Assembly: GCA_027858895.1 (NCBI GenBank)
Contig: JAQIBX010000055.1
Span: 1-36,073 of the forward strand
Length of the DNA: 36,073 nt
From: Desulfuromusa sp.
GTDB taxonomy: Bacteria; Desulfobacterota; Desulfuromonadia; Desulfuromonadales; Geopsychrobacteraceae
Reading direction: 5' to 3'
Part shown: piece after piece, positions 1 to 36,073 of the stretch
Position numbering within the stretch: position 1 is the stretch's first letter
Layout: each line of letters begins with the position of its first letter
Position numbers and translations under genes: made by a program
Notes under the pieces: model-generated
Seen by the model: only the letters and a program-made list of their open reading frames with translations
The model's database searches: none
Told to the model about the DNA's origin: nothing

Positions 1-284
1 CCGAAAACCGTACGCCCAATATTACGAAATGCAGAGAGGGTCATCTTTTGCCCGAGCATAAAGCCGATCATTGCCAAGGCGACATTAGTAATGACAGGGA
101 ACCATTGGTCGGTAAAGGAGGGGAGCCAATCAAGAACCGAAGGGCCGATGACAAACCCGGCCAACAACAACAGGGTTACTCTGGGCAGAGGAGTGTGCCG
201 CCCGACCAGGTCAGCGAGCAACCCAAGGAGAAACAAACCACCAAAGGTTATCAAGATCTGAGCGATAACATGATTTTCTGACAC
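1..284 (-). CDS. cation:proton antiporter, N-terminal part (runs off left edge)
   Basis: The reading frame starts at a GTG at 284-282 and stays open to the window edge, giving about 94 residues. AGAGGG lies a few bases upstream and fits a ribosome binding site. The protein begins MSENHVIAQILITFGGLFLL and shows at least three hydrophobic segments. The segment LPRVTLLLLAGFVIGPSVL resembles the second helix of Kef/CPA2-type monovalent cation:H+ antiporters, where an L-P-x-V-x-GLLLAG-x-LGPS pattern is typical. Inner-membrane ion/proton exchange is therefore likely, but the ion and the presence of an RCK domain cannot be judged because the C-terminus is missing. It sits behind ychF on the same strand, separated by a terminator at 350-383, so it probably has its own promoter in about 285-349. 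The family call is an inference from a short stretch. Confidence 0.7.
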   Translation of the reverse strand, partial: MSENHVIAQILITFGGLFLLGLLADLVGRHTPLPRVTLLLLAGFVIGPSVLDWLPSFTDQWFPVITNVALAMIGFMLGQKMTLSAFRNIGRTVF

Positions 285-349
285 CAGAGTACCCTCTCAT
301 AAAACGAAAACATTCACAGAGAAGTATAACACTTGATTTTCAGAATATG

Positions 350-383
350 AAAAGCCCCGCTATCGACATACCAATATCGGGGC
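350..383 (-). terminator. intrinsic terminator downstream of ychF
   Basis: Read on the minus strand, a GCCCCG...CGGGGC stem (354-383) continues past one mismatch for several more pairs around a six-base loop, and is followed by TTTT at 353-350. It lies 46 bases past the ychF stop and separates ychF from the antiporter gene. Confidence 0.75.
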
Positions 384-428
384 ATAAATATAACGGAACC
401 GGGGATCGATTACTCGCGAATCCAGAGA

Positions 429-1523
429 TTAAACATTAAATCGAAAATGCATCACGTCACCATCAACAACGCGGTACTCTTTTCCTTCAAGACGCAGAAG
501 ACCCTTTTCTTTAGCCCCCACCTCGCCCTTTGACTTGATATAATCGTCGTAAGCCGTAACTTCGGCACGAATAAACCCTTTTTCAAAATCGGTGTGAATC
601 ACCCCGGCCGCCTGCGGTGCCAAAGCTCCATCAGAAACCGTCCAGGCGCGCACTTCCTTCGGTCCAGCAGTGAAATAAGTAATTAACCCGAGGAGACGGT
701 AGCCAGCATGAATAGTGCGCTCAAGCCCCGCTTCTTCAAGTCCCAATTCCTGCAAGAATTCCAGCTTTTCTTCACTCTTCAATTCCGCGATTTCTGACTC
801 AATCTTTCCGCAGATCGTGACAAGTTCAGCACCTTCGGTTGGCGCATGATCCCGCACTTTCTGGACGAAAGGATGTGCCCCGGCAAGATCATCTTCTGCA
901 ATATTGGCAACATAGAAAACCGGTTTCATGGTAATCAGGTGGACTTCAGAAATCGCACGACGTTCTTCAGCATCCAGGGTAACGGCTCGTGCAGGCAACC
1001 CTTCATTCAAAGCAGCCGCTAACTTATCGAGAACCCGAAGCTCCAACTGCACCCTTTTGTCACCACTTTTAGCCAGTTTATTGCTACGCAAAATCCGCTT
1101 ATCGATACTCTCCAGGTCAGCAAGGTTCAGTTCCGTTTGAATGACTTCAATATCGCGGAGCGGATCAACATTTCCATCAACATGGACGACATTGTCGTCC
1201 TCAAAGCAGCGGACAATATGGGCTATGACATCAACTTGGCGGATATGGCCGAGAAACTGATTCCCCAAACCTTCTCCTTTGCTGGCACCACGGACCAGAC
1301 CGGCGATATCGACAAATTCCATTGCTGTCGGAACAATTTTCTTAGGATCGACAATATTTGCCAACAGGTCCATTCGCGAATCGGGCACAGCGACGACTCC
1401 GATATTCGGTTCAATTGTGCAAAAAGGATAGTTAGCCGATTCAGCACCGGCAGAAGTAATAGCATTAAAGATTGTCGACTTTCCGACATTCGGCAGCCCG
1501 ACAATCCCACATTTAAAACCCAT
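429..1523 (-). CDS. ychF: redox-regulated ribosome-associated ATPase YchF (OLA1 family)
   Basis: This is a 364-residue YchF, matching the usual ~363. The P-loop GLPNVGKST is at about residues 9-17. The normal G4 NKxD motif is replaced by N-I-A-E-D, as expected for YchF proteins, which prefer ATP to GTP. The C-terminus holds the TGS domain ([19 protein letters not shown] onward) and ends with the conserved MHFRFNV. I chose the start at 1523 rather than an upstream Met at 1583, because [14 protein letters not shown] is the family N-terminus and AGAGG sits nine bases before it; the upstream start would also lie beyond a terminator hairpin. YchF binds ribosomes and affects stress and antioxidant responses in other bacteria. 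Its pairing with pth upstream is common and fits a translation-linked role. Confidence 0.96.
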
Positions 1524-1536
1524 AAATTTTGCCTCT

Positions 1537-1572
1537 AAAAAACGGATAGCCGGAGCACAGGCTCCGGCTATC
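1537..1572 (-). terminator. strong terminator-like hairpin between hppA and ychF
   Basis: A perfect 12-bp stem (GATAGCCGGAGC at 1545-1556 with GCTCCGGCTATC at 1561-1572) has a four-base loop. On the minus strand it is followed by CG and a run of six T at 1542-1537. It lies about 50 bases after the hppA stop and only about 13 bases before the T-run-to-start interval of ychF, so it is either the hppA terminator or a leader attenuator of ychF. Confidence 0.85.
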
Positions 1573-1623
1573 AAATCAATCATTTTATTTATTAACTGTT
1601 TTGCTGTGATCTACAAACCCAAA

Positions 1624-3639
1624 TCAGATCAGCAACGGAGCAATGACTAACGCAACAACACTCATCAGCTTGATGAGAATATTCATTGCCGGACCCGAAG
1701 TATCTTTGAATGGGTCACCAACGGTATCGCCAATAACGGCAGCAGCATGAGCATCACTGCCTTTACCCTCACCTTCTAACTGGCCACTTTCAATGTATTT
1801 CTTAGCATTGTCCCAGGCACCACCACCATTTGACATCATTAACGCCAATAATACTCCTGTGACTGTTGCACCAGCAAGCATGCCACCCAAAGCTTCTTTA
1901 CCCAGCAGAAAACCGATCAGAACCGGAGCGGAAACAGCGATGACGCCCGGCAGGACCATTTCCCTTAAAGCCGCCTTGGCAGAGATATCGATGCAACGCT
2001 GAGAATCAGGCTTAACCCCTTCTTTACCTTCCAGCAATCCTGGAGTTTCACGGAACTGGCGACGAATCTCTTCAACCATAGCCCCGGCCGCCCGACCAAC
2101 GCTGGTCATAGTGAGAGCTCCCATAAAAAATGGCAAAGCCCCACCAATCAACAACCCAATAACAACCATCGGGTTAATCAGGTTAATAACTTCAAGCTTA
2201 ACTGTTGTTGCATAAGCTGAGAACAGCGCCAATGCAGTCAAAGCAGCTGATCCGATGGCAAATCCTTTACCAATGGCAGCAGTTGTATTGCCGATTGCAT
2301 CCAGACCATCGGTGATCTTCCTGACGTCAGGACCAAGAGCGGCCATCTCAGAGATACCACCGGCATTATCAGCAATCGGGCCATAAGCATCGACTGTCAT
2401 GGTGACCCCGACAGTTGCCAACATTCCAACAGCAGCGATACCGATACCATAGAGACCAGCAAAGTAGTTCGCAATAAAAATACTAATACTGATAATAATA
2501 ATTGGCAGAGCAGTCGATTCAAGCCCTACCGCCAGACCGTGGATGATAGTGGTGGCCGGGCCGGTCTTACTTGCCTCAGCAATTCGTGTAACGGGGGCTT
2601 TTGCGGTATAATATTCGGTAATCTGACCAATTGCGATACCTGCCAGAGTACCAGCCAGAATGGCCCAGAATATTCCGGTGTTAAGACCAGCAAACTGGAT
2701 GTAAATAAAAGCAGCAACCAAAAAACCGCCGGCAGCAACAAAAGTCGTGCTATGTAATGCCTTAGCAGGATCCATCCCCTTGAGCAGTTTCATGGAACCG
2801 ATACCTAGAAACGAAAACAGCAAACCAATCATTGCCAGAGCTAGCGGCAGCAACATGGTACTGGCTTGTACACCGGCACCAACACCCAGCTTCGCCAGCA
2901 GTTCTGGGCCAGCAGCGGCAGCGATTGCCATTGTCGCAATAATAGAACCAACATATGATTCAAAGATATCGGCACCCATACCCGCCGTATCGCCGACACA
3001 ATCGCCAACATTATCAGCGATAACTCCCGGATTACGTGGATCGTCTTCAGGGATACCCGCCTCAACCTTGCCAACCAGATCAGCGCCAACATCGGCAGCC
3101 TTGGTATAAATTCCACCACCAACACGGGCAAACAGCGCGATAGAGGAAGCGCCCATAGCAAAACCGTTGATATATTTTGCTGTTTCTGGATCACCACCAA
3201 AGAAGATATAAGCGGTGCCAACACCAACCAGACCCAAGGAAGCAACCGCCAGTCCCATAACAGCACCGCCGTTAAAAGAAACCTCCAAAGCTTTTGCTTG
3301 TCCATTAGCACGAGCTGCTTCACAGGTTCTGACATTAGCTCGGGTTGCTGCTTTCATCCCGATAAAGCCGCAAGTCATGGAGCAGACAGCACCACCCAGG
3401 AAAGCCAGTGCGGTTTGAAAATTCATGGCGACAGCAATCAGAATAAATACCACCACAATGAAAATGGCCAATACCCGATACTCACGGCCAAGAAAAGCCA
3501 TGGCTCCATCATGAATATCATCAGAAATCTCTCGCATCTTCTCATTACCGACCGGTTGTGCTTTAACCATGTTGTAGAGCACAATCGCGATCACAAATCC
3601 GATCGCTCCAAGAATAGGAGCCCACGTTTGCAGTTGCAT
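1624..3639 (-). CDS. hppA: membrane-bound ion-translocating pyrophosphatase, K+-dependent type
   Basis: The product is a 671-residue, about 16-helix membrane pyrophosphatase that couples PPi hydrolysis to H+ or Na+ export across the inner membrane. The catalytic block is visible: [20 protein letters not shown] near residues 174-193, [19 protein letters not shown] just after it, and the C-terminal [17 protein letters not shown]. The segment [18 protein letters not shown] near residue 450 has Ala where K+-independent enzymes have Lys (GNTTKA), so this is the K+-dependent class. Whether it pumps H+ or Na+ cannot be settled by eye. The start is supported by GGTGAGGAACAG before the ATG. It follows pth by 32 bases and is probably in the prs-rplY-pth transcription unit. 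PPi released by biosynthesis, such as polymer and nucleotide synthesis, would be its energy source. Confidence 0.97.
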
Positions 3640-3671
3640 CTGTTCCTCACCTCTCTGTGTTGGTGTTAATA

Positions 3672-4244
3672 TTAATCCAGTAGATTGTAGTTATTGAAAG
3701 AATTCATCGCCTCAGTCGTTCCACTTGATAGTATTTTTTCAACCGCATCAGCGGCGACATCAAGTAACTGAGGGAGTAGTTTTTGTTCATCTGTGGCAAA
3801 TCGGCTCAAAACATGCCCGGTCACATCACCATGCTCTGGTCGACCAATGCCGACCCGCAAGCGGACAATATCTTTGCAGCCCAAAACCGCAACGATATCC
3901 CGCAAGCCGTTGTGACCGCCATGCCCCCCATCCACTTTGACCCTCAAGCGGCCGAAGGGCAAATCCAAATCATCATAAATCACAATCAAATCCCCCGGGT
4001 CAATTCCAAGGGATCGATATGCGGCATTTACGCTGGAGCCACTGCAATTCATAAAAGTCTGTGGCAGGAGAATGGTGGTCTCTTGGGTTACCACCCGGCC
4101 AACCCCGTAACTCCCCTGATAACCTTTTTTTTTCAATGCTATCCGGTGGCGCAAAGCAACCTGCTCTGCCACCATAAACCCAATATTATGTCGAGTTGCT
4201 GAATATTTATCGCCAGGGTTTCCCAACCCAACCAATAGCTTCAC
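3672..4244 (-). CDS. pth: peptidyl-tRNA hydrolase
   Basis: This is a 190-residue cytoplasmic esterase that releases peptides from peptidyl-tRNAs dropped by stalled ribosomes. The N-terminus [20 protein letters not shown] carries the family signature, including the catalytic His (about residue 20). Further conserved blocks are FMNCSGSSV and the [20 protein letters not shown] segment, which contains the conserved Asp. The start is a GTG at 4244-4242; the Shine-Dalgarno is weak (GGAT). Length and all catalytic positions look normal. The rplY-pth pairing is a common arrangement in many bacteria. Confidence 0.97.
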
Positions 4245-4268
4245 GCTAAATCCAGTTGCAAATAATTA

Positions 4269-4916
4269 TTAAGCCTCAGCTTCACCAGCTTCACCAGCTT
4301 CACCAGCTTCACCAGCTTCCACAGTTTCAGCTTCCTCTTCAGTTTCCTCCACCTCTTCCTTAATTATACTCAAAGTGAGAACGGTAAAGTTAACCTCATG
4401 AACCAGTTCAACCCCTGCTGGAACCACCACTTCTTCAATGTGGATCGTATCGCCCACTTCAAGTTCGGTCACATCAATATCAATTCCTTGTGGAACCTCG
4501 GTTGGCAAACAAAAAACTTCCAATTCGTTCCTGACCAACTGCAAGGTACCGCCTTCTTTCTGCCCAACAGCGGTACCAACAATATTGATAGACACCAGAA
4601 AGACAGATTTCTCCATGAGGTTGATCGACTGAAAATCTGCACTGATCATAGTGCGGCGGATTGGATGAACATCCGCATTCTTCAAAATAAAGACTTTGCT
4701 TGCAAGCTCTGAGACCCCTTTCAATTTGAGCAGAGTATTCAATCCAGCATCACCAGACATAGCCTGTTGCAGTTCTTTAGGATCAACAACAATTGTCGTA
4801 GGCTCAAGGGCTTTACCATAGACAACTGCGGGTAATTTACCGGCCGCTCTCAGCTTACGCGCAACACCTTTTCCGCTTTTCTCACGAATTTCAACTTTTA
4901 ATTCTACTTGTGCCAT
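4269..4916 (-). CDS. rplY: 50S ribosomal protein L25, long Ctc/TL5 form
   Basis: This 215-residue protein has an N-terminal L25 domain that binds 5S rRNA (about residues 1-95, beginning VELKVEIREKSGKGVARKLR) and a C-terminal TL5/Ctc beta domain (EVPQGIDIDVTELEVGDTIH typical). It is thus the general-stress Ctc type rather than the short E. coli L25. The last ~30 residues are an acidic, low-complexity tail: EEVEETEEEAETVEAGEAG and further GEA repeats, encoded by a 9-base tandem repeat at 4281-4316. The start is firm: GGAGG lies eight to nine bases before the ATG. It lies between prs (37-base gap) and pth (24-base gap), as in many Gram-negative and Gram-positive genomes. Confidence 0.96.
   Translation of the reverse strand: MAQVELKVEIREKSGKGVARKLRAAGKLPAVVYGKALEPTTIVVDPKELQQAMSGDAGLNTLLKLKGVSELASKVFILKNADVHPIRRTMISADFQSINLMEKSVFLVSINIVGTAVGQKEGGTLQLVRNELEVFCLPTEVPQGIDIDVTELEVGDTIHIEEVVVPAGVELVHEVNFTVLTLSIIKEEVEETEEEAETVEAGEAGEAGEAGEAEA
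4281..4316 (-). repeat. 9-bp tandem repeat (four perfect copies) in the rplY 3' end
   Basis: The plus-strand unit TTCACCAGC occurs four times in a row, with degenerate flanking copies. On the coding strand it encodes repeated Gly-Glu-Ala. The unit length keeps the frame, so changes in copy number would only lengthen or shorten the acidic tail. Confidence 0.9.
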
Positions 4917-4953
4917 CTATCTATCCTCCATCAATAAGGAAACTAATCTAGTT

Positions 4954-5886
4954 TTATACAAACAGTGAGCTGACCGATTCAGCATTATGGGTACGGCGGA
5001 TCGCTTCCGCCAGCAGGTGACTGACCGACAGACTATGCAAGGTCTTACACTGAGCCAGTTTTTCGTGGGTTGTAATTGTATCAGTAATATAAACCTTTTT
5101 CAGTGGACTGTCAGTGATCCGCTGCAAAGCAGGGCCGGAGAGCACACCGTGGGTTGCGCAGGCATAAATATCGACAGCCCCCTGCTCCTGAAGTGCTGTG
5201 GCTGCAGCACAGAGGGTGCCAGCCGTATCGATCATGTCGTCAATAATGACACAATTCTTCCCTTCCACATCACCAATAATATGCATGACCTCAGCAACAT
5301 TGGGTCCACTGCGGCGTTTATCTATAATCGCCAGTCCAGCATGAAGTCGCTTGGCATATGCCCGGGCACGTTCGGTTCCGCCGGCATCAGGAGAAACAAA
5401 AATCAAATCGGCTAAGTTCTGCTGCCGGACTTCATTTAGCATCACGGGTGCAGCATAGAGATGATCCACCGGAATATCAAAAAAACCCTGAATCTGCCCT
5501 GCATGCAGGTCCATAGTCAAAAGCCTGTCAATCCCGGCAACTGACATTAGATCTGCGACTAATTTAGCCGTAATAGGGGCCCGTGGCGCCACTTTGCGGT
5601 CTTGCCGAGCATAACCAAAATAAGGGACCACGGCATTAATCCGTGCAGCAGACGCCCGCTTCAGCGCATCAACCATAACCAGCAGTTCCATCAGGTTATG
5701 ATTGGCCGGAGACGAAGTTGATTGAACCACGTAGACATCACGGCCACGCACATTCTCGCCAATCTCTACCAGCACCTCGCCATCAGAAAAAGTTTTGACT
5801 TTGGCGTTCCCCAAAGTAACGTTCAGATGTTGGCAGATATCACGGGCCAGCGGCTGATTTGAATTACCAGCAAAGACTTTAATCAT
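4954..5886 (-). CDS. prs: ribose-phosphate pyrophosphokinase (PRPP synthetase)
   Basis: This 310-residue class I PRPP synthase makes PRPP from ribose 5-phosphate and ATP for purine, pyrimidine, His and Trp synthesis. It begins MIKVFAGNSNQPLARDIC. Visible motifs are the flexible catalytic region with FGYARQDRK near residue 95, the metal-binding TMDLHAGQIQGFFDIPVDHL near 125-145, and the PRPP-binding loop VIIDDMIDTAGTL near 210-222. I chose the start at 5886 from the family N-terminus; 24 extra upstream codons are open but unlike the family. The Shine-Dalgarno is not canonical (GTGGGG abuts the ATG). A large inverted repeat at 5930-5960 lies in the leader. The gene sits after tRNA-Gln and before rplY, all on the same strand. 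Confidence 0.96.
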   Translation of the reverse strand: MIKVFAGNSNQPLARDICQHLNVTLGNAKVKTFSDGEVLVEIGENVRGRDVYVVQSTSSPANHNLMELLVMVDALKRASAARINAVVPYFGYARQDRKVAPRAPITAKLVADLMSVAGIDRLLTMDLHAGQIQGFFDIPVDHLYAAPVMLNEVRQQNLADLIFVSPDAGGTERARAYAKRLHAGLAIIDKRRSGPNVAEVMHIIGDVEGKNCVIIDDMIDTAGTLCAAATALQEQGAVDIYACATHGVLSGPALQRITDSPLKKVYITDTITTHEKLAQCKTLHSLSVSHLLAEAIRRTHNAESVSSLFV

Positions 5887-5929
5887 CCCCACGGCGCATA
5901 TACCTTTTCTGACTGGAAGAACGCAAAAT

Positions 5930-5960
5930 GGTTGAATTATGCCAGCTGCACAATTCAACC
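5930..5960 (-). promoter_or_regulatory. inverted repeat in the prs leader
   Basis: Nine-base arms GGTTGAATT (5930-5938) and AATTCAACC (5952-5960) enclose 13 bases, in which three more pairs can form after one mismatch. The element ends 44 bases upstream of the prs ATG. On the minus strand it is followed by ATTTTGCG, a weak T-tract. It may be an operator, a weak attenuator, or the 3' end of the upstream tRNA transcript. Confidence 0.5.
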
Positions 5961-6067
5961 AACCCTGACTTCAAATTTACACTGACTGACGTAACTATTC
6001 TTGCCGCTTGACTGACATTTAGTCAGCATTCCGCTTCGATCCCTTTAATGGACTCGTTTGATTTAGA

Positions 6068-6142
6068 TGGCTGGGGCGCCAGGGATCGAACCTGGGAATG
6101 CTGGAATCAAAATCCAGTGCCTTACCGCTTGGCCACGCCCCA
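6068..6142 (-). tRNA. tRNA-Gln (anticodon TTG)
   Basis: On the minus strand the cloverleaf is complete. The acceptor TGGGGCG pairs with CGCCCCA. The D-arm is GGCCAAGCGGTAAGGC. The anticodon stem is CTGGA/TCCAG with loop TTTTGAT, giving anticodon TTG (Gln, CAA/CAG). The T-arm CCAGG-TTCGATC-CCTGG closes it. Discriminator base G and a genome-encoded CCA (6070-6068) follow. It lies between ispE and prs on the same strand, an arrangement common in proteobacteria. Confidence 0.97.
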
Positions 6143-6239
6143 TTATTTTTTAAAAACTATCTATCAAATCTTCAAATAAAGAACCGGTAAGTTTTACCCA
6201 AGTTACTTTCTGCTGTCAACCTCAACTCATCAATTTCTG

Positions 6240-7091
6240 CTAAACAGGTCGAACCGGACAGACCACCCAGTCATTCTCTTTTGCCAGTGATTCACCAGCA
6301 TGACTTGCAGCTGCAAAATTTTTGTAAACACCGAAAACAGTGGATCCGCTACCCGACATCAAAGCGCCAAGGGCACCCTGATCAAGAAGCTGCTGTTTAA
6401 TCTCAGCGATGAGCGGAAACTGCGGTAAAGTGACAGACTCCAGATCATTATGTAAAGCAGCACAAAGATCATTTCTCGTCACAACAGAAAACCTTGGAAG
6501 GTTAGCCAGTACGCCCCCTTTTGTCAACTGCAAACTTTGGTAAACCTCGGCAGTAGATACAGCTATCCCCGGGGTAATTAACAGATATGCGACCTCTGGC
6601 AAAACCGGTAATGATTCAAGTCTAGTACCAATCCCAGTTGCCCAGGCAGGCTGCTGAAATATAAAAAATGGGACATCAGCCCCCAGGCGAGCACCAATCT
6701 CGAGTAGCCGATCATCACCCAGATCCACTTCTAACAATTCCGACAATCCAAGTAAAACAGTTGCTGCATCTGAAGATCCTCCACCTAAACCGGCAGCCAC
6801 AGGTATCCGTTTTATGATTTTGATATCAACTCCAACGTCAATTTGAGTCTCTTCAAGGAATAGTCGAGCTGCCCGAGCTGCAATATTATCTTCGCCTGAC
6901 AACAATTCTACCCCTGCACACGCTACTCGCACACCCGGCGACCCACCCAACTGGATCTGGATATCATCACACAGATCAACCCGCTGCATCGCCATCGCAA
7001 GTTCGTGATACCCATTTTCAAGACGGCCTAATACGTACAGGCAAAGATTGATTTTAGCTGGGGCTCTAAATGTTCTTACTAATGTCCGCAT
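6240..7091 (-). CDS. ispE: 4-diphosphocytidyl-2-C-methyl-D-erythritol kinase
   Basis: This 283-residue GHMP kinase phosphorylates CDP-methylerythritol in the MEP isoprenoid pathway; the length equals that of the E. coli enzyme. The N-terminal PAKINLCLYVLG contains the catalytic Lys region. The ATP-binding glycine loop AAGLGGGSSDAATVLLGL is at about residues 98-115. The third GHMP motif, GALMSGSGSTVFGVY, is near the C-terminus. I chose the Met at 7091 (MRTLVRTF...) because TTAGAGGGAAT precedes it; an in-frame Met nine codons upstream lacks a ribosome binding site. It starts the minus-strand unit ispE / tRNA-Gln / prs. Its product feeds undecaprenyl phosphate, the lipid carrier used by MraY and MurG elsewhere in this window. 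Confidence 0.96.
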   Translation of the reverse strand: MRTLVRTFRAPAKINLCLYVLGRLENGYHELAMAMQRVDLCDDIQIQLGGSPGVRVACAGVELLSGEDNIAARAARLFLEETQIDVGVDIKIIKRIPVAAGLGGGSSDAATVLLGLSELLEVDLGDDRLLEIGARLGADVPFFIFQQPAWATGIGTRLESLPVLPEVAYLLITPGIAVSTAEVYQSLQLTKGGVLANLPRFSVVTRNDLCAALHNDLESVTLPQFPLIAEIKQQLLDQGALGALMSGSGSTVFGVYKNFAAASHAGESLAKENDWVVCPVRPV

Positions 7092-7127
7092 ATTCCCTCT
7101 AACCCAATTATGTATCAAGGCGCAACA

Positions 7128-7155
7128 GTTTTAACCATGCAATACGAACAGTCAA
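7128..7155 (-). promoter_or_regulatory. possible sigma-70 promoter of ispE
   Basis: On the minus strand, TTGACT (7155-7150) is separated by 16 bases from TAAAAC (7133-7128). The -35 match is good and the -10 match is poor. Position, about 37 bases before the ispE ATG, is suitable. Confidence 0.35.
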
Positions 7156-7273
7156 GTCGTTAACTGACGTCACCTACCAAGACTAAGTATGACTAAAAAG
7201 ATTCTTTATGGCGGCTAACATTAGTACAAAACATGCCCTACCCCGAATCAAGAATCATCAAAAACGGCTGCCC

Positions 7274-7291
7274 TTGACCACTGGTGGTCAA
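7274..7291 (+). promoter_or_regulatory. dyad, candidate enhancer/activator site upstream of the TRAP promoter
   Basis: TTGACCAC-TG-GTGGTCAA is a perfect 8-bp inverted repeat with a two-base spacer. Its centre lies about 128 bases upstream of the transcription start predicted from the sigma-54-like promoter at 7384-7399, the usual zone for a bacterial enhancer-binding protein. A GntR-type operator is an alternative reading. Confidence 0.5.
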
Positions 7292-7383
7292 TTTTAGCCA
7301 GACAGAACAATTAGTTACTTTTTAAAAAAATAGTAACACCCATTGCTTACACAGTATCAGTGAAAAAAACATAATTCTAAAAA

Positions 7384-7399
7384 TGGCATTATCCTTGCT
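7384..7399 (+). promoter_or_regulatory. sigma-54 (-24/-12) type promoter of the TAXI TRAP genes
   Basis: TGGCAT-TATCC-TTGCT matches the consensus TGGCAC-N5-TTGCW at nearly every position, with GG and GC exactly ten bases apart. Transcription would start near 7410, giving a leader of about 197 bases before the binding-protein ATG at 7607. Confidence 0.65.
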
Positions 7400-7606
7400 A
7401 AATTGAGTCAATGATTAGCCATAAAAGAAAGAAACTTTAGCTCTACCCTTAACTTATACTATGGTGGTATATGTATTTTTATAACGTAAGAATGGAAATA
7501 AATAACGTTGTTCTCTTTTAGATTTTTTTGTCAGAAAAGCTAATTCAGCATTCTGACTTTTATGTAGCACTTCATGTTATCAACCCACACAAAGGAGAGT
7601 GGAAAA

Positions 7607-8563
7607 ATGAAACAAATTGTCAAAATTTTATCGCTACTTGTTGTAGCAACCATCGCTTTCAGCGTTCCTGCAATTGCCAAAGATCGTATTGTTTTTGGTG
7701 GTGGCCCTGCTGGCGGCACCTTCCAGACCGTAGCAAACGCCATTCAGGTTTATGATCCAGTCAAGGCAATGGACTTCTCGCTTAAAGCACAATCTTCAGC
7801 GGGTTCAGTAGAGAATCTGCGCAGGGTCGATTCTGGCAAAATGGATTTTGCCACTGTCTACTCTGGCCACGTTTACCTTGGCGCCAACGGTATGATGAAG
7901 AACGACACCAAAAAGTACACTAATGTTCGTGCAGTTAGCTTCCTTTACGGAGCACCAGCTCAACTGGTTGTCCGTGCAGGTTCCGGCATCAAGTCGGTCA
8001 AAGATCTGGTGGGCAAGAAAGTCGGCGTGGGTAATGCTGGTTCCGGCGCTTTTGCCAACTGTGAACTCTTCTTCAGCCACATGGGTGTTTGGGATAAAGT
8101 CGGGCGTAATGCCATGGGTTACAACGATGCCGCAGCTGCTTTCGGCAACAATCAACTCGACGCCTTCTGGCTCTTTACCGCCTTCCCATCTGGTGCTGTC
8201 ATCATGGCTGCCCAGACCAACGACATTGAAATGGTCGACCTGGCTGCCGATGCTAAAGCCTCCGGTTTCTTCAAGAAGTACCCCTACTTCGGCAAACTCA
8301 GCGTTCCAGCAGGTACCTATAAGGGAGTCGACACCGAGACTCCTTCCTTTCAGGATTCAGCTCTTTGGGTAGCTAATAAGGACGTTTCTGATGACGTTGT
8401 CTACAAGCTTCTCTCTGCAATCTATACCCCTGAAGGCTTAGCACACATGGTCGCGCAGAAGAAAACCTTCAAAGCTATGTCCGTAGCTAAGGGTGCTGAC
8501 GGCATCGTAACTCCAATGCATCCAGGCGCTATCAAGTTCTGGAAAGAAAAAGGTGTTCTCTAA
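7607..8563 (+). CDS. TAXI-family TRAP transporter periplasmic binding protein
   Basis: The 318-residue product starts with a signal peptide (MKQIVKILSLLVVATIAFSV, cleavage after PAIA near residue 24). The mature protein begins KDRIVFGGGPAGGTFQTVA, the TAXI family hallmark, and continues with the conserved KDLVGKKVGVGNAGSGAFAN region. TAXI proteins capture small organic solutes in the periplasm, with glutamate-like or dicarboxylate ligands in characterised cases, and hand them to the cognate permease. The ligand here cannot be read from sequence. AAAGGAG nine bases upstream fixes the start at 7607, not the in-frame Met at 7574. The gene is followed by a GC-rich stem-loop and then the fused permease. 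Expression is probably sigma-54 dependent. Confidence 0.95.
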   Translation: MKQIVKILSLLVVATIAFSVPAIAKDRIVFGGGPAGGTFQTVANAIQVYDPVKAMDFSLKAQSSAGSVENLRRVDSGKMDFATVYSGHVYLGANGMMKNDTKKYTNVRAVSFLYGAPAQLVVRAGSGIKSVKDLVGKKVGVGNAGSGAFANCELFFSHMGVWDKVGRNAMGYNDAAAAFGNNQLDAFWLFTAFPSGAVIMAAQTNDIEMVDLAADAKASGFFKKYPYFGKLSVPAGTYKGVDTETPSFQDSALWVANKDVSDDVVYKLLSAIYTPEGLAHMVAQKKTFKAMSVAKGADGIVTPMHPGAIKFWKEKGVL

Positions 8564-8593
8564 TCTTTTTCATTGATTCGGATTTGTAACTTA

Positions 8594-8627
8594 TTCAACC
8601 CGGGGCGCTGAAGTGCCCCGGGTTGAA
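8594..8627 (+). other. GC-rich stem-loop between TRAP binding protein and permease genes
   Basis: A perfect 13-bp stem (TTCAACCCGGGGC 8594-8606, GCCCCGGGTTGAA 8615-8627) carries an eight-base loop. It is followed by ACCTTTCATT, not a T-tract. It is therefore more likely an mRNA 3'-end stabiliser or partial terminator than a full terminator, which would let the binding protein be made in excess of the permease. Confidence 0.7.
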
Positions 8628-8751
8628 ACCTTTCATTGCATAAATTTTCGGCTCGGGAACAGGCCAGAGTGAATAAAACTAGCCAAACTATTTGTTCATT
8701 ATTGCGTCTTCCCCAGCTTAAACATTCATCTTCAACCAACAGAGGTATCCC

Positions 8752-10482
8752 GTGTATAATGCATTAAACCGATTTGAGCAGATTCTTTTTGATGTCTGTG
8801 CCCTGTTTCTCCTGTTGTTCTACTCTTACGCGGCGGTCATATCACCAACATCGACCCAGTATCACCGGGGCATTTATGTCATCATCACCTACATCCTGGT
8901 GTTCCTGTTATACAAATCTAAAACAAAATTGTTTCGGGTAGTCGATTATTGCTTGATCACCATCTCAGTGGTGACCATCAGTTACTGGATATTCAACTTT
9001 GAAGTGATCAACTACCGCACCGGCGCCGAAACCCAGCTCGACATGACCATTGCCATTGCCGGCGTACTGGTCAGTATTGAACTGGCTCGACGCGTAGTCG
9101 GTAACGTTTTTGTCATCATCGGCGTTATAATGCTCGCTTATGGCGTCTACGGCGACTCCATGCCCGACCTCATTTCGCACGCAGGGGCATCCTTCCCGGA
9201 GCTCTGTGTTTCGATATTTTATAAAAGTGACGGTATCTTCGGCATTATGGCCAATGTTCTGGCCACCTACATTCTCTTGTTTGTGCTGTTCGGTGCTTTC
9301 CTGGAAAAATGTGGCGCGCAAAAATTCTTTATTGATTTCCCATTGGCTGCGGTTGGACATAAAATTGGCGGCCCGGCCAAAGTTGCGGTTATCGCTTCCG
9401 GCCTGTTCGGTTCCATTTCAGGCAGTGCCATTGCCAACGTCGTCTCAACCGGAGCTTTCACTATTCCGATGATGAAGAAAGCCGGTTTCAAACCACACAT
9501 TGCTGGCGGAATCGAGCCAGCGGCTTCGATTGGTGGAATGTTTATGCCGCCGATCATGGGTGCCGGTGGCTTCATCATGGCCGAGCTGACCGGGGAGCCC
9601 TATTCCCGAATTATGCTCGTCGCCCTGTTCCCGGCGCTGATGTATTTTTTCAGTGTGTTTGTCATGGTGCACTACGAAGCGAAGAAGGAAGGTATCCTCG
9701 GTGAAAAATCGGCAGAAAGCGCCATGACGATTTTCAAGAAAGAGTGGTACTACACTCTGCCGCTGGTCGTTATCACGATTTTCATGCTGTACGGCTACTC
9801 CCCAGGCTATGCCGCCATCCTCGGCCTAGTCTCCTGCATTGCCGTTTCCTATGTTGTAAAAGAAACCCGGATCGGGCCGAAAGAGTTCCTCGAAGCAGCC
9901 CGCAACGGTGCCGAAAGCAGCCTCAAGATCGGTGCAACGGTTGGTGTTATCGGTATTATTATTGCCGTACTGACCTACAGCGGCCTGGTTTTGACCTTTG
10001 CCGATATCGTTATCGAGTTGGCTGGCGGTTCGTTGCTCATGACCATCCTGCTGATTGCGCTCGCTTCTCTGGTTCTGGGGATGGGCGTCCCGGTCACAGC
10101 AGCCTATCTGATTACCGCCGTGGTTGCGGTTCCGGCCCTGACCCATTTGGGCGTTAATGAACTGGCTGCCCACATGATCGTTTACTGGTTGTCACAGGAC
10201 TCTAATATCACACCGCCGGTCTGTATCGCTGCCTTTGCCGGAGCGACCATCGCCGGAGCCAACATGTGGAAAACCGGGTTCGCTGCCTTTAAGTTTGCCA
10301 AGTTCCTCTATCTTGGGCCGCTGCTATTTGGCTACGTGCCTGGATTTTCCCTCGACGGCACTTCGATGGATATCATCAAGGCCTTTATCTTTATCTTCTT
10401 CGGCACCTGGCTCTACTCCTACATGCTCAGCGGCATTTGGCTGAAGACCTGGCTCGGCTTTGGCAAAAACAAAGCTGCGTAA
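8752..10482 (+). CDS. TRAP transporter permease, fused small (4TM) and large (12TM) subunits
   Basis: The 576-residue inner-membrane protein joins a DctQ-like N-terminal part (about residues 1-110, with four hydrophobic segments) to a DctM-like 12-helix domain, the standard form in TAXI systems. The large-subunit part shows FGSISGSAIANVVSTGAFTI near residue 222 and later GGMFMPPIMGAGGFIMAELT, with repeats of the same fold at LGMGVPVTAAYLITAVV and QDSNITPPVCIAAFAGA. It imports the solute bound by the upstream protein using a Na+ or H+ gradient. The start is GTG at 8752 with AGAGG six bases upstream. The reading frame is intact and the gene is closed by a strong terminator, so the pair forms a complete two-gene transporter. 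Confidence 0.95.
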   Translation: MYNALNRFEQILFDVCALFLLLFYSYAAVISPTSTQYHRGIYVIITYILVFLLYKSKTKLFRVVDYCLITISVVTISYWIFNFEVINYRTGAETQLDMTIAIAGVLVSIELARRVVGNVFVIIGVIMLAYGVYGDSMPDLISHAGASFPELCVSIFYKSDGIFGIMANVLATYILLFVLFGAFLEKCGAQKFFIDFPLAAVGHKIGGPAKVAVIASGLFGSISGSAIANVVSTGAFTIPMMKKAGFKPHIAGGIEPAASIGGMFMPPIMGAGGFIMAELTGEPYSRIMLVALFPALMYFFSVFVMVHYEAKKEGILGEKSAESAMTIFKKEWYYTLPLVVITIFMLYGYSPGYAAILGLVSCIAVSYVVKETRIGPKEFLEAARNGAESSLKIGATVGVIGIIIAVLTYSGLVLTFADIVIELAGGSLLMTILLIALASLVLGMGVPVTAAYLITAVVAVPALTHLGVNELAAHMIVYWLSQDSNITPPVCIAAFAGATIAGANMWKTGFAAFKFAKFLYLGPLLFGYVPGFSLDGTSMDIIKAFIFIFFGTWLYSYMLSGIWLKTWLGFGKNKAA

Positions 10483-10497
10483 CCTTAAAAGCAAACC

Positions 10498-10531
10498 AAA
10501 AAAGACCTCTCAGATTGAGAGGTCTTTTTTT
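10498..10531 (+). terminator. intrinsic terminator after the TRAP permease (may work both ways)
   Basis: An 11-bp stem AAAGACCTCTC (10501-10511) / GAGAGGTCTTT (10517-10527) with a five-base loop is followed by a T-run to 10531. The opposite strand also ends in a T-run, so it may terminate the minus-strand small-protein transcript as well. Confidence 0.92.
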
Positions 10532-10680
10532 ATCTCTGTTGACACCTGAAGGCTAATCTTCCCTAGGAGACTGTCCGACAATGAATGTCCGGCTGCAAAC
10601 CCAGCTGTTTTGCCCATATTTCAGCTTCTTTTCAGCCCATAGCTATGGCCATGAGCTCTCAAATGAGCCAAAATCCGATT

Positions 10681-10842
10681 TCAAACTTCCGAGTTTTCGC
10701 TTCGGTCCTTATTCTCGGACAAACTCCCAGCAGGTTCCTCAGCCTTTTCTTCCTGTTTCCGCTTATTCTTTTCTTCTTTTTTAGCTTTTTTGGCAATTTC
10801 CTTCTGCCGTTTTTCAAAGCCGTAGTTCGGTTTCATAGCCAT
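10681..10842 (-). CDS. small, highly charged protein of unknown function (53 aa)
   Basis: The frame beginning MAMKPNYGFEKRQKEIAKKA is almost entirely Lys, Glu, Arg and Ala over residues 10-35 and likely forms one long charged helix; the tail is acidic. Short proteins beginning MKPNYxFEKRQKE are, to my recollection, widely conserved hypothetical proteins in proteobacteria. I chose the Met at 10842 because AAAGGA lies about eight bases upstream; a longer in-frame extension to 10965 includes residues unlike the family. It follows the DEAD-box helicase by 103 bases on the same strand, so a shared transcript and an RNA-related role are possible but unproven. No domain, signal peptide or metal site is visible. 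Confidence 0.72.
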   Translation of the reverse strand: MAMKPNYGFEKRQKEIAKKAKKEEKNKRKQEEKAEEPAGSLSENKDRSENSEV

Positions 10843-10945
10843 CTGGTTGTCCTTTCCGATTGATATTACGCAAGCGATTAGACTGAAATAGATTCCAAAG
10901 TACCTGATGAACTGTAGCGTGATCTCTCTGCACTCACCCTTATAT

Positions 10946-12199
10946 TTAACGTCGCCCGCCAGCAACGGCGGCTTTCCTGCTGTTAGATTGTGGCTTCATC
11001 TTGCCCTGCTGCGACTTGACACGTGGCGCCGGCCGAGCGGAGGGTCTTACCGACTGAACAGCTCGTTTGGGAGCAGGTACAGTGTAATCGAAACCATCCA
11101 GTTTATGGCGCTCAAGTTGAGTACCAAGGGCCCGTTCGATGGTTCGCACCATCAGCTTATCATCCTCACTTGCCAGGGTAAAAGCATCGCCACTACGGGC
11201 AGCACGGCCAGTACGACCGATCCGGTGGATGTAAGCATCGGCCGTATCAGGCATATCAAAATTAATTACATGAGAAATCTGTGAGACATCGATGCCACGA
11301 GCAGCGATATCGGTCGCCACCAAGATCTGAAAGCGACCATCACGGAAGCCATCCAGAGCAGCCTGGCGCCGCGGTTGAGAGAGATTCCCCTGTAAAGATG
11401 CCGCCCGATAACCGCACTTCTTCAGTTTTTCATCGAGCCGCTTCGCCCGATGCTTGGTCCGAGTGAAGACTAAGACTGATTCAGTATCGGTCTGCTTCAA
11501 CAATGCCAGCAACAGGTCGGTCTTGAGATGTTGGCCCACCGGATAGAGGGCATGGCTCACCGTCAGTGCGGGAGCAACCGTAGCAATCTGTACCGTTTCC
11601 GGATTATTGAGAAGCTCCTGAGCCAGATGGCGAATTTCTTTCGGCATAGTCGCCGAGAAAAGCAAGGTCTGACGTTTTGTCGGCAGGCATTTAATGATTC
11701 GGCGGATATCGGGCAAAAAGCCCATGTCAAACATCCGATCCGCCTCATCGAGTACCAGCACATCCAATTGACTCAGATCGATGGTTGACTGCTTGATGTG
11801 ATCGAGCAATCGACCCGGACAGGCAACGACAATTTCAGCGCCGCGTTTCAGTTTGGTAATCTGCGGGTTGATACCAACTCCGCCGTAAATTGTAACGCTG
11901 CGTAAGCCACTCTGCTGCCCCATCTGACTGAGGGACATGTGAATCTGTTCAGCAAGCTCACGGGTCGGAGCGATGATCAGGGCTCGGACGCAACCGCGAC
12001 GTCCTGTCATCAGCTGGTGCAGGATCGGCAAACCAAATGCAGCTGTCTTGCCAGTTCCTGTTTGCGCCAGACCCATCACATCACGGTGCTGCATGATCTT
12101 CGGGATGGCTTGCCCCTGAATCGGGGTCGGTTGAATAAATCCCGCTGCAGTAACTCCAGCAGCGATCTTTGGGTGGAGATTAAAACTTGTGAAATCCAT
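10946..12199 (-). CDS. rhlE: DEAD-box ATP-dependent RNA helicase, RhlE type
   Basis: This 417-residue helicase has all core motifs in order: F-x-L-H-P...GFIQPTPIQ (Q motif, residues 6-26), AQTGTGKT (motif I, about 45-52), PTRELAEQ (Ia), DEAD (motif II, near 150), SAT (III, near 182), then the second RecA domain with VATDIAARGID (V) and HRIGRTGRAA (VI). A basic C-terminal tail (PSARPAPRVKSQQGKMKPQS) follows, as in RhlE proteins, and probably helps RNA binding. Its likely job is ATP-driven remodelling of rRNA or mRNA structure, often in ribosome assembly or cold adaptation. AAGGAATAA precedes the ATG. The leader contains a terminator-like hairpin (12283-12312), so attenuation is possible. Confidence 0.94.
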   Translation of the reverse strand: MDFTSFNLHPKIAAGVTAAGFIQPTPIQGQAIPKIMQHRDVMGLAQTGTGKTAAFGLPILHQLMTGRRGCVRALIIAPTRELAEQIHMSLSQMGQQSGLRSVTIYGGVGINPQITKLKRGAEIVVACPGRLLDHIKQSTIDLSQLDVLVLDEADRMFDMGFLPDIRRIIKCLPTKRQTLLFSATMPKEIRHLAQELLNNPETVQIATVAPALTVSHALYPVGQHLKTDLLLALLKQTDTESVLVFTRTKHRAKRLDEKLKKCGYRAASLQGNLSQPRRQAALDGFRDGRFQILVATDIAARGIDVSQISHVINFDMPDTADAYIHRIGRTGRAARSGDAFTLASEDDKLMVRTIERALGTQLERHKLDGFDYTVPAPKRAVQSVRPSARPAPRVKSQQGKMKPQSNSRKAAVAGGRR

Positions 12200-12282
12200 T
12201 TATTCCTTCTTTGACAAGCCGGTCCGAATTAGCTAATTATTACTGTAACGAGAGAATTGACACTTACGGACAGGCTCTAAAT

Positions 12283-12312
12283 AAAAAAGGCTCCAGAATA
12301 TCCCGGAGCCTT
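12283..12312 (-). terminator. minus-strand intrinsic terminator or leader attenuator upstream of the helicase
   Basis: Arms AAGGCTCC (12287-12294) and GGAGCCTT (12305-12312) form a hairpin followed, on the minus strand, by TTTTTT. It lies 84 bases before the helicase start. No minus-strand gene ends just before it; the nearest is the E2 gene, whose stop is about 670 bases upstream across the oppositely oriented lipoprotein gene. Confidence 0.8.
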
Positions 12313-12497
12313 GAAGAATGTCTTTTTCAATCTTGGAACAGTGCTATTCAGTTGTTATTCATTCATTTTTTTTAAAGAACGATAACAACGGAGGTACTGT
12401 ATCAAGTAATGTGAACAAAAGTCAACTGACTGTCTGGCTGGAGAAAGATAACAACAAAACCCAGCAAATGGACCGACAGTATTCCTTGCTGGAAATA

Positions 12498-12506
12498 TGC
12501 TAAAAT
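12498..12506 (+). promoter_or_regulatory. possible extended -10 promoter of the lipoprotein gene
   Basis: TG-C-TAAAAT at 12498-12506 fits an extended -10 element. No good -35 is seen 17 bases upstream. The start would be near 12513, about 32 bases before the ATG. Confidence 0.35.
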
Positions 12507-12544
12507 CTGACCCCTTGGGAGAATCATAGCGAAAGGAAATTTTT

Positions 12545-12964
12545 ATGTTTAACGTCTATAGGGTTGAAAAACCCGCTCAGCTTCAATCGTGTAGGCATCG
12601 AAAATTACTTCGACGGCTTGGATTAACGCTACTATCGCTGCTGTTAGTGGGATTTCTATCTGGTTGCGCAGACCATTCAGCCAGAAACCAGGAACTCTTA
12701 GCCAAAAGCTATCACAGCTTATCGAACGATGATTTAATTCTGTACTACTACCAACTTGAAGACCAAATTGAAGTGGTCGAACGCAAAAAAAGCAAACCTT
12801 CTGTCAGTTTGGGTTTTGGGTTGGGTAGTTTTGGCCATAGCAGTGCTAGCAGCGCTGGAGTGGGCGTCTCAACAGGCGGCAGTAAACAAAACGTGGCAAC
12901 TAACCTGCGTGATCGGCGCAATGAGGTCAGGCTAGAGTTGCAGCATCGCGGGGTGAATCCATAG
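12545..12964 (+). CDS. small predicted lipoprotein of unknown function (139 aa)
   Basis: The N-terminus carries basic residues, a hydrophobic core (LGLTLLSLLLVGFL) and a lipobox L-S-G-C, with the lipidated Cys at about residue 41. It is probably exported and anchored by signal peptidase II. The signal region is long because of about 20 polar residues before the core. The mature protein has a helical start (SLSNDDLILYYYQLEDQIEV), a Gly/Ser-rich middle (GFGLGSFGHSSASSAGVG) resembling flexible or membrane-inserting segments, and a charged helix at the end (RDRRNEVRLELQHRG). AAAGGAAATTTTT precedes the ATG. It is monocistronic and converges with the E2 gene, whose stop codon is 15 bases past its own. 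I do not recognise a named family. Confidence 0.82.
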   Translation: MFNVYRVEKPAQLQSCRHRKLLRRLGLTLLSLLLVGFLSGCADHSARNQELLAKSYHSLSNDDLILYYYQLEDQIEVVERKKSKPSVSLGFGLGSFGHSSASSAGVGVSTGGSKQNVATNLRDRRNEVRLELQHRGVNP

Positions 12965-12978
12965 AGTCCAAAGAAAAG

Positions 12979-13860
12979 CTAGTGCTGAAATAGCACGATT
13001 GGTGCCTCGAGATAGCATTTTATGGTATCCAGAAATTCGGCGACATCAACCCCGTCCAATACCCGATGATCTGCAGACAAGGTGAGGCGCATGATCGGCG
13101 CAACCGCCGGGTCGCCCTGATCATCGACTACAACCTCCCCCTTTATTGTCCCCACCGCCAGAACTGCGGCCTGTGGTGGAGTAATAATGGCGCTGAAAGA
13201 CTCGACTCCAAGCATCCCCATGTTAGTGATTGTAAAGGTCGCACCACTGCAATCGTGCTCCGGCAATTCTCCCTGTAACATAGTTTTTTCTGCCAGATCA
13301 CGGGCTTTTTTGCTGATTTGCCGCAAACTTAATTTTTCACATTGATGCAGAACTGGATAGTACAGGCCACGATCTGTAGCAGCAGCAATAGCAATATTAA
13401 TATCAGGCAGTTCAACCCCCTGCTCGCCGTTCCAAGTTGCATTGACCCAGGGATGCTCAATCAGTGCGCGAGCAGTCGCAGCAAGAATAAAATCATTAAT
13501 GGTCACACCGAGATCATGCCGAAAACGAACCACATCAGTCATATCGACTGAAATTGTCACATACACATGAGGGATCGTTTGCCAAGCCTGTTCCATTTTC
13601 AGAGCCAGAAGGCGGCGTATTTTGACCAGTTTTCCCCGCTCAACTAGATTTGGTAAAGAGACTTTCTGCTGATACGCTGTCTGCTCTCTCCCATCCATAC
13701 TGCCTGCTGATTGCGCACGTTCGATATCAGCCAAGACAATTCTCCCTTGCGCACCACTTCCAGACAAAGAGCTCAGATCTATTCCTAATTCGTCAGCTAA
13801 CTTTCTCGCAGCTGCTGACACACGAAATTGCCCTTCTTTCGACTTTTCAGTTTCACTCAT
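12979..13860 (-). CDS. 2-oxoacid dehydrogenase E2-like acyltransferase lacking a lipoyl domain
   Basis: The 293-residue protein starts directly with a peripheral-subunit-binding (E3-binding) domain: VSAAARKLADELGIDLSSLS then GSGAQGRIVLADIE, about residues 14-48. A short linker leads to the catalytic acyltransferase domain (about 70-293). The active-site motif H-x3-D-G is present as DHRVLDG with His near residue 265, and TITNMGMLGVESFSAIITPP is conserved. Normal E2 proteins have one to three lipoyl domains before the binding domain. None is here, and only 93 bases separate it from the upstream gene, so it was not cut off by a nearby frameshift. No E1 or E3 genes are nearby. AAGGAG eight bases before the ATG marks the start. 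It could borrow a lipoyl domain from another subunit or transfer acyl groups from CoA directly. Confidence 0.9.
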   Translation of the reverse strand: MSETEKSKEGQFRVSAAARKLADELGIDLSSLSGSGAQGRIVLADIERAQSAGSMDGREQTAYQQKVSLPNLVERGKLVKIRRLLALKMEQAWQTIPHVYVTISVDMTDVVRFRHDLGVTINDFILAATARALIEHPWVNATWNGEQGVELPDINIAIAAATDRGLYYPVLHQCEKLSLRQISKKARDLAEKTMLQGELPEHDCSGATFTITNMGMLGVESFSAIITPPQAAVLAVGTIKGEVVVDDQGDPAVAPIMRLTLSADHRVLDGVDVAEFLDTIKCYLEAPIVLFQH

Positions 13861-13953
13861 CTAATCTCTCCTTGCCAAACCACACCTGTTTCAACAGCAC
13901 AACCGCACCAATATCCATGCAAGCTTGGATGATCGATACTTTGTCCAATAACC

Positions 13954-15699
13954 TCAGCAACAGCTTACCTGTTCACCACAAACCCCACAACGCGTGCAAC
14001 CTGCCACACAGGGAGATGTCGTTTTTTCCTGTTGGGCTTTTTGATATTCCTGCCAAAGGTATATCCGCTTAACTCCCTGGTCGATAACCTCCCAGGGAAA
14101 CAGTTCTTCAATACCTCTTTCACGAGTAACATAAAAATCGAGGGTTAAACCGGTTTTTTTACATAATTGTTTAAGATTTACCCCGTCAGCAAGTTGGGGA
14201 AGAAGCTGCCCAATGCGACGATCTCCCCGCGACAGAAAGGTCTGGAGAATCGCCGCGCGGATCGACTCATGATTCATCCTGGTATTAGGTATTTGTGAAA
14301 TGGCAGATTGCAATAATCGTAGTTTCTTTTTCAGACTTTTTTCCTGCTCCATTCCCGCCCATTGAAACGGTGTAAACGGTTTAGGAATAAACGGATTCAC
14401 ACTCAAAGTCAGGCTTCCAAGCTGTCCCCGTTTGCGCCCGGCTTCTCGCCAGATAGCAGAAATACTTTCTGTCAGGGTTATAATTGCTTCGATGTCACTC
14501 TGTTGTTCACCGGGAAAACCGATAATAAAATAAAGCTTCAGATTTTTAATGCCGCCGTCGGCCAGCATTTTTACCGATGCTAATATTTGTTCTTCACTAA
14601 TCCCCTTATTGATAAAATCACGCAATCTCTGGCTGCCAGCTTCAGGGGCAATAGCCACCGATTTGTGCCCAGCTTGATATAAAATTTCTATTTCTTCGAC
14701 AGTTAAAGCATCCAGGCGAAGACTCGACATGGAAATCTGACCGTTTCTTTCGAGAATTCCCCGTTGTAACTCCTGAATATTTGAATAATCGGACACGGCT
14801 GCCGCAACCAGCCCAACCCGATCACGCTGACAGAGCCCTTTATCGACTTGTTCTAAAAGATTATCCATATTGCGTTCCCGGGGAGGTAGGTAGACAAACC
14901 CGGCAGCACAAAACCGACAGCCACGGGAACAACCACGTGACACCTCGGTCAAGGCCATATTGCCAAATTCAGTTTCCTCTGCCTGAATAAAACTCCGGCT
15001 GGCAGACAGATCCAGATCGTGCAAAAATTGCCTGCGGACTTGGACAGGAACTCCAGATTCAGAGTTGAGATGAGTTACTTCACCCGTCTCAGCGTAGACA
15101 GGTGTATAAAACTTTGGCACATAGATACCAGGCAGCTGCGCCAGTTTTTGCAGACAACCTTTTCGATCAGTCAATTTATCCAGCAGAACATCAAGCAATC
15201 CGGGCAAAAGCGGTTCTGCCTCACCAATTGCGACTAGGTCAACAATATCGGCTAAAGGTTCGGGGTTGATAAATGCGCAAACCCCGCCAAATAAAACCAA
15301 TGGCCAGAATTGGTCACGTTCGGCTGAAAAAAAAGGGATTCCAGATAAATTGAAGATAACCGGAAGGTTCAGATAATCATTTTCAAAAGATATCGAGAAA
15401 GCGATCAGGTCAAAAGCGGTCAGCGGCTGTTCAGATTCGAGAGAAACCAGCGGAGAGGTGGATCGCTGAGTTTGCGCTAACTCATCTTTATCGGGCAGGA
15501 AAAAGCGCTCACAAAGGCAATCATCGCGCTGATTAAGAAGCTGATAAACGGTTAAGAAGCCAAGATTGCTCATCCCCTGGTGGTAGGTGTTCGGATAAAC
15601 CAAAGCGATCCGATAACGACCCTCATTCCAGGAATGAAAAATGGCTCCCGTTTCTTGCTGGAGTCTCAGTTTGTGATTGTGATACCGGTTTTTAGACAT
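13954..15699 (-). CDS. B12-binding-type radical SAM protein with C-terminal Cys cluster
   Basis: The 581-residue protein has an N-terminal cobalamin-binding-like region (IALVYPNTYHQGMSNLGFLT and, later, LVLFGGVCAFINPEPLADIV with VAIGEAE) followed by a radical SAM barrel. The 4Fe-4S motif C-x3-C-x2-C is in EVSRGCSRGCRFCAAGFVY near residues 250-270, with PPRERNMDNL after it, a pattern of the TIGR03960-like group. A later segment, LKLYFIIGFPGEQQSDIEAI, is typical of B12-radical SAM enzymes. The last 18 residues, CVAGCTRCGVCGEQVSCC, hold six cysteines and could bind an extra cluster. The substrate is unknown. No convincing ribosome binding site precedes the Met at 15699. It lies 85 bases after the acyl-CoA synthetase and 93 bases before the E2-like gene, all on the same strand. 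Confidence 0.88.
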   Translation of the reverse strand: MSKNRYHNHKLRLQQETGAIFHSWNEGRYRIALVYPNTYHQGMSNLGFLTVYQLLNQRDDCLCERFFLPDKDELAQTQRSTSPLVSLESEQPLTAFDLIAFSISFENDYLNLPVIFNLSGIPFFSAERDQFWPLVLFGGVCAFINPEPLADIVDLVAIGEAEPLLPGLLDVLLDKLTDRKGCLQKLAQLPGIYVPKFYTPVYAETGEVTHLNSESGVPVQVRRQFLHDLDLSASRSFIQAEETEFGNMALTEVSRGCSRGCRFCAAGFVYLPPRERNMDNLLEQVDKGLCQRDRVGLVAAAVSDYSNIQELQRGILERNGQISMSSLRLDALTVEEIEILYQAGHKSVAIAPEAGSQRLRDFINKGISEEQILASVKMLADGGIKNLKLYFIIGFPGEQQSDIEAIITLTESISAIWREAGRKRGQLGSLTLSVNPFIPKPFTPFQWAGMEQEKSLKKKLRLLQSAISQIPNTRMNHESIRAAILQTFLSRGDRRIGQLLPQLADGVNLKQLCKKTGLTLDFYVTRERGIEELFPWEVIDQGVKRIYLWQEYQKAQQEKTTSPCVAGCTRCGVCGEQVSCC

Positions 15700-15784
15700 G
15701 CAAGCATTTAAGCACAGTTGGCCACAGGAAAAGAAGAGAATGCGGAGGTTATAAGGGTTTTGGGTAAGAAAAAGTAGTCATCAA

Positions 15785-17689
15785 TTATTTGAGCAGCTTA
15801 GTAATCACTTCCTGGTATTTAGTTTCGATTACGTGACGTTTCTTTTTCAGGGTGTTGGTCAGTTCTTCACCAATCTTAAATTCTTTATCCAAAAAATGGA
15901 TGTTCTGCAGTTTTTCGAACGGTTTGAATCCATGCTTCGGCTGAAGGAAACGGTTAATTTCAGTTTTTACCCGAGTGAGAATCTGTTTATCCAGCAATAA
16001 CTTGTCAGTCGTTGATGATCCATGCTCGAGCTTACCACTGATAAAATGACGCAATTGATCGAAATCAGGAACGATCAGCGCTCCCAATCCCTTTTTATCC
16101 TGCCCAACCAACACCGCATCGCTGATAAAAGGAAATTTAGTGATGACTGACTCAATCCGGCTAGGATCTATATTCTCCCCGCTGGCCAGGACGATGATCT
16201 CCTTAGAACGTCCAGTAATGACCAGTTCGCCACTCAGGGTCAACTTACCCAGATCACCGGTTTTAAAAAAACCGTCTGTAGTAAAAGCATCACTGGTCCC
16301 CTCCTCATTATCATAATAGCCGGGGAAAACCTGTTCACCGCGCAGCTGAATTTCACCAACCTCCCCCGCTGCCAACTGCTGTCCTTCTTCACCGACAATT
16401 CTCAACTCAGTATCTTTAGTTGGAGGTCCCAGGGTACCGAAGATCTCACAACTGACAGAACGACCGGCAATTGCTGGGGCACATTCAGTCATCCCGTAAG
16501 CGTTAACAATACGAATTCCGATCGCATCGATCCACTCATCCAGATAGGGAGGCAAACTACCGCCGCCACTAATTGCCATGCGTAACTGACCACCAAATTT
16601 TTGCTGTACCAACAATAGCTTTTTTTGTGCCAGACGGTTAAATGGAGAGAGTAACAGCAGTGCAATGAAAGCGTTCAGCTTATTTAGGCAGCGTTGCAAA
16701 AGTGACACTTTACTAAAAACCGGCAACTGATCACGCAGTACCCGCCGCTGATATTTGTATCGAGCTGAAATGCTGACCAGCAACTTAAACAGACGCGCCT
16801 TGCGCGGGCTTTCCTTTTCCAGAGTCTGGTTAATTTTATTGTACATCGATTCCCACAGACGTGGCACCGTCGCAACCATTGTCGGTTGATATTTTTCCAA
16901 ATCAGCGGCAAAAGTTTTTACCGATGAATAAACCGTACAGCATCCTTTCGAGAGAGCAATATACTCGGCAGCGCGTTCAAAAATATGCCAACTGGGAAGA
17001 ATTGAAACCCAACGGTCACTCTCCTGCAAATCTATCAATTCAGGCATATTGCGGACATTATACATAATATTACGATGGGTCAGCAGCACCCCTTTAGGCA
17101 CTCCAGTCGTTCCTGAGGTATAGATCAAAGTGAAGATATCATCACCAGTGAGCGCATAACGCTGAGAAATAAATCTTTCGGCTTCCGCCGGGTCGATACT
17201 ACGATCTTTAAGAATGTCGTTGTAGCTGTAAGTATTTGCAAACCAGCGGTGAATTTTTTCTCCCTCGATTATAAAAATCGCCTTAAGGTTCTTCAAACCT
17301 TTCAGCATCTCTTCGTGAGCTTTAAGAAGATGCTCTGTTTCGAGTACCAGAAATTCACACTCGGCATGTTGGATGATAAATTCAAGTTCACGGGTGGGGG
17401 TATCTCTCCCCCGCGGGACACTAATTGCACCAAGAGAAAGGAGGGCAAAATCTGTCACAATCCAGGCATAGCGGTTGTCGGAAAGCAGCATAACCTTGCT
17501 CTCCTTGTGAACTTTATGTGATTTGAAGGCTTTTGCAAGGATCAGCGCATCATCAAACAGTTTCTCATAGCTGACCTTGAATTCGGTATTGCAGGAGCGA
17601 TAAATAAAGGCGGTCTGCTCAGCATACTGCTGGCTGCTATTCAGCAGCATGTCGAACAATGTCCCGTGAAGCAATACTGTGTCTGGCAT
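15785..17689 (-). CDS. long-chain acyl-CoA synthetase (AMP-binding, FadD15-like)
   Basis: This 634-residue adenylate-forming enzyme activates a fatty acid with ATP and CoA. The P-loop-like TLIYTSGTTGVPKG is near residue 190. IRIVNAYGMTECAP near 400 is the A5 motif, FKTGDLGKL is A7, and GRSKEIIVLASGENIDPSRI is the A8 hinge. Length and order match long-chain-fatty-acid-CoA ligases. Positively charged and hydrophobic stretches in the middle (FIALLLLSPFNRLAQKKL) may give peripheral membrane contact, as in this subfamily. The ribosome binding site is weak (AGGG, nine bases off). It follows the ftsZ terminator, so it starts a new unit, possibly with the radical SAM and E2-like genes. The true acyl chain length is not readable from sequence. 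Confidence 0.93.
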   Translation of the reverse strand: MPDTVLLHGTLFDMLLNSSQQYAEQTAFIYRSCNTEFKVSYEKLFDDALILAKAFKSHKVHKESKVMLLSDNRYAWIVTDFALLSLGAISVPRGRDTPTRELEFIIQHAECEFLVLETEHLLKAHEEMLKGLKNLKAIFIIEGEKIHRWFANTYSYNDILKDRSIDPAEAERFISQRYALTGDDIFTLIYTSGTTGVPKGVLLTHRNIMYNVRNMPELIDLQESDRWVSILPSWHIFERAAEYIALSKGCCTVYSSVKTFAADLEKYQPTMVATVPRLWESMYNKINQTLEKESPRKARLFKLLVSISARYKYQRRVLRDQLPVFSKVSLLQRCLNKLNAFIALLLLSPFNRLAQKKLLLVQQKFGGQLRMAISGGGSLPPYLDEWIDAIGIRIVNAYGMTECAPAIAGRSVSCEIFGTLGPPTKDTELRIVGEEGQQLAAGEVGEIQLRGEQVFPGYYDNEEGTSDAFTTDGFFKTGDLGKLTLSGELVITGRSKEIIVLASGENIDPSRIESVITKFPFISDAVLVGQDKKGLGALIVPDFDQLRHFISGKLEHGSSTTDKLLLDKQILTRVKTEINRFLQPKHGFKPFEKLQNIHFLDKEFKIGEELTNTLKKKRHVIETKYQEVITKLLK

Positions 17690-17791
17690 TTAAACAACCC
17701 TATTCAATGGAAAAGTTGCGTGTTCAGCATAATAAGACAGTCAATGTAACATCCTATTGATTTTGTTTCGAGTATTTCCAGAAGAGCTGAC

Positions 17792-17817
17792 AAAAAAAGG
17801 GGCCACAAAGTGGCCCC
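17792..17817 (-). terminator. intrinsic terminator at the end of the dcw cluster
   Basis: An 8-bp stem (GGGGCCAC 17799-17806 / GTGGCCCC 17810-17817) with a three-base loop is followed on the minus strand by seven T (17798-17792). It lies 154 bases past the ftsZ stop. The interval 17818-17970 between them shows only a short GCCGG/CCGGC inverted repeat and no gene. Confidence 0.92.
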
Positions 17818-17970
17818 CGTGACGAGGGAGTCGTCGGGAATTCATAACAAAGTACAGAAAGCTGCACATCTGCCGGGCGGAGAACCGGCCTACATCACAA
17901 AGATAAAAACATGACTGCCCTTTTATAGGGCCATCAATCCAAAATACTGCTGAGAAACTGAAAAGCGGCT

Positions 17971-19161
17971 TCAGTCTACCCGCCGGCGCAGAAAAGTCGG
18001 GATATCAAAATGTTCGTCATCAAAAAACAAATCACGAGCTTGATTCGACAGATCGCGCGTTCTGCGGCTGTTTTGAGATACGGGCTGTTGCTTTCGGATA
18101 AAACTTGGCACATCCAGATCGGCCTTAGCACTCACCTGAGCCAGTGTTTGTACACGTTGATCTACAACATCAGCCATATCATCCTTAGTAGACTTTTCTG
18201 CAAAAGCTTCCCCGAAACCAGTAGCGATTGCGGTAATTTTAATTTTATCGCCAAGACCTTCATCAATCACGAGTCCAACAATAATATTGGCATCTGCATG
18301 GACTTTTTCGTGGATGATTGTTGATGCTTCTTCAAATTCCTCCATAGTCATACTTGACGAACCTGAAATATTCACCAGGACGCCCATTGCACCGGAGATA
18401 TCGACTTCCTCTAACAGGGGACTGCTGATAGCATTATGTGCCGCTTCAGCTGCGCGTCGCTCTCCTTCGGCAATGCCGATCCCCATCATCGCCATGCCGT
18501 GATTACTCATAACAGTCCGCACATCGGCAAAGTCGACATTGATCAACCCTTCAGTTGTAATCAGATCAGAGATCCCCTGAACGGCCTGGCGTAAAACATC
18601 ATCAGCCGGTTTGAATGCATCCAGAATACTCATATGCTTACCGGACAGACCGAGCAAACGATCATTTGGTACAACAACAAGAGAATCGACAATTTCGCGC
18701 AGTTCGGCGATGCCAGCTTCAGCCCGTTGCATCCGCTGACGTCCTTCACGGGTAAACGGCTTAGTGACAACGCCAACAGTCAACGCACCTGCCTCTTTTG
18801 CCGCTGCTGAAATAATTGGTGCGGCCCCGGTTCCGGTTCCACCGCCCATGCCGGCAGCGATAAAGATCATATCGGCACCTTCAAACATTTCAACCAGACG
18901 TTGTTTATCTTCTTCTGCCGCCTGTCGGCCAATTTCTGGATTTGCGCCAGCACCCAACCCCTTGGTCAGATGCCCTCCAAGCTGAACCTTCATAGATGCC
19001 TCACTGCGTCGTAATGCCTGCGCATCGGTGTTAGCAGTGATAAATTCTACCCCTTCAACATTGTTGCGGATCATCGAATTGACAGCGTTTCCTCCTCCAC
19101 CGCCGACGCCGATCACCTTAATCTTTGCAGCTTGATCCAATGCTGCTTCGAACTGGAACAT
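17971..19161 (-). CDS. ftsZ: cell division GTPase FtsZ
   Basis: This 396-residue tubulin homologue polymerises into the Z ring at midcell. The N-terminus AAKIKVIGVGGGGGNAVNSM carries the nucleotide-binding start; the GTPase signature GGGTGTGAAP is near residue 100; the T7 loop NVDFADVRTVM is near 200. The C-terminal conserved peptide DIPTFLRRRVD, which contacts FtsA, ends the protein after a variable linker. There are two good starts: Met at 19161 (AGAGGG just upstream, MFQFEA... as in relatives) and Met at 19182 (GGGAGG upstream). I prefer the first. The 121-base gap to ftsA holds a possible extra promoter and a leader hairpin, so FtsZ may be made beyond the level of the rest of the cluster. 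Confidence 0.98.
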   Translation of the reverse strand: MFQFEAALDQAAKIKVIGVGGGGGNAVNSMIRNNVEGVEFITANTDAQALRRSEASMKVQLGGHLTKGLGAGANPEIGRQAAEEDKQRLVEMFEGADMIFIAAGMGGGTGTGAAPIISAAAKEAGALTVGVVTKPFTREGRQRMQRAEAGIAELREIVDSLVVVPNDRLLGLSGKHMSILDAFKPADDVLRQAVQGISDLITTEGLINVDFADVRTVMSNHGMAMMGIGIAEGERRAAEAAHNAISSPLLEEVDISGAMGVLVNISGSSSMTMEEFEEASTIIHEKVHADANIIVGLVIDEGLGDKIKITAIATGFGEAFAEKSTKDDMADVVDQRVQTLAQVSAKADLDVPSFIRKQQPVSQNSRRTRDLSNQARDLFFDDEHFDIPTFLRRRVD

Positions 19162-19202
19162 GACTCCCTCTTGACTAGGCATAATGCCCTCCCTGATGCT
19201 GC

Positions 19203-19231
19203 GTTTTCGACTTCTCCGCGAACTCGAAAAC
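19203..19231 (-). promoter_or_regulatory. leader hairpin before ftsZ
   Basis: Eight-base inverted arms GTTTTCGA (19203-19210) and TCGAAAAC (19224-19231) enclose 13 bases in the region between a possible ftsZ promoter and its ribosome binding site. It could shape translation or mRNA stability, or be an operator. Confidence 0.45.
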
Positions 19232-19233
19232 TA

Positions 19234-19262
19234 GTTATATTTAAGTGAGCTTAATTTAGCAA
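19234..19262 (-). promoter_or_regulatory. possible sigma-70 promoter of ftsZ
   Basis: On the minus strand TTGCTA (19262-19257) is followed after exactly 17 bases by TATAAC (19239-19234). This is a fair match to both hexamers, located in the ftsA-ftsZ gap, about 75 bases before the ftsZ start. Confidence 0.42.
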
Positions 19263-19303
19263 ACTTTCCGTTAATTGACAAGTAATTATTGTATAATTAT
19301 CAA

Positions 19304-20533
19304 TTAAAAAAACTCACTGACCCACTCTTTCATCCGCTGTGAAACCCGCTCAAATACGTTCTTTTCTCCGATTTTAAACTTCTGAGCCTGGCTGTTCATG
19401 CTTCCATATTTAATCAAGCCAACTCCGGTCGCGTAAATAGGTGAATTCACAACATCGGTCAAACCACCAATATCAAGGGGATTACCACGTCGTACGGGCA
19501 AATTAAAAACCTGCTCTGCCAGTTCTGGCATGCCGGGCAAGATTGCGCTGCCACCAGTAATGACGATTCCCGAAGCAATTAAATCTGCATAACCACTTTT
19601 ACTGACTTCCCGATTAACCAGTGAAAAAATTTCCTCAACCCGTGGCTCAAGAATTTCTGCCAGCAATTGTCGCGATAAAATTCGTGGTTCACGACCGCCA
19701 ACAGACGGAACCTCGATGGTTTCATCTTTACCAACCATGGAAGTCAAACAACACCCGTAAGCTTGTTTGATCTTTTCCGCTTCTCCCATTGGGGTTCGCA
19801 AACCCACAGCAATGTCGTTGGTCAAATGATCGCCGCCGATGGACAGAACCGAGGTATATTTGATCGCACCTTCAGAAAAAATAGCGATATCAGCTGTTCC
19901 TCCGCCGATATCGACCAATGCGACACCCAGCTCTTTTTCATCTAACGACAGTACCGCTTCACTGCTGGCCAATTGCTCGAGGACAATGTCCGCAACATCG
20001 ATCCCAGCCCGATTGCAGCTCTTAATAATATTCTGGGCACTTGCCACTGCTCCGGTGACAATATGAACCTTTGCTTCCAAGCGCACGCCACTCATTCCCA
20101 GTGGCTCACGAATGCCATCCTGATCATCGATAATAAATTCTTGCGGCAAAATGTGCAGAACTTCACGATCCATGGGAATCGCAATCGCCTTGGCGGCATC
20201 AATCACCCGCTGCAGATCTTCACTGGTCACCTCGCGATTTTTAATCGCAATCACTCCCTGCGAATTCAGCCCTTTGATGTGTCCACCGGCTATTCCAGCA
20301 AAAACCGATTTAATTTCACATCCGGCCATCAATTCCGCTTCACGAATCGCCTTTTGAATTGCCGAAACAGTGCTCTCGATGTTGATCACAACACCTTTGC
20401 GCAAGCCCTTCGACTGACTGGTACCAATGCCGACAACATCCAGTCCCTCTTCCGTCATATTGCCGACAATGCAGCAAATTTTTGTGGTGCCGATATCAAG
20501 TCCTACAATTAAATTTTCTGTTCTTTTGCTCAT
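19304..20533 (-). CDS. ftsA: cell division protein FtsA
   Basis: This 409-residue actin-like protein tethers FtsZ to the membrane and recruits later divisome proteins. Phosphate-binding motifs are seen at the N-terminus (VGLDIGTTKICCIVG), in the middle (VDIGGGTADIAIF near residue 205) and toward the end (ASGIVITGGSAILPGMPEL near 330). The C-terminal segment FERVSQRMKEWVSEFF is the amphipathic membrane-targeting helix. GGGGG before the ATG marks the start. It is 15 bases after ftsQ and 121-142 bases before ftsZ, depending on the ftsZ start used. Confidence 0.97.
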   Translation of the reverse strand: MSKRTENLIVGLDIGTTKICCIVGNMTEEGLDVVGIGTSQSKGLRKGVVINIESTVSAIQKAIREAELMAGCEIKSVFAGIAGGHIKGLNSQGVIAIKNREVTSEDLQRVIDAAKAIAIPMDREVLHILPQEFIIDDQDGIREPLGMSGVRLEAKVHIVTGAVASAQNIIKSCNRAGIDVADIVLEQLASSEAVLSLDEKELGVALVDIGGGTADIAIFSEGAIKYTSVLSIGGDHLTNDIAVGLRTPMGEAEKIKQAYGCCLTSMVGKDETIEVPSVGGREPRILSRQLLAEILEPRVEEIFSLVNREVSKSGYADLIASGIVITGGSAILPGMPELAEQVFNLPVRRGNPLDIGGLTDVVNSPIYATGVGLIKYGSMNSQAQKFKIGEKNVFERVSQRMKEWVSEFF

Positions 20534-20548
20534 GACACCCCCTTGGTA

Positions 20549-21397
20549 TCAGCTCTTGGCCATTACTTTCAGCCGTTCAATTCGGACGATCACTTTTTCA
20601 TCAACATTCAGGTCAATATAATCGAGTATCTGCAACTTAGGTTGCAGTTGTGCATAGATCCGTTCCAGTCGATCTAATTTCTTGCTGTAATCGGCGTAAC
20701 CCAGCTTAACCTTGACACCGCCTTCTAACGTAAAGAGCGATAAACCGCCGCCGTCTTCGTGATGAAGTTCCGACACTTGATCTAGACTAAACAGATCGCG
20801 CTTTCTTAAGTCGGACAGTAAACCGACAATCTGCCGTAAACGTTGTGCATATTCTGCGTCGTGCCCCTGTGCCTTGTCGTAGTCAAATCCAGTAATAATC
20901 GGATAGTCAAGGTTGTCTGTTGCATCTAGAACTTTGAAAACTTCCCCGAGAGCATCAAGATAGTAGAGGTAGCCCAGATTGATGATTGCCACTGGCTGCC
21001 GTTCCTTCAAGCTGATCACCACTTGGCGAGGAAAGATTCGCTGGACATGTGCTTGTTGCACCCATGGATTCTCCTCTATTTTACGGCCGATCAGACCAAG
21101 GTCGAGATTAAAAGTATTAATACCGATTTCTATATCCGATAGTGCCACGGCCTGCTGCTCAGCGATCCGGTTGTTCCCCTGCACTGTAACTTGATCAATC
21201 CGAAACAGATCGGAGGCCAACAACAGTTGTGTGACAAAAAAACCGCCCACCAGAAGCATGACTGCACTAAATACCGCAACTCCGACGCGCAAAATCCGGT
21301 GCAGCAGTTTGCGCCAGTTCAAAGGCTTTTTCTGCTGTTTCCGCCGGTTCTGGCGAACCTTTTTAGTCTTTACCAATTTTTTTTTCAGATCACGCAT
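20549..21397 (-). CDS. ftsQ: cell division protein FtsQ (POTRA domain)
   Basis: This 282-residue bitopic inner-membrane protein links early and late divisome parts. It has a very basic cytoplasmic tail (KKKLVKTKKVRQNRRKQQKK), one transmembrane helix (about residues 36-60), then a POTRA domain starting FRIDQVTVQGNNRIAEQQAV, followed by the FtsQ/DivIB region with NPWVQQAHVQRIFPRQVVIS. Length and architecture are normal. It starts 9 bases after ddl and is followed by ftsA, the standard order. Confidence 0.95.
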   Translation of the reverse strand: MRDLKKKLVKTKKVRQNRRKQQKKPLNWRKLLHRILRVGVAVFSAVMLLVGGFFVTQLLLASDLFRIDQVTVQGNNRIAEQQAVALSDIEIGINTFNLDLGLIGRKIEENPWVQQAHVQRIFPRQVVISLKERQPVAIINLGYLYYLDALGEVFKVLDATDNLDYPIITGFDYDKAQGHDAEYAQRLRQIVGLLSDLRKRDLFSLDQVSELHHEDGGGLSLFTLEGGVKVKLGYADYSKKLDRLERIYAQLQPKLQILDYIDLNVDEKVIVRIERLKVMAKS

Positions 21398-21406
21398 ACT
21401 GTTCTC

Positions 21407-22318
21407 TTATTTATCCAGATCGGCATCGAGCAACATAATTTCAACCAATTGCGGGAAATCAATCCCCGCAGCCTGAGCTGCTTTCGGCAGCAAACTGGTT
21501 TCTGTCATCCCCGGAATAGTGTTAATCTCGATACAGAAAAACTCTCCCTCAAGGAACATAAAATCGACCCTTGCGGCACCCCGACAACCGAGAACTCGAC
21601 ACGCTTTAAGTGCCGCCTGCTGAACCTGCTGATAGCTATCTGCATCGATCGGAGCCGGCAGCAGATACTCAGTATCTCCAGAGATATATTTTGCCTGATA
21701 ATCATAAAAACCGCTCTTTGGGACAATCTGGATAATTGGCAAGGCCTTTCCATTCAGCACCGATACGGTTAACTCGGCACCAGCGATAAATTCTTCAACC
21801 AGAACCGTGCCATCCAGAGCGGCAGCCATTGCAATTCCAGAATCTAAATCAGCACGATTCCTGGCAATTGTGATCCCGATGGTTGAACCTTCACGTGAGG
21901 GCTTTACCACCAGGGGCAAATGATTGCAGCGCTGGGACAAATCACTGGCTGAGTCTCCGGGGCGCATAAAATCAAACTCGGGTGTTGGTAACTCATGATA
22001 AATCAGCAACTGTTTGGTCATGACCTTATCAATCGCCATACTGGAGGCCAACACGCCACTGCCGGTATAGGGAATCTGCAACATTTCCAGCAACCCCTGG
22101 ACCCGACCATCTTCGCCAAACCGACCATGCAGGGTGATAAACGCAATTTCAATGTTGGCTTCCTGCAATTGTTGTGGCAGATTTTGCTGAACATCAATAG
22201 CAACCGCATTGTAGCCAAGCTGTTGCAACGCACGCAGAGACGCATATCCAGTTTTCAGTGAGATCTCCCGTTCTGCCGACAAGCCTCCCAGCAAAACACC
22301 AATCTTCTTTGGCAACAT
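21407..22318 (-). CDS. ddl: D-alanine--D-alanine ligase
   Basis: This 303-residue ATP-grasp ligase makes the D-Ala-D-Ala that MurF adds to the precursor. Motifs include IGVLLGGLSAEREISLKTG at the N-terminus (with the substrate-binding Glu), PLVVKPSREGSTIGI in the ATP-grasp core, and FFCIEINTIPGMTETSLLPK with the metal-binding EIN. The start at 22318 (MLPKKIG) was chosen because upstream in-frame codons would overlap the murC end and do not resemble the family. It follows murC by 20 bases. In most relatives murB lies at this junction; here it does not. Confidence 0.96.
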   Translation of the reverse strand: MLPKKIGVLLGGLSAEREISLKTGYASLRALQQLGYNAVAIDVQQNLPQQLQEANIEIAFITLHGRFGEDGRVQGLLEMLQIPYTGSGVLASSMAIDKVMTKQLLIYHELPTPEFDFMRPGDSASDLSQRCNHLPLVVKPSREGSTIGITIARNRADLDSGIAMAAALDGTVLVEEFIAGAELTVSVLNGKALPIIQIVPKSGFYDYQAKYISGDTEYLLPAPIDADSYQQVQQAALKACRVLGCRGAARVDFMFLEGEFFCIEINTIPGMTETSLLPKAAQAAGIDFPQLVEIMLLDADLDK

Positions 22319-22338
22319 CTCTTCTCGCGTATAACAAC

Positions 22339-23724
22339 TCAACCCTGGACAACTTTCTGGCGCAATTTTTCCGCCAACATTTCGCAAACCTGATTGACAT
22401 TCCCCGCTCCGAGGGTCACTACGAGATCGCCCGGTTGCACAATTGTTGCGACATAAGCACTTACTTCTTCCAGAGTTGCCCGGTAAGTCACCGCTTTATG
22501 GCCATGATCAACGATTCCCTGAGCCAACGCTTCTCCTGTTGCCCCCTCTATCGATTCTTCTCCCGCCGCGTAAACGTCGGTGACCACCAGCTGATCGGCC
22601 TGGTAAAATGCAATCAAAAAATCATCGAACAATGCCGCCGTGCGGCTGTAGCGATGCGGTTGAAATACTGCAATCACCCGCTTATTCCAGCCGCTCTTAG
22701 CCGCCTCTAAAGTCGCTCTAATCTCTACAGGATGATGGCCATAATCATCCACGATCATGATGTTGTCGATTTCATCCCGAAGTTCAAAACGTCTCTGTAA
22801 ACCGCCAAAGTTTCGAAACCCACCAATGATTGTCTGGAACGGAACCTCAAGTTCATGAGCAACAGCAATCACCGACAGAGCATTCAAAACATTATGGCGA
22901 CCGGGCATCCGAAATGAGATTTTCCCCAAGTTTTCACCCTTATAAAAAGCGCTGAAACTGGTTCGTCCCTGCCGATGATGAACGTCCTCAGCATAAAAAT
23001 CGGCCTGACGGTTAAAGCCGTAGGTAATAAACCGCCTTTTAACTTTGGGAAGAATATCTTGAATATTCCGATCGTCCAGACAGAGAACAGCTCGGCCGTA
23101 AAAAGGAACCTTGTTGATGAAATCGATGAAGATCTGCTTTATTTCCTCAATTCCTGAATAGAAATCTAGATGATCTGCGTCGATATTGGTTACTACGGCG
23201 ATGGTTGGTGAAAGATGCATAAAGGAGCCATCAGATTCATCAGCTTCGGCAACCAGAAACTTGCCACGCCCCAGTTTTGCGTTGGAGCCAAACACATCCA
23301 GCCTGCCACCAATCACTGCAGTGGGGTCGAGCCCGGCATGCTGCAACACCACCGACATCATACTGGTTGTTGTGGTTTTGCCGTGAGTTCCGGCTATGGC
23401 GATTCCATATTTCATCCGCATCAGCTCAGCTAACATCTCTGCACGTGGAATCACGGCAACATGCTGGCGCAGCGCTTCAGCCACTTCGGGGTTTTCAGCT
23501 TTGACTGCTGTGGATGTCACAACCACATCGACTTCTGAAATGTTTTCGGCACTGTGCCCAATGACAATCTCACCCCCAAGTGCACCCAACCGCCGGGTTG
23601 TTTCAGATTCACGCAGATCGGAGCCAGAGACCTGATAACCAAGATTCAACAACAATTCGGCAATACCACTCATGCCAATTCCACCGATACCGACAAAATG
23701 TATTTTTTTGATTCTTCCGTACAT
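22339..23724 (-). CDS. murC: UDP-N-acetylmuramate--L-alanine ligase
   Basis: This 461-residue Mur ligase adds L-Ala to UDP-MurNAc. The N-terminal [20 protein letters not shown] is the UDP-binding loop, [19 protein letters not shown] near residue 110 is the ATP P-loop, and [18 protein letters not shown] near 330 is the Mur ligase C-domain motif. The start codon directly abuts the murG stop (ATG-TAA-ATG arrangement). It is cytoplasmic and complete. Confidence 0.97.
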
Positions 23725-24816
23725 TTACATTTCCTCCATCAGTGGCGTCCCGAGCAATCGTCGGCACTCGTTGAGAATTCGTTCCGCTGCCCCCGTAAAC
23801 CCAATTCGACGACCTCGCTCAGCCATCTTTTCCAATTCTGTTCGTCCTTCAAGTAACTCTTTCACCAAAACCACTAATCGTTCTGCGGTTAATTCATCTT
23901 GTGACAGTAAGATTGCCGCTCCGGCATTTTTCAGCGCTTTTGCATTGGCCGTCTGGTGGTCTGCGGCTGCATGGGGAAACGGAATCAATATCGCCGCTCT
24001 CCCGCAGGCTGTCAGCTCGGCCAAAGTCGTGGCACCGGCACGACAGATCACCAAACTCGCTGCAGAGTAAGCAGCGGCCATATCATCAATAAAAGGAACA
24101 ACTTGCTGCGGATCAAGACCGGCATCGCGATATGCCTGCTGGACATGAAGAAAATCATCCTCCCCGGTTTGATGCAGAATTTCCGGTTTTTTTGCCCAGT
24201 CATTCAGCAAAGGCAACATTTTTATGACCGCCTGATTTATCGCTCTGGCTCCCCGGCTGCCGCCGAAAATCAAAAGCTGCCCCGGCTGAGGAACTTCTTC
24301 AGGAACGCTATCCAGCCCTTGCCGCAATGGGTTTCCGGTGACTATGGTTTTGTTGCTGTCAAAACCGGCACCACCAGCAGCAAATGAGAGACAGATTAAT
24401 TTTGCGCCCTTACCCAACAGTCGGTTACTTAAGCCAGGGATCGCATTTTGCTCATGAATCAGATAAGGAATTCCTGTCATTTTTGCCATCAGCAACACCG
24501 GAACTGAAGCATACCCACCAACTCCCACAACTAAATCAGGCTCAAAATTACGCAGTATTTTATAGGCCTGGCCGAGACTCTTGAATAATTTTGGCAACAC
24601 TTCAAACTTGCCCCGCCAGCCACGACCAACGACTCCAACCATGTCGACAGTGGCCAGAGGAAATCCCAGTTTTGGCAGCAACCGCTGCTCTAAACCGCGT
24701 TCGGTACCGACAAACTGCACCGCTGAATTTTCATCCTGCTTGAGTAATAGTTGCGCCAGTGCGACTGCCGGAAAAAGATGACCTCCGGTTCCTCCACCGG
24801 CCAGCAGCAGCCTCAT
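23725..24816 (-). CDS. murG: lipid II synthase MurG (UDP-GlcNAc transferase)
   Basis: This 363-residue GT28 glycosyltransferase adds GlcNAc to lipid I at the inner face of the membrane. It begins MRLLLAGGGTGGHLFPAVAL, the donor/acceptor glycine loop; GVGGYASVPVLLMAKMTGIP, FGGSRGARAINQAV and CRAGATTLAELTACGRAAIL follow in order. The Met at 24816 is correct: it overlaps the ftsW stop by four bases (ATGA), whereas a 70-codon upstream extension lies inside ftsW in another frame. Confidence 0.97.
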   Translation of the reverse strand: MRLLLAGGGTGGHLFPAVALAQLLLKQDENSAVQFVGTERGLEQRLLPKLGFPLATVDMVGVVGRGWRGKFEVLPKLFKSLGQAYKILRNFEPDLVVGVGGYASVPVLLMAKMTGIPYLIHEQNAIPGLSNRLLGKGAKLICLSFAAGGAGFDSNKTIVTGNPLRQGLDSVPEEVPQPGQLLIFGGSRGARAINQAVIKMLPLLNDWAKKPEILHQTGEDDFLHVQQAYRDAGLDPQQVVPFIDDMAAAYSAASLVICRAGATTLAELTACGRAAILIPFPHAAADHQTANAKALKNAGAAILLSQDELTAERLVVLVKELLEGRTELEKMAERGRRIGFTGAAERILNECRRLLGTPLMEEM

Positions 24817-25916
24817 TTGGTCGACCCCAGTGAAGTTGAAATATTCAACAGGATTCCAACAGCAATCAGACTCACCACCAGACTGGTTCCACCGTAGGAA
24901 ACAAACGGCAGAGCCAAGCCCTTGGTTGGCAACAAACCCATGCAAACAGCCAGATTGACAAACGCCTCCAGTCCGAGCAACAAACTCAAACCAAAAGCCA
25001 GATTCCGGCCAAAAGGTTCCTGACAATGTAAAGCAATGCGGATACCACAGAGGACCAGCATCAGAAACAGTGCTGCCACAGTAAGGGCTCCGACCATGCC
25101 AAGCTCTTCACCAATGACTGAAAAGATGAAATCAGTGTGAGCTTCTGGTAGATAAAATAATTTTTGTTCGCCTATTCCAAGTCCTTGCCCTACTATTCCA
25201 CCCTTACCAAAGGCAACTAAACTTTGGATAATCTGAAAACCGGTATCAAAAGGATCATCCCACGGGTCGAGGAATGCCATGATCCGACGGCGGCGATAAT
25301 CGACTTGCATAACCAGAAAATAAACCACAGGCAGTGTCATAAGAATCGTTAGCAGGATATAACGCCAACGCACCCCCGCAACAATCAGCATCGAAAGTGC
25401 CACACCTGCAATAATCATCGCGCTGCCAAGATCAGGTTGTTTCAGCAACATACCGAGCAACAATCCAAGGACGATCATATAGGGAAGATATCCTTTTAGC
25501 AGCGAACTGACTTTGTCCTTTTTACGGGTCAGTGAGTGGGCAAGATAGAGAACCAATGTCAGCTTAACCACCTCGGCCGGTTGAACCGTCAAACCGGGCA
25601 AACGCAACCAACGCATGGCGCCACCAACCCGAACACCTAACCCGGGAATAAACAGTAGTGCCAGAAGGACAATACTACCGAGCAGAGCAATCACAGCTAA
25701 TTTCCGCCAGTTTTTGTAATTGAAATAGGTTGCAACTGCCATCAGAATAAAACCAATCAGTGCATAAAGCAGTTGCCTTTTCAGGAAATAAAAACCGTCA
25801 TGAAATCGCTCAGCTGCCATAATTGCTGAGGATGAATAAACCATCACCACCCCGATACAGGTCAAGGAAACCGTCAGCAACAACAGAGTGGTATCAACAT
25901 CACGCCGTAAAGTCAT
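24813..25916 (-). CDS. ftsW: septal peptidoglycan polymerase FtsW (SEDS family)
   Basis: This 367-residue polytopic membrane protein polymerises lipid II together with FtsI. It begins with an amphipathic start then MVYSSSAIMAAERF. The conserved KQPDLGSAMIIAGVALSMLI, the region VGQGLGIGEQKLFYLPEAHT and the C-terminal GLALPFVSYGGTSLV are SEDS hallmarks. About ten hydrophobic segments are visible. Both ends overlap neighbours by four bases (murD before, murG after), suggesting translational coupling. Confidence 0.96.
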   Translation of the reverse strand: MTLRRDVDTTLLLLTVSLTCIGVVMVYSSSAIMAAERFHDGFYFLKRQLLYALIGFILMAVATYFNYKNWRKLAVIALLGSIVLLALLFIPGLGVRVGGAMRWLRLPGLTVQPAEVVKLTLVLYLAHSLTRKKDKVSSLLKGYLPYMIVLGLLLGMLLKQPDLGSAMIIAGVALSMLIVAGVRWRYILLTILMTLPVVYFLVMQVDYRRRRIMAFLDPWDDPFDTGFQIIQSLVAFGKGGIVGQGLGIGEQKLFYLPEAHTDFIFSVIGEELGMVGALTVAALFLMLVLCGIRIALHCQEPFGRNLAFGLSLLLGLEAFVNLAVCMGLLPTKGLALPFVSYGGTSLVVSLIAVGILLNISTSLGSTK

Positions 25917-27274
25917 GAGGCCTCCCCTTCTAGTGGAAGCTGCTGTACCAGTCGCTCAAACTCAACCCCGCGCGCCTGAAAATTGGCGAACATGTCAAAA
26001 CTCGAACACGCCGGAGACAGCAGTACCGTCCCACCGGAAGGAGTGATTTTATAAGCTTGCTGAACCGCTGATTTCAACCCTTCAGACAGGCGAATCTCGC
26101 AACTTCCTGACAGATCTGCAGCCATTTTCTGTGCCGCTTCACCAATCAGAATCAGGTGTTTAACTTTTTGCTCCAGCAACGGTCTGAGCAGCTTATAGTC
26201 ACCACCCTTATCTTTTCCACCGGCGATCAGGGTGACTCCGGAAGCAAACCCGGCAAGACTTTTCATCACACTACCAACGTTGGTTCCCTTTGAATCGTTG
26301 TACCAGGACACGCCATTCAATTGCCGCACCAGTTGCATCCGATGCTCAAGTCCGGTGAATGAACAGACCGCCTGCCATGCCAGTTCCGCCGGGCATCCCT
26401 GCAGTAACGCCGGTATCATGGCAGCCATAGCATTTTCAATATTGTGTTCACCGGAAAGTTGCAAACTTGACAGCGGTAGCTGAATATCAGTACCAGCCCA
26501 ATTCCAGACCAGTTTTTCTCCCAGCCTGACCATCCCATCAACCAACCGTCCGCGGGCAGAAAACCAGACTTTAGTTGCTTTGAGATCGTCCGTCAGCCGA
26601 CAGACTTCCGGATCATCTGCGTTGAGCACAACAAAATCAGCCTTTGTCATATTACTGAATATTTTTAATTTTGCTCGGTAGTAGCTTTGCAAGTCGGGAT
26701 AGCGATCAAGGTGATCTGAGCTTAGATTGAGCAACATGCCAATGGTGGGATGGAATTGGTCGATGGTTTCTAATTGAAATGAAGAGAGCTCGACAACCGC
26801 ACCATCAATCTTTGTAGAGCATGCTTCAACCAGGGGCGTTCCTAAATTTCCACCGACAAAAACATTTTTTCCCCAGGCCTGCATAATTTCACCGATCAGA
26901 CTGGTGGTGGTTGATTTGCCGTTGGTGCCAGTCACGCCGATGATCGGCACAGTGATTTCCCGAGCAGCGATTTCAATCTCTCCAAGCACTGGGATACCAC
27001 AGGATACCGCGCGTTGCAGTGGCTCACAATCAAGAGGGACTCCCGGACTGACGGCAATCAGATCGGCCTGTTCAAACAGCTCCAGATTATGCCCACCCAA
27101 GTCAAAACGGACCGGCAGCCCAGCCAGGGAATCGAGTCCCGTAAGTTGTTCCCGCTTGCGGACTTCAGATAAGGCGACTGTCGCGCCCCGTTCAAGGAAA
27201 AAGCGCACCAACGCCAAACCACTTTTACCAGCGCCGATAACAACAACTCTCTTATGATTGAAATTAAGTTTCAT
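25913..27274 (-). CDS. murD: UDP-N-acetylmuramoyl-L-alanine--D-glutamate ligase
   Basis: This 453-residue Mur ligase adds D-Glu. It starts with [20 protein letters not shown], the UDP-precursor loop. [19 protein letters not shown] near residue 110 is the P-loop, [19 protein letters not shown] follows, and [20 protein letters not shown] and [13 protein letters not shown]-like segments close the C-domain. The start at 27274 overlaps the mraY stop by four bases (ATGA); the longer in-frame extension would lie within mraY and was rejected. Confidence 0.97.
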
Positions 27275-28347
27275 CGCAGCTTCAAGGTTGAAAGTGCAAT
27301 CAGTGCCAGCACAATGCTGATAATCCAAAATCGCACAATAATTTTTGGTTCCGGCCAGCCTTTTAATTCAAAATGATGATGAATAGGGGCCATTCTGAAG
27401 ACTCTGCGTCCCCAGTAACGGAACGAAATCACCTGGACAATAACCGAAAGTGCTTCAATCACGAAAATCCCACCAACAATGACCAGGACAAATTCATTTT
27501 TAGTAATAACCGCGATAGTTCCCAGCGCTCCGCCGAGAGACAAACTACCGACATCCCCCATAAATACCTGTGCTGGATAGCTGTTAAACCATAAAAAACC
27601 GAGCCCGGCGCCAACCATCGCACCACAGAGAATCGCCAGCTCTCCCGCTCCCTGAATACCGGTAATCTGCAGATAATTGGCAAGTTTTGCGTTGCCGACC
27701 AGGTATGCCAACAACAGGAACGTTCCAGCAGCAATGATCATCGGTCCGATAGCCAGACCATCGAGGCCATCGGTCAGGTTCACCGCATTGCTGGACCCAA
27801 CCATCACCAAAATCGCAAATAAAATATAGAAAGCGCCAAGGTCAGGATTTACATTTTTTAAAAATGGCAAACTCAAATGGGTGTCAAAGGTGCCGCTGCG
27901 ATAGAGCAGCAATGACGCAATCAGGGCGATCAGAATCTGCCAGAACAACTTCTGTCGAGCAGATATCCCGTCACTGTTCTTACGCACAACCTTGAGATAA
28001 TCATCAATAAAACCAACCGCACCATATCCCGTTGTGACCAATAATGTGACCCAGATATAGAGGTTTGTCAGGTCAGCCCAGAGCAGGGTTGGGAGAATAA
28101 TCGCCAGTAAAATCAACGCCCCGCCCATGGTCGGGGTCCCCTCTTTGACAAAATGGGATTCGGGTCCAACCTTGCGGATCGTCTGACCAATCTGCATCCG
28201 TTGCAAGGTTGCAATCAACCAGGGACCAAGGATAAAAGAGATAAGCAGGGCGGTGATGGTCGCATAGATGGTGCGAAAGGTAATATAACGAAAAACATAC
28301 AACACCGAATATTCGGTATGGAGAGGATATAAGAGGTGATATAGCAC
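27271..28347 (-). CDS. mraY: phospho-MurNAc-pentapeptide transferase
   Basis: This 358-residue, ten-helix enzyme transfers phospho-MurNAc-pentapeptide to undecaprenyl phosphate, making lipid I. The acidic motif [14 protein letters not shown], the catalytic [16 protein letters not shown] and the C-terminal [17 protein letters not shown] are present; the first cytoplasmic loop carries [13 protein letters not shown]. The start codon is GTG (28347-28345) with AAAGGA about ten bases before it. The gap from murF is three bases. Confidence 0.97.
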
Positions 28348-28350
28348 CCG

Positions 28351-29745
28351 CTAGTTTCCTTTCTTTCCATTTAAAGGTGTATTGACGGCAGTTTTCAAAG
28401 CTGCTGCGACTTGTTCCAGTCGTATCCCTCGTGACCCCTTCACTAGAATTTTGTCACCCGGACGTTGTTGCACCTGCAGATAGTCGATTGCAGCAGCAGC
28501 ATCTGCCAACTCAATCATTTGTCCAGGTTTCATTCCCGCTTTTTTTGCCCCCCGACAAAGATCAGCAGAAAACGTACCGACACCAATTAACAACTCAGTA
28601 ACCCCGACTGCCTTAGCGCCTAGTTCTTCATGCATCTGCGCCGAATCTTCACCCAATTCGAGCATATCTCCCAACACTGCAACCCGGCGTCCCTGCCCTG
28701 ACAACGATGACAAAGCGTCGAGAGCTGCATACGCAGAAAGAGGATTTGAATTATAACTGTCGTCGAGTAACAGGCCACCACAGGGAAGCGGGGAAAGATT
28801 CATCCGCCCCTGAATGGCACTAAATTGAGCCAGTCCGGCAACAATTTTTTCTACCGGAACGTTCATTACTAAAGCCGCTGCAATAGCGGCGAGAGCATTC
28901 GACACATTGTGCCGTCCGGGAATTCTCAGTTGTACTTGATACCTGTGCCCGGTGGACAAAAGATCAAACCGAACACCGTCAACGTTCTCTTCAATGTTTT
29001 CAGCACGGACTTCAGCCTGTTCAGACACCCCGTAGGTTAGTTTTTTAACCCCATTGGCAACCGGCAATTGTGCCACCCGTGGGTCATCAAGGTTGAGAAT
29101 TGCTGTCCCTCCCCGTAAACCAGCAAAAAGTTCTCCCTTTGCTCTTGAGACGCCGTCCAGACCGTGCAATGTTTCCAAATGCGCCGCACCGATGTTGGTA
29201 ATCACACCAATTGTTGGTTGGGAAATTTCGGTTAAGCGTTCTATCTCGCCAAGTGCGCTGGTGCCCATCTCTAGAACTGCCCATTGATGTGTTTTTTCCA
29301 GGCGAAACAGGGTCAGCGGTAAACCGATCAAGTTATTAAAATTTCCTACCGTTTTCAATCCCGGCGCTACCTGCTCCAGAATTGTAGCAAGCATCTCCTT
29401 GGTCGTTGTTTTGCCGGCTGAGCCAGTAATGGCAACCAATGGTCCGTTGAGTTGCAATCGGTAAACAGCAGCGACATCTCCAAGTGCTCGCAAAGTATTA
29501 GCAACCCGCACAACCGGCACACTCAAGCCAGCAGTAACTTCTTCACTCAGGCAGGCAGCGGCACCATTCTTTACCGCCTGACTGAGGTAATCGTGGCCAT
29601 CAAAACGTTCTCCGCGCAAGGGAACAAACAGAGATCCAGGAGTCAGGTTACGGCTATCAGTAGAAATTCCCGTTAACTGACAATTGACTTTTCTGCCGGA
29701 AAAATCACCGTCAGTAATTCTGGCAATTCGCTCCAGATCAAACAT
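28351..29745 (-). CDS. murF: UDP-MurNAc-tripeptide--D-Ala-D-Ala ligase
   Basis: This 464-residue Mur ligase completes the pentapeptide with the dipeptide from Ddl. It shows ISTDSRNLTPGSLFVPLRGE at the N-domain, VAITGSAGKTTTKEMLATIL as the P-loop near residue 108, and LLDDSYNSNPLSAYAALDAL, the conserved DxYNxNP motif of MurF. It overlaps the murE end by eight bases, and GGAG within murE serves as its ribosome binding site. Confidence 0.97.
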   Translation of the reverse strand: MFDLERIARITDGDFSGRKVNCQLTGISTDSRNLTPGSLFVPLRGERFDGHDYLSQAVKNGAAACLSEEVTAGLSVPVVRVANTLRALGDVAAVYRLQLNGPLVAITGSAGKTTTKEMLATILEQVAPGLKTVGNFNNLIGLPLTLFRLEKTHQWAVLEMGTSALGEIERLTEISQPTIGVITNIGAAHLETLHGLDGVSRAKGELFAGLRGGTAILNLDDPRVAQLPVANGVKKLTYGVSEQAEVRAENIEENVDGVRFDLLSTGHRYQVQLRIPGRHNVSNALAAIAAALVMNVPVEKIVAGLAQFSAIQGRMNLSPLPCGGLLLDDSYNSNPLSAYAALDALSSLSGQGRRVAVLGDMLELGEDSAQMHEELGAKAVGVTELLIGVGTFSADLCRGAKKAGMKPGQMIELADAAAAIDYLQVQQRPGDKILVKGSRGIRLEQVAAALKTAVNTPLNGKKGN

Positions 29746-31300
29746 GTTTTTCAGCTCCGATTTCGCTCCCCATACTATCTGGACCTTTGACCTCGTTCAG
29801 CACCCGGTCTAATTCTTCCCGGTCATCAAAGTGTATTTTTTCAGTTCCAAGCACCTGATAATCCTCGTGCCCCTTCCCTGCAACCAGCAGAAGATCACCC
29901 GCTCCGGCTAAATGACCTGCAAACTCAATCGCGGCACGCCGATCAGGAATAACCACAAACCCATCTTCACTCGCGGCCTGTTTCTGGCTTAATTCCCGAC
30001 TACCGGTAGCCAATGCGCCGCCTCGAACCTGCTCCAGAATTTTTAGAGGATCTTCGGTGCGAGGATTATCTGACGTAAAAATGGATAAATTCGAGTATTT
30101 AACCGCCACGGCAGCCATAATCGGGCGCTTCCCCTTATCTCGATCTCCGCCACAACCTACAACTGTAAGCAATCGATGAAATTCAAGTTTTGACAGGGTT
30201 TTCAATGCTTGTTCAAGGGCGTCAGCGGTGTGGGAGTAATCGACCAGAGCCAAAACTCCTTTAATATTCTTAACTTTTTCTACCCGCCCGGGCACTTGGG
30301 GAGCCGCTGCGATTCCCTTGGCAATAAGTTCATTGCTGATACCAAACTGTTGCGCCGTTGCAACCGCTGCCAGCAGGTTACTGACATTAAAATCACCAAT
30401 CATCCCACTTTCAACAACAACTTCCCCTTGCTCACTTGAAAAAACTCCACTGATTTGATCACGGCTAACAACAACTTGCTGCGGGTAAACTTTGGCGCGC
30501 TCATCCAGTCCGAATGAAATCCAGTTCTGATTTTCCTGCAATAAATTGGCACCGCAAGCATCCTCACGGTTAATGACCGCAATCCCGGTGCCTAATAGGT
30601 CGGTAAACAGTCGTCGTTTGCTGGCAAAATACCGATCCAGTGTTTCATGATAGTCAAGATGATCCTGGGTGAGATTGGTAAACACAGCAGCATCGAAGTT
30701 AATTCCGTCAACTCGGTGTTGCTCTAATGCGTGAGAAGAGACCTCAAGGATCAGGACATCTGCACCATGCTTACGGAACTCTGCCATCATCCGCAGCAAA
30801 TCGATCGATTCAGGGGTTGTGCGAGACGCTTCGTAGCGCAAGTCACCGAGCCGGTATTCGATCGTTCCAAATACTGCTGGAGAAAATCCAGCCTGCTTAA
30901 ACATTGCTTCGAGCAAATAGGTAGTGGTGGTTTTTCCATTGGTTCCAGTGACACCAATGACAGGAACACCCACGGTTGGATTGCCATAAAATTCTGCTGC
31001 CATGACAGCCATTGTCTGCCTGACATTAGCCACCTTGATGTAGCAAACATTTTCCACGCATTCTGTCGGAATCTGCTCCGAAACAACCGCAGTCGCACCC
31101 GCCTTTAGAGCCTGAGGAAGATAGTCAAAGCCATCAACCTTGACGCCGGGTAGCGCAAAAAACAGCATATCTGCCTGAACCTGACGGGAATCACAAGCCA
31201 ATCCGGAGACAACCAGTTCCGCTGACCCGGTTATTGCGAGTGGATGAATTATTGTTAACAACTTTTTCAGTTTCATCTGCTGTCCTTGTGAATCTGACAT
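29738..31300 (-). CDS. murE: UDP-MurNAc-L-alanyl-D-glutamate--meso-DAP ligase
   Basis: This 520-residue Mur ligase adds the third residue. The substrate motif is DNPRTEDP (D-N-P-R), which marks meso-diaminopimelate-specific enzymes rather than Lys-specific ones, so the wall is of the Gram-negative type. [20 protein letters not shown] is the P-loop near residue 116. Two starts are plausible: Met at 31300 (GGAG eight bases upstream, 3 bases after the ftsI stop) or Met at 31276 (AAGGA seven bases upstream, MKLKKLL... closer to the usual N-terminus). I list the longer one. Confidence 0.96.
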   Translation of the reverse strand: MSDSQGQQMKLKKLLTIIHPLAITGSAELVVSGLACDSRQVQADMLFFALPGVKVDGFDYLPQALKAGATAVVSEQIPTECVENVCYIKVANVRQTMAVMAAEFYGNPTVGVPVIGVTGTNGKTTTTYLLEAMFKQAGFSPAVFGTIEYRLGDLRYEASRTTPESIDLLRMMAEFRKHGADVLILEVSSHALEQHRVDGINFDAAVFTNLTQDHLDYHETLDRYFASKRRLFTDLLGTGIAVINREDACGANLLQENQNWISFGLDERAKVYPQQVVVSRDQISGVFSSEQGEVVVESGMIGDFNVSNLLAAVATAQQFGISNELIAKGIAAAPQVPGRVEKVKNIKGVLALVDYSHTADALEQALKTLSKLEFHRLLTVVGCGGDRDKGKRPIMAAVAVKYSNLSIFTSDNPRTEDPLKILEQVRGGALATGSRELSQKQAASEDGFVVIPDRRAAIEFAGHLAGAGDLLLVAGKGHEDYQVLGTEKIHFDDREELDRVLNEVKGPDSMGSEIGAEKHV

Positions 31301-31303
31301 CAG

Positions 31304-33256
31304 TTACACTCCAAACCGAATCCATGCCTGCTTGCCATAATGGATGACCTTCCCTGGAGCCGGAGATTGCTTAATCACCTGGCCGCTTCCAGAAAGTTTC
31401 AAATTCAGATTTTTCTTTTCCATTGTCTGCAACACCTGCCGATAACTCATCCCGGCAAAATCTGGCATTTTCAACCCATCATTCACCTCAACATCGGGGA
31501 GCAACGCAGCCAAATCGGGTAAGGGTTCCGCAGCCAACTGTTCTTTTGTGAGAGCGGCAACGACTCCCTTGGGGAGGATATTCAAATGACTCAGAGCTTG
31601 CCCGGCAATTCGTGCAAATACCGGTGCCGCAATGAGGCCGCCATAAGCGTCTCCTTGAGGCTCATCAACGGTGACAGAAAGAACCAGTGCTGGATTGTCC
31701 GCCGGGACAAAACCAACAAAGGAGGAAACCCGTTTATCCGGAGAGTAACCGCCCGTCACCGTATCAACCTTTTGTGCCGTACCCGTCTTACCGGCAACCC
31801 GGTAGCCGGCTAGCGCCGCTCTGGTTCCTGTTCCGCCCGGTGCAGTCACAGTGACCATCATACCCCTCACCAGTTGCGCAGTTTTCTCCGAAATAACCCG
31901 GCGTCTAACCTGAGGGAGTCGTTTCTGTACGAGTTGGCCATCAGCATCGGTAACCTTTTCAACCAGATATGGCTCCATCAGCAAGCCACCATTGGCAATA
32001 ACAGCCATCGCGGAAGCCATCTGAATCGACGTAACACTGATTCCCTGACCAAAAGAAATTGCAGCCAGGTCGATCTCAAACCAGTTTGATGGTGAACGCA
32101 GCATCCCATCGACCTCTCCAGGAAGGTCAAGACCGGTCTTTTCAGCAAAACCAAAACCACGGATATAAGAATAAAATCGCTCACGTTCCAACACCTTACC
32201 CAGCTTTGCTGAGCCAATATTGCTGCTGAATTTAAGGATTTCTGTCAGTGTCAGCTGTTTGAATTTCTTATGGTCTCGAATCGTTTTTCCGCCAACCGAA
32301 TAGCGACCATTTTCACAATAAATTTTCTGACCAGGACGAACCAGCCCTTCTTCCAAAACACCTGCCATCAGAAAAGGCTTAAAAGTTGACCCCGGCTCAT
32401 ACATATCGGTCACAGCTCGATTACGCCGTTGCGCTGCCCGAGAGTGCCCAGCCAGGTTCGGGTTGTAATCAGGCTGGTTGGCCATTGCTAAAACCCGCCC
32501 GCTGGCAGGTTCCAACATCACAACAGTTCCACCAACCGCCCCGGTTTCATGAACAACTCGAGCCAGTTCTTTTTCAGCCACATATTGCAGCGACCGATCT
32601 AAGGTCAAAAAGAGATTATGGCCGGCCACCCCACCTTGAATCAGTTGATCTGCTGACGCCAGACCTCGCCCTCTGGCATCATGTAACGACACCAGACGAC
32701 CTGACTCCCCCTGCAACTGCCGATCATAAGACAGCTCGACCCCCTCAAGCCCGTTCGGATCGAGACCGGTAAAGCCCAGAACATGTGCTGCAGTACTGGC
32801 TTGTGGATAGTAGCGCTTCCGCTCAGTTACAAATTGCAGTCCATAAATTTTCAGGTCACGAACTTGCTTTGTGATTTCTGGATCAAGTTTCCGCTGCAAC
32901 CAGACAAAACGTTTTTTGGAAGACAGTAATCGTTCCAACTCTTTTTTTGAACTTTTCAGCAGTTTTCCCAGTTGCCTGGCAACGTCCTCAGGGTCCTTAA
33001 TGAACGCAGGATCAGCATAAAGTGATTCCGCTGCCAGACTCTCTGCCAGTGGGTCACCTTTACTATCAAAAATACTTCCTCGCTGGGGAGCTAACTTAAC
33101 GACACGTTGGCGCTGTTGATCAGCGCGCGCTTGGAGTTCTGGAGCCTGCACAACCTGAAGATAATAAGCACGCCCGGCAATCGTCATAAATGCCAGGATA
33201 AATAGAACCCCGAAAAAGCGGATACGAATTTGAATTCCACGTTCCGTTAAAGCCAT
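31304..33256 (-). CDS. ftsI: septal transpeptidase FtsI/PBP3 with C-terminal PASTA domain
   Basis: This 650-residue class B penicillin-binding protein crosslinks septal peptidoglycan with FtsW. One N-terminal transmembrane helix (FFGVLFILAFMTIAGRAYYL) is followed by a dimerisation domain (SIFDSKGDPLAESLAAESLY) and the transpeptidase. Active-site motifs are STFK near residue 289 (EPGSTFKPFLMAG), SSN (KFSSNIGSAKLG) and KTG near 489 (VAGKTGTAQKVDT). The last ~60 residues form a PASTA domain (MPDFAGMSYRQVLQTMEKKN ... QSPAPGKVI). The Met at 33256 is used: it begins one base after the ftsL stop. Confidence 0.96.
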   Translation of the reverse strand: MALTERGIQIRIRFFGVLFILAFMTIAGRAYYLQVVQAPELQARADQQRQRVVKLAPQRGSIFDSKGDPLAESLAAESLYADPAFIKDPEDVARQLGKLLKSSKKELERLLSSKKRFVWLQRKLDPEITKQVRDLKIYGLQFVTERKRYYPQASTAAHVLGFTGLDPNGLEGVELSYDRQLQGESGRLVSLHDARGRGLASADQLIQGGVAGHNLFLTLDRSLQYVAEKELARVVHETGAVGGTVVMLEPASGRVLAMANQPDYNPNLAGHSRAAQRRNRAVTDMYEPGSTFKPFLMAGVLEEGLVRPGQKIYCENGRYSVGGKTIRDHKKFKQLTLTEILKFSSNIGSAKLGKVLERERFYSYIRGFGFAEKTGLDLPGEVDGMLRSPSNWFEIDLAAISFGQGISVTSIQMASAMAVIANGGLLMEPYLVEKVTDADGQLVQKRLPQVRRRVISEKTAQLVRGMMVTVTAPGGTGTRAALAGYRVAGKTGTAQKVDTVTGGYSPDKRVSSFVGFVPADNPALVLSVTVDEPQGDAYGGLIAAPVFARIAGQALSHLNILPKGVVAALTKEQLAAEPLPDLAALLPDVEVNDGLKMPDFAGMSYRQVLQTMEKKNLNLKLSGSGQVIKQSPAPGKVIHYGKQAWIRFGV

Positions 33257-33257
33257 A

Positions 33258-33575
33258 TCACTCCACCCTGATAATTTGTCCAGGTGATGGGGTACGTAAC
33301 CCCAGCTCTTTTCTGGCGAGTTTCTCAATCCGTTCATCTCGAGCCAGAAAAGCAACCTCCATTTTCAACTCCTTGATCTGATTCCCATGACTACGAATGT
33401 CACGTTCCAAACTGGAGATGCCATATTCAAGATTGATCGCGTGAATCCTCGACCAGACAAACAACAATGACAGCAGGGAAACCAGCAAAATTGCTACAAA
33501 TACCGAGCTGAGCCGGGGCCGATAAAATGAAAATTCAGTAATTTTTATTGTTGCTTGAGATACGGCTTCTGACAT
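33258..33575 (-). CDS. ftsL: cell division protein FtsL
   Basis: This 105-residue bitopic protein has a short cytoplasmic part, one transmembrane helix (SVFVAILLVSLLSLLFVWSR, about residues 24-43) and a periplasmic coiled coil (LEYGISSLERDIRSHGNQIK onward). It would form the FtsQLB complex. The end RKELGLRTPSPGQIIRVE is typical of FtsL/DivIC proteins. FtsL is poorly conserved, so the call rests on topology plus its exact place between rsmH and ftsI. AAGGAATTAA precedes the ATG. Confidence 0.9.
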   Translation of the reverse strand: MSEAVSQATIKITEFSFYRPRLSSVFVAILLVSLLSLLFVWSRIHAINLEYGISSLERDIRSHGNQIKELKMEVAFLARDERIEKLARKELGLRTPSPGQIIRVE

Positions 33576-33604
33576 TTAATTCCTTTTTTTATCCCAGAGC
33601 TTGA

Positions 33605-34546
33605 TTAATAACGCTCAATTGCTCTTAATATTGCGCTGCGTGATCGAACATTCTGCTCAACTTCAGCATCCCCGGCTTTTATCCCCCTGCGAGTTAAAAT
33701 TTTCACATCGGGAGTATTCTGACACTGACAAACCGGCAAGCGGGGTGGACAAATACAACCTTTTGCCTTATCACGAAACAAATGCTTAACGATTCGGTCT
33801 TCCAGTGAATGAAAACTGATGACGACCAATCGCCCACCCGGCTTAAGCAGTGAGATTCCATTTTCTACTCCCCGCCTGACTTGTCCAAGCTCATCATTAA
33901 CGTGAATCCTTAACGCTTGAAACACCCGGGTTGCTGGATGGATTTTGCTTGGTCGATGTCCCCCAGGAACAGCCTGACGAACCAACTGAGCCAGTTCGAG
34001 CGTTTTCGTCAATGCTGCTTCCTGGCGCTGCGCCACGATCTTTCTGACAATGCGTCTGCTGTAGCGTTCTTCGCCATACTCAAAAAAGATGCGTACGAGC
34101 TCCGCTTCGTCAACCTGATTGACAACATCAGCAGCAGTGATCCCTACCGTGGGGTTCATACGCATATCGAGGGGTGCATCATGACGGAAAGAGAAACCCC
34201 GCTCCGGGGTATCTAGTTGGTGGGAGGAAACCCCGAGGTCAAGGAGCATACCGTCGAGACCATCAATGCCAAGTTGCTGCAGCACCTGTCCTGCCTGATC
34301 GAAGGTTACATGGTGCAGGCTGACCCGATCCCCATAAGGAGATAGAATTTCAGCTGCTTCCTGTAAAGCGGCAGGATCTCGATCCAAACCGATTAAGCGA
34401 CTACCCGCAGCAGCATCAAGAATCAAGCGAGCATGTCCGGCACCGCCAAGGGTCCCATCCAGATAAGTCCCGCCAACCACAGGTTGCAACCAGTGCAGAA
34501 CTTCCTTCGGCATCACCGATAGATGCTCAAAAGAGACTTGCATCAT
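33605..34546 (-). CDS. rsmH: 16S rRNA (cytosine-1402-N4) methyltransferase RsmH
   Basis: This 313-residue SAM-dependent methyltransferase (formerly MraW) modifies C1402 in the ribosomal P site. The N-terminus HLSVMPKEVLHWLQ is the family start; DGTLGGAGHARLIL is the SAM loop; LDLGVSSHQLDTPERGFSF and VISFHSLEDRIVKHLFR are further signatures. The ribosome binding site (AGG) sits inside the last mraZ codons. Two ATG codons are adjacent at the start. Confidence 0.97.
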   Translation of the reverse strand: MMQVSFEHLSVMPKEVLHWLQPVVGGTYLDGTLGGAGHARLILDAAAGSRLIGLDRDPAALQEAAEILSPYGDRVSLHHVTFDQAGQVLQQLGIDGLDGMLLDLGVSSHQLDTPERGFSFRHDAPLDMRMNPTVGITAADVVNQVDEAELVRIFFEYGEERYSRRIVRKIVAQRQEAALTKTLELAQLVRQAVPGGHRPSKIHPATRVFQALRIHVNDELGQVRRGVENGISLLKPGGRLVVISFHSLEDRIVKHLFRDKAKGCICPPRLPVCQCQNTPDVKILTRRGIKAGDAEVEQNVRSRSAILRAIERY

Positions 34547-34548
34547 AG

Positions 34549-34992
34549 CTAAAAACCTAAATCCGCCTGCCCCTGCGCATCTTCATCCAACATCGATTCA
34601 GATTCAGCGGCAATCAGTGTATGGGCCTGCTGGCTCCATATTTCTATTTTTTCGAACATGCCAATCACCACAACTTCTTTATCCAGCCCGGCATGTTCGC
34701 GCAAAGATTGTGGGATCTGAATCCGCCCTTGGGCATTAAAGGAACATTCTTTCGCCGGAGCAATCCGGTTGCGCAAGTTGGCCTCACGCTGTAGGCCGGG
34801 GGACATAGCAAAAACATTGGCGCAGATCTCTTCCCAGCGACGCGGTGGATAAGCGACCAAGCCGTTTTTATAGCGAGTCACAAACAATCCCGTAGACTCA
34901 TAAACTTGACGCAGTTCATCCCTGAATGAGGCCGGAACACTGACCCGCCCTTTCAGATCGATACTGACATTATATTCACCGGAAAACTTCAT
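34549..34992 (-). CDS. mraZ: transcriptional regulator MraZ
   Basis: This 147-residue protein has two AbrB-like MraZ repeats, with MKFSGEYNVSIDLKGRVSVP at the start and APAKECSFNAQGRIQIPQSL in the second half. In E. coli and mycoplasmas MraZ binds short 10-bp-spaced repeats at its own promoter and controls the dcw genes. The start is set at 34992. The in-frame Met at 35052 falls inside the promoter between the -35 and -10 elements and so cannot be used. No Shine-Dalgarno is visible: the third regulatory box runs directly into the ATG. Confidence 0.95.
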   Translation of the reverse strand: MKFSGEYNVSIDLKGRVSVPASFRDELRQVYESTGLFVTRYKNGLVAYPPRRWEEICANVFAMSPGLQREANLRNRIAPAKECSFNAQGRIQIPQSLREHAGLDKEVVVIGMFEKIEIWSQQAHTLIAAESESMLDEDAQGQADLGF

Positions 34993-34994
34993 AT

Positions 34995-35021
34995 TGACAC
35001 TACTTGACACTGTTTGACACT
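34995..35021 (-). promoter_or_regulatory. candidate MraZ operator: three AGTGTCA boxes, 10-bp period
   Basis: On the minus strand AGTGTCA occurs at 35021-35015, 35011-35005 and 35001-34995, each exactly ten bases apart, between the predicted transcription start and the mraZ ATG. Spacing and position match known MraZ-binding arrays (TGGGN repeats in E. coli; AAAGTG[T/G]-type repeats in Mycoplasma), sharing the AGTG core with the latter. Binding by this MraZ is an inference. Confidence 0.8.
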
Positions 35022-35033
35022 CTAGATGGTGAA

Positions 35034-35062
35034 AATATAACGGTGCAATCATTGACTGTCAA
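35034..35062 (-). promoter_or_regulatory. sigma-70 promoter of the dcw cluster
   Basis: On the minus strand, a perfect TTGACA (35062-35057) is followed after exactly 17 bases by TATATT (35039-35034). The start point would be near 35027-35030, leaving a leader of about 35-38 bases that consists mostly of the three AGTGTCA boxes. Confidence 0.82.
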
Positions 35063-35205
35063 GGAGAAATGCGGATTTAAAGGCGATTATCTGGTCAGGA
35101 AAATGTTGCTATGACAGGGACTTGGAACTTGCGAAGCGAGATACAGAAAAGGGTACTTCAGAACTGTTTAATATCATAAGCTTCTTTTAAGAACTGAGGT
35201 TAATT

Positions 35206-35252
35206 TCGCCCCCAAAAGGGGTCTATGAAATCAACAAAACCCTCGGGGGCGA
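35206..35252 (-). terminator. GC-rich inverted repeat after the CorC-family gene, possible terminator
   Basis: Arms TCGCCCCC (35206-35213) and GGGGGCGA (35245-35252) enclose 31 bases, and an alternative CCCC-AAAA-GGGG hairpin uses the same 5' arm. It begins 33 bases past the CorC-family stop. No clear T-tract follows on either strand, so it may be a factor-dependent or processing element. The stretch 35063-35205 shows nothing else that I recognise. Confidence 0.45.
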
Positions 35253-35284
35253 TTAATCCTCGTAATCAATTTTTTGTGAAATTT

Positions 35285-36073
35285 TCAAAGTTGCGGGCTG
35301 GAAATCACCATTTCAATCTCTTCAATCCGCCGATCTTCCATGCGCCGCACCCTAAACAGGAGATTTCCTTCTTCACAACTATCGCCTTCGATCGGAATTT
35401 TTCCCATAAGTTGTAACACCAAGCCAGCCAACGTGGTGACATGCTCTTCAGGGAGACTTAACCCAAAACGTCGATTCACCTCACGTAGTGGCATGACGGC
35501 ATCTATCAGATAATGATCCGGCGCCAGTTCCTTAAAATCGACTTCTTCAATATCATATTCATCGTTGATTTCGCCGACAATCTCCTCAACCACATCTTCA
35601 AGGGTGACAATTCCTTCCATTCCACCGTACTCATCCACAACAATCGCCAAGTGTTCACGCTTTTTACGAAAACTCTGCAACAAAACTGCGATCCGCTTTG
35701 ACTCGGGGACATAGTAGGGCTTTCGACTCAATTCTTTAAGAGAAAATTGTTCAGCCGTACCCATATAGCCAAGGATATCTTTAGAATGAATCACCCCGAT
35801 AATAGTATCGAGATTTTCACTGAACACCGGAAAGCGGGAGTGCCGTGTCTCGCGAGCGATTGACAAAACTTCCTCAAAACTGGAGGAGACATCGATCCCG
35901 GTGACTTCAGTCCGGGGAATCATGATATCGCGAACACGGGTTTCCGACAGATCAAAAATTCCGTGCAGCATCTGCCGTTGGACTGCCTCGACAGTACCTG
36001 ACTCTTCCCCCACCTCAATCATAGCTCTAATTTCATCTTCAGAAATGGACAGAGTCTCCGCAGCATTTCTACG
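35285..36073 (-). CDS. CorC/HlyC-family CBS-domain protein, C-terminal part (start outside window)
   Basis: The frame is open to the right edge; 263 residues are visible. It starts in the linker that follows the DUF21 membrane domain (LSISEDEIRAMIEVGEESGT), then shows a CBS pair (RVRDIMIPRTEVTGIDV to GVIHSKDILGYM, and on to VVDEYGGMEGIVTLEDVVEE) and a C-terminal CorC_HlyC domain (YLIDAVMPLREVNRRFGL). Such proteins are linked to Mg2+/Co2+ efflux or magnesium homeostasis and sense adenine nucleotides through CBS domains. The apparent internal Met at 36022 is not the start. It lies on the same strand as the dcw genes, but a new promoter begins before mraZ. Confidence 0.92.
   Translation of the reverse strand, partial: RRNAAETLSISEDEIRAMIEVGEESGTVEAVQRQMLHGIFDLSETRVRDIMIPRTEVTGIDVSSSFEEVLSIARETRHSRFPVFSENLDTIIGVIHSKDILGYMGTAEQFSLKELSRKPYYVPESKRIAVLLQSFRKKREHLAIVVDEYGGMEGIVTLEDVVEEIVGEINDEYDIEEVDFKELAPDHYLIDAVMPLREVNRRFGLSLPEEHVTTLAGLVLQLMGKIPIEGDSCEEGNLLFRVRRMEDRRIEEIEMVISSPQL

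Follow-up and report, generated by a model that had tools for sequence, protein, structure and literature searches.

A putative sigma-54 enhancer-promoter region and a predicted C4-dicarboxylate uptake regulon at a TAXI TRAP transporter locus of Desulfuromonadales

In rhizobia, Pseudomonas and Vibrio, the DctB-DctD system combines a periplasmic-sensor kinase with a sigma-54 NtrC-type regulator, tandem upstream sites and a dicarboxylate transporter as target. According to the accessible text of the respective papers, MifS-MifR from Pseudomonas aeruginosa is a sigma-54 two-component control of organic-acid uptake that is specific for alpha-ketoglutarate (PMC4482717), the RpoN regulon of G. sulfurreducens includes dcuB, a C4-dicarboxylate exchanger (PMC2725144), and the regulons of enhancer-binding proteins (EBPs) and sigma-54 in D. 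vulgaris, as derived from comparative genomics, mostly comprise one to four operons (PMC4641369). Regarding the transporters, the TAXI-family systems VcGluPQM from V. cholerae and PmTAXI from Proteus mirabilis, both with a fused permease, carry glutamate and 2-oxoglutarate, respectively, and one knockout implied fumarate among other solutes (PMC11574862). Few of the widespread TAXI TRAP transporters have been assigned a solute; the regulation described below offers a testable assignment, namely to C4-dicarboxylates.

The window, i.e., the whole stretch of 36,073 nucleotides analyzed here, is contig 10 of a draft genome of Desulfuromusa sp. (2.78 Mb, 183 contigs). Its transporter is of the TAXI type, with a TAXI solute-binding protein starting at ATG 7607 and a fused permease, both of which score above the cut-offs of their models (Table 1). 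A tRNA gene lies between prs and ispE (6071-6142, minus strand), and a cell-division and cell-wall cluster with FtsZ, FtsA and a PASTA penicillin-binding protein occupies 17971-33355 on the same strand. When a leader RNA was sought with Rfam, none was found in the window, the sole match being one tRNA.

Table 1. Features of the control region and of the adjoining genes in the window
Feature	Position	Strand	Basis or remark
ispE-like GHMP kinase, divergent neighbor; locus anchor across the order	6240..7118	-	Pfam GHMP kinase; also adjoins in relatives
Operator palindrome 1 CGGCTGCCCTTGACCA, weaker half of the tandem, putative activator site	7265..7280	+	Aligned, kept 5' of orthologous operons
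Perfect dyad TTGACCAC-TG-GTGGTCAA of the initial annotation	7274..7291	.	Inner half-sites of both palindromes
Operator palindrome 2 TGGTCAATTTTAGCCA, strong copy, putative	7285..7300	+	Matrix score 18.8; alignment with relatives
AACA-N3-TTNTA block directly 5' of -24	7368..7379	+	Column conservation over 40 promoters
Sigma-54 -24/-12 promoter TGGCATTATCCTTGCT	7384..7399	+	Exact consensus match; kept in orthologous promoters
Predicted transcription start, ~12 nt 3' of the -12 GC	7410	+	General sigma-54 spacing
Shine-Dalgarno AAGGAG	7592..7597	+	Sequence
TAXI-type TRAP solute-binding protein, 318 aa	7607..8563	+	TIGR02122, 217 bits (cut-off 84); PF16868
Fused TRAP permease (DctQM), 576 aa	8752..10482	+	TIGR02123, 570 bits (cut-off 321); PF06808

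Promoter and operator architecture

The sigma-54 promoter proposed in the initial annotation was confirmed in its letters, the GG-N10-GC spacing being exact within TGGCAY-N5-TTGCW, and a degenerate sigma-54 motif is expected to match 0.11 times per window. The element is conserved in the order, and the window genome harbors one copy of rpoN, at C51 (TIGR02395, 447 bits for a cut-off of 277). Some of the related promoters conserve the AACA-N3-TTNTA block strongly, and others lack it. At L027, L030, L032, L033, L080, and L082, a GAACGC...GCGTTC-like inverted repeat is found about 20-45 nt after the -12 element, i.e., just 3' of the predicted start, where it is possibly a second operator or a leader hairpin.

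Upstream of the promoter, a perfect dyad had been taken as the activator site. Its letters are present and its center lies ~127-128 nt 5' of the predicted start, but the conserved unit is another one: aligning, then scanning, 14 orthologous upstream regions revealed a 36-bp tandem, [YGGC-N8-RCCA]-N4-[YGGC-N8-RCCA], at 7265-7300, which consists of two 16-bp TGGC-N8-GCCA palindromes 20 bp apart. The dyad is composed of the second half of palindrome 1 and the first half of palindrome 2, and it was rejected as operator because relatives conserve the tandem palindromes instead. Taken alone, the perfect dyad is weak evidence, near the chance level, since the window has seven dyads with an arm length of 8 bp and a loop of at most 4, as compared with 0-5 in five shuffles. 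It is a single copy in the genome at 0-2 mismatches, and it is the tandem palindromes that recur, in relatives. Near matches to the tandem in the same genome include one inside a kinase ORF (C22) and one near ordinary ORFs (C45); a single palindrome at C120, 649 nt before a TrkA-like gene, scores 10.8 and was taken as a chance occurrence.

Two further dyads had been pointed out, GTTACT/AGTAAC in the AT-rich segment as a possible bend and TATAC/GTATA in the leader (7455-7471). Both exist, but dyads of such size are common in the window, with 224 at an arm length of 6 bp and 467 at 5 bp, and neither of the two is kept in relatives; they were thus dismissed as elements, and for them the chance reading stands. 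The tandem at 7265-7300 has the arrangement sought in an enhancer, namely repeated palindromes ~80-200 nt upstream, and its spacing is conserved. At L014 (G052), the TAXI gene is preceded by an intact sigma-54 promoter and by an operator of variant form, with a distance of 31 bp, or three helical turns, between TGGCTATTATTCGCCA and TGGTTTATTTCAGCCA.

Conservation and proposed transporter exchange at the ispE locus

A gene-independent pattern search found the tandem together with the sigma-54 promoter in 49 of 136 Desulfuromonadales genomes, including matches in G042, G099, G107, and G130 that look spurious, and the reversed control pattern in none. Both elements also occur in other families of the order, 5' of TAXI genes whose proteins are ~45-50% identical to that of the window. 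The distance from the tandem to the -24 element is mostly 130-136 nt, otherwise 142-148 nt, and 119 nt in the window, these classes being about one helical turn apart. The initial annotation had named the loss of both its elements from orthologous promoters as a refutation; tandem and promoter are kept across the order. A chance assembly of dyad and promoter-like sequence, to which the near-chance level of the perfect dyad and of the smaller dyads alone would lend itself, is refuted for tandem plus promoter, which many families of the order conserve, and by the zero count of the reversed control, and its probability is negligible. These comparisons of sequence show a genuine control region with deep conservation in Desulfuromonadales.

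TAXI orthologues with 73-87% identity are found in Desulfobulbales, Desulfobacterales, and Gammaproteobacteria, where nearly all of them are devoid of tandem and promoter, and the control is therefore a property of the locus and not of the transporter. Within the order, the usual position of the site is the intergenic region that separates the divergent ispE, itself followed by prs, from a TRAP operon; this operon can be of the TAXI or the DctP type alike. The downstream system can be a TAXI like that of the window or a divergent TAXI with a much longer fused permease (~800-840 aa), while a DctP-type system is found in G016, G018, G021, G026, G034, G035, and G044, the DctP proteins at the ispE locus belonging to PF03480. 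In D. kysingii (L119), TAXI and then DctPQM TRAP operons follow in tandem after the ispE-linked control region.

In one genus, tandem and sigma-54 promoter precede a gene for a Cache-HAMP membrane protein without kinase domain (L103 in G033, L104 in G027, and L096 in G061), which may serve this regulon as an accessory sensor; the gene adjoins efp-like and epmA-like genes. At L109 (G028:C30), such a site stands before a different TAXI paralogue, ~28% identical to that of the window.

Candidate activator, signal and solute

The expectation that a dedicated activator would be encoded elsewhere is supported by a specific kinase-activator pair, located on another contig and linked to the operator by sequence. 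Among the 24 full EBPs of the window genome, the candidate is encoded on contig 82 (16261-20181), with a dCache-type histidine kinase and an NtrC-type regulator. The activator (18817-20181) has the receiver (PF00072), sigma-54 AAA+ (PF00158) and Fis HTH (PF02954) domains of a Group I response-regulator EBP; its best NCBIfam scores are obtained with the AtoC, NtrX, and NtrC models, all below cut-off. The kinase (836 aa) exhibits HAMP and PAS domains and a dCache_1 match so weak (24 bits, below the 45-bit cut-off) that its ligand was deduced from the target genes alone.

A palindrome matrix built solely from the TRAP sites was applied to the EBP loci. In most non-Desulfuromusa genomes of the family, palindromes scoring 15-19.6 are present in two places, one between the genes of the pair and the other 17-66 nt 3' of the activator gene; none is found at the kinase-activator locus of Desulfuromusa itself. 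The number of palindromes per 100 kb is 27 at C82-type loci, as compared with 0.8 for the L040 type, 1.9 for all remaining EBP loci (the G049 orthologue of the C82-type pair accounts for three of the eight matches there) and 0.2-0.35 at random. In G002 and G007, the pair is an immediate neighbor of the TAXI operon. Kinase and/or activator are present in 44 of the 45 plausible site-bearing genomes and in 54 of the 91 others (Fisher p 4e-7, with shared ancestry ignored, a nominal value that is weakened because the genomes are related); the site-bearing genome in which neither was found, G114, is a draft of 78% completeness. Many genomes in which no TRAP site was detected have the pair too, and it must therefore have other targets there.

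The first comparison of EBP sets, between one site-bearing and three site-less genomes, had suggested L040, whose presence pattern fitted in these four. The L040-type EBP was rejected because it is missing from several site-bearing genomes (G001, G002, G004-G007, and G021), and the C82 regulator was the next candidate. That promoter and tandem are real and the activator is another of the ~24 EBPs is quite unlikely: the link between pair and sites is one of sequence, and presence or absence is uninformative for L035, L036, L037, L041, L045, L051, and L055, which none of the compared genomes lacks, but the palindrome density is far above background solely at the C82-type pair, two genomes have this pair beside the TAXI operon, and L040, the other candidate with a good presence pattern, is absent from several site-bearing genomes. 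The C82 two-gene system is, on these grounds, the likely activator of the tandem sites. At G000:C130 (13268-15907, L055), a second TAXI binding-protein gene directly follows its own kinase and EBP genes, as a separate local TAXI regulatory unit.

A regulon search across the family genomes, based on a single palindrome plus a sigma-54 promoter, revealed two further classes of targets, namely a DASS symporter gene directly 3' of the activator gene and, in one genus, malic enzyme. Palindromes at these targets score 15.3-19.2, as compared with 2.5-10.8 for the unrelated matches scored. It is very unlikely that the palindromes bind a repressor or an architectural protein unrelated to sigma-54 activation; those following the activator stop by 17-66 nt can also be read as terminator-like hairpins, but in four gene classes unrelated to each other, the distance between palindromes and a sigma-54 element is that typical of an enhancer, and the 20 bp spacing of the tandem pair is usual for EBP enhancers.

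Regarding the signal, the dicarboxylate TRAP, DASS, and malic enzyme genes as joint targets suggest a C4-dicarboxylate, and the shared regulon therefore leads to the prediction that the TAXI transporter of the window, whose solute had been regarded as unknown, carries C4-dicarboxylates, e.g., malate or succinate. There is a minor but appreciable probability that regulon and activator are right and that signal and solute are other than C4-dicarboxylates, such as glutamate, 2-oxoglutarate or another organic acid. The characterized TAXI systems carry the first two of these (PMC11574862), and the DctP and DASS families include further solutes. The co-controlled proteins argue against it: the one DctP tested is closest to solved C4-dicarboxylate-binding DctPs, the DASS protein resembles VcINDY and the SLC13 dicarboxylate carriers, and malic enzyme is a further target.

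Taken together, it is highly probable that tandem and promoter are the enhancer and the sigma-54 promoter of a Desulfuromonadales C4-dicarboxylate uptake regulon driven by the C82 kinase-activator pair. The membrane histidine kinase, through its periplasmic Cache-type sensor, would detect external dicarboxylate and phosphorylate the partner NtrC-type activator, which would then bind the tandem TGGC-N8-GCCA palindromes as two dimers. By looping over ~127 nt, the bound activator would contact the sigma-54 RNA polymerase waiting at the promoter and thereby drive the TAXI TRAP operon, the solute carried being itself a prediction. With moderate confidence, it can further be proposed that the promoter beside ispE stayed under this sensor-activator pair as transporters of unrelated families replaced one another downstream of it, namely the TAXI type that other orders also have, a native TAXI type of divergent sequence, DctP, or TAXI plus DctP. 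The regulon would then define the solute, and the TAXI of the window would be a C4-dicarboxylate carrier in a family whose solutes known to date are glutamate, 2-oxoglutarate, and phthalate. A control that outlives the transporter it controls would be useful for annotating transporters by regulon, not by family. Candidate activator and operator can now be named in the culturable Desulfuromusa kysingii DSM 7343 and Malonomonas rubra DSM 5091.

Comparison with described systems

A literature search, with most subscription journals outside its scope, found no described regulator of this kind in Desulfuromonadales. To our knowledge, no TRAP swap at one locus is known for MifS-MifR. As far as the accessible text of the corresponding paper goes, the system considered here resembles MifS-MifR as a sigma-54 two-component control of organic-acid uptake, and differs from it in the predicted C4-dicarboxylates as compared with alpha-ketoglutarate (PMC4482717). 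As predicted here, C4-dicarboxylate transport is controlled by RpoN in G. sulfurreducens, a member of a related lineage, where the transporter is the DcuB exchanger; the accessible part of that report was not found to name an activator or operator (PMC2725144). As in the D. vulgaris regulome, an EBP-sigma-54 regulon was read from comparative genomics; in the text accessible for that study, TAXI or TRAP terms are absent from the main text and TGGC is found solely beside FlrA (PMC4641369). VcGluPQM and PmTAXI are similar to the system of the window in their TAXI family and fused permease, and differ in their solutes, glutamate and 2-oxoglutarate, from the C4-dicarboxylates predicted here.

As in DctB-DctD, a kinase and an NtrC-type regulator are predicted to activate a dicarboxylate transporter, a likeness in the way of working. 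Unlike in DctB-DctD, the weak dCache match of the kinase is followed by HAMP and PAS domains, the regulator is closest to AtoC, NtrX, and NtrC models below their cut-offs, the operator is TGGC-N8-GCCA, and the targets include TAXI, DctP, DASS, and malic enzyme. By analogy, the system is rated as a DctBD-like control.
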